Under the pieces are notes generated by a model. That model was not told the origin of the DNA and searched no databases. It saw only the letters and a program-made list of their open reading frames with translations. The position numbers and the translations under genes were made by a program. From the NCBI RefSeq assembly GCF_900129645.1, contig NZ_FSQZ01000001.1, positions 806,001 through 870,000 of the forward strand: a DNA stretch of 64,000 bases, read 5' to 3'. Source of the DNA: Acetomicrobium flavidum. GTDB lineage: Bacteria; Synergistota; Synergistia; Synergistales; Acetomicrobiaceae. Positions 1-64,000 of the stretch are shown here, piece after piece (the stretch's first letter is position 1; each line of letters begins with the position of its first letter).

Positions 1-456
1 CGATCTTAATGACAAGACCTTTTTCAAGCCTGAAGCCGGATTCAGCCTGTCCCATTTTGGGGCCAAAGGCTTAGAAGTTACGAAAAATCCAACTTGCGCA
101 AAGCTTATTCCAAGCACAGCCAAAGCAGACAGACACCCTATGGGCAACCACGTCTTAAGAAAAACGATCACGCTTTGGGCGCCTGCGCGAAAGATCCATT
201 GACCAGTCAAATTGACCTCATCGGAGATGTGAGAAAATTCAAAGACAAAGAAGTCCTTTAACGTATAAAAAATAAAGCCGCCCAAGAAAAAAAGTCCTAT
301 TATACCAACCAGCACGCTTGCCGATGCTATCAGGTCAACGCTTTTGGCTGCCTGACCTTCCTCACGCGCCTTTCTTCTTTTTCTCGGAGTGGCAGGCTCC
401 GTCCTCTCTTCGGCAAAAAGCTGTATGTTGAAAATAAGAAAATCGTTTACCGCCAA
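1..456 (-). CDS. flhB: FlhB, flagellar export switch protein, N-terminal part (cut by window edge)
   Basis: Only the first 152 codons are in the window. FlhB is an inner-membrane part of the flagellar type III export gate and switches export from rod/hook to filament proteins. The visible part reads LFAEERTEPATPRKRRKARE near residues 13-32, the conserved basic FlhB start, then hydrophobic segments around 40-60 and 90-115. I place the start at a TTG at 454-456, which overlaps the end of fliR by 10 bases and has GGAAGG nine bases upstream; no ATG lies in a suitable place. The autocleavage NPTH site lies outside the window. Identity is sure from motif and position after fliR; the exact start is less so. 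Confidence 0.88.
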   Translation of the reverse strand, partial: MAVNDFLIFNIQLFAEERTEPATPRKRRKAREEGQAAKSVDLIASASVLVGIIGLFFLGGFIFYTLKDFFVFEFSHISDEVNLTGQWIFRAGAQSVIVFLKTWLPIGCLSALAVLGISFAQVGFFVTSKPLAPKWDRLNPASGLKKVLSLRS

Positions 457-1232
457 ATCAACACACCTTCCAAACCAAAGACTATCGCTTTACCAATCTC
501 GGCCTGAAGTATATCCACCAACAATGGTACCATGAACATCAAAATTAGCATCCCGAGCAATATCTTCAATGAAAAGCCCAAAACGAAGACGTTCATCTGC
601 GGCACGGTCCTTGCGACAAAGCCAAGCCCTATATCTGCCAACACCATGGCCCCTGCAAAGGGCAGGGATATCTTAAGCGCCAGATAAAATACTTGAGCCA
701 GCCATTTGCCAAATCCCGGATCTATGGCCCACGACCATTTCCATACTCCCAGGGGAAGTAATTTAAAACTTTGCACTAAGCTCTGAAATAACAAAAGATG
801 GCCATTCCATCTCAAGTAGAACCACAACGCCAGCATAAACTTGAGTTGACCCAAAATCGAAACCTGGGCTTCGGAGAAGGGGTCCATTATGTTGACCATT
901 CCCAGCCCCATCTGAATTCCCAAAAAGCCCCCGGCAACCTGAAATGCATAAAGCGGCAGAGATGCAAGAAATCCAATCCCAATGCCTATAAAAAATTCCC
1001 TGACGGCCGCTAGGATCAGCAATATTATATTGCTCTCAAACAAGGTATTAAGATCGGAAACGTTAAGCATTGGAGCAACTATGAGGGAAAGCAATAAAAC
1101 CAACAAAAACTTCAAAGGCACAGGATAGGATGGCGGACTAAAGGCCGGAGATGCAATGGTCATTCCAAGAAACCTTAACGAGCTAAGAAAAATAACAAAT
1201 AAATATTGTACGAGAGGCTCCTGAAAATTCAT
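447..1232 (-). CDS. fliR: FliR, flagellar export gate protein
   Basis: FliR is a membrane component of the flagellar export gate (FliP5Q4R1). The 261-residue product has the family's length and about six hydrophobic segments, with the FliR-like N-terminus (SLRFLGMTIASPAFSPPSYP, about residues 18-37) and a central VAAVREFFIGIGIGF-type stretch. Its ATG overlaps the end of fliQ by four bases and its end overlaps the TTG start of flhB, so translation is probably coupled. Identification is firm from order (fliP-fliQ-fliR-flhB) and sequence. Confidence 0.95.
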   Translation of the reverse strand: MNFQEPLVQYLFVIFLSSLRFLGMTIASPAFSPPSYPVPLKFLLVLLLSLIVAPMLNVSDLNTLFESNIILLILAAVREFFIGIGIGFLASLPLYAFQVAGGFLGIQMGLGMVNIMDPFSEAQVSILGQLKFMLALWFYLRWNGHLLLFQSLVQSFKLLPLGVWKWSWAIDPGFGKWLAQVFYLALKISLPFAGAMVLADIGLGFVARTVPQMNVFVLGFSLKILLGMLILMFMVPLLVDILQAEIGKAIVFGLEGVLIWR

Positions 1233-1504
1233 GGCACCAAGTTAGCCATATTTCCGAACAAATATCTTGCAAACTCGCTGACGTGACCAAACATCCATGG
1301 ACCGAGCAAGAAAAGCAGCAAAAATACCGCAAGAATTTTTGGTATGAACACTAAAGTCTGCTCCTGAATGGAGGTGGCCGTCTGGAGTATCCCTATTAAC
1401 AATCCTATAACCATGGTCACGAGCAGAACCGGCATGCTTGATAACAAGATTATCCATATGGCTTGTTGAAATACATCGCTTACCGACAACTTCCTCACCT
1501 TCAC
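1229..1504 (-). CDS. fliQ: FliQ, flagellar export gate protein
   Basis: FliQ is a small two-helix membrane protein of the export gate. The 91-residue product has two long hydrophobic helices (about residues 15-40 and 53-75) and the family hallmark LQTATSIQEQTLVFIPKI between them. It starts with GTG and overlaps fliP upstream and fliR downstream by four bases each, the tight packing expected for these stoichiometric partners. Confidence 0.96.
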   Translation of the reverse strand: MKVRKLSVSDVFQQAIWIILLSSMPVLLVTMVIGLLIGILQTATSIQEQTLVFIPKILAVFLLLFLLGPWMFGHVSEFARYLFGNMANLVP

Positions 1505-2268
1505 TTAAAGCTGCTTACAACGCTGTATATGACCAAATCCCACCCGTCGGCCACGACGAAAAGGAGCACTTTAAACGGAAGAGATACCAACATCGGTGGA
1601 AGCATTATCATGCCCATGCTCAACAATATGCTTGCCACTATCATATCCACAACTATAAAGGGAATAAAGATCAGTATGCCCATTTGAAAGGCTTTTTTAA
1701 GCTCGCCTATCATAAATGCCGGTATCAATACCCTCGTTGGGACGTCATCATGGTTTTTCGGTTGGGGCATTTCCGCCAACGAGACCATTAACGACAATTC
1801 CTCGTCGCCAACCTGCGAGAACATGAAATCCCTTAGGGGTTTAATGGCCTTGCCGTAAGCTTCAGAAGTGGTCATCTTTCCTTCCACATAGGGAGTGATG
1901 GAGTTATTATATATCTGTTGCCAAACAGGAGACATCGTAAAAAAGGTCAAAAATAACGCCAAGGTGACCAATACCTGATTTGGCGGTAACTGCTGAAGTC
2001 CAATGGACTGACGCACGAAACCCAGCACCACCAGGATGCGCGTAAAACTTGTAACCATAAGAACTATAGCCGGTGCCAGGCTAAGTATTGTAATTAGAGC
2101 AATGATTTGAAGTGTCAAAGCAACATCGCTTGGAGAACCGCTGGGCCTGACATTTACATCAAGGGCTGGAAAAGGTATATTTTCAGGTTGGGCAAATGCA
2201 CCTTTGCTCAACAACAATAGCAGAAAACAAAATCCCAAAAAAAATGAAAAACTGAATTTGATCTTCAC
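1501..2268 (-). CDS. fliP: FliP, flagellar export gate protein
   Basis: FliP forms the ring of the export gate. The 255-residue product has a signal peptide (hydrophobic residues about 7-25, ending near AFAQ), then a periplasmic stretch and four membrane segments. Signature stretches are MVTSFTRILVVLGFVRQSIG (about 86-105) and RVLIPAFMIGELKKAF in the C-terminal half. It starts at GTG with AGGTG upstream, one base after the fliO stop, and overlaps fliQ by four bases. Length and motifs are normal for the family. Confidence 0.96.
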   Translation of the reverse strand: MKIKFSFSFFLGFCFLLLLLSKGAFAQPENIPFPALDVNVRPSGSPSDVALTLQIIALITILSLAPAIVLMVTSFTRILVVLGFVRQSIGLQQLPPNQVLVTLALFLTFFTMSPVWQQIYNNSITPYVEGKMTTSEAYGKAIKPLRDFMFSQVGDEELSLMVSLAEMPQPKNHDDVPTRVLIPAFMIGELKKAFQMGILIFIPFIVVDMIVASILLSMGMIMLPPMLVSLPFKVLLFVVADGWDLVIYSVVSSFK

Positions 2269-2269
2269 C

Positions 2270-2653
2270 TTAGTTCACCTGGATATCCGATCCATGTCCC
2301 TTTCCCCACTCATCAGACTTCCATCTACCCAAAAGCATCACGCCTGATTTGCCCGCAAAGACACCGATCATTTCATTCCCGCAACGAATAAGATATACCT
2401 TATCGGTTCCAAGAGGCAAAAGAGCGACTAATTGCAACTCATTGGACCTCTTCAGCAATCCCCTCCTTGAAGCATAACGATAAAACAATATCGCCGCAAC
2501 GGCGATCAAGGACAAAATCGCGATGACCTTAACAATATATGCAGTGGCAGAAAACTCATATCCCCCTTGATTGGCTAAAGATCCCTTGACATTCGAACAT
2601 AACAAGAAAGCGAGGCACCACAGAATACCTCGCTTAGCTAACTTTAATGACAA
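2270..2653 (-). CDS. fliO: FliO/FliZ-type flagellar assembly protein
   Basis: FliO helps FliP fold and assemble. The 127-residue product has a signal-like N-terminal hydrophobic stretch (about 9-27), one membrane helix (about 42-62), then a cytoplasmic domain with the FliO pattern (NELQLVALLPLGTDKVYLI). It starts at a TTG with GGGGA upstream. The family is poorly conserved, so position between cheY and fliP, the same place as fliZ in B. subtilis, carries much of the call. Confidence 0.85.
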   Translation of the reverse strand: MSLKLAKRGILWCLAFLLCSNVKGSLANQGGYEFSATAYIVKVIAILSLIAVAAILFYRYASRRGLLKRSNELQLVALLPLGTDKVYLIRCGNEMIGVFAGKSGVMLLGRWKSDEWGKGHGSDIQVN

Positions 2654-2675
2654 CTAAATCGTCCCCTTGAAGAAT

Positions 2676-3038
2676 CTATTGAGATAAAGCCTTCTCCAAA
2701 GCCTGCAAAACCCTATCAGGCTGAAAAGGCTTTACTATAAAATCCAAAGCCCCAGCTTTGATGGCTTCTATGACCAATGCCTGTTGGCCCATAGCGCTTA
2801 CCATCACGATCTTGGCGTTAGGATCTATCTTCTTGATCTCCTTGACTGCCGTTATTCCGTCCATTTCGGGCATAGTTATATCCATAGTTACAATATCAGG
2901 TTTGGATTCCTTATAGGCGGCAACAGCCTCTACGCCATTGGATACCTCTCCGGCGATCTCATACCCATTTTTTACCAAAATGTCCTTTAACATCATTCTC
3001 ATGAAGGCCGCATCGTCAACAATAAGCACCTTAGGCAC
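2676..3038 (-). CDS. cheY: CheY, single-domain chemotaxis response regulator
   Basis: A 120-residue receiver domain with nothing attached. The acidic pocket is D8/D9, the phosphoacceptor D53 sits in IVTMDITMPEMDG, S81 takes the Thr/Ser switch place, and K103 is the conserved lysine (FIVKPF). It should bind the FliM/FliY switch when phosphorylated by CheA and change motor bias. It lies between fliY and fliO, as in B. subtilis and Thermotoga. No kinase or receptor genes are in this window. Confidence 0.95.
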   Translation of the reverse strand: MPKVLIVDDAAFMRMMLKDILVKNGYEIAGEVSNGVEAVAAYKESKPDIVTMDITMPEMDGITAVKEIKKIDPNAKIVMVSAMGQQALVIEAIKAGALDFIVKPFQPDRVLQALEKALSQ

Positions 3039-3057
3039 TAAAGGATCCCCCTTTGTT

Positions 3058-4167
3058 TCAGCGTAATGATTTAACTCTCTCAGAACGATTTACTATTTCT
3101 GTAATGCGAACTCCAAAATTTTCGTCAATCACGACTACTTCTCCCCTGGCTATAAGCTTTCCGTTGACTAAGATATCCACCGGATCACCGGCCATTTTGT
3201 CTAATTCTATCACAGAACCGGGCGATAAACTCAATATCTCTCCAATGGTCTTGAAAGCTTGTCCCAATCTTACGGTAATCCGCACGGGCACGTCCATTAT
3301 CAAATCGAAATTTTGAGGTTCGACGTCCTCTCTTTGTGATGTACTTGCATCCAACGGCACGAATTCGGCTGGCCTTGCCTCAACAACCCTTGATTCTTGC
3401 TTTAATGCGCCGGAATCCCTAACAGTTTGCCTCATGTGAGTTTTTTCCACAGGCTCAGAGGCAACTTTTGCTTGTTGAGGCTTTTGCTGAGCCTTTTCTT
3501 CCATCCCAGGCTGTAACGTAACAGTTTTTTTAATCTCATCCATGAGCAAAAGGGCGATCTTCTGCGGCATTAAGCTCCACATGGACAATTTACCAACACC
3601 TTTAATGTCAGCCTCCATTGAAAATGCCCAAACCTTCTCATCGGAGGCTAGCGCATCAAATGGTATCCATTCGCCGGACTTCATGGCACAGGACGTATTC
3701 TTAATGCCTATCCGCCTGCCTCTGAGTAAATTTACCATCTCGGATACCGCAGCCCCGGTTATCTGGCTAACGCCTTCCTGGGCAGCGCTTAAGTACAGGT
3801 CGTTCATTTCGGCCGGCAACTCGGCTCCATCACCGCCCATCATTATGTCGGCAAGCAAAAGGGCCATTTTTTCCTCCATCAAGAAGGCTTGGATCCAGCC
3901 TTCAAAGACATCATATTCAACAAGATAAAGCATCACGTTGTGGGATTGAAATTTTTCGGCAAGGCCTTTTTGATCATAAAAATCGCTCTCCTTGACATCG
4001 ACAACTACTTCTTCGCCAGAAAGAAGCTGTAAAACGTTAGATAATGCTTGGGCATATATGTGCGCAATTTCCTTTAGGTCCTCGATTTCCTTTGCCTTCG
4101 AGGCTCCCGCCCCTATTCCCTTAAGGAGAGCTTCTATTTCTTCCTGGCTCAACAGTTCGTCAGCCAT
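3058..4167 (-). CDS. fliY: FliY, switch protein: CheC-like domain plus FliN domain
   Basis: The 369-residue product has three parts. A FliM-like N-terminal peptide ([13 protein letters not shown], residues 5-17) should bind CheY-P. A CheC/FliY-like domain spans about 28-220. After a low-complexity linker (about 225-285), a FliN/SpoA domain covers about 288-369 ([36 protein letters not shown]). It belongs to the C-ring. In B. subtilis the middle domain also dephosphorylates CheY-P, using an Asn in each of two motifs. Here those places read E33-I-A-H36 and E131-G-V-S134, so both Asn are gone and the phosphatase function is probably lost. It overlaps fliM by eight bases. Confidence 0.93.
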
Positions 4168-5185
4168 GTATCAATTCCTCCTCAGTCTGCAATTCCACGT
4201 CTTCATCTTCAGTGAACGGTCTAAGTATCTTTGCCGAATATCTTTTATTATGAATGCCTGCCTGAGCCAGAAACTTAACTTGATTACCTACTATTATCTT
4301 AATTGGTTGAGAATAAGGCTCTTCCAGCTTAATAACATCGCCAACCTGAAGTTTAAGTACATCTTTTAATGCCAAATCTGCATGTCCTATTTCCGCGCTA
4401 ATGGGCACCTTGACCTTGAGCAATCTTTTTATTAGATGTTCCCTTGAAGCCTCATCCTCTTTAGTTCCCGTAGAGACGAACCACTGCTGTGAGCTTAAAC
4501 GGTCAATGATCGGCTCAATGGCAAAATAGGGAATACAAAGATTTATGAAACCGTCAACTTCTCCTAACTTTACCTGTAAAGTAACCACAACGACTATATC
4601 GGATGCCGGGCAAATTTGGGCAAAATAAGGATTGCTTTCCATGTTCTGTATCCTAAACCTAATGTCCACAATCGTGGACCAGCTTTCCTCAAGCAACTCC
4701 AGCATCCTCATGACGACACGTTCAGTGACAGTACGTTCTATGTCCGTAAGCTCTCGTGGTTTATAGACGGCCTTTCCCGGCCCTCCAAGCATCCTGTCTA
4801 TGATGGCAAACACAAGACGTGGATTTATCTCCAGAAGGGCATTGCTACTGAGCGGGTACATCTCCATGATCACTATTACGGTAGGCTGCACAAGTGATTT
4901 TACAAATTCATCATACGATAGTTGTTCTACTGAAGCCACCTCAACAGACACCATGGCTCTGACAAAAGATGAAAAGGCAGTGGTAAGTTGACGGGCAAAA
5001 AACTCATGGATCATTTGAATTGCCCTTAATTGGTCTTTATTGAACTTATCCGGGCGCTTGAAATCGTAGACCTTGACAGCTCTTTCCTTTTCTTCTTCCG
5101 TCAAAGAAGAAACATCAATGGTGCCGCTCGTAAGCGCTTTTAAAAGGGCATCTATCTCGCTTTGGGACAGTACTTCAGGCCCCAT
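4160..5185 (-). CDS. fliM: FliM, flagellar switch protein
   Basis: FliM is the middle ring protein of the C-ring and the main CheY-P target. The 341-residue product starts with the CheY-binding peptide ([14 protein letters not shown], about 4-17), continues with the CheC-like middle domain ([20 protein letters not shown], about 44-63) and ends with a SpoA domain (about 255-325; [17 protein letters not shown]). Size and layout are normal. Its end overlaps the FliY start by eight bases. Confidence 0.96.
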
Positions 5186-5201
5186 CCGGCTTCACCACCG
5201 C

Positions 5202-5657
5202 TCACTGAAGTATAAACTCTTGAAAAAGAGCACTTCTTACAGGAAGGCTGCCCTTAAACGCCGGCAGAATGGCATTTAAGCGCTTGGTTATGTCTTGGGC
5301 CAATGCCATGACTCCGTCGGCAGTGCGAAGATCATCATAATATCTGTCCTTACAGGTTAAAATGACCTCATTTTTCATCTTGCTAATCCATCCCTCGTCG
5401 GAAAACTCCGTGATCAAAGTTGGATCGGCTAACTCTAAAGCCAAATTAAACCTTGCTATATGAGGTTCCTTGTCCGCCAAATTTACGGTAAAGTCACCCA
5501 AATTAAGAATGGCACCGGGCTTTGAGAAATCACCAGAAGTATCATGTATCGGTTGTGGGCTTCCAAAAAACTTCATTCCGAGAAAAACGCCACCACCAAT
5601 GCCAAGGGCTAAACAAACTACTCCTATTATTATAATAAATAAAAACCGTTTTATCAT
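5202..5657 (-). CDS. fliL: FliL, stator-associated membrane protein
   Basis: A 151-residue single-pass protein: N-terminal membrane helix (about 4-27, rich in Ile, Val and Gly) followed by the periplasmic FliL domain with the family pattern (LGDFTVNLAD...IARFNLALELAD) and a C-terminal VRSALFQEFILQ, as in other FliL proteins. FliL rings surround the MotAB stator. It sits between motB and fliM, a common place. Confidence 0.93.
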   Translation of the reverse strand: MIKRFLFIIIIGVVCLALGIGGGVFLGMKFFGSPQPIHDTSGDFSKPGAILNLGDFTVNLADKEPHIARFNLALELADPTLITEFSDEGWISKMKNEVILTCKDRYYDDLRTADGVMALAQDITKRLNAILPAFKGSLPVRSALFQEFILQ

Positions 5658-5695
5658 TATAATTATACCTCACTGATTAAGTAGACTGAACTGCT

Positions 5696-6415
5696 CTAAT
5701 AACCTACATCCGATAATATAACTATATCGACCCTTCTGTTAATTCGCCGATGCTCATCCGTATCGTTTGGAACCAAAGGGTGCGACGATCCGTAGCCAAC
5801 CGTCCGAATCCTTTTGGGGTCAACCCCAACTTCGCTTAAATAGGAACCCACGCTTGCCGCCCTCATAGCGGATAAACCTAAGTTATCCCTGTATGGGCCT
5901 CCTCGTAACGGCACGTTATCCGTGTGGCCCTCAACAGAAATTTGGCTGGGCAATTCCTTGATAATTTGACCAATCTTATATATTAAACGTTTAGCTGATG
6001 GGTAAAGATCGATACTACCAGTTGGAAACAGTATGCCATCCATTATCGAAATCACGATTCCCCTTTCCTCCACACGAACGACGACACCTTCAGTCAATTC
6101 TTCAGCCTCTAGCATTTTTACTATCATCTCATGGATTTTTTGTGCCTTCATAGCATTGAAATATACATCCTTACTGGGGGTAACCGGCTGTTCCCCAACA
6201 GAAACTTCTTCTTCAGGTACTCCGATAACCCCACCCGATAACACTCCTATCGCGCTTTGAAAGGAGTAAATCATTTTTTGGAATTTCTGCACATCGATGC
6301 TGGAAAAGGAGTACAAAAATACGAAAAACGTCAGCAACAATGTCACCATATCGCCGTATGTGGTGAGCCAATTTCCCTTTAATTCAGGTATTTCCTTTCT
6401 TTTTCTCCTGGCCAT
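5696..6415 (-). CDS. motB: MotB, stator protein with peptidoglycan-binding domain
   Basis: MotB anchors the stator to the wall and forms the ion channel with MotA. The 239-residue product has one membrane helix with the ion-carrying aspartate D22 (TTYGDMVTLLLTFF, about 18-31), a plug/linker region, and a C-terminal OmpA-like domain with VEGHTDNVPL and the NRRVDI motif. Residues near D22 do not decide safely between proton and sodium coupling. It follows motA by 17 bases. Confidence 0.95.
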   Translation of the reverse strand: MARRKRKEIPELKGNWLTTYGDMVTLLLTFFVFLYSFSSIDVQKFQKMIYSFQSAIGVLSGGVIGVPEEEVSVGEQPVTPSKDVYFNAMKAQKIHEMIVKMLEAEELTEGVVVRVEERGIVISIMDGILFPTGSIDLYPSAKRLIYKIGQIIKELPSQISVEGHTDNVPLRGGPYRDNLGLSAMRAASVGSYLSEVGVDPKRIRTVGYGSSHPLVPNDTDEHRRINRRVDIVILSDVGY

Positions 6416-6432
6416 TAAAGGCTACACCTGCT

Positions 6433-7212
6433 TCATTCGGTTTCTCTTTTTTTATCCAGTTCATCACGAGCTCTTGGGGGCAGAAATACTTTCAATCTTT
6501 CTTCAACAAGCCTAGGGTTTTCCCCGGCCTGTATAGCCAATATTCCCTCCACTATCATTTCTCTTGTCATTACTTCCTCTTGAGTCCTGACGGTCAATTT
6601 ACGTGCAATGGGGATGCCAAAAACGTTTGCCAGTATCGATCCGTAAAAAGTAGTGATCAGAGCAACCGCCATGCCTGGGCCCAAAGCGTTGGGGTCGTCT
6701 AAATGCCCTAACATCTGTATCAAACCAATGAGGGTACCAAGCATCCCGAAGGCTGGCGACAATTCAGCCAATGTGTCAAACATGAATTTATTGCCGGCAT
6801 GCCTTTCCTCGAGGAGACCTATTTCGGTATCGAGGATCGACTTGACCAACTCAGGATCGGTACCATCCACCACAAGTTGAATGGATTTTCTCATGAAGAG
6901 ATCGTCGAGCTGTTCCGCATCGTCCTCCAGCGATAGGAGCCCTTCGCGCCTTGCTTTTTCCGCAAAACTCACTAGCGTTTGTACTATGGAGATGAGCTCA
7001 GGGCTTTCGGCAAAGAAGGCCTTCTTCAATATTTGTCCCAAGGACAAAACCCGCTTCCAGGGATTGGATAATATGGTTCCGCCAAGAGCTCCTCCAACCA
7101 CTATCAGCACCGAAGGCAAGTTGATGAACGCCATTACATCTCCGCCTGCAACTATCCCCCCGACTACCATTATGCATGCAAGGGCCAACCCGATAAAGCT
7201 GGCAAGATCCAC
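6433..7212 (-). CDS. motA: MotA, stator ion channel protein
   Basis: The 259-residue product has four membrane helices: two at the N-terminus (about 1-50, Gly/Ala/Val-rich) and two around 150-200, with a large cytoplasmic loop between. The conserved prolines are in LSPAFGMLGTLIGL and FGIPIARKL. It begins at a GTG two bases after flbD and is followed by motB, the usual pair. The PomA/MotA choice (Na+ or H+) is not decided here. Confidence 0.95.
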   Translation of the reverse strand: MDLASFIGLALACIMVVGGIVAGGDVMAFINLPSVLIVVGGALGGTILSNPWKRVLSLGQILKKAFFAESPELISIVQTLVSFAEKARREGLLSLEDDAEQLDDLFMRKSIQLVVDGTDPELVKSILDTEIGLLEERHAGNKFMFDTLAELSPAFGMLGTLIGLIQMLGHLDDPNALGPGMAVALITTFYGSILANVFGIPIARKLTVRTQEEVMTREMIVEGILAIQAGENPRLVEERLKVFLPPRARDELDKKRETE

Positions 7213-7214
7213 TG

Positions 7215-7430
7215 TTATGCCTCCTCGTCCATTCTAGCGATGCAATTGCCGCTTGATCTTCTCTTGTAATAAGACACTACCAGGTCTACGACCTGACCTA
7301 CAGGTTCTTCGACCACATATCTATGACCATTCACAAGCGTAATCACCGTGTCGGGAGTTGCCTCAACAGTCTCGATGAGGTCAGCATTAATCACGAACTT
7401 GCTACCCCTAAGCCTTGTGACCTCGATCAA
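7215..7430 (-). CDS. flbD: FlbD/SwrD family small flagellar protein
   Basis: A 71-residue protein starting MIEVTRLRGSKFVINADLIE, the typical FlbD/SwrD beginning, followed by VNGHRYVVEEPVGQVVDLVV. In B. subtilis SwrD raises motor power and lies in the same place between flgE and the motor genes; its mechanism is not settled. The start is a TTG (GAGGGGATG upstream). It sits two bases before motA. Confidence 0.88.
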   Translation of the reverse strand: MIEVTRLRGSKFVINADLIETVEATPDTVITLVNGHRYVVEEPVGQVVDLVVSYYKRRSSGNCIARMDEEA

Positions 7431-7456
7431 AATGTATCACATCCCCTCGCCAAAAA

Positions 7457-9376
7457 CTAGCGCTTCAGGTTTATCAACTCTTCCAACACCTGATCGCTCG
7501 TTGTGATAACCCTTGCATTTGCCTGAAATCCCCTTTGAGCGATGATTAGCTTGGTAAACTCGTCGGCAAGATCGACATTGGACATCTCCAGGTTACCGCC
7601 CGCTAACGTACCGGCACCGCCGCTTCCCGGAGTAACCAGCTGCGGCAAACCAGAGTTGGCAGTAGGGATAAAATTAGTCATCCCCGTCTTCTCTAGGCCT
7701 GCCGGGTTGGGAAAAAGTGCCAGGGCAATTGAATACAAAGCATTTGTCCTACCGTTACTATATACGCCCATTATATTACCGTCGGAGCCTATCGAATAAT
7801 CCTGCAATACGCCCATCGCATAGCCGTCTTGATAGTATGCCTTGGTGGTAAAATCCGAGCCAAATTGGGTAACGCCATCTATTAAGCTCTTTCCCAAAGA
7901 TTCTCCGGAGAAATCAAACTTAACCTGGGAGTCCATGGCACCAACGGAAGAAAATCCTAAATCGACATTAGCCACTCCGCTACCGGTAAGTTTACCATCC
8001 GAATCGAACTTTATCACCCCGGTATTATTGGAAATGGGTATGCCGGGCTCGGAAGGAAACCATGCCCTCCATCGCCATTCGTTAGCTCCTATCTTTTCAA
8101 AGGCAACCTCAACGGTATGGGGGTTACCCAAAGAATCGTAGATATCGATCTTTGTGGTATGAATTGACGAGGTTCGCTGGTTTAAAGTCGAAGCAACTTC
8201 ATATGTAGTCCCATTATCGACGCTGGCCAAAAAGATGAGTCCCTTTCCGTCACCCGTTGCGTTAAGCTTGACATCGACGTTGCCAGCAAATTGATTAGAG
8301 GTTTCGGGAACGATCAGCCCTCCGGCTGGGATTGCAAAGGTACCGTCTGCGTTGACGGGAACATCGACCGAAAAGGAAGACCAATTGTTTGAACTGTCTT
8401 GTCCCCAAAGCGTCATCGCCATGTTCCCGTCGCCCTTATCGGTAAATTCGGCGAGGTAAGTCCTAGTCATATTATCGTTTCCCTTGAACGACAGGGTCGC
8501 GTAATCCATGATGCCGGATATCTGCTGCTTCCATGTCACGTTACTTGATGAATCAAGCAACTGCAGCTCGCCCGTGCCATCATCGAAGTGCAACGTATAA
8601 GTATTGCCTCCCAAGCTTACAGACGCGTCATCAAACACTGGCAATCCTGTCGTCGCGTTTATACCGCTCGGTTTTAATCCAACAGTTTCATTGCCTATTT
8701 TTACAGTCAGCAGGTTGGTACCGCTTGTGTCTTCTGCGATGGAAACGTTATAAGCCGTACCCCCAATTTCGGCGATCGTGGTAAAGTTGGGATTCGTCAG
8801 TCCCATCGGGAGATATGCGGGAACCCTGCTGTCGAGGTTGCACTGCATGCCCAATACCTCGGTGGCCTTCGCGCTTAGCTTCTGGCCGACGGGAATGTTA
8901 AGCGGCACTAGCTGAGTACCCCTAATGTACTGGGACGGGTTATTAGGGTCTACGGTAAGTTGATATCCCATCACAGTATATCCCGTCCCCGACTGGACGA
9001 TGTTGCCGTTTCCGTCCAGGACGAAATTGCCTGCCCTGGAGTAAACGTTACCGCTGCCGTTGTTTAAGACGAAATAACCGTCCCCCTGTATGGCGACGTC
9101 GGTGCGATTTCCCGTATATTGCAAAGGTCCGGCAGAATGAATGGTCTCAACCGCGGCGACCGTCGTGCCAAGCCCTATCTGCATGGGGTTTATCCCGCCG
9201 ATGTCTCCCTGAGGAGCTGTAGCACCTCTGCTTGTCTCGTAAAGCAAGTCTTGAAATGTGACAACTGATTTTTTAAATCCGGCAGTATTTACGTTAGCGA
9301 TATTGTTGCCTATCACATCGAGCATTGTCTGATGGCTTCTAATTCCACTTACACCTGAATTTAAAGATCTAAGCAT
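7457..9376 (-). CDS. flgE: FlgE, flagellar hook protein (long form)
   Basis: The 639-residue product is a rod/hook/filament axial protein: N-terminal MLRSLNSGVSGIRSHQTMLD and NNIANVNTAGFK (about 28-39), a C-terminal axial helix (NVDLADEFTKLIIAQRGFQA, then QVLEELINL), and a large middle part with extra beta domains. At 639 residues it is much longer than B. subtilis FlgE (about 264) and Salmonella FlgE (about 400), so outer hook domains are enlarged. Flagellum-specific export needs no signal peptide and none is present. It is preceded by flgD, its cap protein. Confidence 0.95.
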   Translation of the reverse strand: MLRSLNSGVSGIRSHQTMLDVIGNNIANVNTAGFKKSVVTFQDLLYETSRGATAPQGDIGGINPMQIGLGTTVAAVETIHSAGPLQYTGNRTDVAIQGDGYFVLNNGSGNVYSRAGNFVLDGNGNIVQSGTGYTVMGYQLTVDPNNPSQYIRGTQLVPLNIPVGQKLSAKATEVLGMQCNLDSRVPAYLPMGLTNPNFTTIAEIGGTAYNVSIAEDTSGTNLLTVKIGNETVGLKPSGINATTGLPVFDDASVSLGGNTYTLHFDDGTGELQLLDSSSNVTWKQQISGIMDYATLSFKGNDNMTRTYLAEFTDKGDGNMAMTLWGQDSSNNWSSFSVDVPVNADGTFAIPAGGLIVPETSNQFAGNVDVKLNATGDGKGLIFLASVDNGTTYEVASTLNQRTSSIHTTKIDIYDSLGNPHTVEVAFEKIGANEWRWRAWFPSEPGIPISNNTGVIKFDSDGKLTGSGVANVDLGFSSVGAMDSQVKFDFSGESLGKSLIDGVTQFGSDFTTKAYYQDGYAMGVLQDYSIGSDGNIMGVYSNGRTNALYSIALALFPNPAGLEKTGMTNFIPTANSGLPQLVTPGSGGAGTLAGGNLEMSNVDLADEFTKLIIAQRGFQANARVITTSDQVLEELINLKR

Positions 9377-9422
9377 AGATATCCCCTCCAGCTATTCGCA
9401 TTTTGGCAGGCCTTCCCTTGCT

Positions 9423-9854
9423 TTACTGCCCGCCATCCTTGGAGGGCGCAGTAACGGCCTTTACGCTTTCAAGTGGGACGTATTTGCCGTCATTAAGTTC
9501 CAGATAAACTTTGTCGTCCTCGAAGATCGCAGAGCGAACCGAGGACTGAAGGTATGTACCTTTATCTTCATCGTAATAAATTACTTCTTTCCCGACGTAA
9601 CTTTCGGCACTAAGCCTAGCCATCTTAAGCAAACTGTCCATACTGCTTGCAACGTTAGTAATCTGCTCTAGCGTAGAAAACTGTGCCATTTGTGCGATAA
9701 ATTCCGTATCGTCGATCGGGTCTAAGGGATCCTGATGCGTAAGCTGAGTGATCAAAAGATTTAGAAAGTCATCTTTGCCTAAGTTATTCTTTATTTGCCT
9801 ACTGGTGCTGTAAGTATAATTTTGATTTGTAGAAGAAACGCTATCTATCGCCAC
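9423..9854 (-). CDS. flgD: FlgD, hook-cap scaffold (short form)
   Basis: FlgD caps the growing hook. The 143-residue product holds the conserved N-terminal half (KDDFLNLLITQLTHQDPLDP, about 28-47; DTEFIAQMAQFSTLEQI, about 49-65) and a short beta tail, without the Ig-like/tudor domains of the longer Salmonella protein. B. subtilis FlgD has the same short form. It starts at GTG with a good upstream purine tract and lies between fliK and flgE. Confidence 0.93.
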   Translation of the reverse strand: MAIDSVSSTNQNYTYSTSRQIKNNLGKDDFLNLLITQLTHQDPLDPIDDTEFIAQMAQFSTLEQITNVASSMDSLLKMARLSAESYVGKEVIYYDEDKGTYLQSSVRSAIFEDDKVYLELNDGKYVPLESVKAVTAPSKDGGQ

Positions 9855-9867
9855 GTTCTTACCTCCT

Positions 9868-11244
9868 TTACGCTATCCACTGAAGTAATCCACGTTCCAC
9901 ATCAAGCTCAAAAGCCATCTCTCCAAAGATATCTTTTCCGTTTACGGCTTCAAGGCTTTTAGTCTTTTGTCTCCTGTGATTAGACTCACCACGATGCTGA
10001 TCGCGCTCTTCGCCTTGTCCTTTAACGTAAACGTCAAGCCCCAACACCTGAAAACCGCTGGCATTCAAGGTCTGCCTTAGAGAATCCAATTGACCAGTCA
10101 GAAGGTTCGCCACATTACTTCCTTCGACCTTAAAAGCCACTCTCAAACCGCCATCTCGAGCTATGTCTAAATCCACATCTATGTGCCCTAATTCGGGCGG
10201 ATGCACCGTTATCCTGGCAGCATCAACGCCTTCGCGGCGCATCAAACTTATGACAGCGTTGAGCCCTTGTTTTAGCTTGACGCCTTCGTCACTGGTGTAA
10301 TTTTTTAAATATACCGGGGTTGCGTCCTCATTGACAGTCGCAGGGATATCCAAACCCTCGTTTATCCGAAAGGGATGTACGGGGTGACTTCGTAAAGAAG
10401 GATCAACTCCTTCGTTGCTGCTATCCCTGAAGCCACCGATATTTTCGTCTAGATGTTTTTTTGGTGCATATTTCAACAGGCCATCAACGAGGTGTGGCGA
10501 TCCCTTTTGGCCTTTACCAACAAGTCCATCGGGACCGTCAACGGGGCGCGATTCACCCTTCCCAAAACCTTCATCGTCTTTGCCACTTAGATCCGCCGCG
10601 TTCGTCGCTAGGTCCGGCAAATTAATGGTTGGTCCACCTTTGATCACATCTTCGCTGGTATTATTGATCTTTTCTGTGCTTCGATCGTTACTCAAAAAAG
10701 TCAATACAGCTTCGTCTGCACCGATGTCCGCGCCTTTTTGCGAAAGAGGTTCATATCTCGTGGTCACATCACTTGAAGCTTTTTCCGGGACGTTATCCTT
10801 GACGTCATCTTCAATTGCGCCTGCGACTTCCCCCACATCCTCAGGTTTAGATAATCCTAAAATATCCGAATCAAAGCAAACATCACGCTTTGCAAAGCTA
10901 TCCCTAAGATATGATGTATCATGCAACATTAAAAACAGAGCAATCTGTTGATTTAATGCAACAGCCTCAGGGGAGGGATTAGGCTCGCAAGCGCTTAACA
11001 ACTGATCTTTTTCCTTTGCCGAATCAGAGGACTCGCTGGCCGTTTCGCTATCGCCTTCAGGAACAGCCAATAGGGGTGAACTTTCATTCGCCAGCATTTC
11101 TAAAAGTTCATAAAATGGCATGAATTCAAGCAAGGACGACTCAAGAGCGCCTTTGTCATTGGTTGCACAAGCTTCGAAACTAAAGCCACGACTCGCGGGC
11201 TGATTAACCTGCGAAAGACTAAACCCCATGGCATGATCACTCAC
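9868..11244 (-). CDS. fliK: FliK, hook-length control protein
   Basis: The 458-residue product has a long, poorly conserved, polar N-terminal region (about 1-330), as expected of a hook-length ruler, and the conserved FliK C-terminal domain (about 340-425: ARITVHPPELGHIDVDLDI and LTGQLDSLRQTLNASGF). FliK measures hook length and triggers the FlhB switch. It starts at GTG and overlaps the MotE-like gene upstream by four bases. A 178-residue open frame on the other strand inside it has no support. Confidence 0.9.
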   Translation of the reverse strand: MSDHAMGFSLSQVNQPASRGFSFEACATNDKGALESSLLEFMPFYELLEMLANESSPLLAVPEGDSETASESSDSAKEKDQLLSACEPNPSPEAVALNQQIALFLMLHDTSYLRDSFAKRDVCFDSDILGLSKPEDVGEVAGAIEDDVKDNVPEKASSDVTTRYEPLSQKGADIGADEAVLTFLSNDRSTEKINNTSEDVIKGGPTINLPDLATNAADLSGKDDEGFGKGESRPVDGPDGLVGKGQKGSPHLVDGLLKYAPKKHLDENIGGFRDSSNEGVDPSLRSHPVHPFRINEGLDIPATVNEDATPVYLKNYTSDEGVKLKQGLNAVISLMRREGVDAARITVHPPELGHIDVDLDIARDGGLRVAFKVEGSNVANLLTGQLDSLRQTLNASGFQVLGLDVYVKGQGEERDQHRGESNHRRQKTKSLEAVNGKDIFGEMAFELDVERGLLQWIA

Positions 11245-11927
11245 TTTTTGCCGGTTGAAAGCTGCTCCATCAGCGCCGCTGCCTTAGCCGCATCCATGCG
11301 GCCAAGGATATCTCCCGCAACATCCGAAGGTAATGCTCTTAAAACTTCCACCGCCAGTCCTTCAGAAAGTCCGTTTAAAACCTGTGCTGCCTTTCTTGCG
11401 GACATTTCCTGCAATATAGACACCAACGTGGAAAAGGATTCCCCTCTTACATCTTTTACATCGACGTCTTCGTTAGCGCTTGCCGTAACAATGGATTTTT
11501 TTGCCAGCCTTTCTGCTTCGGCAGCCAGCTCTGCCTCCTTTTTTGCCAACTCTTGCTCCTTTTTGCTCAGCTCTTCCTCCTTGGTCTGAAGCTCAAGAAA
11601 CTTTTTGTTTACCAGCTCTTCGTATTCCTTAAGCTCCTGTCGCCTTCTTTCCTCCGGGGAAAGAGTAAGTCGACCTGAAGGGAAGAACTTTTGACCAACT
11701 ATTGGCAAATGTCCGCCTGCTTTATATATTATCGGCCGTACATCAACGATACCTAAGAGCTGTAAGCCCAAAAAAATGCCCACTATGATGGCCAATAAGG
11801 ACAAAGACAAAAGGCCACACCCCAATTTTTTGTTTTTACCCTTATCTTTGCGTGGCCTTTCTTTTTCTTTGACCGATTTATTTTCTTGCTCTTCTGCGTC
11901 AATCTTGCGATCATCCAAGGTCTCCAT
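11241..11927 (-). CDS. MotE/YlxF-like membrane protein
   Basis: The 228-residue product has a basic, charged N-terminus, one membrane helix (about 38-60, GLLSLSLLAIIVGIFLGLQ), a strong coiled coil (about 95-150, repeats of KEEELSKKEQELAKKEAEL) and a C-terminal MgtE-N/MotE-like helical repeat (about 165-225: LQEMSARKAAQVLNGLSEGL, LPSDVAGDILGRMDAAKAAA). The same kind of protein (YlxF) lies between fliJ and fliK in B. subtilis. A role in stator or export-apparatus assembly is plausible but not shown. Confidence 0.8.
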   Translation of the reverse strand: METLDDRKIDAEEQENKSVKEKERPRKDKGKNKKLGCGLLSLSLLAIIVGIFLGLQLLGIVDVRPIIYKAGGHLPIVGQKFFPSGRLTLSPEERRRQELKEYEELVNKKFLELQTKEEELSKKEQELAKKEAELAAEAERLAKKSIVTASANEDVDVKDVRGESFSTLVSILQEMSARKAAQVLNGLSEGLAVEVLRALPSDVAGDILGRMDAAKAAALMEQLSTGKK

Positions 11928-12487
11928 TAACCATCACCATTTTTGAACCTTTCGTATAATGCTTTGACATTACCCACAAACTTCGCCGTCTCCTTGAAGG
12001 GGGGGACCCCCTCATACAGATCAACCCTGGTCGGTCCTGCATTATATGCCGCTAAAGCTAAATCGATGTCGTTGTGGTACTTCTTAAGCAAATATGCCAG
12101 ATACCTGGCTCCTCCCTCTAGATTTTGAAATGGATCCATGGGATCCTCAACTCCCATCTCCTTTGCGGTGGTCGGCATGAGCTGCATCAGTCCCATCGCA
12201 CCCTTGAAAGACACCGCCTTTGGGTTGCCGCCGGATTCTGCCTGGATTACAGCCTTAACCAGGGAGCTGTCCAGGCCCCATTTGGCAGATATCGCCTTAA
12301 TCGCCTCTTCAAGGGCGTAATTAGCGCCATCATCATTTGCATCGCGCGACGCCTCAACATGTTCTGCCTCGCTTAACACTTCTATGAACGGCTTTTGAGG
12401 CTTGGGATATTCCCCCAGCTTTTTTCGAATTTCATTTATCCTGTTGTCGATATTTTTAATCCTGTCGAAATCAGGACAAATCCTCAT
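11927..12487 (-). CDS. Flagellar-operon lytic transglycosylase (SLT domain)
   Basis: The C-terminal two thirds (about 65-175) is an SLT goose-lysozyme-like domain: catalytic Glu in VIQAESGGNPKAVS, GAMGLMQLMPTTAKEMGV, then ALAAYNAGPTRV. It should cut peptidoglycan to let the rod pass the wall. The N-terminal 60 residues are charged and have no signal peptide or membrane helix, so it may leave through the flagellar exporter, as FlgJ-type enzymes can; this is inference. It overlaps fliJ by four bases (ATGA) and touches the MotE-like gene by one base. Confidence 0.9.
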   Translation of the reverse strand: MRICPDFDRIKNIDNRINEIRKKLGEYPKPQKPFIEVLSEAEHVEASRDANDDGANYALEEAIKAISAKWGLDSSLVKAVIQAESGGNPKAVSFKGAMGLMQLMPTTAKEMGVEDPMDPFQNLEGGARYLAYLLKKYHNDIDLALAAYNAGPTRVDLYEGVPPFKETAKFVGNVKALYERFKNGDG

Positions 12488-12933
12488 AAGACGTCATTCC
12501 TCCCGTAGCGGGATTGGGAAATATCATCTAACACAGCTTGCTCGTTTGCGAGTTGCTCTGCTTTTTCTCTTTCAACCAAACGATTCGCTGCCTTCTCCAT
12601 GACCTTGGCTTCCTTATGTTTATTAAGCAACTCCTTCATGATATTTTCGACCATCGCTTCGCATTTTTTTAGTTCAGATGAGGCATACGTTGTCTTTTCA
12701 TCCAACAGTTCGATTTCCTTTCGGATATCCCAGAGCTCGTCGATGTCGAAGACATCATTGTTCTTTAGGCCAAATTCAGCAAGCATTTTAGTCCTTTCCT
12801 GATTCAAACTGGACAAATACTCTTTTATGCCTTCTTTTACCTTTTTTTGTTCCTCTAACGCCCATTCCAGGGATTCGACTTCCTTTTTCTTCAGGTCCTC
12901 AAGTTTATTAAATCTGACAATCTTGTCATTCAT
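12484..12933 (-). CDS. fliJ: FliJ, export chaperone-escort protein
   Basis: A 149-residue, almost wholly helical, highly charged protein with heptad-like Leu/Glu/Lys spacing, the expected FliJ coiled coil. FliJ is the stalk inside the FliI ATPase ring. Sequence conservation in the family is low, so the call rests on size, coiled coil and position directly after fliI, with which it overlaps by four bases. Confidence 0.88.
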   Translation of the reverse strand: MNDKIVRFNKLEDLKKKEVESLEWALEEQKKVKEGIKEYLSSLNQERTKMLAEFGLKNNDVFDIDELWDIRKEIELLDEKTTYASSELKKCEAMVENIMKELLNKHKEAKVMEKAANRLVEREKAEQLANEQAVLDDISQSRYGRNDVL

Positions 12934-14270
12934 TTGCTATCGCCTCTTGGAGCCAGAGATATGAGCTTTTTGACGGTCTCCTCGAAGCTAAACCGGCCCT
13001 CCACAGGCTGACACAAGAAATCCAATACATCATCTAAATACCTCAAGGCCCAATCTATATTGATATTACTCCCATCTTTGTATGCACCAATGTTGACGAG
13101 ATCTTCCGCATCCTCGTAAATGGCAAGCAACTCCCTCACCCTGCGTGCCGCTTCGAGGTGCTCCTGCGATGTTATATTGGGCATGACACGACTGACACTT
13201 CTTAGTACGTCGATGGCCGGATAATGGCCCTTTGAAGCCAATTTTCGAGATAACACTATGTGTCCGTCAAGGATGCCCCGTACTGTATCGGCAACGGGTT
13301 CGTTCATGTCGTCGCCTTCGACCAGAACGTTATAAACCCCGGTTATGCTCCCCCTTTCTCCTGCTCCGGCTCGCTCAAGCAGCTTAGGAAGAAAGGCAAA
13401 TACGGACGGCGTATAACCGCGAGTGGCGGGCGGCTCTCCAATGGCAAGGCCTACGTCCCTTTGCGCCATGGCAACCCTGGTGACGGAATCCATCAAAAGC
13501 AAGACGTCCTTGCCCCTGTCTCTGAAATATTCTGCAATGGCCGTTGCAGTCAAAGCCGCCTTAAGCCTTATCAGCGGAGGCTGATCTGAGGTTGCAACAA
13601 CGACAACGGAGCGTTTTAGCCCAGAGCTTCCCAAATCTCTTTCCAGAAACTCTCCTACCTCCCTTCCCCGCTCGCCAATCAATCCTATAACGCTTATTTC
13701 GGCTTCAGTATTCCTTACCATCATCCCCATAAGGGTGCTTTTGCCAACGCCCGAACCGGAAAATATTCCTACCCTTTGCCCCCGCCCTAACGTCAACAGG
13801 GCATCAATGGCCTTAACCCCAACGGGCAGAGGGGTAGCAACGGGTTTCCTCAAAAGCGGATGGGGAGGTTTTGCGTATAATGGGTAAACTTCCCCTGCAA
13901 TAATTGGCCCCTTGTCGTCGATGGGCTCCCCAAGGCCATTTACGACTCTGCCCAAAAGCCCCGGGCCCACTCTAACGCCAAGCTTTTGACCGACTGCAAC
14001 GACGTCGCATCCCGGACCTATGTCAGTTAACTCTCCCAGCGGCATCAGCAATACCCTATTCTCGCTAAAACCAACGACTTCAGCGGGAAGGGACATAGAC
14101 TTATCGCGATATCTGATTTCGCATAAATCGCCTACGCGAACATCGGGGCCCTTGGATTCTATGACGATGCCGATGGCCTTCGCTATTAGGCCATTAAGGC
14201 GGATGAAGTCCATGTTATCCAATCTAGATTCCAACTCCGATAAAAGGTCCTTGCCTTCCTTAGAGGCCAT
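12930..14270 (-). CDS. fliI: FliI, flagellar export ATPase
   Basis: The 446-residue product is an F1-beta-like ATPase. Walker A is GIFSGSGVGKSTLMG (about 168-182), followed by LIGERGREVGEFL, Walker B LLLMDSVTRVAMAQRDVGLA and the FliI-type ATRGYTPSVF. It powers unloading of export substrates with FliH and FliJ. Its start overlaps fliH by 11 bases, with AAAAGGA before the ATG. All key residues are present. Confidence 0.97.
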   Translation of the reverse strand: MASKEGKDLLSELESRLDNMDFIRLNGLIAKAIGIVIESKGPDVRVGDLCEIRYRDKSMSLPAEVVGFSENRVLLMPLGELTDIGPGCDVVAVGQKLGVRVGPGLLGRVVNGLGEPIDDKGPIIAGEVYPLYAKPPHPLLRKPVATPLPVGVKAIDALLTLGRGQRVGIFSGSGVGKSTLMGMMVRNTEAEISVIGLIGERGREVGEFLERDLGSSGLKRSVVVVATSDQPPLIRLKAALTATAIAEYFRDRGKDVLLLMDSVTRVAMAQRDVGLAIGEPPATRGYTPSVFAFLPKLLERAGAGERGSITGVYNVLVEGDDMNEPVADTVRGILDGHIVLSRKLASKGHYPAIDVLRSVSRVMPNITSQEHLEAARRVRELLAIYEDAEDLVNIGAYKDGSNINIDWALRYLDDVLDFLCQPVEGRFSFEETVKKLISLAPRGDSK

Positions 14271-15129
14271 TTTCCTTTTGCCCCTCCATCAAAAGACGAT
14301 CTATCTCCTCGGATAAGCGTTCCAGTTGAGTTCGCCATCTGGCATCGTATATCCCCAGGTTCGTCTCAACCATGCAGCTTCCTCTGTCTACATGATCGTC
14401 AGCCACAAACTCAACATGCCTTGATCCGCGGAGAAGGTCACCATATTGATCTAGCTTTTCCTGCAAATATGCCACTTCCGTGGGGTGCAGGTATATTATG
14501 ATCTTTTCCTTATCGCTTAAACGTCTTAATACCTGCCCAAGCAAGCGCTCAAGGACATGCTCATCTAGCTTTACTTCTCTGTAAAGAAGCCTCTTTAAAA
14601 CCTTCTCCCAAAGCCTGATCAATTTTGTTGTATTCTGCTTAAGTAAGCTATCCATCGAGCTTGAAATGGCATCATGACAATCTTCCAAGATGCGAATTAG
14701 CCCTGAAACCTGCTCGACAATCTCCTCATTAGCCTTGCGCTCTGCTTCAGCCTTTCCTTCTGTTAGGCCTCTTTTGAAGCCTTTATCGTAACCTTCTTTT
14801 TCAGCCTGCCTTTTAACTTCCTCTGCTTCTTTGTGCACCTTTTCAAAGAAACGTTTCTTTTCAAGCTCTACGGAATTTTCAAGCGTTCTATATTTGCCTT
14901 GCAGCTGATCGTACTTCTTGCAAAGCTGATCATATTGCCTCTTAAGATTATCCAACTGTTCTTTTAGACTTCCAGAATCAGGCATGCTTTCTGTCTTGTG
15001 TTGAGAAACCTTTCCATCCTGTTGATCTTTGCTCAATCCAGAGGAGTGTTCTGATTCCGTCTTTGAAACAATCTTTACGGCATGGGGAACAAGGCGCACG
15101 GTCCTCAAAAGCTTGCCCTCTTTAGACAA
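14260..15129 (-). CDS. fliH: FliH, regulator of the export ATPase
   Basis: The 289-residue product has a variable N-terminus, a long coiled coil (about 50-110), a Gly-containing helical stretch (GYDKGFKRGLTEGKAEAERK, about 113-132) and a C-terminal FliH/V-ATPase E-type domain (IIYLHPTEVAYL..., RGSCMVETNLGIYDARWRTQ). FliH ties FliI to the export gate and C-ring. It overlaps fliG by eight bases and fliI by eleven. Confidence 0.93.
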   Translation of the reverse strand: MSKEGKLLRTVRLVPHAVKIVSKTESEHSSGLSKDQQDGKVSQHKTESMPDSGSLKEQLDNLKRQYDQLCKKYDQLQGKYRTLENSVELEKKRFFEKVHKEAEEVKRQAEKEGYDKGFKRGLTEGKAEAERKANEEIVEQVSGLIRILEDCHDAISSSMDSLLKQNTTKLIRLWEKVLKRLLYREVKLDEHVLERLLGQVLRRLSDKEKIIIYLHPTEVAYLQEKLDQYGDLLRGSRHVEFVADDHVDRGSCMVETNLGIYDARWRTQLERLSEEIDRLLMEGQKENGL

Positions 15130-16141
15130 TCAGTTCCTCCTCCCCTCCCCGCGCGATCACAATCTCTCCGGCCTCTTCCAAAGCCCTTATAACGTTGACG
15201 ATCTTTTGTTGGGCTTCCTCCACATCTCGGACGCGGACCGGTCCCATGTATTCCATGTCCTCCTTCAGCATCTCTACGGCCCTCTTGGACAGGTTCTTGA
15301 AGAACTTTTCCCTAAGCGCTTCGGATGCACCCTTCAGGGCTAAAGCGACATCCTTCATATCCACATCGCGAAGGACACGCTGCAAGGAACGGTCGTCCAA
15401 ACCCAATATATCCTCGAAGACAAACAGCCTCTTTTTGACCTCTTCGGCCAGTTCGGGATCCTCTTCCTCCAGCTTTTCCATAATGTTGCGTTCAGTAGCC
15501 CTATCGGCGTTATTTATGATGGCCACTAAGGCATCTAACCCACCTGCTATGGTGAAGTCTTGGCTCAATACAGTGGATACCTTTCTTTCCAGGACGCGTT
15601 CGACTTCCCTGAGCACCTCAGGAGTTACCCTCTCCATCGACGCTATCCTTTTTGCAACCTCTACCTGAAGGTTAGGGGGCAACCCACTCATGACCTGGGC
15701 TGCCTGTTTAGGTTCCATGTATGAGATTATGAGGGCTATGGTCTGGGGATGTTCATTTTGGACAAAGGCCAATATCTGCTGGGGATCTGTCTGCCTGATG
15801 AAATCGAAGGGCCTGACCTGGAGGCTGGCCGTTATACGGCGCAAGATCTCCTGGGCCCGTTCGGGCCCCAACGAAGCTTCCAAGAGCTTTTTTGCATAAT
15901 CGACTCCCCCTTGAGTCATGTATTCCTTTGCCAATAACAACTCTTGGGCTTCCCTTAGCACCTCTTCCCTCTGACTGCTTTGGATCTTGCGAAGCCCTGC
16001 TATTTCCATTGTCAACATTTCGATGGTGCTTTCGTCTAAATTTTTATATACCTTAGATGCCACCTCCGGGCCTAAAGACACCAGCAGCATTGCAGCCTTC
16101 TCCCGACCTTTTAAGCCCCTGCCTCTCCTTTCCACTTCCAT
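15122..16141 (-). CDS. fliG: FliG, rotor protein of the switch complex
   Basis: The 339-residue product has the three FliG domains: N-terminal (LKGREKAAMLLVSLGPEVAS, about 10-29), middle with the EHPQT motif (VQNEHPQTIALIISYMEP, about 127-144) and C-terminal with the charged torque helix (LREKFFKNLSKRAVEMLKED). FliG contacts MotA to turn ion flow into torque and binds FliF at its N-terminus. Gene order fliF-fliG-fliH is standard. Confidence 0.97.
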   Translation of the reverse strand: MEVERRGRGLKGREKAAMLLVSLGPEVASKVYKNLDESTIEMLTMEIAGLRKIQSSQREEVLREAQELLLAKEYMTQGGVDYAKKLLEASLGPERAQEILRRITASLQVRPFDFIRQTDPQQILAFVQNEHPQTIALIISYMEPKQAAQVMSGLPPNLQVEVAKRIASMERVTPEVLREVERVLERKVSTVLSQDFTIAGGLDALVAIINNADRATERNIMEKLEEEDPELAEEVKKRLFVFEDILGLDDRSLQRVLRDVDMKDVALALKGASEALREKFFKNLSKRAVEMLKEDMEYMGPVRVRDVEEAQQKIVNVIRALEEAGEIVIARGGEEELIV

Positions 16142-16157
16142 GCCCCCCGGTCAAAAA

Positions 16158-17714
16158 TCAGTATTGGTCTTCAAGCAGCCAATTTTTGATTATGGCTGCT
16201 ATCTCCTCTGGCTTTTTTGAAGCGTATTCCCTCAACTGTTGTTCTAAAATGGCCAATTCGCCCTTTTCTTTTAAAAGCTCCGGATGCTTGAGCAATTCCT
16301 CGAGAGAAGGAACCTCTTCTTCCGACTTGGGAGCTTTTTCTACAGGAGCAGGTAGCTTTTTTCTTCTCCTTTGCAAGAGCATAAATCCGCCCCCGATCGC
16401 CAATAATGAAACAACACCGATTAACACGTACAGTGGCCATCGCCTGGCTGCCGCCGGAGCTTGTGGAGCTTCGATCGGCGTGAAGGGCATCGACATCACG
16501 TAAAGTTCGTCGCCCCTTGCTTCGTCTATTCCAACTGCAGCCGCTACGGCCCGCCTAAGCTCTTCAAGCACGCCTTGATCCAGCTCGCCGTCTATTAATA
16601 CTGAAGCCGATATCTTTTCCAAGGTCCCAGGAGTAGAGACAACCTCCTGTTCCCTGGTGCTGATCTCGTAATTGGTCGTTCCTTCCGCGCGCTCGTAAGT
16701 GCTCGGCCCTGCAGCTTGCGATGTGATAACATAGCCGGGGATATTGGTTGTGGTGCCCGGAGCGCCTCCTGGAGGAACTCCGGGACCGGTATACGTCTCC
16801 TCAAGGCTCTGCGTGCTTCTTGGAACTCCCTTGCCGGAGGGCCCTGGAACATATTCCTTAACTGCCGTCCTTTTCTTGTCGAAGTTCAATACGACCCTGA
16901 CCCTCACCACGGCTTTGCCGGGACCAAATATGCGTTCCAACATCTGCCTTACTTTTCGTTCCATCTCTATTTCCTGCTGGCGCTCCATTTCTCTTTGGAG
17001 GGAAGTCAGAGTCCTGCCCTCGGCCCCGGTTACCAGGAAGTTTTCATCCAACATATCGGATAATATCCTTCCCTTGCTATCTACAACCACCACGTTATCG
17101 GGGTTTAGTCCCTCTACGCTGTGGGCCACCAAATGTACGATAGCTTTGACCTGTTCGGATCCCATTTCAAATCCAGGCTTTAGCTCAAGAAGCACCGATG
17201 CTGTGGCAGGAGACTGCTCCTCTAAAAACAATTTCTGTTCCGGAATGACAATGTTGACCTTACAGGATTGAACGCCCTGAATGGCTTGAATCGTTCGGAT
17301 TAATTCGCCCTCAAGTGCCCTAAGGTAGCTAACCTTCTGTTGAAAATCGGTCATGCCCATCTTGGCCTTGTCGAAGAGTTCAAAGCCTACGATCCCACCC
17401 TTCGGCAATCCCTCCCCGACAAGGGAAAGCCTGGTCTCGTAGACCACGTCGTCGGGGACCAGTATGGCATTGAAGGACGGGTCAACCTTATACGGGATAC
17501 CCTTGTCCTTCAAGTAATTCACAATGGCAGCCTGATCGTCAATATTGAGGTTAGAGAAAAGGGGCTCGTATTTTTGCCTTCCCGTAACAAGTAAAAGGAT
17601 AAATACTGTCAACACCCCAACAGCAACGACCCCCACAATGGACAGACGCTGCCACCTGGATAGACCGGCCCAAAACTGCTTTAAATCATTCCAAAACTTT
17701 GCAATTCTTTCCAC
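16158..17714 (-). CDS. fliF: FliF, MS-ring protein
   Basis: The 518-residue product has two membrane helices (about 22-44 and about 428-450) around a large periplasmic ring-building part (YEPLFSNLNIDDQAAIVNYL, then the KVNIVIPEQKLFLEEQ-type stretch). The last residues (EEIAAIIKNWLLED) form the FliG-binding tail. The MS ring is the base on which the motor and export gate are built. Length is normal. Confidence 0.96.
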   Translation of the reverse strand: MERIAKFWNDLKQFWAGLSRWQRLSIVGVVAVGVLTVFILLLVTGRQKYEPLFSNLNIDDQAAIVNYLKDKGIPYKVDPSFNAILVPDDVVYETRLSLVGEGLPKGGIVGFELFDKAKMGMTDFQQKVSYLRALEGELIRTIQAIQGVQSCKVNIVIPEQKLFLEEQSPATASVLLELKPGFEMGSEQVKAIVHLVAHSVEGLNPDNVVVVDSKGRILSDMLDENFLVTGAEGRTLTSLQREMERQQEIEMERKVRQMLERIFGPGKAVVRVRVVLNFDKKRTAVKEYVPGPSGKGVPRSTQSLEETYTGPGVPPGGAPGTTTNIPGYVITSQAAGPSTYERAEGTTNYEISTREQEVVSTPGTLEKISASVLIDGELDQGVLEELRRAVAAAVGIDEARGDELYVMSMPFTPIEAPQAPAAARRWPLYVLIGVVSLLAIGGGFMLLQRRRKKLPAPVEKAPKSEEEVPSLEELLKHPELLKEKGELAILEQQLREYASKKPEEIAAIIKNWLLEDQY

Positions 17715-17729
17715 AATTATAATTTACGC

Positions 17730-18032
17730 CTAAACCGGTATTCTGGCTAATTGCTGATAGGCATCGATCAACTTATCCCTTACTTCCACAAACAGGCGTA
17801 AGGCTACCTCAGCCTCGCCCACGGCAGTAACCACTTGAGATATGTCTTCGACGTCACCCGTAACAAGATGGCGAATTTGATCTTCTGCCTTTAATTGGAG
17901 GTCGTTTACCCTTGAGGCGCTTTGCTTCAGATATTCACCGAAGGATTCTTTACCCTGCCTCTGGACTTTGCTCTCATTGTCACTAAAATCATTATAATAT
18001 AACTTCATTAAATCAATACGCGAAATGGGCAA
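17730..18032 (-). CDS. fliE: FliE, MS-ring/rod junction protein
   Basis: A 100-residue protein whose second half has the FliE pattern (SFGEYLKQSASRVNDLQ, then SQVVTAVGEAEVALRLFVEV and LIDAYQQLARIPV at the end). FliE joins the MS ring to the rod. It lies directly before fliF but, unlike in most such operons, it is separated from flgC by 207 bases that contain a hairpin. Confidence 0.92.
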   Translation of the reverse strand: MPISRIDLMKLYYNDFSDNESKVQRQGKESFGEYLKQSASRVNDLQLKAEDQIRHLVTGDVEDISQVVTAVGEAEVALRLFVEVRDKLIDAYQQLARIPV

Positions 18033-18239
18033 TCTTTATACCTCCTATTCATCGAAGTCTATTAGAATTTTACACTTATTTTAGTAATATCATATATGAG
18101 TCTATCAAAAAGACTGACTTTTTTAAATGAGGATTGGGACATTTGAGGTTTAGGACAGTAAATTAAAATATGGCTGCACAAGTTGTCTTGTGCAGCTTTC
18201 GAAACTTAACAGGTACTGATTTTGTGAAGGCAAAACGCA
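18033..18239. other. Gene-free gap between flgC and fliE
   Basis: This gap interrupts an otherwise tightly packed operon. It is AT-rich. On the minus strand it holds a perfect hairpin near the flgC end (18173-18196) and, nearer fliE, boxes that could form a weak promoter (TTGATA and TAAAAT about 19 bases apart). No open frame of interest is seen in it. Confidence 0.6.
18173..18196 (-). terminator. Hairpin after flgC, possible attenuator
   Basis: A perfect 10-base-pair stem (GCTGCACAAG/CTTGTGCAGC) with a four-base loop. On the minus strand it is followed by CATATTTTAATTT, which is T-rich but has no immediate T run, so termination would be weak. It could lower transcription between flgBC and fliE or protect a processed mRNA end. 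Confidence 0.5.
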
Positions 18240-18653
18240 TCAAGATCGCAATACATCTATGGCGCTACCCCAAATTTCCTTTGCAGATTCGACGACCATA
18301 AGGTTTGCCTCGTAAGCTCTCGTTGCCACCATCATATCGGTCATTTCCCTTACTACGTTGACGTTTGGATAGGCCACGTAACCCTGAGCATCTGCGTCAG
18401 GGTGTTCCGGTTGATAAACCATGCGTGGAGGCAGGTCGTCAGCTTCTATTCTTTCAACCCCAATACCCTTGAAGTCATTGTTCATGCCTTGCAGGCGCTC
18501 TGCAAAGACGGGAACCCTGCGTTTGTAAGGGCCACCCTCAGGCGTTCGCGTGGTGTTTACGTTCGCCATGTTTTGAGAGATGAGATCCATCCACAGCCGG
18601 TGCGCCGTCAAGGAGCTTCCGGCAATTTCCAGCGAATCGAAAAGGCGCATCAT
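18240..18653 (-). CDS. flgC: FlgC, proximal rod protein
   Basis: A 137-residue rod protein with the axial N-terminal motif (LISQNMANVNTTRTPEGGPY, about 25-44), the FlgC-type PPRMVYQPEHPDADAQGYV in the middle and a C-terminal helix (TDMMVATRAYEANL). Its start overlaps flgB by four bases. Size and motifs are normal. Confidence 0.95.
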   Translation of the reverse strand: MMRLFDSLEIAGSSLTAHRLWMDLISQNMANVNTTRTPEGGPYKRRVPVFAERLQGMNNDFKGIGVERIEADDLPPRMVYQPEHPDADAQGYVAYPNVNVVREMTDMMVATRAYEANLMVVESAKEIWGSAIDVLRS

Positions 18654-19057
18654 CTACCGCCTCCTATGGCAAGTTTATAAGACTCTATGCGTTTGGACAT
18701 CAAGCTGGCCAGGGCCGTGTAGGTCATTCGAGCTTGAGCAAGCTTCGACATCTCGATATCCAGGTCGACACCGTTTCCGTCCCATCTGGTCAACTCTCCT
18801 ACCGCCCGATGTTCCTTGGGGGTTATGGAGGCCACATCGCGGGGCACATTTGAAATATGGGCATCATCGGTGGTCGTCAGGGCCAATTTTTCATCATCCT
18901 TCATGTTCAGCGCTTCGCGAAGCTCGTTTTCAAATGTCACTTCGCTTCTCGCATAGCCTGGCGTGTTGACATTCGCAATGTTTTGGGCAACCGCCTTAAA
19001 TCTCTTTGACAAACCATTCATGCCGACTACCAGCGCATTCCACGTCATGTCATCCAT
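18650..19057 (-). CDS. flgB: FlgB, proximal rod protein
   Basis: FlgB is a rod component exported by the flagellar system. I take the ATG at 19057 (GGGGGTG eight bases upstream), giving 135 residues beginning MDDMTWNALVVGMNGLSKRF. Reading on to an earlier start would add 11 residues not usual for FlgB. QNIANVNTPGYARSEV is the axial signature, and the C-terminal helix (MSKLAQARMTYTAL) is present. It is the first flagellar gene after codY. Confidence 0.93.
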   Translation of the reverse strand: MDDMTWNALVVGMNGLSKRFKAVAQNIANVNTPGYARSEVTFENELREALNMKDDEKLALTTTDDAHISNVPRDVASITPKEHRAVGELTRWDGNGVDLDIEMSKLAQARMTYTALASLMSKRIESYKLAIGGGR

Positions 19058-19130
19058 GGCAATGACACCCCCAATTAAGAGATCGGCCAAAACTTCCTTG
19101 ACCTTAAAGTAAAAAGATAGGGTTATCCTT

Positions 19131-19961
19131 TTACTTGTTCAGCTCATCTAAAAAGATGGGAGACAGTATCTTGATGTAGGTCCCCTTCATGCCCAAGCTC
19201 CTGCTTTCTATAAGGCCTGCACTTTCAAGTTTGCGTAGGGCGTTGACTATCACGCTTCTGGTGACGCCTATCCTGTCTGCTACCCTGCTTGCCACTACAA
19301 CGCCTTCAAAGCCGTCGAGCTCCTTTAAGATGACCTTTATGGACTCCATCTCCGAGTACGATAGGGCGCGAACTGCTATTTGCACCATAAACCTCTCTTT
19401 GGCTCTTTCCTCGATATGATGCGTCCTGTCATACAATATTTCGATGCCGACTACTGTGGCAAGATATTCGGCCAACACGAGATCGCGCGTATCGAAGGGG
19501 GTACCGAAACGGGCCAGGATAAGGGTGCCGAGCCTCTCCCCGCAACCGTAAATAGGAACATATACCACATGCTTGTTGAAATACCTGCATGGTTCATCGG
19601 AGTAGGCACAATGCCCGTGATCGCTGTGATTTAAGACGGACTCGTGATGCTGGTTCAACCTCTCCGTATAGGATTTGGGCATATAGCCGTCTTTGAGGAG
19701 CTGTTCCATGTAATCGCACCGGTAATCGCTTATCCAGGCGTAACCCAAGATCTTGCCCTCTCCATTAATTATATAGACGTTGGCAGTAGACAGGTCACAT
19801 AATAACCTTGCTATCTTTTGGTAGTCCGGGTGAGGGGTCATGCCCGCGGACTGAAGCGTTCGACTTATTATGCGCGTCTTGTCCAGTAAATCCTCCATTG
19901 CTGTAGGATTCACGATTTTAGGTCTTGATTCGATCAATTCGCGAGGTGTTTCCATCGTCAT
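19131..19961 (-). CDS. codY: CodY, GTP/branched-chain amino acid sensing repressor
   Basis: The 276-residue product has the CodY layout: an N-terminal GAF domain (about 20-175; LLGYAW-like GKILGYAW, GERLGTLILARFG) and a C-terminal winged helix (about 222-272; ASRVADRIGVTRSVIVNALR, SLGMKGTYIKIL) nearly identical to the Firmicute consensus. CodY shuts off amino-acid, motility and stationary-phase genes when isoleucine and GTP are high. Here residues 104-126 hold five His and two Cys (H105, H106, H112, H115, H117, C118, C125). It lies between hslU and flgB, as in Bacillus. Confidence 0.95.
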   Translation of the reverse strand: MTMETPRELIESRPKIVNPTAMEDLLDKTRIISRTLQSAGMTPHPDYQKIARLLCDLSTANVYIINGEGKILGYAWISDYRCDYMEQLLKDGYMPKSYTERLNQHHESVLNHSDHGHCAYSDEPCRYFNKHVVYVPIYGCGERLGTLILARFGTPFDTRDLVLAEYLATVVGIEILYDRTHHIEERAKERFMVQIAVRALSYSEMESIKVILKELDGFEGVVVASRVADRIGVTRSVIVNALRKLESAGLIESRSLGMKGTYIKILSPIFLDELNK

Positions 19962-19986
19962 ATATCTTCACCTTCACTTCTTTAAT

Positions 19987-21408
19987 TTATAATAAATATC
20001 TCCGCAAATCCGTGTTCTCCACGAGAGGAGCAAGGCGTTCCCGAACAAAGATATCGTCGATTCGAACTTCCCTTTCCGTCATCTCGGGTGCCCTAAAACT
20101 TATATCTTCCAAGAGCTGCTCCATCATCGTATGAAGTCTCCTTGCGCCTATATTTTCCATCTCCCTGTTCATCTTTGCCGCCAAAGAGGCCACTTCCCTC
20201 AGCGCCGCGTCAGTAAATATGAGCTCAACTCCCTCGGTTTGAAGCAGCGCCTTATATTGCTTAACCAGGCTGTTTTCGGGCTCCACAAGTATGCGCAACA
20301 GCTCTTCCTCCCCCAAGGGATCCAACTCCACCCTTATGGGAAACCTGCCCTGCAATTCCGGTATCAGGTCGGAGGGCTTGACGGAATGAAAGGCACCGGC
20401 TCCTATGAAAAGTATATGATCAGTCTTGACGGGGCCATACTTGGTCTGCACTGTCGTGCCCTCTACGAGGGGAAGCAGATCCCGTTGCACTCCTTCGCGG
20501 CTCACGTCTGGACCATATTTTTGGCCGTCGGCCGAAGCAATTTTGTCAAGCTCATCGATGAAGACGATCCCCTCTTCCTGGACCTTATCCAAGGCCTCCT
20601 TGACGACTGCGTCCATATCGATTAGCTTTTCGGCCTCTTCGAGCTGAAAGATTTTTAGGGCATTTGCAACGGTGACCCTTTTGCGTTTGACCTTTTTGGG
20701 CAGTATGTTTCCGAGCATCTCCCCCAAATTGAGCCCCATCTCTTCCATGCCCACTCCTATGAAGGGAACGTTGGACAGGGGGCTTTCGGTCACCTCTATC
20801 TCTATTTCCCTGTCGTTCAGCTTGCCTTCCCTTAGCAGCTTTCTGAACTTCTCCCTGGTGGTTCTCCTGCTTTCGTTTTCATTTTCATACTCATCCGCGG
20901 TCCTCTCTTCATCATCCGAAGAGCTGCCCAACAAAATCCTCATAAAATCCTGCGGCTGCCTGACCTTGGATTTCGATGGAAGTAAGGCATCTAAGACCCG
21001 CTCTTCTGCCAAAAGGGCGGCAACACCTCTATTTTCCTCGATCTTCTTCGATTTGACCATGTGAACGGAGATGTCCGCCATCTCGCGAATTATGGATTCC
21101 ACATCCCTTCCGACGTAGCCCACTTCGGTATACTTGGAGGCTTCGACTTTTATGAAGGGAGCATCGACAAGTTGAGCCAGGCGCCTTGCGATCTCGGTCT
21201 TGCCAACGCCGGTAGGCCCAACCATGAGGATGTTTTTGGGAATTATCTCCTTTGCCAATTCTTCAGGAAGCCTTTTCCTCCTGATACGATTGCGCAAGGC
21301 AACTGCAACGGCCTTCTTTGCCTTGCTTTGACCTATTACATATCTATCTAAAAAAGCCATAACCTGAGAAGGCGTAAGCTCATCCCTTCTTATAGCTGCT
21401 TCATTCAT
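19987..21408 (-). CDS. hslU: HslU/ClpY, ATPase of the HslUV protease
   Basis: The 473-residue AAA+ protein unfolds substrates for HslV. Seen: Walker [15 protein letters not shown] (about 69-82), the I-domain (about 110-240, less conserved and highly charged), Walker B ([13 protein letters not shown]) and the C-terminal tail LRRYLL, close to the usual C-terminus that docks into HslV. It overlaps hslV by eight bases, with GAGGTG before the ATG. Confidence 0.96.
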
Positions 21409-21937
21409 CTTTTATCACCTCTAGCGTGATTACGTCGTTGGTATATATGCAGATCTCCGATGCTATCTGCAGGGACCTCTTTGCTATTTCACTTGCGCTC
21501 ATATCGGAAACCTGCAAAAAAGCCCTTGCGGCAGCCAAGGCATAACCGGCTCCAGACCCTATGGAGGCTACATCATCGTCAGGTTCCAAGATGTCTCCGG
21601 CCCCGGAAAGCAAAAGCGTTTGATTCCGGTCAGCCACAAGCATTAAAGCCTCCAGCCTTCGCAGGGCCTTGTCGGTACGCCACTCCTTAACCAGATCAAC
21701 CGCTGCACGCATCAAGTTTCCGCTATGGCTTTGCAGATACTTCTCGAAACGCTCGAGCAAAGTCATGGCATCTGCCGTACTTCCCGCAAATCCCGCCAAG
21801 ACATTTCCACCGCTCAAGCGTCTGACTTTTTTTGCCCCGCTCTTTATGACCTGGGTTTCCAAAGTGACCTGCCCGTCACCGGCCATCGCCACCTCTTTTT
21901 CCCTTCTAACACAGATGATAGTGGTGCCCTTAAACAT
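21401..21937 (-). CDS. hslV: HslV/ClpQ, peptidase of the HslUV protease
   Basis: A proteasome-like threonine peptidase. I choose the ATG at 21937 (GGAGG ten bases upstream), giving 178 residues that begin [12 protein letters not shown]; removal of MFKG would expose T5 as the nucleophile, as in other Hsl[21 protein letters not shown] and [17 protein letters not shown] are standard. Earlier ATGs would add up to ten residues. It overlaps the end of xerC by eight bases. Confidence 0.94.
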
Positions 21938-22823
21938 TACCTTCATCCCTCCCTCTCGGGTGAGCATTCGCGTAACTTTTTTTCAGCTGATCGTAGCTTA
22001 TCTTGAGATATCTTTGGGTGGTCACTAAGCTCTGATGACCAAGCAATTCCTGCAATACCCGCAACGACGCTCCCCCCTCTAACATGTGGGTAGCAAAACT
22101 GTGGCGAAGGACATGAGGGCTTACGCCCACAAGCCCGACCCGCCTTGCCGCTCTAGCCACTACCCTATGTACGGTCCTAACGGCAATGCGCTCGCAGTCC
22201 TCCCCGGGGAAAAGCGGGCCACTGTTTTTGCCGGAAAGCCTTTGCCATTCCGCCAATGCCCCCTGGGCAAACCTTCCCATGGGAACCAATCGCTCTTTCT
22301 CGCCCTTGCCCTTTACGCGCAGCCATCTTTCCTCCATATCGACGTCTTCCCAATCCAGAGCTACCAGCTCAGCCACCCTCAAGCCACTTCCGTAAAGAAG
22401 CTCAAGTATCGCCCTGTCTCGGACTTTATTCTTGCCGGAAGGGCCCTTTTCAAGCATTGACTTGACATCTTCATAGGCCAAGGCCCTGGGAAGCCTCTTC
22501 GGTTCCTTTGGTCCCCGCACGTTCTTGGACGGGTCTGAAGTTATATATCCGCCTTGCAGCAAAAACTTCATCCAGCTTCGTAGGGACGACATCTTTCTTA
22601 AGGCGGAACTTTTGGAGTAGCCGTAGGCTAAAAGCTCCCTCAAAAATCCCCTCACATGCGATTGATCTATCCCTCGAACGTCTTCTATGCCTTCGCCCAA
22701 AAGGTAGTCCACAAACTGCGACAGGTCGACGGCATAGTTGATGACCGTATTGTCCGTCCTTCCGCCGGCATACTTAAGATGCTCTAAAAAGGAATCCACC
22801 AATGTAGAAATATTTTCGCTCAT
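21930..22823 (-). CDS. xerC: XerC/CodV tyrosine recombinase
   Basis: The 297-residue product resolves chromosome dimers at dif with a partner (XerD). It has a SAM-like N-terminal domain and the full catalytic set: Arg in [12 protein letters not shown], Lys in [32 protein letters not shown] with the Tyr nucleophile. No SD site precedes the ATG; a TATAAT box ends six bases before it, so the message may be leaderless. It heads the hslV-hslU-codY-flagellar block as codV does in B. subtilis. Confidence 0.93.
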
Positions 22824-22829
22824 ATGTGA

Positions 22830-22835
22830 ATTATA
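22830..22835 (-). promoter_or_regulatory. -10 box (TATAAT) six bases before xerC ATG
   Basis: A consensus TATAAT ends exactly six bases before the xerC start, a spacing that would put the first RNA base at or next to the A of ATG. No convincing -35 box or SD site is present. The 159-base gap to trmFO (22824-22982) is AT-rich and otherwise empty. It is the likely start of the xerC-hslVU-codY-flagellar transcript. Confidence 0.5.
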
Positions 22836-22982
22836 TCATATTCTTTAAAAATAAAAGTGTATTCTGACTAATTAAGCTTTTTCAGTAAATCTTAACTTTA
22901 TGATTTCTTACACATAATACCACTAAGCTTTACAGGGGAGTACTAAAGTCAACTTAATCTATTTGCCAGATCGCATGATGCT

Positions 22983-24323
22983 TTAACAAAACACATCCTG
23001 GCGCGCCTTCATGAAGGCTTCAAGTTCGCTCAATGCTTTGCCGGCTATCAACTCGCAGCGTTTCCTCTTGTCCTTTATCTTTTTAGGCAGCGGCGGAAAC
23101 AGTCCCAGATTTATGTTCATGGGCTGGAAACCTGAGGGGTTTGCGTTCTTCATATACCAAAGAAGCGAGCCTATGGCAGTATTCCTCGGCCACGACAGGA
23201 GAGGAAGTCCATTGATGACGCAGAACAAATTCAAAGCAGCGACCAACCCCATCGCTGTGCTTTCGATGTAACCTTCAACTCCAACGATCTGACCCGCCAT
23301 GAAGATGTCGTCAAAGCCCTTTATCCTCAACCACTCGTCCAATACTGCCGGGGCATTGACGTAGATATTCCTGTGCATCACGCCGTATCTTGCAAACTCC
23401 GCTTCCTCAAGGCCCGGTATGAGACGAAAAACCCTGTCCTGCTCCGACCACTTAAGGTTCGTCTGAAATCCGACCATGTTGTAGAGCCTGCCATATCTGT
23501 CGTCCTGGCGCAGCTGAACTACGGCATAAGGCTCACGCCCGGTCTTGGGATCTGCAAGACCAACGGGCCTCATTGGCCCAAACCGAAGGGCATCCCGTCC
23601 CCTTTTGGCTATCACCTCTACCGGCAAGCATCCTTCGAAGAAATGTTCTTCCTCGAAGTCATGCCTCATCGCCACTTCGGCGTTGACGAGTGCCTCGTAA
23701 AACTGCTCATATTCCTCCTCATTCATTGGACAGTTTATATAGTCCTCGCCGTAACCATAACGGCTTCCGAAGAAGGCAACGCCCATATTTATGGTCTCCC
23801 GCAGTACCACGGGAGCAACGGCATCGTAAAAATATAGGAAATCCTCGCCAAGCATATCCCTCAGGCACGAGGCCAGTGCGGTCGATGTTAAGGGACCACT
23901 CGCTATTATCGCAGGACCTTCGCTTAAATGGGTGACCTCTTCCGTGACGACCTCGATTGAGGGCATCGATCGTATGGTTGACGTTACCTCCTCGGAAAAG
24001 GCCTCCCTATCGACAGCCAGGGCCCAACCGGCCGGAACCTTGTGCCTATCCGCACAGGCCAATATTAAGCTATCGAGTTTTCTCATCTCGGCCTTAAGGA
24101 TGCCGGCAGGGCTTGATAACATATCGGAGCCAAGCGAATTGCTGCATACTAGCTCGGCGAGTTTCGACGTCTTATGGGCGGGCGTAAACGCCTTTGGACG
24201 CATCTCAAAAAGCCTAACTTTCGCGCCCCTTCGTGCGAGCTGGTAAGCCGCTTCGCTCCCGGCAAGGCCGCCTCCTATTATGGTCACCGCTACGTCATTT
24301 TTCGCCGACCGCTCCGGCGTCAT
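22983..24323 (-). CDS. trmFO: TrmFO, tRNA m5U54 methyltransferase
   Basis: The 446-residue FAD and methylenetetrahydrofolate-dependent enzyme makes ribothymidine 54 in tRNA. Seen: dinucleotide motif VTIIGGGLAGSEAAYQLA (about 13-30), FEMRPKAFTPAHKTSKLAEL (about 39-58) with the TrmFO-specific VCSNSLGSD that follows, and C-terminal PMNINLGLFPPLP. Start ATG has GGAGG nine bases upstream and overlaps the end of topA by 29 bases. Folate dependence is shared with MetF later in this window. Confidence 0.96.
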   Translation of the reverse strand: MTPERSAKNDVAVTIIGGGLAGSEAAYQLARRGAKVRLFEMRPKAFTPAHKTSKLAELVCSNSLGSDMLSSPAGILKAEMRKLDSLILACADRHKVPAGWALAVDREAFSEEVTSTIRSMPSIEVVTEEVTHLSEGPAIIASGPLTSTALASCLRDMLGEDFLYFYDAVAPVVLRETINMGVAFFGSRYGYGEDYINCPMNEEEYEQFYEALVNAEVAMRHDFEEEHFFEGCLPVEVIAKRGRDALRFGPMRPVGLADPKTGREPYAVVQLRQDDRYGRLYNMVGFQTNLKWSEQDRVFRLIPGLEEAEFARYGVMHRNIYVNAPAVLDEWLRIKGFDDIFMAGQIVGVEGYIESTAMGLVAALNLFCVINGLPLLSWPRNTAIGSLLWYMKNANPSGFQPMNINLGLFPPLPKKIKDKRKRCELIAGKALSELEAFMKARQDVFC

Positions 24324-26370
24324 CGATTACTTCCTCCTTCTCATATCCACAATTGGCACATTTGATCGCTTTCCTCTTTACCACAAAGGGGCCGCCGCAT
24401 TTGGGACAAATCTCGCCTGTGGGCTTGTTCCAACTGACAAAGTTGCATTTAGGATATCTGGAGCATCCGTAAAAAGGTCTTCCGCTTTTGGAACGAAGCA
24501 TCACAACCTTGCCTTCCCTGCATTGCGGACAGCTTATATCCAAGCTATTTTTGAAGTTCCTGGTGTACTTGCACTCGGGAAATGCCGAACAGGCGATGAA
24601 CTTACCGTAACGACCGTGCTTTACGACTAGCTGTGCCCCACACTTGGGACATGTTTCATCGATCGTTTCAACCGGCACCTCGACACGGGCAACGCTCTCG
24701 GTGCTTTTGAGGATATCTGAGAAATGGTTCCAAAATCCCTTAACGACAGCAAGCCACGGCATCTCTCCTCTTTCGACCTTGTCGAGTTCCTCTTCCATCT
24801 TGGCAGTAAATTCCACATCGATTATCGATGGAAAGTGCTTGACCAAAAACGAATTGACAGTGACGCCAAGCTCAGTGGGAAAGAGCTTTTTGGCTTCATC
24901 CTTTTCCACGTAATGCCTATCGTAGAGGGTCTGTATGATGGTGGCATACGTCGACGGACGACCTATCCCCTTCTCTTCCATGACCTTTACTAAGCCTGAC
25001 TCAGTATATCTGGACTGCGGCTTCGTGAATTTTTGTTCTTTCTCTAACTTCATCAACTTAAGCTCCTCGCCAACCGCAGCCTCGGGCAAAACTTCCTCCT
25101 TCATGTCGAGCGGCCAAAGCTTGCTCCACCCCTCGAATATCAAGGTCACTCCGCTTTGCTTCAGGGTATATGGGCCTGCCTGGACCTCGATATTGGTCCT
25201 GGCAACGACAGCCGGTGCCATTTGGGAGGCCAAAAAGCGACTCCATATCAACTCGTACAATGCCTTTTGGTCCTTTGTCAAATGCGGGGCTATCTCATCG
25301 GGCTCTAGCCTTACGTTCGTGGGCCTGATCGCCTCATGGGCATCCTGGGAGCGCTCCTTCGACACATACTGATGTGGACTATCGGGCAGAAATTTATCGC
25401 CGTACCTCTCTTCTATGCACTGACGGGCCATAGATATGCCCTCAGGAGCTATACGCAGGCTATCCGTGCGCATGTAAGTGATGAGGCCCACGGGGCCATG
25501 TCCCGGAAGGTCGACGCCCTCATATAAGCTCTGGGCTATGCGCATGGTCTTTTGGGGGGTAAACCCCAACCGCCTCGCTGCTTCCTGCTGTAATGTGCTA
25601 GTTTTAAATGGCGGCAGCGGATTTCTTTTGCCTTCCTTCACGTCAAATTTCGATACTTTATACGAAGCAGAAAGCAGGTCGTTATATATCGCCTGTGCGT
25701 CAAGGGCATTGGTGATCCTGATATTCTTGCCGTCCTTTTTTGCCAATTTCAGAGTAAATTGTCCATTATTGCCCCTTACCAAAGCAGAGATAACCCAGTA
25801 CTCCTCGGGGATGAATGCCTTAATCTCATCTTCCCTCTCGCAAATGAGCCTCAAGGCTACCGATTGAACCCGTCCTGCCGAAAGGCCTGATTTGACCTTC
25901 TTCCAAAGCAAAGGGCTCAAGCTATATCCCATCAGCCTGTCGACCAACCTCCGCGCTTGCTGGGCGTTGACCTTGTCCATATTAATGATCTCAGGCCTGC
26001 TCACTGCTTCCTTTACGGCTCTCGGGGTGATCTCGTACATGCGTATCCTGCAGGGAGTATCCTCCGGAATGGACAGCAAATGTGCTAAATGCCAGGCGAT
26101 TGCTTCCCCTTCTCTGTCGGGGTCAGAGGCAAGTAGAACCCTTTCGGCCTTTTGCGCTGCCTTTTTTAGATCCCTGACTATGGGCCCCTTGCCCCTCACC
26201 AGAATGTATTCCGGCTCAAAGTCTCTATCTATATCTATGCCGATCCTGCTTTTGGGCAAATCCCTCACGTGTCCATTGCTCGCCTTAATGTCGTATTTGC
26301 GACCCAGTATCTTTTTTAAGGTCCTTGCTTTAGTAGGAGATTCGACTATCACTAGAGTTTTATCTGACAC
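24295..26370 (-). CDS. topA: TopA, DNA topoisomerase I
   Basis: Relaxes negative supercoils. I start at the GTG at 26370 (GGAAGG eight bases before), giving MSDKTLVIVESPTKAR. Motifs: TOPRIM domain (DPDREGEAIAWHL), catalytic Tyr in GLITYMRTDSLR, and three C-terminal Cys4 zinc ribbons (CPKCGAQL...CSAFPEC, CPQCREGK...CSRYPKC, CPKCGGPF...CANC). About 691 residues, normal for type IA enzymes of this group. Confidence 0.96.
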   Translation of the reverse strand: MSDKTLVIVESPTKARTLKKILGRKYDIKASNGHVRDLPKSRIGIDIDRDFEPEYILVRGKGPIVRDLKKAAQKAERVLLASDPDREGEAIAWHLAHLLSIPEDTPCRIRMYEITPRAVKEAVSRPEIINMDKVNAQQARRLVDRLMGYSLSPLLWKKVKSGLSAGRVQSVALRLICEREDEIKAFIPEEYWVISALVRGNNGQFTLKLAKKDGKNIRITNALDAQAIYNDLLSASYKVSKFDVKEGKRNPLPPFKTSTLQQEAARRLGFTPQKTMRIAQSLYEGVDLPGHGPVGLITYMRTDSLRIAPEGISMARQCIEERYGDKFLPDSPHQYVSKERSQDAHEAIRPTNVRLEPDEIAPHLTKDQKALYELIWSRFLASQMAPAVVARTNIEVQAGPYTLKQSGVTLIFEGWSKLWPLDMKEEVLPEAAVGEELKLMKLEKEQKFTKPQSRYTESGLVKVMEEKGIGRPSTYATIIQTLYDRHYVEKDEAKKLFPTELGVTVNSFLVKHFPSIIDVEFTAKMEEELDKVERGEMPWLAVVKGFWNHFSDILKSTESVARVEVPVETIDETCPKCGAQLVVKHGRYGKFIACSAFPECKYTRNFKNSLDISCPQCREGKVVMLRSKSGRPFYGCSRYPKCNFVSWNKPTGEICPKCGGPFVVKRKAIKCANCGYEKEEVIDDAGAVGEK

Positions 26371-26371
26371 C

Positions 26372-27478
26372 TCATTCACCTTCCGTCATCTCGTTGATTA
26401 CCCATCTGCCCGGACCACTCATCGCAACTAGCCCATGCAGCTTCAGTTTTCCAAGACATTCCAAGACCGAGGCAGGCGTCATTTTACATTCTCCGGCGAT
26501 ATTGTCAACAGTCCTATCTCCCCTTTCCTTTAAGATCTTATAGATTTGCCCTTCCTCGGGGCTTAAGATTGCAAGCTTGTCTTCCTCAGAGCTTACCAGA
26601 AAACCCTGTGGCGAACCTTTCATCAAATAAATGAAGGAATCCACGTCTACAAGCGGGTAGGCGCCATCGAATATGAGCAGGTTAGAGCCCTTGGCGACGC
26701 CTTCGTCTATCCTTCCCGGCACGGCCCAAGTCTCTATGCCGTGTTCCATTGCAATTCGCCCGGTTATCATAGCTCCGCTTTTCAGGGGAGCCTCGACGAT
26801 GATCGCTACATCCGCCAATCCCACTATTATCCTGTTACGCTGCGGGAAGTTCCAGGGCATCCCCTTCGTTCCCAAGGGATATTCCGATACGAGTGCGCCC
26901 CTTTCCTTGATCTTCTCAAAAAGCGGGCCGTTTTTGGCCGGATAGAATTGGTCAACGCCGGTCCCAAATACGGCCATGGTGATGCCTTCAGCTTTTATGG
27001 ATCCTTCATGGCATGCTTCGTCTACGCCAAAGGCACCGCCGCTTATCGTCGTAAAGCCCTCGCGACCCAGTCTAACCCCGAGTAAACTTGCAATGCGTCG
27101 TCCGTAGTTGCTGCAGCGCCTAGTTCCGACGACGGCCACAGCCTTACCTGGTGTTTTTTGATTGCCCCACCAATAGAGCAGCAACGGAGGGGTAGATAGG
27201 CGACATAAAGAAGAAGGATAACTGTCATCGCCGAAGGCCAGTAAGTCGATCCCCATATTTTTACATGCCTCGAACTCCTTTAAATGCAACCCCCTGGACA
27301 GGACTTCGTACCACTTCGCCATTACCTTTTCGGAGCTTGTAAAAGATTTAAGCAGAGATGGCGTGCTTAACAAATCACCGGGAAGGAGCGACTTTAAGCG
27401 CAGGGATTGAACGAAATTGCCATCAAAATACCTTAGGAAATTAAGGGCAATAAAGGCCAATAAATTCTCATCTTTCAA
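26372..27478 (-). CDS. dprA: DprA/Smf, DNA-processing protein
   Basis: DprA loads RecA on incoming single-stranded DNA in transformation. The 368-residue product has an N-terminal SAM-like part, the Rossmann core (AVVGTRRCSNYGRRIASLLG, SGGAFGVDEACHEGS, FPQRNRIIVGLADVAIIVEA) and a C-terminal winged helix (about 300-360). It starts at TTG with GGAGG eight bases upstream, and overlaps comM by 11 bases. Confidence 0.95.
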   Translation of the reverse strand: MKDENLLAFIALNFLRYFDGNFVQSLRLKSLLPGDLLSTPSLLKSFTSSEKVMAKWYEVLSRGLHLKEFEACKNMGIDLLAFGDDSYPSSLCRLSTPPLLLYWWGNQKTPGKAVAVVGTRRCSNYGRRIASLLGVRLGREGFTTISGGAFGVDEACHEGSIKAEGITMAVFGTGVDQFYPAKNGPLFEKIKERGALVSEYPLGTKGMPWNFPQRNRIIVGLADVAIIVEAPLKSGAMITGRIAMEHGIETWAVPGRIDEGVAKGSNLLIFDGAYPLVDVDSFIYLMKGSPQGFLVSSEEDKLAILSPEEGQIYKILKERGDRTVDNIAGECKMTPASVLECLGKLKLHGLVAMSGPGRWVINEMTEGE

Positions 27479-28970
27479 GGACAGTCCCTCCCCTATAGGT
27501 CAATGCTTCGGCCAAGTGGGCATCTCGCACATTCTTTTCACCGGCCAAATCAGCTATGGTTCGGGCTATTTTAAGCACTCTGCTTAAGCCTCTCCCCGTC
27601 AAATTAAAATTGACACCTACAGATTTGATGAACATCTTAGCCTCTCTCGTCAATCCAAGGTGCCTTTTGATCATCTTTTCGGATAATTCTGCGTTGTAGT
27701 TGATGCCGAAGGGATGCCATCTCTCAAGTTGAATGGCTCTGGCCGCCATCACTCGCTTTTTCACGGAAAGGCTATTTTCCGCATCTCCGCCAAGTTCCAG
27801 CAACTCTTCAGGAGTAAGCCGCGGCACCTGCAAATGAATGTCTATCCTGTCCAATATTGGGCCGGAAAGCTTTTTCGCGTATCTGTCTATATCGCTTGGC
27901 GAACAGCTGCAACTTTTTACGACATCCCCAAGATACCCGCAGGGGCAAGGATTGCAGGCCGCCACCAGCAATACGGAGGCCGGATAAGTAACTGTACCCG
28001 AAGCCCTGCTAACGGTTATGCTTCCGTCCTCCAAAGGTTGACGTAGGGATTCAAGCACATCTCTCCTGAATTCCGTTATCTCGTCCAAAAACAAGACGCC
28101 TCTATGCGCGAGGCTTAACTCTCCAGGTTTAAGATCAACCCCGCCTCCGCAAATGGCGACAACGCTTGCAGTGTGGTGCACCGCCCTAAAGGGCCTTGTT
28201 CGATCAACGTTAAGATGCATGCCCCGTGCGCTCCTAATCCTCATCACCTCTATGAGCTCATCGTCAGATAAGGGAGGCAGGATGCCACGGATAGCCCTTG
28301 CCAACATGGTCTTGCCCGATCCCGGTGAACCAACAAAAATGACGCCATGGCTTCCTGCAGCTGCAATCTCTAAGCCCCTCTTTGCCGCAGCCTGGCCTCT
28401 TATGTCGGCAAAATCGGGCTCTATCGCCAAATCTTTAGCCTCAGGCAGGGCAAAGTCCAACTTTTGCAGGGGGCGTTCACCCCTTAAATGGTAAAACAGT
28501 TCGGCGATGTTGGAACAGGCATAAGCCTCAACTCCCTCAACCATCGACACGTCCACTGCGTTTCCCCTTGGCGCAAAGAGTGGAAGCCCCATTTGTCGGG
28601 CCAAAAAAGCCGCAGGGACTCCGCCTCTTACTTGGCGCAACCTTCCATCCAAGGCGAGCTCGCCCATAAAAATGCCGCCTACGCCTTCGGGGATAAAACC
28701 GGCCTCCCTGGCTATGCCCACAGCGATGGGCAGGTCCAGCAGGGAACCCTCCTTGGGCAGATCTGCGGGAGCCAGGTTAACCGATACGTGCCCCTTGAGC
28801 TTTATGCCCAGGGTGCCTAGGGAAATTCTCACCCTTTCCCGGGCTTCCTTTATTGCAGTATCCGCCAAACCAACTATGGAGATGGAAAAAAGACCCCCCG
28901 TAAGGCAAACTTCCACCTCCACGGGAAGGGCATCTATGCCCTTAAGCGTAAGCCCGTAAATACGACTCAT
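27468..28970 (-). CDS. comM: ComM/YifB, magnesium-chelatase-like AAA+ protein
   Basis: The 500-residue protein has a LonC-like N-terminal domain (GLADTAIKEARERVR, SVNLAPADLPKEGSLLDLPI), Walker A GSPGSGKTMLARAI (about 218-231), Walker B HRGVLFLDEITEFRRD and a Cys-rich CNPCPCGYLGD stretch. In Haemophilus ComM is a branch-migration helicase for transformation; its place next to dprA fits. The ATG follows the yraN stop directly. Confidence 0.94.
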   Translation of the reverse strand: MSRIYGLTLKGIDALPVEVEVCLTGGLFSISIVGLADTAIKEARERVRISLGTLGIKLKGHVSVNLAPADLPKEGSLLDLPIAVGIAREAGFIPEGVGGIFMGELALDGRLRQVRGGVPAAFLARQMGLPLFAPRGNAVDVSMVEGVEAYACSNIAELFYHLRGERPLQKLDFALPEAKDLAIEPDFADIRGQAAAKRGLEIAAAGSHGVIFVGSPGSGKTMLARAIRGILPPLSDDELIEVMRIRSARGMHLNVDRTRPFRAVHHTASVVAICGGGVDLKPGELSLAHRGVLFLDEITEFRRDVLESLRQPLEDGSITVSRASGTVTYPASVLLVAACNPCPCGYLGDVVKSCSCSPSDIDRYAKKLSGPILDRIDIHLQVPRLTPEELLELGGDAENSLSVKKRVMAARAIQLERWHPFGINYNAELSEKMIKRHLGLTREAKMFIKSVGVNFNLTGRGLSRVLKIARTIADLAGEKNVRDAHLAEALTYRGGTVLER

Positions 28971-29348
28971 CTACATCATCCCTAACGTAATGTTTTTGAC
29001 GTATTCCCAGCCATATCCTCCGACATCTTCAGGCTTCAAGGTTATGCCTAAAATATCTATCCTCCACGGGCCTTCCCACTCCAGCTGCTCCACCAATGCC
29101 CTTCCGGCACGAATGAGCGATTTGATCTTTCGAGGCCCTACGCTTTCTATGGGGGATTGAACATCGCATCTGGAGCGCACCCTGACCTCGACGATCACGA
29201 GCTCGTCGTCATCCAGGGCCACAATGTCAAGCTCCCCCCTTCGAAAGGTCGCATTTCTCTTCAGGATGCGGTAGCCCATTTGCGAAACTATCGAAGATGC
29301 AACGTCCTCGCCCCAGTTCCCTATATCCTTACGGGACATTTCCCCCAT
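28971..29348 (-). CDS. yraN: YraN/UPF0102 nuclease-fold protein
   Basis: A restriction-endonuclease-like fold protein of unknown exact role. Motifs: GNWGEDVASSIVSQMGYRIL, then the PD-(D/E)xK-like GELDIVALDDDELVIVEVRV (Glu/Asp/Val-Glu-Val). I place the start at the ATG at 29348 (AAGGAG eleven bases upstream; 125 residues, the family length). Longer readings run through the upstream FlhB-like gene. An ATG nine bases later is also possible. Confidence 0.85.
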   Translation of the reverse strand: MGEMSRKDIGNWGEDVASSIVSQMGYRILKRNATFRRGELDIVALDDDELVIVEVRVRSRCDVQSPIESVGPRKIKSLIRAGRALVEQLEWEGPWRIDILGITLKPEDVGGYGWEYVKNITLGMM

Positions 29349-29637
29349 CTGCTCCGCCTCTCCTTCCCATGTCGACATTGTGAAGGAAGACCAATATTCG
29401 CGCAACGGCAAGGTAAGCTTCCTCGGGTATTTCCTCTCCCAAGCCAACGCCCAAAAGAACGGCAACCAAGGTAGGATCCTCGACTATGGGAATTCCTGCC
29501 TTTTTGGCCTCGTCCAGGATCTTTTCCGCTATCACCCCTCGCCCCGAAGCTACTACTTTGGGCGCATCGTCGATTTTTCTGTCGTAACGCAAAGCAGCGG
29601 CTTTCCTGATCTCTTTATTCCTTTTGTCTTCCATCAT
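29329..29637 (-). CDS. Stand-alone FlhB C-terminal-domain protein (YlqH/FhlB-like)
   Basis: The 102-residue product matches only the cytoplasmic C-terminal part of FlhB that follows the NPTH cleavage site: AAALRYDRKIDDAPKVVASG, then AGIPIVEDPTLVAVLLGVGL and IPEEAYLAVARILVFL. It has no membrane segment and no NPTH site. B. subtilis YlqH is the same kind of protein in the same place. In Helicobacter a lone FlhB C-domain can stand in for part of FlhB. Its start overlaps the FliK-like gene by four bases. Confidence 0.88.
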   Translation of the reverse strand: MMEDKRNKEIRKAAALRYDRKIDDAPKVVASGRGVIAEKILDEAKKAGIPIVEDPTLVAVLLGVGLGEEIPEEAYLAVARILVFLHNVDMGRRGGADGGNVP

Positions 29638-30629
29638 GCCTTCGCCTCAAACCCAAAATACATCGTTTCCTTAACGTCCCTTATCTGACCCAAGTTGATG
29701 TAGGCTAACTTTATTGGCAACTCGGAAAGCGCCGCGGCAAGCGACGGCAAGTCCCTTGAAAGCAATGCAGTCACCTCTTCGGATTTGGAGCGCAACGTCA
29801 CGCCGTAGGAGTTTGCGTCGAAGACCAGTTCGCCCTCGATCAAGCCGACATTGACGCCCTCAAAATGAAATATCAGTCGAATTACCTTCTTGGGTGTCTC
29901 TTGGGATGTAACCCAGACCCTTATGTTTTCGCCGTCCTTTAGGCAAAAGCGAAGGGGAATGAAGTGATAGGGATATATCACGTCTTTTAACGGGCGAGAC
30001 AGCAACGCGAGGGATCTTGCGTAAAGGCCTTCTTCACGGTCGCTTTGAAGGACATTCTCCATATCCCTATTGTTTTTCAGCTTTTCCCTTACCGAGCCAA
30101 AGTACCTTTTTATCTGATCGTCAGTCAAATTGAAGTACCAAAAAAGAACCTTCACGTAAGATTCGTCCAAGGGCATGCCTCTGGCATAAAGCTCCACGAG
30201 CATGGGCAATTTATCCAAGTCAAGTCCGGACTTGACTAAGAAAGAAGACAGCTTCTTCACCAGGTCATCCGTAACGGGAAGCTGTCTTTCGATCAAGGCA
30301 TTTACGATGACCCTTTCATTGTCGTTTAGCCTCTCGTATGAGGAGAGTTCTTCCGGCTTTAGTTTCAGTACGGGTGGCATGCTCGTGGAATCCCATATGC
30401 CGGTAAAGCGATCTCCTACTGCCAGATTAAGCGAAGAGACGGCAAACATCCTTTGGCCCCATATTTCTACGATATAGCCGTCCCCTTTGACCTCAAGCAC
30501 CACGCCCCTAACCAAAGAACCGTTCGGAATGGAGGTTAACGAACGCCCGGAGAGCGCCTGTTGGTCCTGAAATTTTATCGATTCAGGTCCCTGCATGTTC
30601 AAGGCCATAGATGCTAAACTTCCTTCCAT
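29634..30629 (-). CDS. FliK-like protein (YlqG-like), partner of the FlhB C-domain protein
   Basis: The 331-residue product has a beta-rich N-terminal part (about 35-75, GSLVRGVVLEVKGDGYIVEI), a helical middle (about 95-200) and a C-terminal segment (about 240-325) resembling the FliK C-terminal core (FHFEGVNVGLIEGELVFDAN, SEEVTALLSRDLPSLAAALS). It overlaps rnhB at its start and the FlhB-like gene at its end. Position is that of B. subtilis ylqG. The FliK relation is from pattern and context; similarity is low. Confidence 0.65.
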   Translation of the reverse strand: MEGSLASMALNMQGPESIKFQDQQALSGRSLTSIPNGSLVRGVVLEVKGDGYIVEIWGQRMFAVSSLNLAVGDRFTGIWDSTSMPPVLKLKPEELSSYERLNDNERVIVNALIERQLPVTDDLVKKLSSFLVKSGLDLDKLPMLVELYARGMPLDESYVKVLFWYFNLTDDQIKRYFGSVREKLKNNRDMENVLQSDREEGLYARSLALLSRPLKDVIYPYHFIPLRFCLKDGENIRVWVTSQETPKKVIRLIFHFEGVNVGLIEGELVFDANSYGVTLRSKSEEVTALLSRDLPSLAAALSELPIKLAYINLGQIRDVKETMYFGFEAKA

Positions 30630-31180
30630 CTAAATGTCTTTCTGTGGATCGGAGATGGCCCCATCGCCATCAATGCCCTTCTGTGCTCCACTGTGGGATA
30701 GCCCTTGTGGGATGCAAAGCCGTAACCCGGATACAACCTGTCGTAGATCTCCATTACCTTGTCTCTTATGACCTTCGCAATTATGGAAGCCGCACTTACG
30801 ACCAGGATGTGTTTATCCGCCTTCGGTATCGCCCTTTGAAGGTAGGGCACACCCGGAACGGCAAAACTGCCATCGACGATGACGACATCGGGGACGACAG
30901 GCAAACCACAAATGGCCTTTCCCATGGCCCACAGGGTAGCTTGCAATATATTATCCCTATCTATGCGGTTTGGACTTGCGGCCTGGACCTTATAGATGAT
31001 ATCTCTGCTTGCAAGCTCTTCGAACACCTTCTCCCGCATCCTGGGAGATAGGGCCTTTGAATCTCTTACGCCAAGTTGCTTTAAAGCATACACATCATTG
31101 CGATCAATCGCTACGGCTGCCGCCACTACAGGACCAGCCAAAGGCCCTCTTCCCGCTTCGTCGACACCTACGATAATCAT
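30614..31180 (-). CDS. rnhB: RNase HII
   Basis: Removes RNA from RNA/DNA hybrids and single ribonucleotides from DNA. The 188-residue product has the RNase HII signature VGVDEAGRGPLAGPVVAAAV (about 4-23, catalytic Asp-Glu), VIVDGSFAVPG with the next Asp, and AASIIAKVIRDKVME. Length is at the short end of normal. It lies between rbgA and the FliK-like gene, a Bacillus-like arrangement. Confidence 0.96.
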   Translation of the reverse strand: MIIVGVDEAGRGPLAGPVVAAAVAIDRNDVYALKQLGVRDSKALSPRMREKVFEELASRDIIYKVQAASPNRIDRDNILQATLWAMGKAICGLPVVPDVVIVDGSFAVPGVPYLQRAIPKADKHILVVSAASIIAKVIRDKVMEIYDRLYPGYGFASHKGYPTVEHRRALMAMGPSPIHRKTFRWKEV

Positions 31181-32007
31181 CCTTGTGGCAACTCCAAGGT
31201 AAAGGGGCCTAATTTCCCTGTCGCAAAGCTTTCAAGCAAAAATCGGCCGGCCCTCTCAAAGTCAGCTTTACCTCCCGGCAGAAGGGCTCCGATCCTACGG
31301 GCTAAAGCTGCTAAACACTCTTCGGCCTTTACTTCCTCATCTGCAGCAATCGATAACCTCTCCAGCAATCTGGGCATAAGCCCGAGCGAACGCAAAAATT
31401 CAAAAAGCTGCATCGACAAGGTCTCATAATCTCCTATGACGTCCACCCTAAGGCAACCAAGCCATGCTAGGATCATATTAGTTTGCCTGTCAGCCTTTGG
31501 GTCCAATATGCCCGGAGAATCCAACAGGAGTAACCCATTTGCCCTATACCAGGAGACGCCCTTGGTTATGCCGGGAATTCCTCCTACCTTCGATGCCCTT
31601 TTGCCAAGCAGGGCATTTAGCAGCATGGACTTGCCGACATTAGGTATGCCCACTATGGCAACTCTCAATTCCCTCCATTTAGGCTTATGTCCGCTGAGCC
31701 CAAACAGCTTTCCGCGCAAACCTCCAGGAATTCCCGATCTTAAATTGGCGGCAAAGGCAGGCATACCACAAGACGACAACTCTTCGATCCAAAGCTTCGT
31801 CTTGTCATCTTCGGCCAGATCTTTCTTGCTCAAAACCACACAGACCGGCTTAAGTTTGGCTAAATCATGAATCAACGGGGATGAACTCGATCTTGGAGCC
31901 CTAGCGTCTCTAACTTCCACGAAGACATCGACCTGGGAAGCCAATTCCTTAAGCCGTTTTTTCCCCTTTTCCATATGGCCCGGATACCAAACGGTCCTGG
32001 GCATCAT
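31177..32007 (-). CDS. rbgA: RbgA/YlqF, 50S ribosome assembly GTPase
   Basis: A circularly permuted GTPase for late 50S assembly. The motifs appear in permuted order: G4 VVLSKKDLAE (about 58-67), G1 VGIPNVGKSMLLNALLG (about 118-134), G2 GGIPGITKGVSW, G3 LLLDSPGILDP. The N-terminus (MMPRTVWYPGHMEKGKKRLK) is typical. It overlaps lepB by four bases and rnhB by four. Confidence 0.96.
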   Translation of the reverse strand: MMPRTVWYPGHMEKGKKRLKELASQVDVFVEVRDARAPRSSSSPLIHDLAKLKPVCVVLSKKDLAEDDKTKLWIEELSSCGMPAFAANLRSGIPGGLRGKLFGLSGHKPKWRELRVAIVGIPNVGKSMLLNALLGKRASKVGGIPGITKGVSWYRANGLLLLDSPGILDPKADRQTNMILAWLGCLRVDVIGDYETLSMQLFEFLRSLGLMPRLLERLSIAADEEVKAEECLAALARRIGALLPGGKADFERAGRFLLESFATGKLGPFTLELPQG

Positions 32008-32510
32008 TTAAGCACTCCTATCCTGCTCAAGGGCCAATAGCGGAAAAAGGCCGGCCCCCGCAAGTAGTTTTTGGGAACGAACCCCCAAAATCTGCTGTCC
32101 TGAGAGTTGGGGCGATTATCGCCCATCATGAAATACTGCCCTCGCGGAACAGTGACCTTCTCCATGCTCAAGAAATCCCTATTTTTCACGTAGGGCTCCT
32201 CCAGAGGCGAATCATTGATGTAAACTACCCCATTTTTTATCTCAATCGTCTCTCCAGGAAGGGCGATCAAGCGCTTCACGAAATCCCTGGTCGGATCCAT
32301 GGGGTATTTAAAGACCACTACCTGTCCCCTTTTCGGCTCGGTAAAATGATACCAAAACTTGGCCACCAATACCCTATCGCCGGGCATGAGCGTAGGTATC
32401 ATTGATCCACTAGGTATCCAGAAGGCCTGAACCACGAAAGTCCTAAGCACCAATGCCAAGACTAAGGCCCATATCAATGTTTCGACAAGTTCTTTCCACC
32501 ACGGTTTCAT
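32004..32510 (-). CDS. lepB: Signal peptidase I
   Basis: Cuts signal peptides from exported proteins. I take the ATG at 32510 (AGGGGG about ten bases before); a TTG eight codons upstream is the alternative. One N-terminal membrane helix (about 8-28), catalytic Ser in IPSGSMIPTLMPGD (about 34-47), catalytic Lys in RDFVKRLIALPGE, and GDNRPNSQDSRFWG near the end. About 168 residues, the Gram-positive-like short form. Confidence 0.95.
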   Translation of the reverse strand: MKPWWKELVETLIWALVLALVLRTFVVQAFWIPSGSMIPTLMPGDRVLVAKFWYHFTEPKRGQVVVFKYPMDPTRDFVKRLIALPGETIEIKNGVVYINDSPLEEPYVKNRDFLSMEKVTVPRGQYFMMGDNRPNSQDSRFWGFVPKNYLRGPAFFRYWPLSRIGVLK

Positions 32511-32602
32511 CCTAAAAACGCCCCCTGCAAGCAAATTGCTCAGTTTTCATCACATGCATGTCTTTATAACCCCATTTAGCATTCAAAATCAAGAGGAAAG
32601 AG

Positions 32603-33073
32603 TCATTTATCGGGAGGATGTTTTCTGACCGTTATATAACAGTAGGGGGATATGATTATATAACCCAGGGATTTGGCGCTTCCCTTCGATCCGTTTGTCA
32701 CCTTTATGGTCACCCCAGGGGAAAGGGTGTGCCACTGAGGTGAATAGACCGAAAAGCTTTCCGAAGCGCTCATGCCCCTAAAATAACACCCTCCACAGGA
32801 GTCAAAGACATCTTCCTCCAGCGTGTCCAGCCACTGAACGTACAACTTGCTCGTGGAAGCCGAACGGGTAGTGTATTTCAACATGAAGGGCCTGCCAGTT
32901 TGGCATGCCTCTATAAAGGTCCCCTGAAGCCAGGCATGCGCCTTCTTCAATTCGATGATGGCAAAAAACTCATCGGCGGCACGAAAGGCAAGGGCAAAAC
33001 ATCCAAAGCCGCTGGCAAATATAAATATGACTATTAAAAGCTCTACTAAAGTCAACCCGCTTTCTTGAGCCAT
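32603..33073 (-). CDS. Type IV pilin-like protein (pseudopilin), orphan
   Basis: The 156-residue product begins MAQESGLTLVELLIVIFIFA: a short leader ending in Gly, cleavage before Leu, Glu at mature position 5 and a hydrophobic helix, the prepilin signature. The rest is unlike any pilin I recognise; two Cys (CGGCYFRG) may form a disulfide loop. No pilus assembly genes are near. An earlier start would give an unusually long leader running through a hairpin and into iorB. The chosen ATG has GAGAGG eight bases upstream, but that SD lies inside the hairpin. Confidence 0.78.
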   Translation of the reverse strand: MAQESGLTLVELLIVIFIFASGFGCFALAFRAADEFFAIIELKKAHAWLQGTFIEACQTGRPFMLKYTTRSASTSKLYVQWLDTLEEDVFDSCGGCYFRGMSASESFSVYSPQWHTLSPGVTIKVTNGSKGSAKSLGYIIISPYCYITVRKHPPDK

Positions 33074-33110
33074 AAATAAGGCCCTCTCGCCTTTGGAGGG
33101 GGCCTTATTT
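33074..33110 (-). terminator. Hairpin between iorB and the pseudopilin ATG
   Basis: A stem of 15 pairs (one G-T) with a seven-base loop: AAATAAGGCCCCCTC pairs with GAGAGGGCCTTATTT on the minus strand. It ends right at the pseudopilin ATG, and its 3' arm contains GAGAGGG, the only SD. It has a T-rich end (TTATTT) and could act as a terminator for iorB, as a translation block for the pilin, or both. Confidence 0.6.
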
Positions 33111-33122
33111 ACCTTTAAGGGC

Positions 33123-33683
33123 TTATGATGCATGAACGGCGTTCTTACCAAGCTCCAGGGCTTTTAAGTTATCATCCCTAAACTTCGCGGGGCTCAACGT
33201 GGAAACGGCTTCTTTAATCTCCTCAAAGGAAATGCCACCGATGTTTAAGCCGCCCATCGCACCAAGTATCAATACATTGAGAAAAAGGTAATTGCCACCC
33301 ATATGTTCGTTAAGTATCTCGTATCCGTTCAACAAAAAGGCGTCGATTTTCCTCTTGGCCAGATATGTCTTTAAGCTCTCGTTTTGAAAGGCCTCGCGCC
33401 TGTGCACGTTAATGACGCAATGTCCTCCATCCTTCAGAAAATGCAGGTTTCTTATGGCCTCGTTTTGGTCGAAGGCCAGCAATACATCGGCATCTCCGGC
33501 GCTTATTAAGGGACACTTGTAAGGCCCCACCTTGAAGTGGCTTATCACGGAACCGCCCCTTTGGGCCATGCCGTGAACCTCGCTGCCTATCACGTTTTCT
33601 CCCCTCTTCAGCGCTATTTGCCCCAGCACGCGGCTGGCAAAAAGAATTCCCTGCCCTCCAAGACCGACGATGATGTATTGCAT
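33123..33683 (-). CDS. iorB: Indolepyruvate:ferredoxin oxidoreductase beta subunit
   Basis: The 186-residue gamma-type domain protein (IIVGLGGQGILFASRVLGQI at the start, GSEVHGMAQRGGSVISHFKV) pairs with IorA to oxidise aryl pyruvates (from Trp, Phe, Tyr) to aryl-acetyl-CoA with reduced ferredoxin. Its start overlaps the stop of iorA (TAATG), so the two are coupled. Confidence 0.93.
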   Translation of the reverse strand: MQYIIVGLGGQGILFASRVLGQIALKRGENVIGSEVHGMAQRGGSVISHFKVGPYKCPLISAGDADVLLAFDQNEAIRNLHFLKDGGHCVINVHRREAFQNESLKTYLAKRKIDAFLLNGYEILNEHMGGNYLFLNVLILGAMGGLNIGGISFEEIKEAVSTLSPAKFRDDNLKALELGKNAVHAS

Positions 33684-35542
33684 TATCTTCCCTCCTCCGA
33701 TATGACCTCAATAGCACCGTGAGGACATACATTCAGGCATACGCCGCACTTCACGCAAAAGCGACTGTCTATGAACGCCTTCTTCGCGCTCTCATCAAAG
33801 ACCAAACCGGGACAGTTGAAGAAGTTTATGCAGAACTTGCAGCCTATGCATTTATCGTGATTTACCCGCACAGGTATCTTGGGTTGCTCTTGCCTGAGCA
33901 ACATGCAGGGATGGCTAAATATCACTACGGCAGGTTCTTCGTGATCTTTGGCGTACTCCCATGCCTCCTGCAGGACCTTTACGTTTTCTTCTATATCGTA
34001 AGATCTCACGGTACGCACGAACTCGACCCCGCAACCTTTGACGACCCTTTCAAGGGGAATGGCTCTACCAGCATCACCCTTCCGCGGCTTCTCGCCGGTT
34101 CCCGGGTGAGGCTGGCCGCCAGTCATGGCCGTGATCCTGTTGTCCAAAATGGCCAGGACGAAGGCGTGCTTGTTGTAAACCGCATTGACGAGCCCGGGCA
34201 AGCCCATATGGAAAAAGGTGGAATCTCCTATGGTGGCAATCACGGGACGCAATTTGCCGTCTATCTTGTGGGCGAGATAAAAGCCTGAAGATTGAGTAAC
34301 CGATGCTCCCATGCAGAGAGAGGTATCCACGGTCTTCTGATTTACGCCTAAGGTATAACAACCTATGTCGGAAGGATATATTCCATCGGGAAAGGCCTTC
34401 CTTATTGCAAAAAAGCTTGCCCGATGCGGACATCCAGGACAAAGCATGGGCGGCTTAGGCGTAACCTTGAGCTCTTCGATCGCTTTTTTGAGGTCCTCGT
34501 CGGCCTTTATCGAAAATTCTTCGCCAAGGGCCTTATGGATGATCTCCTCGACCACCTCGGGGACGAGCTCGCCGGCCCTGGGCACAAACCCGTTCCATCT
34601 GCCCTTGACCTTCGTGCGATCCAAAATTTGCATCTCTATGACGGGATAGGTTTCCTCCAACACCAGTACGTTTTCGTGTCGATTTATAAAATCCGATACG
34701 ATATCCACAGGCAGCGGATGGGGAGTGCCTATCTTCAAGACCGAAATATCCCTTCTTCCCATCTTGGCCAACAAATCCATCACTACGGCAAAGGATATGC
34801 CTCCGGCAATGATGCCAAGCTTGGCCTTTTCCTGCGCCGGCACTTCGTAATTATACTTAGAAAAGCTATGTGTGAAGTCATCTCTTACGGCATCGATCTT
34901 TTGGTTTAGCTTAGGATGGGTTATCTTGACGTGGGCGGGAAGACAAACCCAACGTTTTACGTCCTTGGAGAACTTCGCGGGCCTGTCAAGCTCTATCGGG
35001 GTGCCGAATTCTATGTCTTGCCTGCAATGATCCACCCTAACCGTGGGACGCAGCATGACAGGTATCTTATGCTTTTCAGAGAGATCGTAGGCATCTTTTA
35101 CCATTTCCATGGCTTCTCTTGCGGATGATGGGTCGAATACGGGTACCTTGGCAAACAAGCCGAACAACCTGCTATCCTGCTCGGTCTGGGAGCTGTGGGG
35201 GCCGGGATCATCTGCCACAATCAAGAGTAAACCGCCCTCTATATCGAACTGTGCCCCACTCATGAAGGGATCGGCTGCTACGTTTAGGCCTACGTGCTTC
35301 ATCGCCACACAGGACCTTTTGCCCGTGAATGAAGCCGCCATCGCCACTTCAAAGGCAACCTTTTCATTGGTGCCCCATTCTACGACCGTCTTAGTGCCGA
35401 GCGAATCGGCAAACTTGGCTATGGCCGGCAATATCTCAGAGGAGGGAGTACCCGGATATGCACAAGCCACCTCGCAGCCTGCCTCGACAACGGCCCTGGC
35501 AATGGCCTCATTGCCAAGAAGAACAGCCTTTTCATTCGCCAT
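33683..35542 (-). CDS. iorA: Indolepyruvate:ferredoxin oxidoreductase alpha subunit
   Basis: A 619-residue fusion: pyrimidine-binding domain (about 1-170, CAYPGTPSSEILPAIAKF), linker domain, TPP-binding domain (LCPGCPHRASFFAIRKAF; TIGDSTFFHMGLPGLVNAVY) and a C-terminal ferredoxin region (CIGCKFCINFFNCPG; CVKCGVCLNVCP). Start chosen at the ATG at 35542, with GAGGTGG upstream. It works in fermentation of aromatic amino acids. A YbgC-type thioesterase lies immediately upstream. Confidence 0.95.
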   Translation of the reverse strand: MANEKAVLLGNEAIARAVVEAGCEVACAYPGTPSSEILPAIAKFADSLGTKTVVEWGTNEKVAFEVAMAASFTGKRSCVAMKHVGLNVAADPFMSGAQFDIEGGLLLIVADDPGPHSSQTEQDSRLFGLFAKVPVFDPSSAREAMEMVKDAYDLSEKHKIPVMLRPTVRVDHCRQDIEFGTPIELDRPAKFSKDVKRWVCLPAHVKITHPKLNQKIDAVRDDFTHSFSKYNYEVPAQEKAKLGIIAGGISFAVVMDLLAKMGRRDISVLKIGTPHPLPVDIVSDFINRHENVLVLEETYPVIEMQILDRTKVKGRWNGFVPRAGELVPEVVEEIIHKALGEEFSIKADEDLKKAIEELKVTPKPPMLCPGCPHRASFFAIRKAFPDGIYPSDIGCYTLGVNQKTVDTSLCMGASVTQSSGFYLAHKIDGKLRPVIATIGDSTFFHMGLPGLVNAVYNKHAFVLAILDNRITAMTGGQPHPGTGEKPRKGDAGRAIPLERVVKGCGVEFVRTVRSYDIEENVKVLQEAWEYAKDHEEPAVVIFSHPCMLLRQEQPKIPVRVNHDKCIGCKFCINFFNCPGLVFDESAKKAFIDSRFCVKCGVCLNVCPHGAIEVISEEGR

Positions 35543-35563
35543 TAACATCCACCTCTCTAGATT

Positions 35564-35977
35564 TTATTGTTGCAATATATTTGTCAACATGCTGTAAAAG
35601 GGCTCGGGTTTTTTTAGCAGCTTCCCGCGACTGTCGCAAAAGCCGTGTTTTGTATACCCTTCTGCAAGGAGCTTGTCGTCCAAGTCGCGATAGATCTTGA
35701 ATTCGAAGGAAAGGCTATGGGGTTTTACCTCTTTCAGATAGGTCTCAACCCTCACGATGTCGTCATAGCGGGCCGGATGTTTATATCTGCATCTCACTTC
35801 CACAACCGGCATGAATATTCCGTTTTTCTCCCATTCTATATAGGGCATCCCGAACTTTCTGCAAAATTCCGTCCGTCCCATTTCAAACCACGTTAAATAA
35901 TTGGCATAATATACAACGCCCATTTGGTCCGTGGCGCCATAGGGAACCCTCAAAGTCAAAGAGCAACTCAAAGACAT
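35564..35977 (-). CDS. YbgC/FadM-type hotdog acyl-CoA thioesterase
   Basis: The 137-residue product carries the 4-hydroxybenzoyl-CoA thioesterase-like motif YGATDQMGVVYYANYLTWFE (about 13-32; catalytic Asp) followed by GRTEFCRKFGM. It would hydrolyse an acyl- or aryl-CoA. It lies 21 bases upstream of iorA on the same strand, so it probably shares its message and may act on aryl-acetyl-CoA; that substrate is inferred from context. SD GGGAG precedes the ATG. Confidence 0.9.
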   Translation of the reverse strand: MSLSCSLTLRVPYGATDQMGVVYYANYLTWFEMGRTEFCRKFGMPYIEWEKNGIFMPVVEVRCRYKHPARYDDIVRVETYLKEVKPHSLSFEFKIYRDLDDKLLAEGYTKHGFCDSRGKLLKKPEPFYSMLTNILQQ

Positions 35978-36104
35978 CTATTTCATCTCCCGACGAAAAT
36001 GTGATGTACGCATGATAAAAACTTAGCAAGGCTATAATAACATATCGGCATATACTAAATCCATAGGCATCAAGCAATATCGAGGGGATCGCAATCCCTC
36101 CTTG

Positions 36105-36536
36105 CTAAGGCCTTCTTCTCGACTTTCCACAATGGAGCTTGTGTATCGCCATTAGGCATTGTCCGCTCACCACGGAGTAGCCCAAGGCCTTTAATCTCCC
36201 TTCAAGTTCGGGATTTTCAGCACCTGGTTGCATCCAAACAATAGGCTTATATGTAAGGTTCTCTAAATCACCCAGCAAGAAGGCCTGATTTTGAGGGCTT
36301 ATAAACACAGAAATGATATCGAGGACATCCGGTACATCGCGTATCGTGGCGTAAAAATCAAGCCCGAATATCTTAAGGCCAACGTACTTGGGATTGATGG
36401 GATAGAGCTTAAAACCCTGCAACATCAGATAGGACATGACGCCCGATACCGGCCTGCCGGTTTCGACCGTTGCGCCCAACACCCCAACCCTACAGGGCGA
36501 GCATACGTAATTCTGAATTATCTTCTCCCATTCCAC
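36105..36536 (-). CDS. CoA-binding (YccU-like) Rossmann protein
   Basis: The 143-residue product has a CoA-binding domain like that of succinyl-CoA synthetase alpha: CRVGVLGATVETGRPVSGVM near residue 14, LYPINPKYVGLKIFGLDFYA, and PIVWMQPGAENPELEGRLKA. No catalytic domain is attached. I start at the GTG at 36536 (AAAGGAG seven to eight bases before) instead of a TTG 20 codons earlier. Function in the cell is unknown. The 127-base gap upstream of the thioesterase gene shows nothing clear. Confidence 0.8.
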   Translation of the reverse strand: MEWEKIIQNYVCSPCRVGVLGATVETGRPVSGVMSYLMLQGFKLYPINPKYVGLKIFGLDFYATIRDVPDVLDIISVFISPQNQAFLLGDLENLTYKPIVWMQPGAENPELEGRLKALGYSVVSGQCLMAIHKLHCGKSRRRP

Positions 36537-36592
36537 CCGACCATCTCCTTTCTTATGCAGGTGGCAAATGCCCACGGCATTTATGCTTACCT

Positions 36593-36979
36593 TCAACCAC
36601 CGCCCATACCCTCAAGGGCAGTAAGGCGCACGTCGTAAAATGGCCCTTCTACGAAAAAGGAGGCCTTAACTTCGGACTCCTCTCCCGGAAGCAAGGCAAC
36701 CCTTCTAGCCCTAAATGAACGTTGCAGGATCAACTTATCTCCCGGACCATAAAGAGTTACCATGACGCCCGGCCCCTCCAGTTCAACGGATGTCATGTTT
36801 TTTACTGTGACGTCCAATTCCAGCGTCTTCCTGTCAGCGTCATAACGGAAGGACGAAGTCGTTAAGGCTATCTTTACAGCTTCCTCCTCGCAAAAGGAGC
36901 GTCCTGAAAAGGCAAACAGAGACGTTACTGCGATCAAAAATAGCAAACCATATTTTAGTCCCTTTCTCCTTCCCCTCAC
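36593..36979 (-). CDS. Secreted protein of unknown function
   Basis: About 128 residues. A basic start (RGRRKGLKYG), a hydrophobic stretch (LLFLIAVTSLFAFSG) and SFCEE after it make a signal peptide; the Cys is not in a good lipobox. The rest looks like a beta-sandwich (alternating hydrophobic strands; LELDVTVKNMTSVEL resembles FxLYD/DUF-type domains that describe Ig-like folds). I start at the GTG at 36979 with GGGGGTG six bases upstream. No function assigned. Confidence 0.6.
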   Translation of the reverse strand: MRGRRKGLKYGLLFLIAVTSLFAFSGRSFCEEEAVKIALTTSSFRYDADRKTLELDVTVKNMTSVELEGPGVMVTLYGPGDKLILQRSFRARRVALLPGEESEVKASFFVEGPFYDVRLTALEGMGGG

Positions 36980-37072
36980 CAATATCACCCCCAAATAGGT
37001 CCTAAAACTATTTTACGATCTGTCTCGTGAAATTTACAGCATCAACATTGCCGCAGAAAAATCTTATTTGCC

Positions 37073-37101
37073 TTCACTAAAGTCGGTGTAGTTGCTATAA
37101 T
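37073..37101 (+). promoter_or_regulatory. Promoter of tRNA-Ser
   Basis: TTCACT (37073-37078), 17 bases, then TATAAT (37096-37101). Transcription would begin about three bases before the mature tRNA-Ser 5' end. The tRNA and the ROK kinase gene may share this message, since no terminator lies between them. Confidence 0.6.
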
Positions 37102-37110
37102 GATCTTCGC

Positions 37111-37198
37111 GGAGGACTGGCCGAGCGGTCGAAGGCGGGTGACTTGAAATCACTTGTGCCGAAAGGCACCGGGGGTTCGAATCCCTCGTCCTCCGCCA
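37111..37198 (+). tRNA. tRNA-Ser (anticodon TGA)
   Basis: An 88-base class II tRNA with a long variable arm (GTGCCGAAAGGCAC). Acceptor GGAGGAC pairs with GTCCTCC; discriminator G; CCA is encoded (37196-37198). The anticodon loop CTTGAAA gives TGA, reading UCN codons. Confidence 0.96.
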
Positions 37199-37227
37199 TT
37201 TTATTATATTGCCAATAGGGATAAAAC

Positions 37228-38124
37228 ATGGATAAACTCGCGATAGGCATAGACATGGGGGGGCACTACATTAAGGCTGCCCTGATTGAAGAAAAAAAGA
37301 TCCTTAAAAGATGCAAGGTTTCAACGTCCAAGACAAGGGCCCCTGAAGGAGTAATCGACCAACTTCAAAGAATTATAAAACAGCTTCAACCTTCGGATAA
37401 TGCCCTTCCCGTGGGGGTGGGCGTGCCTGGTTTTTTGGACATGGGGCGGCAACATGTTGTGCTTTTGCCCAACTTTCCCAATTGGGAAGGCTTACCCCTA
37501 AAGTGCATGCTTGAAGATAGGCTAAAGACTAACGTTGCAATTGAAAACGATGCCAATTGTTTTGCCCTGGGCGAAGGACTTGCCGGATTGGCCAAGGGAT
37601 TAAAAAACTTTGTAGCAATTACCCTCGGCACCGGAATAGGCGGCGGTATAGTCTTAGACGGCAAGCTGCTTCAAGGTGCCCACGGATACGCAGGAGAACC
37701 AGGCCATATGGTATTTGGCAAAGATGAATCATGCGGATGTGGATGTCGTGGTCATCTTGAGGCCATAAGCGGAACTGACGCAATGGAAAGACGGGCAATC
37801 CGCCTAGGATTGCCCGACGATATGGAGGTTCTATGGCCACGCAGGAAGGAAGCTGCAGTCGCCGAAATAATAAGGCCTTCCCTAGATTCCATCTCCAGGG
37901 CTATTGCCTCCATAGTACACCTTTTGGATCCCGAAATGATCATTTTAGGTGGCGGATTCAGCAGGGCAGAAGGGTTGCTCCAAGAATTGAAACCTTTGGT
38001 TCAGTCATATCTGGTTCCCCACTTTAGGGATACCTTTCGTTTAGAAATAAGCTCTCTTGGCAACGATGCAGCCTTACTGGGTGCAGCTTCGCTTGTGCAG
38101 GACCGATCAACGACAGCCGCTTGA
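37228..38124 (+). CDS. ROK family sugar kinase (glucokinase-like)
   Basis: The 298-residue protein has the ROK features: phosphate loop GIDMGGHYIKAALI (about 7-20), IENDANCFALGEG with the catalytic Asp, ITLGTGIGGGIVLDG, the EPGHM sugar-contact motif and the zinc motif CGCGCRGHLE. It should phosphorylate glucose or a related hexose with ATP. There is no N-terminal DNA-binding domain, so it is a kinase and not a NagC-type repressor. Its 3' end overlaps the convergent MATE gene by 18 bases. Confidence 0.92.
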   Translation: MDKLAIGIDMGGHYIKAALIEEKKILKRCKVSTSKTRAPEGVIDQLQRIIKQLQPSDNALPVGVGVPGFLDMGRQHVVLLPNFPNWEGLPLKCMLEDRLKTNVAIENDANCFALGEGLAGLAKGLKNFVAITLGTGIGGGIVLDGKLLQGAHGYAGEPGHMVFGKDESCGCGCRGHLEAISGTDAMERRAIRLGLPDDMEVLWPRRKEAAVAEIIRPSLDSISRAIASIVHLLDPEMIILGGGFSRAEGLLQELKPLVQSYLVPHFRDTFRLEISSLGNDAALLGAASLVQDRSTTAA

Positions 38125-39504
38125 ACGGTCTGAAGCAACCTTTAGCGCGACAACATTCTCCTCTTTTAACTTGCCCAGTTCTCTATACATGGCAAAAAAG
38201 GCCAGAATCGAGCCGCCCAAATCCGTAGCGGGAAAGGCCATCCATATGCCGTCCAAGCCGAAGATGTGCGGCATTATCAACATGGCAGGATAGCAAATTC
38301 CAAGCTGGCGCACAAGCTGGATGATGAGGGCCTCCCTTGCCCTTCCCAATGACTGCAGCGTATATGAAGTTACGACGAATATGGCAGCCGCAGGCAAGAA
38401 AAAGTAGCCGATCCTTAAGGCTCGTACTGTCATATCTATTAAGGCCTTATGATCGTTGCAGAAAATCCGAACGATCTGCCAGCCAAAGAATTGGGTGGCG
38501 ACCCACGACAGAGAGAAGGCGCACAAGCAGGAAATAAGCGCCAGCATTATAGCTCTTCTAACGCGATGATAAAAGCCTGCGCCATAGTTGTAGCCTATGA
38601 TGGGCTGAGCAGCCTCACTTATTCCCAATGCCGGCAAAAAGAATAAGGTGTCCAAGGTGAGAAATATCCCAACCGAGGATACGGCCAAGTCTCCGCCCAA
38701 CTTTAGGGCCGTCTGATTTAAAATGACTAACAAAACGGCAAAGGATATGGACGTAATGCAGGGCGTTATCCCTATGGCCAGCATGTTCGCAACCAAAGGC
38801 ATCCTGATTTTCAGATTTTTGTAGCTTATCTTTAATACGCTGTATTTGGCGTAATACAATGCGACCCACAGGCACGACAGAAATTCCGCTATCGAGGTGC
38901 CCCAAGCGGCCCCCTTTACGCCCCATCCAAAGGCGCATATAAAAAGCCAATCCAAGAATATGTTGGCTATCGTTCCTATAATCAAGGTACCCATAGCCCA
39001 TCTGGGAGACCCTTCGACCCTGATTAGGGAGTTAAGGACGAAGGAAATCATAAAAAAGGGCATCCCGAGCAAGACTATTAGCATATAATCGCGGGCCGGC
39101 CCAAGCACTGCCTCGCTTGCGCCAAAAAACTTTAAGGCTGGATTGAGTAAAAAGAGCATGCCCAGACATACGAACAGCATAAAGATCAAAGAAAGAGCTA
39201 AGGCGTTCCCCAAAACCAACTCCGCCCTTTTTTTCTTGCCCGCCCCAAGGCTCCTAGAGGCTATCGAAGCTGCGCCGACACATATTAAGACACATAGAGC
39301 AATGCTTACCTCAAAGAGAGGAAACGCCACAGTCACAGCTGCAAGCCCTATTTCTCCAACGTTTTGACCTATAAATATCCTATCTACTATGTTATAAAGC
39401 GCATTCGCAAACAAACCGGCTATGGCCGGTAAAGAAAAATAAAGAAGCAATTTCCCGACGGGTTCTCTGCCCAAGCGCTCCGTTTTGTTGTCGATATTCG
39501 TCAT
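38107..39504 (-). CDS. MATE family efflux transporter
   Basis: A 465-residue membrane protein with about 12 hydrophobic helices in two similar halves: GKLLLYFSLPAIAGLFANAL and NIVDRIFIGQNVGEIGLAAV at the start, and MPLVANMLAIGITPCITSIS in the second half. MATE proteins export drugs or metabolites using Na+ or H+. The substrate cannot be read from the sequence. An extended -10 promoter lies about 56 bases upstream. Confidence 0.93.
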   Translation of the reverse strand: MTNIDNKTERLGREPVGKLLLYFSLPAIAGLFANALYNIVDRIFIGQNVGEIGLAAVTVAFPLFEVSIALCVLICVGAASIASRSLGAGKKKRAELVLGNALALSLIFMLFVCLGMLFLLNPALKFFGASEAVLGPARDYMLIVLLGMPFFMISFVLNSLIRVEGSPRWAMGTLIIGTIANIFLDWLFICAFGWGVKGAAWGTSIAEFLSCLWVALYYAKYSVLKISYKNLKIRMPLVANMLAIGITPCITSISFAVLLVILNQTALKLGGDLAVSSVGIFLTLDTLFFLPALGISEAAQPIIGYNYGAGFYHRVRRAIMLALISCLCAFSLSWVATQFFGWQIVRIFCNDHKALIDMTVRALRIGYFFLPAAAIFVVTSYTLQSLGRAREALIIQLVRQLGICYPAMLIMPHIFGLDGIWMAFPATDLGGSILAFFAMYRELGKLKEENVVALKVASDRSSGCR

Positions 39505-39559
39505 CGTATTCCCCCTTTCGCGCTAAAATGCATACAATAACCGTCGTCGCCATAATTCT

Positions 39560-39568
39560 ATTATACCA
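39560..39568 (-). promoter_or_regulatory. Extended -10 promoter of the MATE gene
   Basis: TGGTATAAT on the minus strand, an extended -10 element, 56 bases before the MATE ATG. No good -35 box is seen. Confidence 0.5.
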
Positions 39569-39603
39569 TATACAGATATACGACCAGGCTTACATCGTCG
39601 TCG

Positions 39604-39633
39604 TTGATTAGTTTTAATGTAATATGTTATTAT
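39604..39633 (+). promoter_or_regulatory. Promoter of the ferritin-like gene
   Basis: TTGATT (39604-39609), 18 bases, TATTAT (39628-39633). The ferritin-like ATG follows at 39680 with AAAGGAGG as SD. Confidence 0.55.
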
Positions 39634-39679
39634 GAATGAAACACAATAGCATAGATACATCCCAAAGGAGGGGTAGAAG

Positions 39680-40156
39680 ATGGCGGAGGAAAAATTCGAT
39701 CTAAAGGGTGCTTTGTCTTATGCAATACACGCTGAGATCCAGGCAAACGAGTTTTATAAAATGTGGGCACAAAACACGCAAAAGCCCGCTTTGAGGAAGG
39801 AGATCGAGGAGCTGGCCGATTGGGAGGAAACGCATAAAAACACCTTATCAAAATACTACTTGGAACTTTTTGGAGAGCCCTTCGCGGCTGACCCAAATGT
39901 AATTGTAGATCCGGCACTTCGCGTTCAAGCCGACGAATTTAAAGATTATTACTCCCAACTGCGTTTGATCTCCACGGCATACCTATCGGAGCTGCGGGCA
40001 GCGGAGTTTTACGAGAACCTCTCACAAAAGGTTGAGCCAAACGAGACGAAGCAGATGTTTCAGGATTTGGCAAATATGGAAAGAGGCCATATGGCCTTTA
40101 TCCGAAAAAAATACGACGAACTTCGCGGGGAGCTCGAAGGGAGACTCATGCTCTAA
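39680..40156 (+). CDS. Ferritin-like/rubrerythrin-type di-iron protein
   Basis: The 158-residue, mostly helical protein has ferritin-like iron ligands: AIHAEIQANEFYKMWA (Glu), DWEETHKNTL (Glu-x-x-His), LRAAEFYENLSQ (Glu) and NMERGHMAFI (Glu-x-x-His), the four-helix bundle pattern. No C-terminal rubredoxin Cys4 site. Likely role: iron handling or peroxide defence in an anaerobe. It is 74 bases upstream of the PfpI gene, with a large inverted repeat between them. Confidence 0.88.
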   Translation: MAEEKFDLKGALSYAIHAEIQANEFYKMWAQNTQKPALRKEIEELADWEETHKNTLSKYYLELFGEPFAADPNVIVDPALRVQADEFKDYYSQLRLISTAYLSELRAAEFYENLSQKVEPNETKQMFQDLANMERGHMAFIRKKYDELRGELEGRLML

Positions 40157-40175
40157 AATAAGGGCCTTGCAAATG

Positions 40176-40208
40176 TTTGGTATAACGAATAAAATAAGTT
40201 ATACCAAA
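40176..40208 (+). promoter_or_regulatory. 11-base inverted repeat before the PfpI gene, likely operator
   Basis: TTTGGTATAAC (40176-40186) and its exact reverse complement GTTATACCAAA (40198-40208), separated by 11 bases, so half-site centres are 22 bases apart, two helical turns. TTTGGT and TATACC inside the repeats are 18 bases apart and could be the -35 and -10, so the operator would cover the promoter. The regulator is unknown. Confidence 0.6.
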
Positions 40209-40230
40209 TATTTACCGGGAGGTGAGTTTG

Positions 40231-40773
40231 ATGTCCAAGCTCAACGGAAAACGTTTCATCCTCTTCGTGGAGGACGAGTATGAAGATCTAGAACTTTGGT
40301 ATCCCAAGATCAGGCTCATAGAGGAAGGTGCAGAGACCGTGGTAGCCGGTCCCGAAAAGGGCAAATTGTATAGAGGCAAACACGGCTACCCGTGCAAAAG
40401 CGATGTCTCCTTCGACGAAGTTAACCCCGACAGCTTTGACGGCATCGTGATTCCGGGAGGATACGCACCCGATAAAATCAGGAGGCACAAGAAGGCCCTC
40501 GATATCGTCAAAAAACTGAACAACAGCAATAAAATCGTCGCCTTCATCTGCCATGCCGGATGGGTACCCATCTCGGCCGGAATACTTAAAGGGAGGAAGG
40601 CCACTTCAGTCGGAGCTATAAAGGACGACATGGTAAACGCCGGAGTTAATTGGATAGACGAAGCCGTGGTAGTGGACGGAAACTTGATAAGCAGCAGGAC
40701 ACCTGACGATCTTCCTCAGTTCTGCAAGGCCATAATCGAAAAAGCTTCTTCGAGCTGCCACTCTTGCTGCTAG
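40231..40773 (+). CDS. DJ-1/PfpI family protein
   Basis: The 180-residue product (ATG at 40231, GGAGG eight bases before) has the PfpI fold: FILFVEDEYEDLELWYPKIR near the start and the nucleophile elbow AFICHAGWVPISAG with Cys followed by His, plus Glu from VEDEYED. Family members act as proteases, deglycases or chaperones; which of these applies is not visible. It ends with an unusual CHSCC tail (two residues after a Ser-Ser run). A bidirectional terminator follows. Confidence 0.88.
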   Translation: MSKLNGKRFILFVEDEYEDLELWYPKIRLIEEGAETVVAGPEKGKLYRGKHGYPCKSDVSFDEVNPDSFDGIVIPGGYAPDKIRRHKKALDIVKKLNNSNKIVAFICHAGWVPISAGILKGRKATSVGAIKDDMVNAGVNWIDEAVVVDGNLISSRTPDDLPQFCKAIIEKASSSCHSCC

Positions 40774-40778
40774 CTTAG

Positions 40779-40810
40779 AATAAAGGGGGCTAAAATTAGC
40801 CCCCTTTATT
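40779..40810. terminator. Bidirectional terminator between PfpI gene and thiC
   Basis: AATAAAGGGGGCT pairs with AGCCCCCTTTATT around a short AT loop. GC core with T-rich ends on both strands, lying between convergent genes. Confidence 0.85.
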
Positions 40811-40812
40811 CA

Positions 40813-42096
40813 TTAATTTGACTCCCACACCTGCCTGCTCAATTTGACGGCACAGAGCTTACCGCACATGGTGCAGGCCTCCCTATCCTCAGCAAGGTGT
40901 GACTTTACCCGAACCAGCTCGGGATCTAAAGCTTCCTCAATAACCGCTTTCCAATCAAGGCGCGCCCTAGCTATAGACATCCGCTTGTCCTTTTCCCTTG
41001 CGCCATTTACGCCCTTGGCAAGGTCACCTATGTGGGCCGCTATCCTTGAGGCGATCACGCCCAAATATACGTCGGTATCGTCCGGGAGGCCCAGATGTTC
41101 TGCAGGCGTCACATCGCACAGAAAATCAGCGCCTGCTGCAGCGGCTATGGCACCGCCAACGGCTCCAGTTATATGATCGTACCCGGCGGCTATATCGGTA
41201 GGAAGCGGACCCAGGACGTAGAAGGGAGTTTCATCGCTCAACCGTTTCTCAAGCTCAACGTGTGATTTTATGTGCTCGATGGGAACATGGCCCGGTCCTT
41301 CTATCATAACCTGCACACCAAAGTTTCTTGCCTTCCTGGCCAAGTCAGCCAGGATCATGAGTTCGGATATCTGGGGAGCATCTATGGCATCGGCAATCGA
41401 GCCGGGCCTAAACCCGTCACCTAAGCTCAATGTAACATCGAAGCGTTTAGCTATGGCAAGTAAATCATCAAAGTACTCGTAAAGCGGGTTTTCCTCGTTT
41501 CTTTCTCTCATCCAATGCAAGATAATAGATCCTCCGCGGCTTACACAAGGCATTATCCGCTCGCTGCTTTCAAGAAAAGCTACAGATTGTCTGGTAATGC
41601 CACAATGCACAGTCATATAGTCTATCCCCTGACTGCATTGCTTTTCTATGGACGAGAAGAGATCATCTGCATCTAATTGTTTTAATGGTTTACCAACTCT
41701 TAGCATTTGAGTAGCTAGCGAATATATTGGGACTGTACCCACCATTACGGGCGAGCGCTCCAGAAAAAAGGACCTTATGGCATCCAAATCGCCGCCCGTG
41801 GAGAGGTCCATTATTGAATCGGTCCCGGCTGCAACGGCTGCCTGTAATTTTTTGCCCTCAAGCTCCAGGTTGCTGCACTCGTCACTGGTGCCTAAATTGG
41901 CGTTTACCTTCGTGGAAAGGCCTTTACCTATCGCCTTAACGTGCTTGATATCGTGGTTTACATTTTTCGGTATTACAGCCTTTCCTTCCGCAACCAGACA
42001 GCAAACTGATTCGGGTGATAATCCCTCTTCCATAGCTACAATACGCATTTCCGGAGTTACAATCCCTGCTTTTGCCATCTCAAGCTGTGTTGACAA
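40813..42096 (-). CDS. thiC: ThiC, phosphomethylpyrimidine synthase
   Basis: A radical-SAM enzyme converting aminoimidazole ribotide to the thiamine pyrimidine. I start at the TTG at 42096 (GGAGG eight bases before), giving 427 residues beginning (M)STQLEMAKAGIVTPEM, the short form without the N-terminal extension. Motifs: VNANLGTSD, SRGGSIILHWM, ECxx-like GDGFRPGSIADA, IEGPGHVPIEHI, and C-terminal CTMCGKLCAVK for the iron-sulfur cluster. The spacing CX2CX3C differs from the CX2CX4C of E. coli and I believe is usual in the archaeal-like branch. It is controlled by the TPP riboswitch upstream. Confidence 0.95.
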   Translation of the reverse strand: MSTQLEMAKAGIVTPEMRIVAMEEGLSPESVCCLVAEGKAVIPKNVNHDIKHVKAIGKGLSTKVNANLGTSDECSNLELEGKKLQAAVAAGTDSIMDLSTGGDLDAIRSFFLERSPVMVGTVPIYSLATQMLRVGKPLKQLDADDLFSSIEKQCSQGIDYMTVHCGITRQSVAFLESSERIMPCVSRGGSIILHWMRERNEENPLYEYFDDLLAIAKRFDVTLSLGDGFRPGSIADAIDAPQISELMILADLARKARNFGVQVMIEGPGHVPIEHIKSHVELEKRLSDETPFYVLGPLPTDIAAGYDHITGAVGGAIAAAAGADFLCDVTPAEHLGLPDDTDVYLGVIASRIAAHIGDLAKGVNGAREKDKRMSIARARLDWKAVIEEALDPELVRVKSHLAEDREACTMCGKLCAVKLSRQVWESN

Positions 42097-42169
42097 CAAC
42101 AATCCCTCCTTAATGTTTACGTCCTTTGGAGGGAAAGTAGGGCTTGTTTTGACCTTTACACATCTTTTT
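42097..42169 (-). promoter_or_regulatory. SD-sequestering leader of thiC
   Basis: Between the TPP aptamer and the TTG start, CCCTCC (complement of 42128-42133) can pair with the thiC SD GGAGGG (complement of 42104-42109). The same CCCTCC can instead pair with GGAGGG in the closing strand of the aptamer (complement of 42175-42180). This gives a ligand-dependent choice that hides or frees the SD, so control is probably translational. No T-run terminator is seen. Confidence 0.65.
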
Positions 42170-42249
42170 ACCATCCCTCCGCCAGTATTACCTGGATCAG
42201 GTTCAAGGGGTATTATCTCAGCCCCGTTTTTGTCGGAGCACCCCCTGGT
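42170..42249 (-). ncRNA. TPP riboswitch upstream of thiC
   Basis: Minus-strand RNA with the THI-box blocks in order: GGGGGTGCTCC, GGGGCTGAGATAATACCCC, CCTTGAACCTGATCCAGGTA and ATACTGGCGGAGGGA. P1 can form from ACCA and TGGT at the ends. It binds thiamine pyrophosphate and reduces ThiC synthesis. Confidence 0.95.
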
Positions 42250-42257
42250 TGTTTTCC

Positions 42258-42266
42258 AGTATAACA
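42258..42266 (-). promoter_or_regulatory. Extended -10 promoter of thiC
   Basis: TGTTATACT on the minus strand, about eight bases before the aptamer start. It matches the TGnTATAAT extended -10; the -35 region is poor, which is usual for this class. Confidence 0.6.
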
Positions 42267-42334
42267 TAAAATTCTAAGGTTATTTTAAAGAACATATGAA
42301 ATAGCCAGTCCAGTATAATTAAAATTTAATTAAA

Positions 42335-42361
42335 TCTGGTACGTACCAGAATATGTATAAT
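42335..42361 (+). promoter_or_regulatory. 16-base palindrome and -10 box before pdxS
   Basis: TCTGGTACGTACCAGA (42335-42350) is a perfect palindrome. TATAAT follows at 42356-42361, so the palindrome covers the -35 position. This suggests a dimeric repressor or an activator replacing a missing -35 box. The bound protein is unknown. Confidence 0.6.
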
Positions 42362-42448
42362 ACAACATTTATTTGGCACTGATAGAAGTTATATTTACCT
42401 TTTAAAATAAAAATAAAGGATATCGATCAATTTGAGGAGGCATTTAAA

Positions 42449-43294
42449 ATGGAAGGCAGCAAAAAAGTCACGGAAAAAGAGGCTCTGGCAAGACAATTTA
42501 TCGGTGGCGTCATAATGGACGTGACGAACAAAGAGCAGGCGCGCATTGCAGAAGACGCAGGAGCGGTAGCGGTCATGGCCCTCGAAAAGGTCCCTGCTGA
42601 TTTGAGAAAGGAAGGCAAAGTAGCTCGCATGGCTGATCCGGCCAAGATACTCGAGATCAAGGATGCCGTGTCAATACCCGTAATGGCCAAAGTACGCATA
42701 GGACACTTCGTGGAAGCCCATATCCTGGAAGCTCTGGACGTGGACTTCATAGACGAAAGCGAAGTGCTCACGCCCGCAGACGATGAATACCATATAAACA
42801 AAAAGGAGTTCAAGACACCCTTTGTATGCGGAGCGCGCGATCTGGGCGAAGCGTTGCGTCGTGTAGCTGAAGGGGCAACCATGATAAGGACAAAGGGGGA
42901 GGCAGGAACCGGTAACGTAATAGAAGCGGTAAGACACATTAGAACCATAACGGCACAGCTAAATAGGTTACTGTCAGCAAAGCAATCGGATTTGCCAGCT
43001 ATTGCGGGTCAACTGTGCGTCCCTTTAGAATTACTTGAAACCTGTCGAGCGGCGGGGGGATTGCCCGTGGTGAACTTCGCTGCCGGCGGAATAGCGACAC
43101 CGGCAGATGCAGCACTGATGATGCAGCTTGGATGCGATGGTGTTTTCGTCGGAAGCGGTATCTTTAAATCCGAAAGGCCATCTGCCCGTGCCAAGGCAAT
43201 TGTCAAAGCAGTGGCAAGTTTCAGGGATCCCAAGGTGCTAGCGGAGGTCTCCAAGGGATTAGGTGAAGCAATGGAAGGAGTTGTATTAGTTTAG
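42449..43294 (+). CDS. pdxS: PdxS, pyridoxal 5'-phosphate synthase subunit
   Basis: Builds PLP from ribose 5-phosphate, glyceraldehyde 3-phosphate and ammonia. The 281-residue product keeps the catalytic residues at B. subtilis numbering: D24 (GGVIMDV), K81 ([10 protein letters not shown]), K149 ([12 protein letters not shown]), plus [20 protein letters not shown] and GVFVGSGIF. Its C-terminus stops at EGVVLV, about a dozen residues short of the usual PEQRMQERGW-type tail. No pdxT follows; the next gene faces the other way. SD GAGGAGG. Confidence 0.95.
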
Positions 43295-43311
43295 CAAAAT
43301 ACCAAACAATA

Positions 43312-43378
43312 GAGGCATCTTAGAAAGCAATTCCCAACGCAAAAACACCTATCTATATATGCGCCACTAAGATGCCTC
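43312..43378. repeat. 12-base inverted repeat between pdxS and korC
   Basis: GAGGCATCTTAG (43312-43323) and CTAAGATGCCTC (43367-43378) are exact reverse complements with 43 bases between. The loop is too long and lacks T runs for a normal terminator, though it lies between convergent genes. Confidence 0.55.
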
Positions 43379-43386
43379 GATACCGC

Positions 43387-43929
43387 TTAAAAAATAGATT
43401 TGCCCAACTCCATTCCCTTGCTCAACGCTTCGATATTTTTCTCCAAGGTATTGGCAGAAAATGTCTCAGATAAAATCTCACGCAATGCATCGAAGGAGAT
43501 ATCTTTTATAAAGCTAACAGCAATGCCTAAAGACAGTATATTCACGCTCCTTGGAGAGCCAAGCTCTATGGCCATATTTGTAATTGGAACTCCGACGAAC
43601 CTTTTGTCGAGGCCAAGGCCCAGTGAATCGACATCGATGAGACCGGAATCGTATATCACTTTGCAAGTATCCTTATCGACATCGATATAGCGCACGAAAG
43701 CTTCCTCTGCCAAGGCAATGATAAGGTCCGGATTTAGCGAGTAGGGGTACAAAATCTCTTCGCTTGATACGATGAGGTCGGTCTTGGTAAATCCGCCCCT
43801 TGCAGATACACCGTAGGCCTGCGTCTGTGTGGCCTTCAAGCCGCACCGTACCGCAGCCTCGCCTAAAAGTGTGCCGGCCAAAATCACGCCCTGTCCGCCA
43901 ATGCCCGCAAAGATAACTTCAAATCTCAC
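43387..43929 (-). CDS. korC: 2-oxoacid:ferredoxin oxidoreductase gamma subunit
   Basis: The 180-residue gamma domain: FAGIGGQGVILAGTLLGEAA near the start and QTQAYGVSARGGFTKTDLIV, the CoA/subunit-contact family pattern. Last gene of the korDABC operon, six bases after korB. Starts at GTG. Confidence 0.93.
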   Translation of the reverse strand: MRFEVIFAGIGGQGVILAGTLLGEAAVRCGLKATQTQAYGVSARGGFTKTDLIVSSEEILYPYSLNPDLIIALAEEAFVRYIDVDKDTCKVIYDSGLIDVDSLGLGLDKRFVGVPITNMAIELGSPRSVNILSLGIAVSFIKDISFDALREILSETFSANTLEKNIEALSKGMELGKSIF

Positions 43930-43935
43930 GGATGA

Positions 43936-44778
43936 TCACTCTCTTTCAAGCTCTCTTCTTGCCCGAGACTGTATCTCCCCATAACGCGACAAGAAGGATT
44001 GCCCTTTTTTGTCCGCAAATATGCCGGTTACAAAGGTCTCTTTACGCTCCTCGTCGGATAGCTTGGACGCGCGTTCAACAGGCACGGCATTTTCCTTGAG
44101 CCAGTTGAGCATGGCCGGGGCACTGCCCACCTTGTTATACCTTCCAAAATACGTGGGACATGGGGATATCACCTCGACCAGAGAAAAACCTTCGTGACTT
44201 ACGGCCATCGAGACGTATTTTTCTATCATGGCCACATGATAGACGGTCGTCCTGGCGGCAAAGCTTGCCCCCGCCGCCTCAACTACCCTACATATATCCA
44301 GCGCCGGCTCGGGATCTCCGTACCAGGAAGTAGAAGTCCTGGAATAAAGCGGGGTAGTACAGGAATACTGACCGCCAGTCATCCCGTAGTTAAGGTTATT
44401 CGCTACTATTGCCGTAACATCGATGTTTCTTCTAGACGAATGAATCAGGTGATTTCCTCCGATCGTAGCGCTATCGCCGTCACCCATCAAAGCCACCACT
44501 TTTAAAGAGGGATTTGCTACCTTTATGCCGGTTGCCACAGGCAAAGCCCTTCCATGCGTCACATGCACCGTGTTGGTGTAGAGATAATCATCAGCCTTTC
44601 CCCAGCATCCGATACCCGTGACTACGACCACGTCCTTTGGGGCAAGGCCTTCTTTCTCGAAGGCAAAAAGCATGCTCTTCAATATAACGCCGTACCCGCA
44701 ACCGGGACACCATTGGTGGGGAAGGTTTTCTTCCCTCAAGAAGGCCTTCCAACTTACTTCGCACGATCTCTTATTCAT
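43936..44778 (-). CDS. korB: 2-oxoacid:ferredoxin oxidoreductase beta (TPP) subunit
   Basis: The 280-residue TPP-binding subunit: LPHQWCPGCGYGVILKSMLF (cluster Cys), VVTGIGCWGKADDYLYTN, and MGDGDSATIGGNHLIHSSRR with NNLNYGMTGGQYSCTTP for TPP and Mg. It overlaps korA by four bases. The four-subunit order D-A-B-C and these motifs point to 2-oxoglutarate as the substrate, but related 2-oxoacids are possible. Confidence 0.93.
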   Translation of the reverse strand: MNKRSCEVSWKAFLREENLPHQWCPGCGYGVILKSMLFAFEKEGLAPKDVVVVTGIGCWGKADDYLYTNTVHVTHGRALPVATGIKVANPSLKVVALMGDGDSATIGGNHLIHSSRRNIDVTAIVANNLNYGMTGGQYSCTTPLYSRTSTSWYGDPEPALDICRVVEAAGASFAARTTVYHVAMIEKYVSMAVSHEGFSLVEVISPCPTYFGRYNKVGSAPAMLNWLKENAVPVERASKLSDEERKETFVTGIFADKKGQSFLSRYGEIQSRARRELERE

Positions 44779-45920
44779 CGAGATACCACCTCGCCCAGGG
44801 CTTTTACTATCTCCTGCGGGCTCAACGGCTCACCGTCACACCTATTTGCTCCAACGACGGGAACCCTTCCGCAGACGGCCTTTTTGACCTCTCCGATAAT
44901 TTGCCCCAGGTTCATCTCAGGCACCACAATCCCACGCTTGCCCTTGGCTAGCTCGCTTACATATTCGGTCGGAAAAGGCCATACTGTTTGAAGCTCCAAA
45001 ACGCCAACCTTAAGCCCTTGTTTTTTCATGTCTGCAGCGGCCTGCCTTGCGGCACGAACCGCCCCTCCGAAGGCTACGAGCAAATATTCGCTCTCATCCA
45101 CATCGTATTGCTTGTACTTGATGATCCTGTCCTTGTTTTTTTCTATCTTATCGTAAAGCCTCCTTACCAACTTGTCCGCTTCCTCCGGAGAACTGGTAGG
45201 CAAGCCCCTTTCGTTATGGGTTGAAGAATGAAACCTCGTCAAATGTTTCCCGCCAGGTGCAACCATCGGCGGAACAAGGTCATGGTCCGGCTTGTAAGGT
45301 AGATATTCATCTATATCTTCTGGCGGGCATTTTCTGTTTACAATCTCGATGTCGGCTTCCGTGCGCAAAAGGCAATCTTCGCGCAAGTGACCGACCGTCT
45401 CATCTGCCATAAAAAGCACTGGACATCTGTAAGTTTCTGCCAAATTAAAGGCATATATAATGAGGTCAAAACATTCCTGCACCGAAGAGGGAGACAGGGC
45501 GATTATGGACTGATCCCCGTGTCGACCCCAGCGGGCCTGCATCATATCGGCCTGTGCAGGACGAGTGGCCAATCCCGTGCTTGGACCGGACCTTTGAACG
45601 TCTACGATCACGCAAGGCACCTCGGCCATTACGGCAAGCCCGATATTTTCCTGCATGAGAGAAAAGCCGGGACCGGAGGTGGCTGTAAAGGCCTTAAGTC
45701 CGCCTATGGAGGCGCCTATGACGGCAGCAATGCTGGCCAACTCGTCTTCCATCTGAAGGTAGTAACCTCCAACTTGAGGCAACTTCCTGGAGGCCCCTTC
45801 AGCAATCTCGGAGGAAGGCGTGATGGGATAACCTGCAAAAAACCTGGCACCTGCCATCAACGCCCCCTCCACGATGGCCTCGTTTCCAAGCATAAACCTT
45901 CTTCTTTCAATCAACGTCAT
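44775..45920 (-). CDS. korA: 2-oxoacid:ferredoxin oxidoreductase alpha subunit
   Basis: The 381-residue pyrimidine-binding subunit: FMLGNEAIVEGALMAGARFF, AGYPITPSSEIAEGAS, FTATSGPGFSLMQENIGLAV, and VDVQRSGPSTGLATRPAQAD. The last motif is typical of KorA/VorB-type subunits. It follows korD with a 14-base overlap. SD AAGGAG precedes the ATG. Confidence 0.94.
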   Translation of the reverse strand: MTLIERRRFMLGNEAIVEGALMAGARFFAGYPITPSSEIAEGASRKLPQVGGYYLQMEDELASIAAVIGASIGGLKAFTATSGPGFSLMQENIGLAVMAEVPCVIVDVQRSGPSTGLATRPAQADMMQARWGRHGDQSIIALSPSSVQECFDLIIYAFNLAETYRCPVLFMADETVGHLREDCLLRTEADIEIVNRKCPPEDIDEYLPYKPDHDLVPPMVAPGGKHLTRFHSSTHNERGLPTSSPEEADKLVRRLYDKIEKNKDRIIKYKQYDVDESEYLLVAFGGAVRAARQAAADMKKQGLKVGVLELQTVWPFPTEYVSELAKGKRGIVVPEMNLGQIIGEVKKAVCGRVPVVGANRCDGEPLSPQEIVKALGEVVSR

Positions 45921-46155
45921 GACACTCCTTCGACTTTATTTCAATGGCGAAATCAGGACAGCGCAATTCGCAAGTACCGCACCCTATGCAATCATCCACT
46001 CTCTTGGGAATAGGGCGACCCAGCTCGTCCGGCTCAAAGACATTTTTGGGGCAAAATTCCACACAAATTTCGCATGCTTTGCACCTATCTCGTCTTATCT
46101 CTATTCGGAAAGCCTTCCCCTCAGCCACCTCAACTTCGCCCTCAGGTAACGTCAA
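45907..46155 (-). CDS. korD: 2-oxoacid:ferredoxin oxidoreductase delta (ferredoxin) subunit
   Basis: An 82-residue 2[4Fe-4S] ferredoxin: CKACEICVEFCP (about 22-33) and CIGCGTCELRCP (about 51-62). It passes electrons from the TPP subunit to free ferredoxin. It starts at TTG behind a G-rich SD. First gene of the korDABC set, 68 bases after the FlK-like thioesterase gene. Confidence 0.93.
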   Translation of the reverse strand: MTLPEGEVEVAEGKAFRIEIRRDRCKACEICVEFCPKNVFEPDELGRPIPKRVDDCIGCGTCELRCPDFAIEIKSKECHDVD

Positions 46156-46223
46156 AATAGATTCCCCCCCTGTCTTGAAACCCCGTAAACTGCCCGCTTG
46201 GACTTCAACGAGAACAAAAAACT

Positions 46224-46631
46224 TTACTTTTCCATTCTTTCCTTTGCCTTTTCGAGCAATTTAGGATAATTAACAACAGCCCTAACGTGCTTTCCGTAAC
46301 CAACTGTGCCTCTTTTGTCGGTCACCTGAAAATTGAAGATCAACCTATTCCCGTTTATCTCCTCAAGGGCAACTTTATATGACACTTCAGCGCCCATCAT
46401 CGTCGGTTCTTCGTGGGTAATTTCCGTATGATAGCCGACAGAAATAAAACCTTGAGGCAGAGCTTTGTCCACCATGTCCGTCGCCATTCGCACAATCATG
46501 TTTATGCAAGCCGAAGTTGATAAGAACTGCTCAAGATATAGCGACGAATTGCCCACAGTATCATCAGCTGATACGACCTTCTTGACGGTCCTTTCCATAC
46601 CGGGCGAGACATATTTCGTTATATCTAGCAT
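46224..46631 (-). CDS. FlK-like hotdog thioesterase
   Basis: The 135-residue product resembles fluoroacetyl-CoA thioesterase-type proteins: NSSLYLEQFLSTSACINMIV with the Thr/Ser-Glu region, GFISVGYHTEITHEEPTMMG with the His, and NRLIFNFQVTD. General role: hydrolysis of a short acyl-CoA. It is directly upstream of korDABC on the same strand, so the substrate may be linked to that enzyme's product; this is inference. Confidence 0.82.
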   Translation of the reverse strand: MLDITKYVSPGMERTVKKVVSADDTVGNSSLYLEQFLSTSACINMIVRMATDMVDKALPQGFISVGYHTEITHEEPTMMGAEVSYKVALEEINGNRLIFNFQVTDKRGTVGYGKHVRAVVNYPKLLEKAKERMEK

Positions 46632-46720
46632 CTCTCACACCTCCTATGCTTATATTTCCTATTAAATTTACCACAACAGCGTAATTCTTCCAATCGATTA
46701 ATCTTTAACCAAGCATAAAA

Positions 46721-46760
46721 TTGGGGGCAAGCCTTCTAGTGAAATATGGCTTGCCCCCAA
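46721..46760 (-). terminator. Terminator of thi4
   Basis: Minus-strand hairpin TTGGGGGCAAGCC/GGCTTGCCCCCAA (13 pairs, 14-base loop) followed by TTTTATG. It ends the thi4 message 17 bases after its stop. Confidence 0.85.
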
Positions 46761-46776
46761 CCTACACACCTTCAGG

Positions 46777-47556
46777 TCATAGCTTGCTCAAAATTTCCTC
46801 CGCAACCTTTGCTCCGGAAAGCAGCATCCCTCCAAAGATGGGACCCATCCGAGGACCTCCAAACGTGGCATTGGCGGCCATTCCCGCGACGTAAAGCCCT
46901 GGGAAGACCTCGCGGGTATTTTCTATGGTCAGCTTTTCTGCTCTGTCAGGCGACATGAACTTTTCGCCTTCTATATTGCCGGTAGGGGTCAACAGTTTAC
47001 CTGGCATCTTTCGAGCAACCACCTTGACCACTTCGGTATCGTGTCCGGTAGCGTCAATGACATACTTACAGTGAATCGACAGGGGATCGACATGAAGGCC
47101 CGCCATCTCCACGGCCGTCCAGTTTATCACGAGGCCCTGAATGCGGCCATCTTCATGGACCACGACGTCCTCTACGCTAATGCCATTAAACACGATGGCC
47201 CCAACTTTGACCGCTTTACTGGTAATTGTGCTTACCGCTTCCACAGAATCTGCAGTATAGTAACCCGCAACCCTATAAGGAGCAGTCCTCACATCGAGCT
47301 CGTCCAAAATTTTTCTGGCCTCTTCCTGTACGACTATTTCATTAAAAAGCATTCCGCCTCCCCACATTCCGCCGCCTACGCTGAGCCTGCGCTCGTAAAT
47401 GACCACTCTTTTGCCGGCCTTAGCAAGCTTATAGGCCGCCACCAAGCCCGACGGCCCACCGCCAACCACGGCCACATCAACATCGAGATTGTCGGTCAGC
47501 TTCTTGAAATACCCGTCGACTATTGCTCTAGTTATCACAAGCTCATCTAACCTCAT
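46777..47556 (-). CDS. thi4: Thi4, sulfide-dependent thiazole synthase
   Basis: Makes the thiamine thiazole from NAD and glycine. I take the ATG at 47556 (AGGGAGG about eleven bases before), giving 259 residues starting [15 protein letters not shown]. Motifs: [20 protein letters not shown] (FAD/NAD fold, about 28-47), [16 protein letters not shown] and [20 protein letters not shown]. At the place where yeast Thi4 has the sulfur-giving Cys205, this protein has H155 (MAGLHVDPL). The archaeal His form uses free sulfide and turns over many times. Regulated by the TPP riboswitch upstream. Confidence 0.94.
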
Positions 47557-47616
47557 TGCCAACAGCCTCCCTATATATTGATATTTGGCGAGGGAAGTGA
47601 CGGGAGCTAAGGGAAC

Positions 47617-47640
47617 AAAAAAGCCGCCTGTTGGCGGCTT
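47617..47640 (-). terminator. Riboswitch terminator before thi4
   Basis: AAGCCGCC/GGCGGCTT with a four-base loop followed by T run (complement of 47617-47622) on the minus strand. It lies between the TPP aptamer and thi4 and is the likely expression platform, so this copy works by early termination. Confidence 0.88.
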
Positions 47641-47681
47641 CAAAGTTCTCCTAGAAAATCTTTCGTGCAACTTCTCTTGCT

Positions 47682-47764
47682 CGCCAATTCCTCCGCCAGC
47701 ATTACCTGGATCAAGTAGTAGGGGTATGCTCTCAGCCTCGGTTTTACCGAAGCACCCCCTGGCG
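47682..47764 (-). ncRNA. TPP riboswitch upstream of thi4
   Basis: Minus-strand blocks: GGGGGTGCTTCGG, CCGAGGCTGAGAGCATACCCC, TACTTGATCCAGGTAATGCTGG and CGGAGGAA, closed by CGCCA/TGGCG. This is the THI-box aptamer. Confidence 0.94.
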
Positions 47765-47787
47765 ATATATTTAACTTTTCGTTAAAA

Positions 47788-47815
47788 ATATTACTACTTT
47801 TTGCACTATAGTCAA
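47788..47815 (-). promoter_or_regulatory. Promoter of the thi4 message
   Basis: TTGACT (complement of 47810-47815), 16 bases, TAATAT (complement of 47788-47793). The start would fall just before the TPP aptamer. Confidence 0.65.
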
Positions 47816-47884
47816 GCAAGCTGAGGCCATATTTTTAAACTGCCAAAAGGGTTCTTTGGTAGCCAAATACCTCTATCAGACGGA

Positions 47885-48367
47885 TTACTTGCCCTCCTTC
47901 GCCGAACGCTCATATCCTTCGTCCGCCGGCAAATCAGATAACCTTGCCGCTGATGTGGACAACTCGTCACAGCGCTCGTTTTCGGGATTGCCATCATGAC
48001 CTTTAACCCAAACAAACTTGACTTTATGCCTCTCGCACAGCTCCAACAGCCTTTCCCACAAATCTACATTTAAGGCTTTGTCCCTGTTGTTTCGCATCCA
48101 GCCATTGGCCTTCCAACGCCTGACCCATCCCTTGTTCATGGCGTCGGCGAGATATCTGGAGTCGGTAAAAAGCGTCACTTCACAACTGCAATTAAGGGCA
48201 CTTAGCCCTGCTATGGCTGCGTATATCTCCATCCTGTTGTTGGTGGTGAGCCTAAAGCCGCCAGATATTTCTTTCCTATGGTCGTTATAAAGCAAAACAA
48301 CACCATATCCCCCGGGGCCTGGATTTCCCAGGCATGCTCCATCGGTATAAATTGTCACCTTTTTCAT
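47885..48367 (-). CDS. rnhA: RNase HI
   Basis: Cuts the RNA strand of RNA/DNA hybrids. The 160-residue product (ATG at 48367) begins MKKVTIYTDGACLGNPGPGG with the first catalytic Asp; the others are Glu in NNRMEIYAAIAGL, Asp in FTDSRYLADAMN and the C-terminal HDGNPENERCDELS. An in-frame TTG two codons earlier (GTGGGG upstream) may be the real start, since GGAG touches the ATG directly. It is a second RNase H besides rnhB. Confidence 0.94.
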   Translation of the reverse strand: MKKVTIYTDGACLGNPGPGGYGVVLLYNDHRKEISGGFRLTTNNRMEIYAAIAGLSALNCSCEVTLFTDSRYLADAMNKGWVRRWKANGWMRNNRDKALNVDLWERLLELCERHKVKFVWVKGHDGNPENERCDELSTSAARLSDLPADEGYERSAKEGK

Positions 48368-48457
48368 CTCCAAATCGATAACCCCACTCAATCCCAACTT
48401 GACAATAAATATAAAAGGCCTCACTGATCGAACTCAGGGAGGCCTAATCGTTTAATC

Positions 48458-48533
48458 TGGCTCCGGCGGCAGGACTCGAACCTGCAACCTAGTGGTTAAC
48501 AGCCACCCGCTCTGCCGATTGAGCTACGCCGGA
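48458..48533 (-). tRNA. tRNA-Asn (anticodon GTT)
   Basis: 76 bases with encoded CCA. Acceptor TCCGGCG/CGCCGGA, discriminator G, anticodon loop CTGTTAA. Last gene of the six-tRNA cluster. Confidence 0.96.
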
Positions 48534-48546
48534 ATGGGCTTTTATT

Positions 48547-48621
48547 TGGAGGCGGCACCCGGATTCGAACCGGGGTATAAGGGATTTGCAGTCCCCTGCC
48601 TTACCACTTGGCTATGCCGCC
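48547..48621 (-). tRNA. tRNA-Cys (anticodon GCA)
   Basis: 75 bases with encoded CCA. Acceptor GGCGGCA/TGCCGCC, discriminator T, anticodon loop CTGCAAA. Confidence 0.96.
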
Positions 48622-48629
48622 GGATATTC

Positions 48630-48704
48630 TGGAGCGGAAGACGGGATTTGAACCCGCGGCCCCCACCTTGGCAAGGTGGTGCTCTACCCCTGAGCTACTT
48701 CCGC
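48630..48704 (-). tRNA. tRNA-Gly (anticodon GCC)
   Basis: 75 bases with encoded CCA. Acceptor GCGGAAG/CTTCCGC, discriminator T, anticodon loop TTGCCAA. Confidence 0.96.
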
Positions 48705-48734
48705 ATCTATCAAAACTAACCTAAACCTTTTCGA

Positions 48735-48810
<76 letters not shown>

Positions 48811-48832
48811 TCTCGCCACCTGACGTAATCTC

Positions 48833-48909
48833 TGGCGGGGCTGACGGGGCTCGAACCCGCGACCTCTGACGTGACAGGCCAGCGCTCTAACCGACTGAGC
48901 TACAGCCCC
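48833..48909 (-). tRNA. tRNA-Asp (anticodon GTC)
   Basis: 77 bases with encoded CCA. Acceptor GGGGCTG/CAGCCCC, discriminator G, anticodon loop CTGTCAC. Confidence 0.96.
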
Positions 48910-48924
48910 GCTTAACGCTACTCA

Positions 48925-48999
48925 TGGTGGGCGGAATAGGGTTCGAACCTATGACCCCCTGCGTGTAAGGCAGGTGCTCTTCCGCTGAGCTATCCGCCC
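48925..48999 (-). tRNA. tRNA-Val (anticodon TAC)
   Basis: 75 bases with encoded CCA. Acceptor GGGCGGA/TCCGCCC, discriminator A, anticodon loop CTTACAC. First gene of the cluster. Confidence 0.96.
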
Positions 49000-49011
49000 T
49001 AGGCGCGTACT

Positions 49012-49041
49012 AGTATAACCACGATTCATTAATTCTGTCAA
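49012..49041 (-). promoter_or_regulatory. Promoter of the six-tRNA cluster
   Basis: Consensus TTGACA (complement of 49036-49041), 18 bases, TATACT (complement of 49012-49017), 12 bases before tRNA-Val. The bases after the -10 are GC-rich (ACGCGCC), a discriminator type linked to growth-rate and stringent control of stable RNA promoters. The -35 box overlaps the last codons of metX. Confidence 0.75.
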
Positions 49042-50150
49042 TCTCGACGGTCATTTTTGGTACACCTGGCCAAAAAGCCGCGGATCATCTCATCGAGCTG
49101 GTCAAAATCTATCAAAAAAGCGTCATGACCGTTGCCGCTTTCTATCTCGTCGTAACAGGCCCGCAGCCCTACCTCTTTCGCCATAAGCGCAATCTCCTCC
49201 ACCTGCCAGTTAGGGAAAAGCAGGTCGCTCGATATCCCTATGGCCAAAAGACGCCCTTTAAACCTTGAAAGTGCAGCTTTAACGCCGCCCCTTCCTTGGC
49301 CGATATCGTGCAAGTCCATGGCCCTCGTAAGATACAGATAGCAATTGGCATCGAACCTCTGGACCAGCTTTTTGCCATGGTGATGGATATATGTCTCTAT
49401 CTTGAACTTGCCGTTCCAATCCCACGGGGCGCCAAAGGCCAATTCCCTCATGTACTTCTTTACGAAGCTCTCCTCGCTCCTGTAGGTTATCATCGCTAGC
49501 ATACGGGCTATGGCCAACCCCCTTTCCGGAGGAGAACCGCCATAATAGTCTCCCCCATTCCATCTGGGGTCCGCCATAATGGCCTGCCGCTGCACTTCGT
49601 TGAAGGCGATGGCCTGCGGATATGTATAGGCAGGAGCCGCTATTACTATGGCGCTTTTTACAGCTTCCGGATAGCTTACCGCCCACTCCAATGCCTGCAT
49701 CCCGCCCAAAGATCCGCCTATTACACACGTAAGCTCGTCTATCCCCAAAATCTTTAGGGCTTCGCGTTGCGCTTTCACTATATCCCTTACGGATATGACT
49801 GGAAAACGCATCCCATAAGGCTTCCCGTCGTCATGGATGCTTAAGGGCGACGTGCTGCCGTAGGGGCTTCCCAGGACGTTGAAACACATCACGCGAAACC
49901 TATCTGTATTTATTGCCTTGCCAGGACCTATCAAGGGATCCCACCACGCCTCTGGCAAACCAGGCACATCGGAGCCTGCTGCGTGATGGCTACCCGTCAA
50001 GGCATGGCACACCAGGATCGTCTCATCCGCATTCGGGGAGCCGTACATCGCGTAAACCTGTTTCACGTTTTTTAAGACTTTGCCCGATTCCAAATGAAGT
50101 TCAGGGATTTCTACAGCCCCTATAGTCTCTTCCACAACTTTTCCCAACAC
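49038..50150 (-). CDS. metX: MetX, homoserine O-acetyltransferase
   Basis: Acylates homoserine for methionine synthesis. The 370-residue alpha/beta hydrolase has the nucleophile elbow CVIGGSLGGMQALEWAV, Asp in ISSDLLFP and His in SGNGHDAFLIDFD, plus MCFNVLGSPYGSTSP. The start is a GTG with only a weak SD, 23 bases after metY, so translation may depend on metY. It works with MetY next to it. Confidence 0.94.
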   Translation of the reverse strand: MLGKVVEETIGAVEIPELHLESGKVLKNVKQVYAMYGSPNADETILVCHALTGSHHAAGSDVPGLPEAWWDPLIGPGKAINTDRFRVMCFNVLGSPYGSTSPLSIHDDGKPYGMRFPVISVRDIVKAQREALKILGIDELTCVIGGSLGGMQALEWAVSYPEAVKSAIVIAAPAYTYPQAIAFNEVQRQAIMADPRWNGGDYYGGSPPERGLAIARMLAMITYRSEESFVKKYMRELAFGAPWDWNGKFKIETYIHHHGKKLVQRFDANCYLYLTRAMDLHDIGQGRGGVKAALSRFKGRLLAIGISSDLLFPNWQVEEIALMAKEVGLRACYDEIESGNGHDAFLIDFDQLDEMIRGFLARCTKNDRRD

Positions 50151-50173
50151 CGCAGGTCTTTCTCGCTTTCTCT

Positions 50174-51457
50174 TTAAATTGAGTTTAAAGCATTATCCAG
50201 ATCTTCCAAAATGTCTTCAACGTCTTCAAGGCCGATGCTCAGCCGTACCAAGCCCTCCTCTATGCCGGCCTTTTGCAGTTCTTCCCTGGACAGCTGACTG
50301 TGGGTAGTCGAGGCCGGATGTATGGCCATGCTCCTGGCATCGCCCAGATTGGCTACTATGGAAAAGAGGCTCAAATTATTTAAGAACTTCTTCCCGGCTT
50401 CTATGCCGCCCTTCAGACAGAAGGCGACCATCCCGCCAAAGCCGCCCTGAAAATATTTTTTGGCCCTTGCATGATGGGGATGATCTTCAAGTCCCGGGTA
50501 TGAGACCCAGGCAACTTCCTTGCGGGTTTGTAAAAACTGAGCCACGGCTAAGGCATTTTCGCTATGCCTTTTCATCCTTAGCGACAAAGTCCCCATGCTC
50601 ATCCAAAGAAGGTATGCCTCGAAGGGTGACATGCATCCCCCTAAATCCCGCATGGTACACGCACGAAGTTTAGCGGCCAAAGCATGGTTGCCGAAGTGCT
50701 CCGCAAAGACCACGCCGTGATATGCCGCGTCCGGCTCGGTGAACTCCGGCCACTTATTCGAAGCACGCCAGTCTACGTTTCCTCCGTCAATCACGACTCC
50801 GCCTATGATATTACCAAAGCCGCTTAAATACTTAGTTGCAGAATGAACCACCACGTTTGCGCCCCACTTGATGGGCTGACACAAAGCAGGGGACATGAAG
50901 GTGTTATCCACGACCAACAATACATCCTTATCCCTTGCGATAGCGGCCAATTCCTCAAAGGGGGCGACGTTAAGTCCGGGGTTTCCCACTGACTCCGTAA
51001 TTATGCAACGGGTGCTTGCGCGCACTGCTTCTTCCACTTCATTTGGGTCGTCGGTGTCGACAACGCTTACTTCCACACCGAACTTTGACATTGTGTTTAA
51101 AAGAAGCGTCAGGGTGCCACCGTAAACCTTGCGTCCCACTACCACATGATCGCCCTTTTTGCACAACAGAACAAGGAGTTGATTGAAAGCCGCCTGCCCC
51201 GAGGATGTGGCAACGGCAGCAACTCCGCCTTCCAGTTCGGAGATGACGCTCTCAAAGGCATTTACTGTAGGATTACCAATCCTGGAATAGGTAAATCCCT
51301 CTTTTTTCAACTCGAAAAGGGAAATTGCGTCCTCGACCGAATCAAACTTGTATCCGGCCGTCAAGTAAATCGGAAGCCCGAATGCTCCCGTGGTCGGGTC
51401 ATGATCCCAACCGGCATGTAGTGCTTTCGTCGAAAATCCCTTATATCTTTTCTCCAA
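50174..51457 (-). CDS. metY: MetY, O-acetylhomoserine sulfhydrylase
   Basis: A PLP enzyme making homocysteine from O-acetylhomoserine and sulfide. I start at the TTG at 51457 (AGGGGG nine bases before), giving 427 residues beginning (M)EKRYKGFSTKALHAG. An ATG six codons earlier lacks an SD, and still longer readings run through the SAM riboswitch terminator. PLP lysine is in VVHSATKYLSGFGN; YSRIGNPTVNAFE and SSGQAAFNQLLVLL are typical. Confidence 0.94.
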   Translation of the reverse strand: MEKRYKGFSTKALHAGWDHDPTTGAFGLPIYLTAGYKFDSVEDAISLFELKKEGFTYSRIGNPTVNAFESVISELEGGVAAVATSSGQAAFNQLLVLLCKKGDHVVVGRKVYGGTLTLLLNTMSKFGVEVSVVDTDDPNEVEEAVRASTRCIITESVGNPGLNVAPFEELAAIARDKDVLLVVDNTFMSPALCQPIKWGANVVVHSATKYLSGFGNIIGGVVIDGGNVDWRASNKWPEFTEPDAAYHGVVFAEHFGNHALAAKLRACTMRDLGGCMSPFEAYLLWMSMGTLSLRMKRHSENALAVAQFLQTRKEVAWVSYPGLEDHPHHARAKKYFQGGFGGMVAFCLKGGIEAGKKFLNNLSLFSIVANLGDARSMAIHPASTTHSQLSREELQKAGIEEGLVRLSIGLEDVEDILEDLDNALNSI

Positions 51458-51494
51458 GTCAGATGACCCCCTCATTCGATAAAGTAACGTTAAC

Positions 51495-51531
51495 AAAAAG
51501 GCCTTCTTCCCGCTCAAGAGGAAAAAGGCCT
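51495..51531 (-). terminator. SAM riboswitch terminator
   Basis: Minus-strand stem AGGCCTTTTTCCT/GGGAAGAAGGCCT (one G-T pair) followed by TTTTT. It lies just after the SAM-I aptamer and before metY, the usual expression platform: SAM bound means stop. Confidence 0.9.
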
Positions 51532-51541
51532 CTGCCAATCC

Positions 51542-51643
51542 CTCTTATCACCCAACCTTTCGGTTGCAGGTGTTGGCACCACGCCTGTTAGGGCAGGTTG
51601 CCGGGCTTCGTAGGGCCAGTCCCTCCGCCGCTCTGGATAAGAG
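51542..51643 (-). ncRNA. SAM-I (S-box) riboswitch upstream of metY
   Basis: P1 is CTCTTATC/GATAAGAG, eight exact pairs. Inside are the S-box blocks CCAGAGCGGCGGAGGGACTG, GCCCTACGAAGCCCGGCAACC, a GGTGCCAACACC-like P3/P4 segment and AACCGAAAGGTT. It turns off metYX when SAM is plentiful. Confidence 0.96.
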
Positions 51644-51649
51644 TCGTCT

Positions 51650-51655
51650 AATATA
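51650..51655 (-). promoter_or_regulatory. Possible -10 box of the metYX message
   Basis: TATATT on the minus strand, seven bases before the SAM aptamer. No good -35 is seen (the region overlaps the end of the amidohydrolase gene). Confidence 0.35.
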
Positions 51656-51670
51656 CGTTGCCTAATGATA

Positions 51671-52531
51671 TCATCTTTTCATCGAAAGTCCATCGTCTTG
51701 GTATACATGCTCGAAATTGTCGGAAAAGATGGACTTTAATACACTATTACCTATATCGATCCCTTTAAAGAGTTTTTTATATCTATTCAAGGAAAGTATG
51801 GGGTAATCGCTTCCGTAAAGGAATTTATAAGCAAGACCACTTGCTTCTATGGCCTTAAATATCTGCGGCTCGTACAAAAACGGCGCAGCAGCCGTATCGT
51901 AATAAGCGTTGGACAGGGCCAATCTCATCTCTGGCATGAGCTCGTACATCCAAAGCCCGCCTCCGAAATGGGCAAATATGACCGTGATCTCAGGATGGTT
52001 AAGACAAAAGGCAGCAGCTTCCTTCGGCCCCACATTGCCCTTTCCGGGGTAATCATGACCCACTGGTTCTGCCGTATGGACGAGCAAAAACATCCCCATC
52101 TCATGACAGGCACCCACAAGCCTCCACGTTTCTCTGGCATCAGCCAGGTCAAAGTCCTGCCCCTCGGGAAACAGCTCTCCCACGCCTATAAGGCCATTTT
52201 GCCTGCACCTTTCTATCTCGCTTATGGCGCCCCTGACAAGGGGAGGAACGACGGCCAACCCCTTAAGGCGATCGGGGTATCGTTTTACGGCAGATATAAC
52301 ATAATCATTGCACAATCTACAAAGCGCCAAATCGCTGAAGGCAAAGCCAAAGATCAGGCTTTGCGATATGCCGTCTGAGTCCATCTGGGCGATCAGGTCC
52401 TCGACCGTTGCCCACTTATGAACTTTACCCCGTACCAACACGTTAAAGTAAGGTTCCTTCTCGCCTATTTTCTCCCAATCGGATATCACCTCGGGAGGGT
52501 AGATGTGAACATGACTATCAACGACCCTCAT
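51671..52531 (-). CDS. Amidohydrolase-2 family metal-dependent hydrolase
   Basis: The 286-residue product (ATG at 52531, GGAGG seven bases before) begins MRVVDSHVHIYPPEV with the HxH metal site, then MFLLVHTAEPVGHDYPGKGN (third His), ITVIFAHFGGGLWMYELMPE and FLYGSDYPILSLNRY (Asp). This is the TIM-barrel amidohydrolase-2/decarboxylase superfamily. Its start overlaps metF by 14 bases, so it is made with MetH and MetF; the substrate is unknown. Confidence 0.85.
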   Translation of the reverse strand: MRVVDSHVHIYPPEVISDWEKIGEKEPYFNVLVRGKVHKWATVEDLIAQMDSDGISQSLIFGFAFSDLALCRLCNDYVISAVKRYPDRLKGLAVVPPLVRGAISEIERCRQNGLIGVGELFPEGQDFDLADARETWRLVGACHEMGMFLLVHTAEPVGHDYPGKGNVGPKEAAAFCLNHPEITVIFAHFGGGLWMYELMPEMRLALSNAYYDTAAAPFLYEPQIFKAIEASGLAYKFLYGSDYPILSLNRYKKLFKGIDIGNSVLKSIFSDNFEHVYQDDGLSMKR

Positions 52532-53432
52532 AAAGGGCCTCCTCTCCTTTTGGGCCATGCATCGTCTCGCGCAAGGTCGAGACGTTCGATACTATTCTTC
52601 GAGCAACGTGCGCCTTGTTCATTGTATATAAATGGATTCCCCTGACGCCGAAGGCAATGAGGTCCACTATCTGGTCGGTCGCATAGGCGATGCCTGCTTC
52701 CTCTAAGGAGCGCGGCTCGTCGGCGTACCTGTGAAGTATCCTAACAAATTTCTGTGGAAGCGACGCTCCGCACAGGGTTACTATCCTTTCTATCTGGTTT
52801 TTATTGACCACGGGCATTATGCCGGCCGATATGGGAACGTTTATACCTGCTATATCTGCCCTTTCCATGAAACGATAAAACAGTTCGTTATCGAAGAAAA
52901 GTTGGGTTATCAGGAAATCCACACCTGCATCGACCTTTTGTTTCAGATAGCGCAGGTCCTTAATGGGATCTTCGCACTCTATATGCCCCTCGGGATATGC
53001 GGCCCCTCCGATGGAAATGGCCTGTCCATACTTTTCCCTTAAAAAACTGACCAAGTCCACGGCATGCCTGAAATCCCCCTTCGGTGCGCTTTGACCCTGA
53101 GGAAGGTCGCCCCTGAGGGCCAGAATATTGTGCACGCCGTTGCCTATCAGGAAATTTATCAGATCGCACGTTTCCTCTCGAGTAGCCTCGATACAGGTTA
53201 AATGGGCCAGCGATTCAATGCCGTAGTTATTCTTAACGTCTATAGCTATTTGCGGCGTCCTGTCGCGTGTAGATCCTCCCGCACCATAGGTAACGCTTAT
53301 GAAGTCAGGCTTGAGCCCTTTTAGTTCGTCTAAAGTGTTATATATCCTTTCCAAAGGAGTAGTGGGTTTGGGCGGAAAAATTTCAAAAGAAAAGACGAAC
53401 CTCTTTTTCTCGAATAGTTCTTTTATTTTCAA
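52518..53432 (-). CDS. metF: MetF, methylenetetrahydrofolate reductase
   Basis: Supplies methyltetrahydrofolate to MetH. The start is the TTG at 53432, whose bases overlap the metH stop (TTGA) with GGAGG upstream; a longer reading runs through metH and makes no sense. The 304 residues include FVFSFEIFPPKPTTPLERIY (about 11-30), SVTYGAGGSTRDRTPQIAI, HLTCIEATREETCDLINFL, LALRGDLPQGQSAP and DFLITQLFFDNELFYRFM, all standard. Confidence 0.95.
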   Translation of the reverse strand: MKIKELFEKKRFVFSFEIFPPKPTTPLERIYNTLDELKGLKPDFISVTYGAGGSTRDRTPQIAIDVKNNYGIESLAHLTCIEATREETCDLINFLIGNGVHNILALRGDLPQGQSAPKGDFRHAVDLVSFLREKYGQAISIGGAAYPEGHIECEDPIKDLRYLKQKVDAGVDFLITQLFFDNELFYRFMERADIAGINVPISAGIMPVVNKNQIERIVTLCGASLPQKFVRILHRYADEPRSLEEAGIAYATDQIVDLIAFGVRGIHLYTMNKAHVARRIVSNVSTLRETMHGPKGEEALYEGR

Positions 53433-55852
53433 CTGCCTTTTACCTCCTCTCCAGTTAACAGCTTCTCCACTAAGCGAACTGCGCTCAAAGCATCGGGGGC
53501 ATAACCGTCCGCACCTATGGCGTCCGCATAGCCTTGCGATACAGCTGCCCCGCCTATTATAACCTTCACGGGTAAATTTTCTTGCTTTATTGTCTTTACA
53601 GCCCTTTCCATCTCGCGCATCGTAGTGGTCATCAAGGCCGACAATCCCACGATCTGGGCTTCTCCCTTTTTGGCTTCCTGCAATATCCGCTCTAGGGGGA
53701 CATCCTTGCCCAGATCTATCACCCGAAATCCGTGACTTTTTAATACCATGGAGACGATGTTTTTGCCTATGTCGTGGATATCGCCGGCGACGGTGGCCAT
53801 GATGATGCATCCTCTGTCTTTAAGCTTACCCCCCCTGCTTAAGACCGTCTTTTCGACGAGGTCGCATACCCCTTGAGCGGCCTCCGCGGAGGAGATAAGC
53901 TGAGGCAAGAAATATTCGCCGCATTCATACAACCTGCCCACTTCCTCTAATGCCGGAAGGACGACGTCATTTATGAGGCCTAGAGGGTCGCCTCCTTCTG
54001 CAAGAAATCGGCTTGCCTTTTCCAAAATACCGCTTTTATCGCCTTGAACTATGCATCGTCTCATCTGCTCTATGGGCCCGAGCAAATCTCCTTGCCCTTG
54101 CCGGGCGATGTGCTCGACCTTTCCTTTTAACGAGTTCGCCCACGATATGTAGCGAAGAGCTCCTTCGTCGCGTCCGGCAAGCAGGTTGCAAGCCATCATC
54201 ATGGGGGTAAATCCATCGTCTAAAGGATTTGCGATGACTGCATCAAGCCCTGCTCCTGCTGCCATGGTAAGAAACGTCTTGTTTAAAAGCGATCGCTCGG
54301 GAAGGCCGTGAGAGACGTTGCTTATGCCCATTACGGTAAAAAGGCCAAGCTTTCTTAAGTTTCTCAAGACCTCAAGAGCCACTATCCCGGAAGACCTGTC
54401 TGCCGCCACCGACATCGTCAGAGGATCGACGAGCATCCTGTTCCTCGGGAATTCAAGCTCATCAGCTATGTTGCAAGCCTTCCTGACGGCTGCCAGCCTT
54501 CTTTCGGGAGTCTCGGCTATACCATCCTCGTCGATGGCAAGCACAACCAGGCAAGCTCCAAACCTCTTTGCAAGTTCGATGCCCTTCGTAAGCTTTTGCC
54601 TTTCTGCCGTGACCGAGTTGATCAGGGGAATTCCAGAAGCATGAATGAGGCCTTCTTCCAATACCTCAGGTTCGTCGCTATCCAGGGAAAGGGGAAGCAT
54701 GCAGGCATTTTCTACGGCCTTTACTGCCTCACGCATGGCTTTCTTCCTGTCTACGTTCGGAAGGCTCACGTTTATGTCTATCACGCTGGCACCGCATTCG
54801 GCTTGCCTGCGCGCTTCCTCGGATAAGGCATCCCACTTGTAGCGGGCCACCTCTTCCCTTATGGGGGACTTCCTGGATACGTTTATCCTCTCGCCGATCA
54901 CGGCTATTGGCTCGTCGTCACCGACCAAGACAAGCCGGCTTCTACTTGCCAAGGCTGCCTTTTTTATTTCTACCGGGCAAGGCGGCTCTAAGCCACCTGC
55001 CATTTTCCTTAGGCAGGCGATGTGCTCAGGAGTAGTGCCGCAACATCCGCCGACCACACAGGCACCGGCTTTTATGAGAGCTGCAGTTTTTTCTGCGAAC
55101 TCATGAGGTTCGAGGTCTTTGCTACCCGGGGTGCCGGCGTTAGGATAGGCAAATACCGGGATGCCGGCATTGTCATAAAGGTCTTTGACTACCTTTTCTG
55201 CGAGATCAGGCCCAAAGCCACAATTTAGCCCTACTGCGCTGGCGCCTATCATGCGCGCCCAATGGGCGATGACGTCAGGCGAGCTTCCAGTGACAGTGCG
55301 CCCGTTTTTTTCAAAAGTAAAGGAAACGACAAATGGAATATGGGGTGCAACGTCCTTTACGGCCAAGACGGCCGCCTTCGCTTCCTTTATATCAAGCTGG
55401 GTCTCGATCAAAAAGAAGTCAACCCCACCGCTTATAAGCCCTAATGCCTGTTTTTTATAGGATTCATAGGCTTCATCGAAGGTGAGCCGGCCTAAGGGTT
55501 CGATCAATTCCCCTAAGGGCCCCATTGAACCTGCGACGTAAGCGCCAAACTCGTCGGCAGCACGTCTGGCTATGCGGGCAGCTTCTTCGTTTATTCGCTG
55601 CGTCATGCCCTCAAGGCCTCTATATGATAGTTTGATCGGATTGGAGCCAAAGGAGTTCGTCTCAACTATATCTGCCCCAGATTTCAGATATTGCCTGTGG
55701 ATGTCTGCCACCACGTCCGAATTTGTCAGATTCATCTCCTCAGGCAATGCAGGGGGTTGCCATCCCTTGTCGGAAAGCATCGTGCCCATGGCACCGTCCA
55801 ATATAAGCACTTTACGACCAGCGAAAATTTTGCCAGAAAGCCCTAACGGCAA
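53429..55852 (-). CDS. metH: MetH, cobalamin-dependent methionine synthase, short form
   Basis: Transfers a methyl group from methyltetrahydrofolate to homocysteine. The 807 residues hold: homocysteine domain with zinc ligands C211, C270 and C271 (VGGCCGTTPEH), folate domain (VIGERINVSRKSPIREEV, about 320-580), and B12 cap and binding domains with lower-ligand His in VAGDIHDIGKNIVSMVL (about 686-702). It ends right after the B12 domain; the C-terminal AdoMet reactivation domain of E. coli MetH is absent, as in Thermotoga. It starts at a TTG with a modest SD. Confidence 0.95.
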   Translation of the reverse strand: MPLGLSGKIFAGRKVLILDGAMGTMLSDKGWQPPALPEEMNLTNSDVVADIHRQYLKSGADIVETNSFGSNPIKLSYRGLEGMTQRINEEAARIARRAADEFGAYVAGSMGPLGELIEPLGRLTFDEAYESYKKQALGLISGGVDFFLIETQLDIKEAKAAVLAVKDVAPHIPFVVSFTFEKNGRTVTGSSPDVIAHWARMIGASAVGLNCGFGPDLAEKVVKDLYDNAGIPVFAYPNAGTPGSKDLEPHEFAEKTAALIKAGACVVGGCCGTTPEHIACLRKMAGGLEPPCPVEIKKAALASRSRLVLVGDDEPIAVIGERINVSRKSPIREEVARYKWDALSEEARRQAECGASVIDINVSLPNVDRKKAMREAVKAVENACMLPLSLDSDEPEVLEEGLIHASGIPLINSVTAERQKLTKGIELAKRFGACLVVLAIDEDGIAETPERRLAAVRKACNIADELEFPRNRMLVDPLTMSVAADRSSGIVALEVLRNLRKLGLFTVMGISNVSHGLPERSLLNKTFLTMAAGAGLDAVIANPLDDGFTPMMMACNLLAGRDEGALRYISWANSLKGKVEHIARQGQGDLLGPIEQMRRCIVQGDKSGILEKASRFLAEGGDPLGLINDVVLPALEEVGRLYECGEYFLPQLISSAEAAQGVCDLVEKTVLSRGGKLKDRGCIIMATVAGDIHDIGKNIVSMVLKSHGFRVIDLGKDVPLERILQEAKKGEAQIVGLSALMTTTMREMERAVKTIKQENLPVKVIIGGAAVSQGYADAIGADGYAPDALSAVRLVEKLLTGEEVKGS

Positions 55853-55943
55853 GACAAAATCACACCTTTCCCTGTTATGATATATACTCGATCAAGACCC
55901 TATGGTGAGTTGTATTTTACTCTAAATGAAGGGAGATTTTTAC

Positions 55944-56819
55944 ATGAAATACACAAACGATGACGAAAAGGCCCTTCCATGGCATATATTCTTTGCCTTA
56001 AAGAAACTTAAAAGCACTTTGGAAAAGCCCTCAATTTCCCCAAGGGGCAGAAAGGTCTTAGATATCATATACGATAATTTGAGCAGCATGAAAATAACGG
56101 GAGATATGCCATTTGATTTGACAAAGGGATTATCCCTAATAAACGAGGTAATCTCGGGAATAGACTACGGAGAGCCGGAATGGCCAAACAAAGTGCTGAA
56201 ATTATATGGGCCGCCAGTCAAGTACATCGTCATTCCCTTCGTATCTAAGCACATGGCCATGAGCGACATTGGACAATATCTGCCACAGTGGAGACAACCC
56301 TGCGAGTGGTATTTCTTTCCCTTTAGTGCAGGAGAGGGAGATTCTCCCTTCAACGTTGAGCTTTTTTCAAGGCTTCTGGATGAAGGATGGAGCATGTACG
56401 ATCAAAAACCTTCAAGCCGCTTTAGCCTTATGTTTGCTCCGGCGATCTCTCTTTTGACATCCGACTATGCCGCCTTCAACTGGGCAGCCGTTACAGAAAT
56501 GAACTGGCCGGATGAAATAAAGGAATGGATAAAGGAGGTCGTAGTGGGCTCACAAAAAAGCGAAATTGGCCAAACGGGTCAAGAATGGAATTGGAACCAA
56601 ATTTGCTACGCTGTCGACATGTTGCTCAAAAACATTCCACCCTGCCAGATTAAGGATAAAGCTTTGGATATAATAGACATCCTCATTGCCGGGGCCATCG
56701 TGGGCTCTTACAAGACTTACCTGCGCACTTCCTTCGAGGAGATGATCTCTCTTGAAAGGCTGATAGCCTTTGCCTGCGACGGCAGCCTGTTTTTATCTCA
56801 ATATCAAAAGAGGAGCTGA
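55944..56819 (+). CDS. Unknown protein coupled to dcd
   Basis: I do not recognise this 291-residue protein. The ATG at 55944 has AAGGGAG eight bases before. It has no signal peptide, no clear membrane helix and no Cys cluster. It is rich in Trp (PLPWH-like ALPWHIFFALKKL, LPQWRQPCEWYFFPF, AAFNWAAVTEMNW, EWNWNQICYAV), with a helical C-terminal part. It ends six bases before dcd, whose SD lies inside its last codons, so the two are made together; a link to nucleotide metabolism is only inferred. An extended -10 (TGTTATGAT) lies upstream near 55880. Confidence 0.75.
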   Translation: MKYTNDDEKALPWHIFFALKKLKSTLEKPSISPRGRKVLDIIYDNLSSMKITGDMPFDLTKGLSLINEVISGIDYGEPEWPNKVLKLYGPPVKYIVIPFVSKHMAMSDIGQYLPQWRQPCEWYFFPFSAGEGDSPFNVELFSRLLDEGWSMYDQKPSSRFSLMFAPAISLLTSDYAAFNWAAVTEMNWPDEIKEWIKEVVVGSQKSEIGQTGQEWNWNQICYAVDMLLKNIPPCQIKDKALDIIDILIAGAIVGSYKTYLRTSFEEMISLERLIAFACDGSLFLSQYQKRS

Positions 56820-56825
56820 TGGCGC

Positions 56826-57434
56826 GTGAAAGGTGTATTGGGCTCAAACGCGATAAGGCAAATGCTGGAAAATGGCGAACTTATAGTCACGCCTTTACTT
56901 GACCTGAATCGTCAGATTGGAAGGGCCTCCCTTGACGTGAGGCTTGGGCAGGATTTCGTTCTCTTTCGCAAAGGGCAGATACCTGTCATGGATGTTAAGG
57001 GCAGTTTGGGCAATGCTTCTTGGGCAGATTATTACGACCACATTAGAGCAGAATATGGACAGCCCTTCATCCTTCATCCTGGACAGTTCGTCTTAAGCTC
57101 GACCCTGGAATTCCTGCGCTTGCCACGCAACGTAATGGCTTACGTCATTGGAAGGTCTTCCTGGGGGAGAGCTGGGCTCGTCATAGCTACCGCGACGTTT
57201 GTCGACCCTGGATTTCAAGGTGTCATCACACTAGAACTGGTCAACGAGGGAGAGGTACCATTGTCTTTATATCCCGGAACGCGCATCGCCCAATTGGTAT
57301 TTCACCAGTTAGAAGAAGAGGTGCAACCCTACAAGGGCAAGTACGCCTTTGACACTAAGGCCACGGCAAGCAGGGCATACGAGGACGAGGAGATAGCAAA
57401 GCTGACAAGGAACGATCACGAAAAGTGGGCGTAG
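56826..57434 (+). CDS. dcd: dCTP deaminase
   Basis: Makes dUTP (or dUMP if bifunctional) from dCTP. The 202-residue product has the Dcd/dUTPase signature: RASLDVRLGQDFVLF, VIGRSSWGRAGLVIATATFV and DPGFQGVITLELVNEG with the catalytic Glu, then GTRIAQLVFHQL. It starts at GTG with GAGGAG in the upstream gene. Its 3' end overlaps the convergent nfi gene by 19 bases. Whether it also has dUTPase activity cannot be told. Confidence 0.94.
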   Translation: MKGVLGSNAIRQMLENGELIVTPLLDLNRQIGRASLDVRLGQDFVLFRKGQIPVMDVKGSLGNASWADYYDHIRAEYGQPFILHPGQFVLSSTLEFLRLPRNVMAYVIGRSSWGRAGLVIATATFVDPGFQGVITLELVNEGEVPLSLYPGTRIAQLVFHQLEEEVQPYKGKYAFDTKATASRAYEDEEIAKLTRNDHEKWA

Positions 57435-58084
57435 CGTTCTACCAAATTATGTGCCATCCGCGTCGGCTCAGGCAGCCGGTACTTGGTGCAACAGGCCAAG
57501 ACAAGTTCAACTGCCTGCCTCAAAGACACTTTGTGTCCAGGGCTTATGTAGAGGGGCTTTACATCGTTTCGCGTTCGAAGGACATGTCCCACCACTTCTC
57601 CGTCATGACGTAAGGGCACCCATGACCCCTTGCTTCTAGGGACGGGCAGGTGGCTTCCAATGAGCCGGCTCTTGGCCACTCCTATCGATGGCCGATCCAG
57701 TAAGACGCCAAAATGTGCTGCTATGCCCAACCTTCGCGGATGGGCTATGCCTGCTCCGTCCACCATCCAGACATCCACATTGCTTGACAATCCCTCGCAT
57801 GCCTTCATCACTACGGGAAGCTCTCTAAACGAAAGCAGGCCGGGGATATAGGGAAAAATAACCTCATCTTGAGCGTAAACGCTTTCCAACACTTCACCCG
57901 ACAGACGATCCCACACGACGGCCACGGCACAGGCCTGTGAGGCCCCCTTGCCGAGATAGGCCACATCTACACCGCCTACGAGCCTAACGCTTGCGATATC
58001 GATATAGCCTCCTATCTTAACAAGTTTACGAACTTCATTTTGTAATTTGATAGCTTCTCCAGGATCATTTGGCAATTGATGCAA
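57416..58084 (-). CDS. nfi: Endonuclease V
   Basis: Cuts near deoxyinosine in DNA, the product of adenine deamination. The 222-residue reading begins at a TTG at 58084 with AGGAG seven to eight bases upstream; a longer frame runs through the rplL terminator. Motifs: VGGVDVAYLGKG (D40), IPGLLSFRELPVV (Glu), WMVDGAGIAHPRRLGIAAHF (Asp), GVAKSRLIG. It faces dcd, so two nucleotide-deamination genes end on each other. Confidence 0.92.
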   Translation of the reverse strand: MHQLPNDPGEAIKLQNEVRKLVKIGGYIDIASVRLVGGVDVAYLGKGASQACAVAVVWDRLSGEVLESVYAQDEVIFPYIPGLLSFRELPVVMKACEGLSSNVDVWMVDGAGIAHPRRLGIAAHFGVLLDRPSIGVAKSRLIGSHLPVPRSKGSWVPLRHDGEVVGHVLRTRNDVKPLYISPGHKVSLRQAVELVLACCTKYRLPEPTRMAHNLVERYAHFS

Positions 58085-58114
58085 ATCGTTCACTCCTAAA
58101 TGAATAGACAAAAA

Positions 58115-58145
58115 GATGCGAGATGAAATTCCTCCATCTCGCATC
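58115..58145. terminator. Terminator of the rplJL message
   Basis: A perfect 11-pair stem GATGCGAGATG/CATCTCGCATC with a nine-base loop and T runs on both sides. On the minus strand it lies 12 bases after the rplL stop. Confidence 0.92.
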
Positions 58146-58157
58146 TTTTTAGATAGC

Positions 58158-58541
58158 TTACTTTATCTCTACTTCGGCACCGGCCTCTTCCAGTTTCTTC
58201 TTTATCTGCTCGGCCTCTTCCTTGGAGACGCCCTCCTTTACGGGTTTAGGTGCGCCATCCACGAGGTCTTTGGCTTCCTTTAGTCCAAGGCTGGTCACTT
58301 CACGAACTACCTTTATTACATTGATCTTGTTGGGCCCGGCTGCCTTAAGGATGACGTCAAATTCCGTCTTTTCCTCCTCCTCGGCAGCGGCGGGAGCTCC
58401 TGCTGCTGCGGGAGCTGCTGCCATCATTGCCACGGGAGCTGCAGCAGACACGCCGAAACGCTCCTCTAAAGTCTTGACTAACTCCGACAACTCAAGAACA
58501 GTCATTTCCTCTATAGCCTTAATGATTTCCTCTTTGGTCAT
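58158..58541 (-). CDS. rplL: Ribosomal protein L7/L12
   Basis: The 127-residue stalk protein begins [20 protein letters not shown] (ATG at 58541, GGAGG nine bases upstream), has an Ala-rich hinge (about 37-58) and the C-terminal domain ([40 protein letters not shown]). It recruits translation factors. Fourteen to thirty-three bases separate it from rplJ; both share the L10 leader. Confidence 0.97.
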
Positions 58542-58574
58542 TGTCAAATTCCTCCCCTTCAATCTAAAGTATTT

Positions 58575-59108
58575 TTAAGCTGCTTGTTTTTCCTTTTCCT
58601 TTGCTATCTGGTCCAAACAGGTCACCAAACCGCGCACGGTTCCGGACAATACGGTAACCAGACCTCGTATGGGCGCTTCCATGGTGCCCAGCACTTGAGC
58701 CAACAGGACATCCCTCGCGGGCAATGTTGCGAGCACCTCGACTCCATTGGCATCGATAAACCTTCTGCCTAGCAGGGCTCCTTTGAGCTTTAAAGCTTCG
58801 CTTTTCGAAGCTTTGACATAATTTGTCAAAGCCTTCGCGACCTCGACGGGATCTCCGTAAGCTATGGTAAAAGCGTTAGGCCCCGAAAACACCTCTTCGG
58901 GAACGGGCAATCCATGTTCCTTTAAAGCCAATTTAAAGAGCGTATTCTTTGCAACTCTCATATTGCCCTTAGCTTCCCTTATCTTATTTCTGACCTCACC
59001 AATCTGTTCGACGGTCAAGCCCTTGTACTCGCAGAAGAACACTGCCTGCGCTCCCTCGAGTACTTTTACCAATTCCTGTAACTCTTGGACGTTAGCTTGA
59101 GATGGCAT
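58575..59108 (-). CDS. rplJ: Ribosomal protein L10
   Basis: The 177-residue stalk base protein: LVKVLEGAQAVFFCEYKGLT, NKIREAKGNMRVAKNTLFKL, GPNAFTIAYGDPVEVAKAL. It starts at an ATG with AAAGGAGG and binds L7/L12 dimers. The L10-L12 complex normally binds the leader upstream to control its own synthesis. Confidence 0.97.
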   Translation of the reverse strand: MPSQANVQELQELVKVLEGAQAVFFCEYKGLTVEQIGEVRNKIREAKGNMRVAKNTLFKLALKEHGLPVPEEVFSGPNAFTIAYGDPVEVAKALTNYVKASKSEALKLKGALLGRRFIDANGVEVLATLPARDVLLAQVLGTMEAPIRGLVTVLSGTVRGLVTCLDQIAKEKEKQAA

Positions 59109-59133
59109 CCCTTCACCTCCTTTTTAAAAAGAT

Positions 59134-59163
59134 AAAGCTCCCGGGCTTCCACCCAGGAGCTTT
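59134..59163 (-). terminator. Attenuator hairpin of the L10 leader
   Basis: Minus-strand stem AAAGCTCCTGGG/CCCGGGAGCTTT (one mismatch, six-base loop) followed by ATCTTTTT and then the rplJ SD. It fits an attenuator under L10 control. Confidence 0.75.
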
Positions 59164-59262
59164 ATTTGCAATATAAGGCATAATGCACTCTCCTGGACCT
59201 CGGCGGGCCGACCGTAAGGCCATTTAAGATATCACCCGCTGTCTTAAGCCCAATGGTAAACT
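59164..59262 (-). promoter_or_regulatory. Ribosomal protein L10 leader
   Basis: The 221-base gap between rplA and rplJ holds structured RNA sequence: a GGCCTTACGGTCGGCC stem and GTCCAGGAGAGTGCATTATG, which look like the conserved L10(L12)4-binding leader. It precedes the attenuator hairpin. The match is by eye. Confidence 0.65.
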
Positions 59263-59329
59263 AATTATATTATTGATTGGATCTAGCTAAATATCCTCGA
59301 CGCCGATAGACTACCGACGCCTTGCCGTC

Positions 59330-60040
59330 TTATTCTTCCACTATCTCTTTCTGAGCCCTCGCTGGATCTATCTTGATCCCAACGCCCATTGTGGGCGCCA
59401 TGGCAAGGCTCCTTACATATTGCCCCTTGACAGCTGCAGGGCGGGCGCGCAACACGGCACGCAGTAACACCTTGGCATTATCGAACAACATATCGGCAGA
59501 GAAGCTCATCTTGCCTATGCCGGCATGAATTATACCATACCTATCCACGCGGAACTCTATACGTCCTGCCTTGATCTCTTTCACCGCATCGGCTATGTCG
59601 AAGGTGACCGTACCCGTCTTGGCGCTGGGCATGAGGCCGCGAGGACCCAGGATGCGCCCCAGGCGCCCAACTACACGCATCATGTCGGGAGTGGCTATTA
59701 CAGCATCGAAATCCAGCCATCCTCCCTCTATCTTCTGCACGATATCCTCTCCGCCCACGAAGTCAGCTCCTGCTTCCTCGGCCTCTTTGACCTTTTCGCC
59801 CGATGCTATAACGAGGACCCTCTTTTCCTGACCTGTGCCATGGGGAAGGCTTACGGTTCCCCTGACCTGTTGATCGGCATGCCTGGGATCCACGTTCAAA
59901 CGAATGTGCATTTCCACTGTCTCGTCAAACTTTGCAGGTGGCAGCTCCTTCAAAAGCTCTACAGCTTCGCGAAGGCCATAAAGCTTGGTCTTATCGACCT
60001 TCTCTAACATAGCTAAATAACGTTTAGACCTCTTTGCCAT
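59330..60040 (-). CDS. rplA: Ribosomal protein L1
   Basis: The 236-residue protein has the L1 marks: [59 protein letters not shown] and the [20 protein letters not shown] signature. It binds 23S rRNA at the exit-site stalk. It is 59 bases after rplK. Confidence 0.97.
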
Positions 60041-60099
60041 ATCTAAATACCCCCCTGTGGTCTGTAACGGGCCTTTGCCCTGCCACTAAGTTCTGGGCG

Positions 60100-60525
60100 T
60101 TAGCCCACGACTTCTATTCCCATGGATCGAGCGGTACCCTCGATCATGCGCATGGCCGCCTCTATATCGTTGGCGTTCAGATCCTTCATCTTGGTCTTAG
60201 CAATTTCCTTTAGCTGCTCCCTCGTGATCTTGCCGACTTTGACCTTATTCGGCTCACCGGAACCCTTTTCGACGCCCGCAGCCTTCTTGAGCAATATGCT
60301 AGCCGGCGGCGTCTTCAACTCAAAGGTAAAGCTCCTGTCGGCATAGACGGTCAACACGACGGGTATTATCATGCCCACGTTGTCTGCGGTCCTGGCGTTG
60401 AACTGCTTGCAGAACTCCATGATGTTCACGCCATGCTGGCCCAGCGCCGGGCCGACAGGCGGTGCCGGCGTTGCCTTGCCGGCAGGAAGTTGTAACTTTA
60501 TCTGTGCTACCACCTTTTTAGCCAT
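60100..60525 (-). CDS. rplK: Ribosomal protein L11
   Basis: The 141-residue protein has [38 protein letters not shown] and the C-terminal rRNA-binding domain ([38 protein letters not shown]). It lies between nusG and rplA, the standard order. SD GAGGG. Confidence 0.97.
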
Positions 60526-60559
60526 ATAAATTTCCCTCCTAAATGACCTTCGATTACTT

Positions 60560-61120
60560 TTATAATTTTGTCAAATCGTTATAGTCCGCTTCCACTATAG
60601 TTTCACGCCCAAAAAGGGTGACCGAAAATTTGACCTTTCCCTTTTCGGGGACAACCTCGACTACCGTCCCTGCCTGACCTTCGAAGGGTCCGCTCTTAAC
60701 GCGGACGACATCTCCCGGCTTAAGGTCAATCTCCACCTTGGGCTTCATCTGTTCCTTGCCTATCTTGGCGAATATCTCCTGCACCTCTCGTTCGGACAGG
60801 GGAATGGGGCTGTTTCCCGCACCGACAAAACCAGTAACGCCAGGAGTATGTCTCACCACATACCAAGACTGATCGTCAAGGATCATCTCCACGAGCACAT
60901 ATCCGGGAAACACTTTTCTCTTGACCTTTTTATGCTTCCCATCCTTGACATAAACGCGCTCCTCCGTCGGCACCAGGACTCTAAATATCTTATCCTCCAT
61001 GCCCATGGTGGCTATGCGCTGTTCCAAATTCGCCTTGACCTTGTTTTCATATCCTGCGTACGTTTGAATAACATACCACCGACGTTCGTTTTTGTCACTC
61101 ATCACCGAAAAGGGGGCCAT
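60560..61120 (-). CDS. nusG: NusG, transcription elongation factor
   Basis: The N-terminal NGN domain ([38 protein letters not shown]) binds RNA polymerase and the KOW domain ([20 protein letters not shown]) ends the protein. Two starts compete. The ATG at 61120 has GAGGGGG five bases before but lies in the loop of a GC hairpin; the ATG at 61102 gives the more usual [11 protein letters not shown] but has no SD. I list the longer form. Confidence 0.93.
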
Positions 61121-61130
61121 TCGGGCCCCC
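61112..61130 (-). terminator. GC hairpin over the nusG start region
   Basis: Minus strand GGGGGCC/GGCCCCC with a five-base loop, followed by TTTTC. The stem covers the likely nusG SD and the loop contains its first ATG. It may end or slow secE transcripts, or control nusG translation. Confidence 0.55.
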
Positions 61131-61182
61131 TCACCCCCCTGATTGTAATATCTTAACAGGCACTTTTAAGAGATTAAATAGT

Positions 61183-61365
61183 TTAACCTATGACCCTAGA
61201 GAAAAACGCAGTAAATATCAAATCCAAAATACCTAAATATGCCGAAACCAACAACGTTACTCCAATGACCAGTAACGTGGATATCCACACTTGCTTTTTA
61301 TTAGGCCACGTAACCCTCTTAAGCTCTGCCCGTGCTTCTCTCAAAAAATTCATTATCTTATCCAA
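61183..61365 (-). CDS. secE: SecE, preprotein translocase subunit
   Basis: A 60-residue single-helix membrane protein: MNFLREARAELKRVTWPNKK before the membrane helix (STLLVIGVTLLVSAYLGILD). The WPNKKQ part is the SecE signature. I start at the TTG at 61365 (GGGGG eight bases before), four codons ahead of MNFLRE; a longer reading from 61413 has a poor SD. It lies between tRNA-Trp and nusG, the standard bacterial order. Confidence 0.93.
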   Translation of the reverse strand: MDKIMNFLREARAELKRVTWPNKKQVWISTLLVIGVTLLVSAYLGILDLIFTAFFSRVIG

Positions 61366-61585
61366 ACCTTTTGCCCCCTGACGCACAAAGTAAGACACAA
61401 CGAACCCCGACATCCACTAGGTTGGCAATAAATACCCTACATGCCGCTGTATATTATCATGCATATATTTTACAAGTCAAGCGGAGTCGGGCCTTGTCCT
61501 GGCTTAAGTCATATTGGCAGGCAACGTTCGTAACAATGCCCCTTGCCATTTAGGGCAAGGGGCATTGTTAAACACCGCTAAAAAC
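61366..61585. other. Gap between tRNA-Trp and secE
   Basis: No gene is seen. The gap holds a 17-pair hairpin (61531-61570) and, nearer secE, AT-rich sequence where a promoter for the secE-nusG-rpl operon could lie, though I find no clear pair of boxes. Confidence 0.6.
61531..61570. repeat. 17-base-pair perfect hairpin after tRNA-Trp
   Basis: TAACAATGCCCCTTGCC (61531-61547) and its exact reverse complement (61554-61570) with a six-base loop. It begins 15 bases after the tRNA-Trp CCA. There is no T run on either strand, so it is not a standard terminator; it may be an RNase-resistant or processing structure. Confidence 0.75.
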
Positions 61586-61662
61586 TGGCAGGCCCGGCAG
61601 GATTCGAACCTGCAACCCCCGGATTTGGAGTCCGGTGCTCTGCCCAGTTGAGCTACTAAACT
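61586..61662 (-). tRNA. tRNA-Trp (anticodon CCA) with damaged acceptor stem
   Basis: D arm, anticodon arm (CCGGA/TCCGG, loop CTCCAAA), T arm (GCAGG/CCTGC), discriminator G and encoded CCA are all sound. The acceptor is not: the 5' strand reads AGTTTAG while the 3' strand is CGGGCCT, whose partner should be AGGCCCG. Pairs 3 and 6 are mismatched and 4 and 5 are G-T. The fault is only on the 5' side, where the integrated element begins. This is the standard tRNA-Trp locus before secE, so the gene is a hybrid or a remnant. Confidence 0.85.
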
Positions 61663-61780
61663 TTAAATATAGCATATATGCATGTTTATGTTCAATAGCT
61701 CTTAGCCAAAATCGCATAAAAAACCGTGGTGTCCGAAGCTCCTAAATTGCAACTTTTATTGGAAACTGCAAGGCGAAGTT

Positions 61781-62728
61781 ATGCATCAAACAAGTCGAGT
61801 AGTTTTGTTTAGAGAGGTTTTTCCTTCATGGGAAGAGGCATTGGAAGCCTTTATATTTTTGAAGAAGGCCAACGGGATTTCGCCCCGCACCATAAAGGAT
61901 TACCGCTACCATGTGGCCTTATTTTTTAGCGAATGCCCGCAGGCCTGGGACCCTCAAGACGCAAACAAGACGAGAATGGCCGTTTTGTCCTTCCTCGGTC
62001 AAGATGACATCGCACCAGCTACGTTTAACATAAGATTGAGGTACCTCAAATCCTTCTTTTCCTGGCTGGTAAATGAAGGAGCTTACACAGGAAACCCGCT
62101 TGAAGGAATAAAAACCAGAAAGGCCGAGCCAAGAATCGTGCAGCATTCGGCGGAAGTATTGACGAAGCTCTTAAAGCTACCAGACAAGACAACTTACTGT
62201 GGAAAGCGGGACTACGCCTTGCTGTGCCTTTCAATAGACACGGCCATTAGGCCTAGCGAAGCTTTGGCCTTGGAGCTTGACGACGTCAACTTAAAAGAAA
62301 TGGTTGTGCTAATCAGAGCATCAATCGCAAAGACAAGAAAAAGCAGGACATTGCCCTTCTCTCTGGAGACGGCCAAGGCGTTGCAGGCGTTAATCGCCTC
62401 CAGGCCAAGGGAATGGGAAACTACCCTGCTTTTTGCCAATTACGAAGGAGACAGGCTGACCGTCTCTGGCTGGAGACAGAGATTACAGAAAAACTATGCA
62501 CCTAAACTTGGCCTAAAAAGGCTTTCTCCTTACGATTTGCGACATGACGCAGCCCTTCATTTTCTTAGAAACGGCATGCACCCCTTTGCGTTGCAAACAA
62601 TCATGGGACACACCACGCTTGACATGACGAAGCGTTATATAGCTCTTGCCGAGTCCGACATAAGAGAGGCCCACGAGACGGCATCGCCTATAAAAAAGTT
62701 CATAGGCAATAAAAAACGAGTCAGGTAA
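61781..62728 (+). CDS. Tyrosine recombinase (integrase of an element in tRNA-Trp)
   Basis: The 315-residue product has a SAM-like N-terminal domain (about 15-110) and a catalytic domain with R157 (IDTAIRPSEALALEL), Lys near 184-187, R254 and H277 (LQTIMGHTTLDMTKRY) and the Tyr nucleophile Y286. The first His of the HxxR motif is Tyr (Y251 in LSPYDLRHDAA), a change known in other integrases. It is not the chromosomal XerC (21930-22823). It starts 118 bases from the damaged tRNA-Trp and points away from it. AAGG lies before the ATG. Confidence 0.92.
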   Translation: MHQTSRVVLFREVFPSWEEALEAFIFLKKANGISPRTIKDYRYHVALFFSECPQAWDPQDANKTRMAVLSFLGQDDIAPATFNIRLRYLKSFFSWLVNEGAYTGNPLEGIKTRKAEPRIVQHSAEVLTKLLKLPDKTTYCGKRDYALLCLSIDTAIRPSEALALELDDVNLKEMVVLIRASIAKTRKSRTLPFSLETAKALQALIASRPREWETTLLFANYEGDRLTVSGWRQRLQKNYAPKLGLKRLSPYDLRHDAALHFLRNGMHPFALQTIMGHTTLDMTKRYIALAESDIREAHETASPIKKFIGNKKRVR

Positions 62729-62749
62729 GGCACAAAGGAGGGATGGAAT

Positions 62750-62959
62750 ATGACAGCTAGGGAATTTCTTATGTGGTCGGGGTATGAAGGGGATTTCGAA
62801 GTTGGTTTGTATTTATTGGGCCAATACTTGGGAAGGGGTAATTTTTTTGTGCAGTACCCCGACGCCGACGTGGAGACGGAGGAAGGCATCCCCTTAGAAA
62901 CATTACCCGACGAACCCGCTAATTTCCAAGAATTCATGGACCGCCACTGCGAAGATTAA
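62750..62959 (+). CDS. Very acidic small protein of the element
   Basis: A 69-residue protein behind a strong SD (GGAGG, eight bases before ATG), 21 bases after the integrase and probably on its message. It holds about 16 Asp/Glu against 3 Arg and no Lys, with aromatic residues in the first half (YEGDFEVGLYLLGQYLGRGN) and an acidic second half. No family recognised. Excisionases are usually basic, so this is unlikely to be one; an anti-defence or DNA-mimic role is a guess. Confidence 0.7.
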   Translation: MTAREFLMWSGYEGDFEVGLYLLGQYLGRGNFFVQYPDADVETEEGIPLETLPDEPANFQEFMDRHCED

Positions 62960-62960
62960 C

Positions 62961-62995
62961 AAAAAGGGCCTCTTAGGAGCCTCCAGGAGGCCCTT
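62961..62995. terminator. Terminator between convergent element genes
   Basis: AAGGGCCTC (62964-62972) pairs with GAGGCCCTT (62987-62995). On the minus strand it is followed by TTTTTGTTAA, so it mainly ends the transcript of the terminase-like gene. Confidence 0.8.
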
Positions 62996-63015
62996 AAGTT
63001 TCCAAAAAGGATGTC

Positions 63016-63522
63016 TTATACCTCCCCGTGAAACTTGTAATTACTCATGTCGCTTAAGGCCTCCTTTACGGCGTCGGTAAGGATGTCGCAGATTTCGGCA
63101 GGATTTTTTATGCCGACGAGCTTTGAGGGCGTCTCGTCAGCAATGGCCAAGGTCCTCTTTCTGAAGTATGACATCATGTCGTTCATCACCACTTCTACGG
63201 CCTTGGCATCGTGGAGCTTGTTGTCCAGTTGCTCAAGTTTTAGTTCGCTCATTTGACGCAACGCTCGTTCGTGTTTGGCCTTTTCCGACCAATACAACAC
63301 TTTGTCGCTCCCCTTCTCACTTTTCAACAAGTATTGCAGGTATTTTTGAATATTTTCAGCTAACGGAAATTGCGAAGGGCCTTCTTTGACCAATATTCCT
63401 TGCTTGGCCAATAAATAAATATATTGCGTAGTGCAGGCCAACAAGTTGGCAAGCTCTTGGGCGTTGACCATGCGAGTTTTTAGCTCTTGAATGTCGTTTA
63501 TGAATTCTTGCTCTTCTTTCAC
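63016..63522 (-). CDS. Nu1-like phage terminase small subunit
   Basis: The 168-residue product has an N-terminal MerR/Nu1-like helix-turn-helix (VNAQELANLLACTTQYIYLL, about 19-38, then GILVKEGPSQFPL) and a helical second part (SEKAKHERALRQMSELKLEQ, MNDMMSYFRKRTLAIADETP) typical of small terminase subunits of the Nu1/DUF1441 type, which choose phage DNA for packaging. No large subunit follows; the gene ends at a terminator. GTG start with GGAGG 11 bases upstream. Confidence 0.75.
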   Translation of the reverse strand: MKEEQEFINDIQELKTRMVNAQELANLLACTTQYIYLLAKQGILVKEGPSQFPLAENIQKYLQYLLKSEKGSDKVLYWSEKAKHERALRQMSELKLEQLDNKLHDAKAVEVVMNDMMSYFRKRTLAIADETPSKLVGIKNPAEICDILTDAVKEALSDMSNYKFHGEV

Positions 63523-63675
63523 TTCACCTTACACCTCCAAGAAAGCGAGTTTTTGTTTGTCATGCCTAACTTTTGTTCGGGGCTCGACGCCATCGCTTCA
63601 CCTTTTTCTCGTGGAAGGACCCGCTAGCCAGCATGGTGCCAGCACAGTGCTTGTACGGTGCCTGCATCGTATTTC

Positions 63676-63813
63676 CTATGTTCTCGCCTCTTGGCCGTCA
63701 TTGTTTACCCACAAACGGCAAGCTTTGCAAAGCGTGAGTGTATGCGGTAATGGTTGCTTTGGCCCTAAATCCCGTCCGCACTTAGGACAGATTATTCTTT
63801 CGTCATTGCTCAT
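63676..63813 (-). CDS. Small zinc-ribbon protein of the element
   Basis: A 45-residue gene behind a strong SD (AAAGGAGG). The product MSNDERIICPKCGRDLGPKQ continues to a second pair, CKACRLW; C9, C12, C29 and C32 form a likely Cys4 zinc site. Such small zinc-finger proteins are common in phage early or late-control regions; the role here is unknown. It precedes the terminase-like gene on the same strand by 153 bases. Confidence 0.7.
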   Translation of the reverse strand: MSNDERIICPKCGRDLGPKQPLPHTLTLCKACRLWVNNDGQEART

Positions 63814-64000
63814 CTATGCTCCTCCTTTCGCCTACAAGGCCATTTATAGGCCCTACAAGGCATCAAACTTGTTTTGCAGGTATAAAACACTTACCCCACG
63901 TTTTCAAATTGAATATAGGGCATCCTAGAGCGTCAAAAAGGGACTGCAAATTTCAAGAATGCGGTCTCTCCAACGAAAGGCGGTCCTAACGCCTATGCAT
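63814..64000. other. Non-coding or partial region at the window end
   Basis: No gene is supported here. On the minus strand there is a promoter candidate (63879-63907) and the decamer GCCTTGTAGG appears twice about 23 bases apart just before the zinc-ribbon SD. The element continues past the window. Confidence 0.5.
63879..63907 (-). promoter_or_regulatory. Promoter candidate for the zinc-ribbon/terminase operon
   Basis: TTGAAA (complement of 63902-63907), 17 bases, TATACC (complement of 63879-63884), about 65 bases before the zinc-ribbon ATG. Confidence 0.45.

Follow-up and report, generated by a model that had tools for sequence, protein, structure and literature searches.

The only tRNA-Trp gene of Acetomicrobium flavidum has very probably been entered by a mobile element of ~5.6 kb with the gene content of a phage satellite, leaving a rebuilt gene at the far end of the element and a displaced copy beside the integrase. 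The displaced copy lies in the window (the whole stretch of 64,000 nucleotides that was analysed, C1:806001-870000 of the 2.02-Mb genome), and the far end of the element lies outside it.

The two tRNA-Trp copies and the uninterrupted site

The window copy (61586..61662, minus strand) reads from 61662 to 61586 as AGTTTAG-TAGCTCAACTGGGCAGAGCA-CCGGACTCCAAATCCGG-...-CGGGCCT-GCCA and consists of an element-derived 5' part (AGTTTAG and D-arm) fused to a host 3' part. This is the hybrid that the original prediction had described, with AGTTTAG (61656..61662, minus strand) in place of the acceptor 5' strand and an integrase gene starting beyond the 5' end of the tRNA (ATG at 61781, 119 bp away). An intact tRNA-Trp, with the acceptor AGGTCCG/CGGGCCT, was found in the same orientation at C1:873221-873297, with rpmG, tuf, tRNA-Thr and tRNA-Tyr upstream of it. 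The two copies are separated by 5.56 kb and have 59 consecutive identical bases in common (tRNA positions 19-77), ending exactly at the CCA, immediately past which their flanks diverge; the 59 identical bases rule out a chance likeness and bear out the proposed integration at tRNA-Trp. A tRNA census of the genome (Rfam hits plus ARAGORN on genome stretches) gave 47 tRNAs with the far copy as the single intact tRNA-Trp, which rules out several tRNA-Trp genes, and the repaired copy that had been named as one possibility for the far end of the element was found there by the genome search that had been proposed.

At tRNA positions 8-18 the two copies differ, the window copy having TAGCTCAACTGGG and the far copy TAGCTCTAATTGG, which is one change from the TAGCTCGAATTGG of native tRNA-Trp in the same genus. 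Same-genus tRNA-Trp genes have a near-identical D-arm and the AGGTCCG 5' strand of the far copy, and the native strand is AGGTCCG, with G-U at 4:69, rather than the AGGCCCG that had been called for. A genus-mate with no integrase of the element's family (G001, L056) provides the uninterrupted site, with one intact tRNA-Trp 690 bp before secE. AGTTTAG in integrase-free relatives, which had been named as evidence against an insertion, is not what these genes carry.

We propose that the tyrosine integrase of the element placed the ~5.6 kb within the cell's single tRNA-Trp gene, which lies between rpmG and secE, by strand exchange inside tRNA positions 19-77, with the anticodon arm as the likeliest spot. 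The far end would thereby have received the host 5' part joined to a 3' part and terminator borne by the element, giving a working tRNA-Trp; at the integrase end, a 5'-truncated tRNA borne by the element, in which AGTTTAG stands just behind an outward promoter-like sequence, would have been joined to the original 3' part of the host gene, giving the displaced window copy. The far copy has a host 5' half in its host upstream context, followed by an element-borne 3' half and terminator (CCGACGGCC-TTCTT-GGCCTGTCGG-GATTTTTTTT), and therefore represents the usual mode of repair; the unusual entry from the 5' side that had been predicted is not supported for this element.

Among the islands recorded by Islander, 3760/3919 have a 3' tDNA fragment and 159/3919 a 5' fragment (PMC4383910), and the displaced piece of the Trp element holds the 3' end, as in the larger group. 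The locus resembles these islands in its tyrosine integrase, its tRNA target and its intact gene at one end with a displaced copy at the other (PMC4383910), the integrase lying by the att copy and the two tRNA copies having the same orientation. It is unlike them in that the displaced copy is nearly full length, with a 5' part of its own and a promoter-like sequence. Like architecture was found at tRNA-Ser (G131) and tRNA-Gly (G006). The Trp insertion is ordinary, and the copy that it left in the window is a genuine att remnant of a familiar sort.

The terminal motif of the element was also seen to follow tRNA-Trp, with no integrase, in G005, G003 and G002 (L044, L045, L055), where ~2.5 kb between tRNA-Trp and secE contain an ORF that we take to be phosphoglycerate-mutase-like. 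These loci are possibly an old element minus its integrase.

Origin of AGTTTAG and state of the window copy

Had an insertion from the 5' side broken the original tRNA, AGTTTAG would be host damage, and the altered strand does face the integrase; however, it is the far copy that holds the host 5' part and the host upstream genes, and the native tRNA-Trp genes of genus-mates contradict such damage, which is highly improbable. AGTTTAG is also found in another species, where the element sits at a different tRNA: this is a sibling at tRNA-His in G002 (L053) with an 80% identical integrase, whose integrase-side copy starts AGTTTAGTAGCTCAA and has 3/7 acceptor pairs in the frame tested. Because this tRNA-His element has AGTTTAG too and native genes differ, AGTTTAG is, on these comparisons, element sequence and not host damage. 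The same motif was also observed right after the CCA at the far ends of L048, L047, L043 and L059 (CCA-AGTTTAGTTCCCGAC).

An outward extended -10 promoter-like sequence (TTGAAC-N18-TATATT, with TGC before the -10; 61666..61695, minus strand) points at the tRNA copy, and five related ends look alike. At the Trp and His near ends AGTTTAG begins 3-4 bases behind TTGAAC-N18-TATATT or TTGATT-N18-TACTGT, and in the Arg and Gly siblings the same promoter-like pattern stands 14-16 bases ahead of the tRNA. The simplest reading is that an old deletion of ~11-12 bases would have taken the leader and acceptor strand from the element's tRNA copy. The fixed pattern TTGN3-N15-TGN-TAN3T was present at the same place in all five near ends of the clade and appeared in 2-15/2000 trials each with shuffled single ends, figures that are support and not proof, as the pattern was picked after looking and the five ends are related. 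When each end was scored for promoters in free form, the signal was weak (shuffle P about 0.05-0.4, one region being wrongly bounded), which leaves the fixed pattern of the five ends as the one convincing result. A literature search for element-borne promoters at tRNA att sites gave nothing relevant.

The window copy is probably a dead remnant rather than a working tRNA. It could instead be a variant tRNA-Trp that still works, with transcription from the outward promoter of the element and a weak acceptor that is tolerated, so that the cell would have two tRNA-Trp genes. Such a variant would fit the promoter-like sequence just upstream, the retention of A1-U72, G2-C71 and the CCA anticodon, and the complete integrase-side copies in sibling elements; the Rfam tRNA model score (55.8 bits vs 63.8 bits for the intact copy) and the acceptor pairs kept (5/7, counting G-U) also leave room for weak function. 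It is nevertheless unlikely, as the acceptor (in order A-U, G-C, mismatch, U-G, U-G, mismatch, G-C) has two mismatches and two G-U pairs, the predicted start point lies inside the acceptor strand and would leave no 5' leader, the same lesion is present in the tRNA-His sibling, and the copy was not called by ARAGORN, which finds seven other tRNAs in the window.

Between the remnant and secE lies a strong hairpin without a T run (61531-61570, AACAATGCCCCTTGCC...GGCAAGGGGCATTGTT). A secE promoter-like sequence (TTGACT-N18-TAATAT; 61451..61480, minus strand) is conserved in element-free G001 and in G005, which suggests that secE-nusG may be independent of the element's promoter; reliance on that promoter is not needed, the secE sequence being kept with or without the element.

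Gene content of the element

The tyrosine integrase (315 aa; 61781..62728, plus strand) matches Pfam PF00589 (6.7e-29) and phrog_1 (1.9e-44), and the integrases closest to it are in Acetomicrobium sp. UBA3949. It is followed by a small ORF of 69 aa with no family match (62750..62959, plus strand), a terminase small subunit-like protein (TerS) of 168 aa (63016..63522, minus strand; phrog_57, 2.3e-22) and a small zinc-ribbon-like ORF of 45 aa (63676..63813, minus strand) with a relative in the sibling element L052. The remainder of the element starts at 63925..64000 (minus strand, locus L009), where it is cut by the window end, and past 63925 encodes, in order, a late-regulator-like protein (phrog_36, 1.8e-21), a DnaD-like protein (phrog_1701, 2.2e-9), a 118-aa ORF, a Cro-like HTH protein (HTH_26, 3.9e-6) and a 300-aa ORF with a weak zinc-ribbon match, beyond which come a terminator, an arm site and then the intact tRNA-Trp. 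A putative integrase arm-type site, GCAATTTAGGAGCTTCGGAC (61731..61752, minus strand), recurs at the far end as the direct repeat GCAAATTTAGGAGCGTCGGAC. A scan of nine element ORFs gave neither structural nor lytic phage genes, and Phage_capsid PF05065 had no match in the whole genome. The Arg sibling element has Cro, primase, helicase, two TerS and a late regulator, and primase-helicase or DnaB/initiator genes occur in other relatives, whose scanned ORFs included no structural genes.

These elements are like PICIs (PMC6092414) and PICMIs (PMC10803314) in having an integrase at one end, a regulator, replication genes, TerS in some and no structural genes, and the integrase and replication module of the Trp element are accompanied by a Cro-like protein that is assumed to be the master regulator. 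PICIs are typically 12-15 kb in size (PMC6092414), unlike the ~5.6 kb of this element, whose siblings measure 6-12 kb. The gene content suggests a phage satellite, and the element is described as satellite-like but not filed as a PICI, in part because the distance between its tRNA copies is below the 12-15 kb range. We suggest that it may be packaged through its own TerS. Neither a helper phage nor an attP or excised circle was observed. Synergistota and phage satellites were not named together in the papers searched.

A decayed prophage, with early genes and terS left and everything from terL onward lost, would also account for the order Cro, DnaD, late regulator, TerS, which matches the early-to-late order of phages. 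This origin is possible but doubtful, as the genes of the element are intact and compact, and a sibling in another species has equivalent genes (integrase, Cro, replication, late regulator, TerS) whose sequences have diverged, primase-helicase being present instead of DnaD. Relatives of 6-12 kb with replication genes also recur across families, with no structural genes in the ORFs scanned, and a satellite-like element remains the reading we prefer.

Repair sides within one integrase family

The integrase is present in 21/188 Synergistota genomes at E<=1e-50, and ~20 loci have a tRNA, usually complete, at a distance of 80-270 bp from the integrase start and pointing away from the integrase. Repair sides were compared at loci where both ends could be read. 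Repair on the 3' side was found for Trp (identity block at tRNA positions 19-77), Ser in G131 (21-89) and Gly in G006 (3-77, the near copy having two changed bases at its 5' end), and repair on the 5' side for Gly in G052 (-84 to 48), Arg in G053 (-27 to 46), Val in G011 (-69 to 53) and SeC in G047 (-74 to 64). These Gly (G052), Arg, Val and SeC insertions have a whole near copy and a far copy that breaks off on its 3' side, and their blocks take in the promoter region; for Gln in G125 both copies are full (block -4 to 78). The predicted 5'-side mode is thus not supported for the Trp element and holds for several of its relatives. Positions 21-46, the anticodon arm, are common to every block, which suggests one crossover place, with attP sites that would vary in how much tRNA is carried on either side. 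In the integrase tree, repair side was not sorted into clades beyond chance.

At the G002 Arg site the near copy (contig C9) is whole and the far copy (contig C74) leaves tRNA-Arg at about position 52, and G003 has a single native tRNA-Arg gene with the same promoter as this site; C9 and C74, separate contigs with different terminal sequences, may represent two tandem elements. In G011, the near tRNA-Val heads the cluster Val-Asp-Phe-Gly-Cys-Asn, which would be read from element-side DNA if the near Val is element-promoted.

Several other loci look like relatives or fossils of such elements. A second element in the A. flavidum genome (L042, G000:C1:1888000-1902000, 5406-9330; integrase 72% identical) has only a 3' tRNA-Lys fragment at its far end and no tRNA at its integrase end, and both ends look decayed. 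In L058 (G001:C100, 900-1250) two tRNA-Gly(CCC) copies lie ~150 bp apart with a terminator, an arm-type site and an outward promoter between them, possibly an element collapsed to its ends by recombination between directly repeated arm sites. A chimeric tRNA beside a truncated integrase (L043, G005:C1:1662000-1677000, 11106-11182) has the first two thirds of tRNA-Arg(CCT) and the last third of tRNA-Gly(CCC), which suggests a target switch or later T-arm recombination and does not fit an anticodon-only crossover. Short stretches like the integrase C-terminus, opposite in orientation to the full integrase, were seen near the far ends of L042 (8748-8963, minus strand), L048 (15030-15167, minus strand) and L043 (7329-7525, plus strand). 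In the tRNA-Gly(TCC) element of L048 (G006:C336, 11517-14047), two radical SAM genes lie side by side and look like cargo. Upstream of the native tRNA-Arg(CCT) of A. flavidum at G000:C1:191022-191095 (L113, L134), the sequence can be aligned with the near end of the element at Arg and includes an arm-type site that has degenerated; it may be a fossil insertion with its promoter kept.

Displacement on the 5' side is already known but rare (PMC4383910), and relatives of the Trp element either displace 5' fragments, as do 159/3919 Islander islands, or keep two full copies, which would be filtered out there since hits inside full-length tRNA genes are discarded (PMC4383910). In the tRNA-dependent lysogeny of actinobacteriophages (Guerrero-Bustamante and Hatfull 2024, PMC10865867), attP and attB share only ~10 bp, and the loss of the host tRNA, which is not rebuilt, is made good by a separate tRNA gene of the phage. 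In both systems the host survives the insertion into its tRNA gene through tRNA sequence that the mobile element brings; in the elements described here the tRNA is rebuilt at the att junction.

We put at about even the chances that attP in this family carries a tRNA gene complete with promoter and CCA, or a decaying form of such a gene, such that insertion doubles the tRNA and the surviving copy may be either the far one, with a host promoter and an element 3' half, or the near one, with an element promoter and a host 3' half; in the near case a satellite would promote essential host tRNAs, as in G011. A promoter-bearing, sometimes complete tRNA in attP, together with repair on either side within one integrase family, would be a modest new variant. 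Closely related integrases use opposite repair sides and appear to carry a promoter and 5' tRNA sequence and, if this is true, such elements could insert at the head of a tRNA operon while the genes downstream stay active, and expression of essential tRNAs would pass to a mobile element. Elements with two full copies would be dropped by finders of the Islander type, and insertions of this kind may be undercounted. The set of elements described here points to phage-satellite-like elements in Synergistota.
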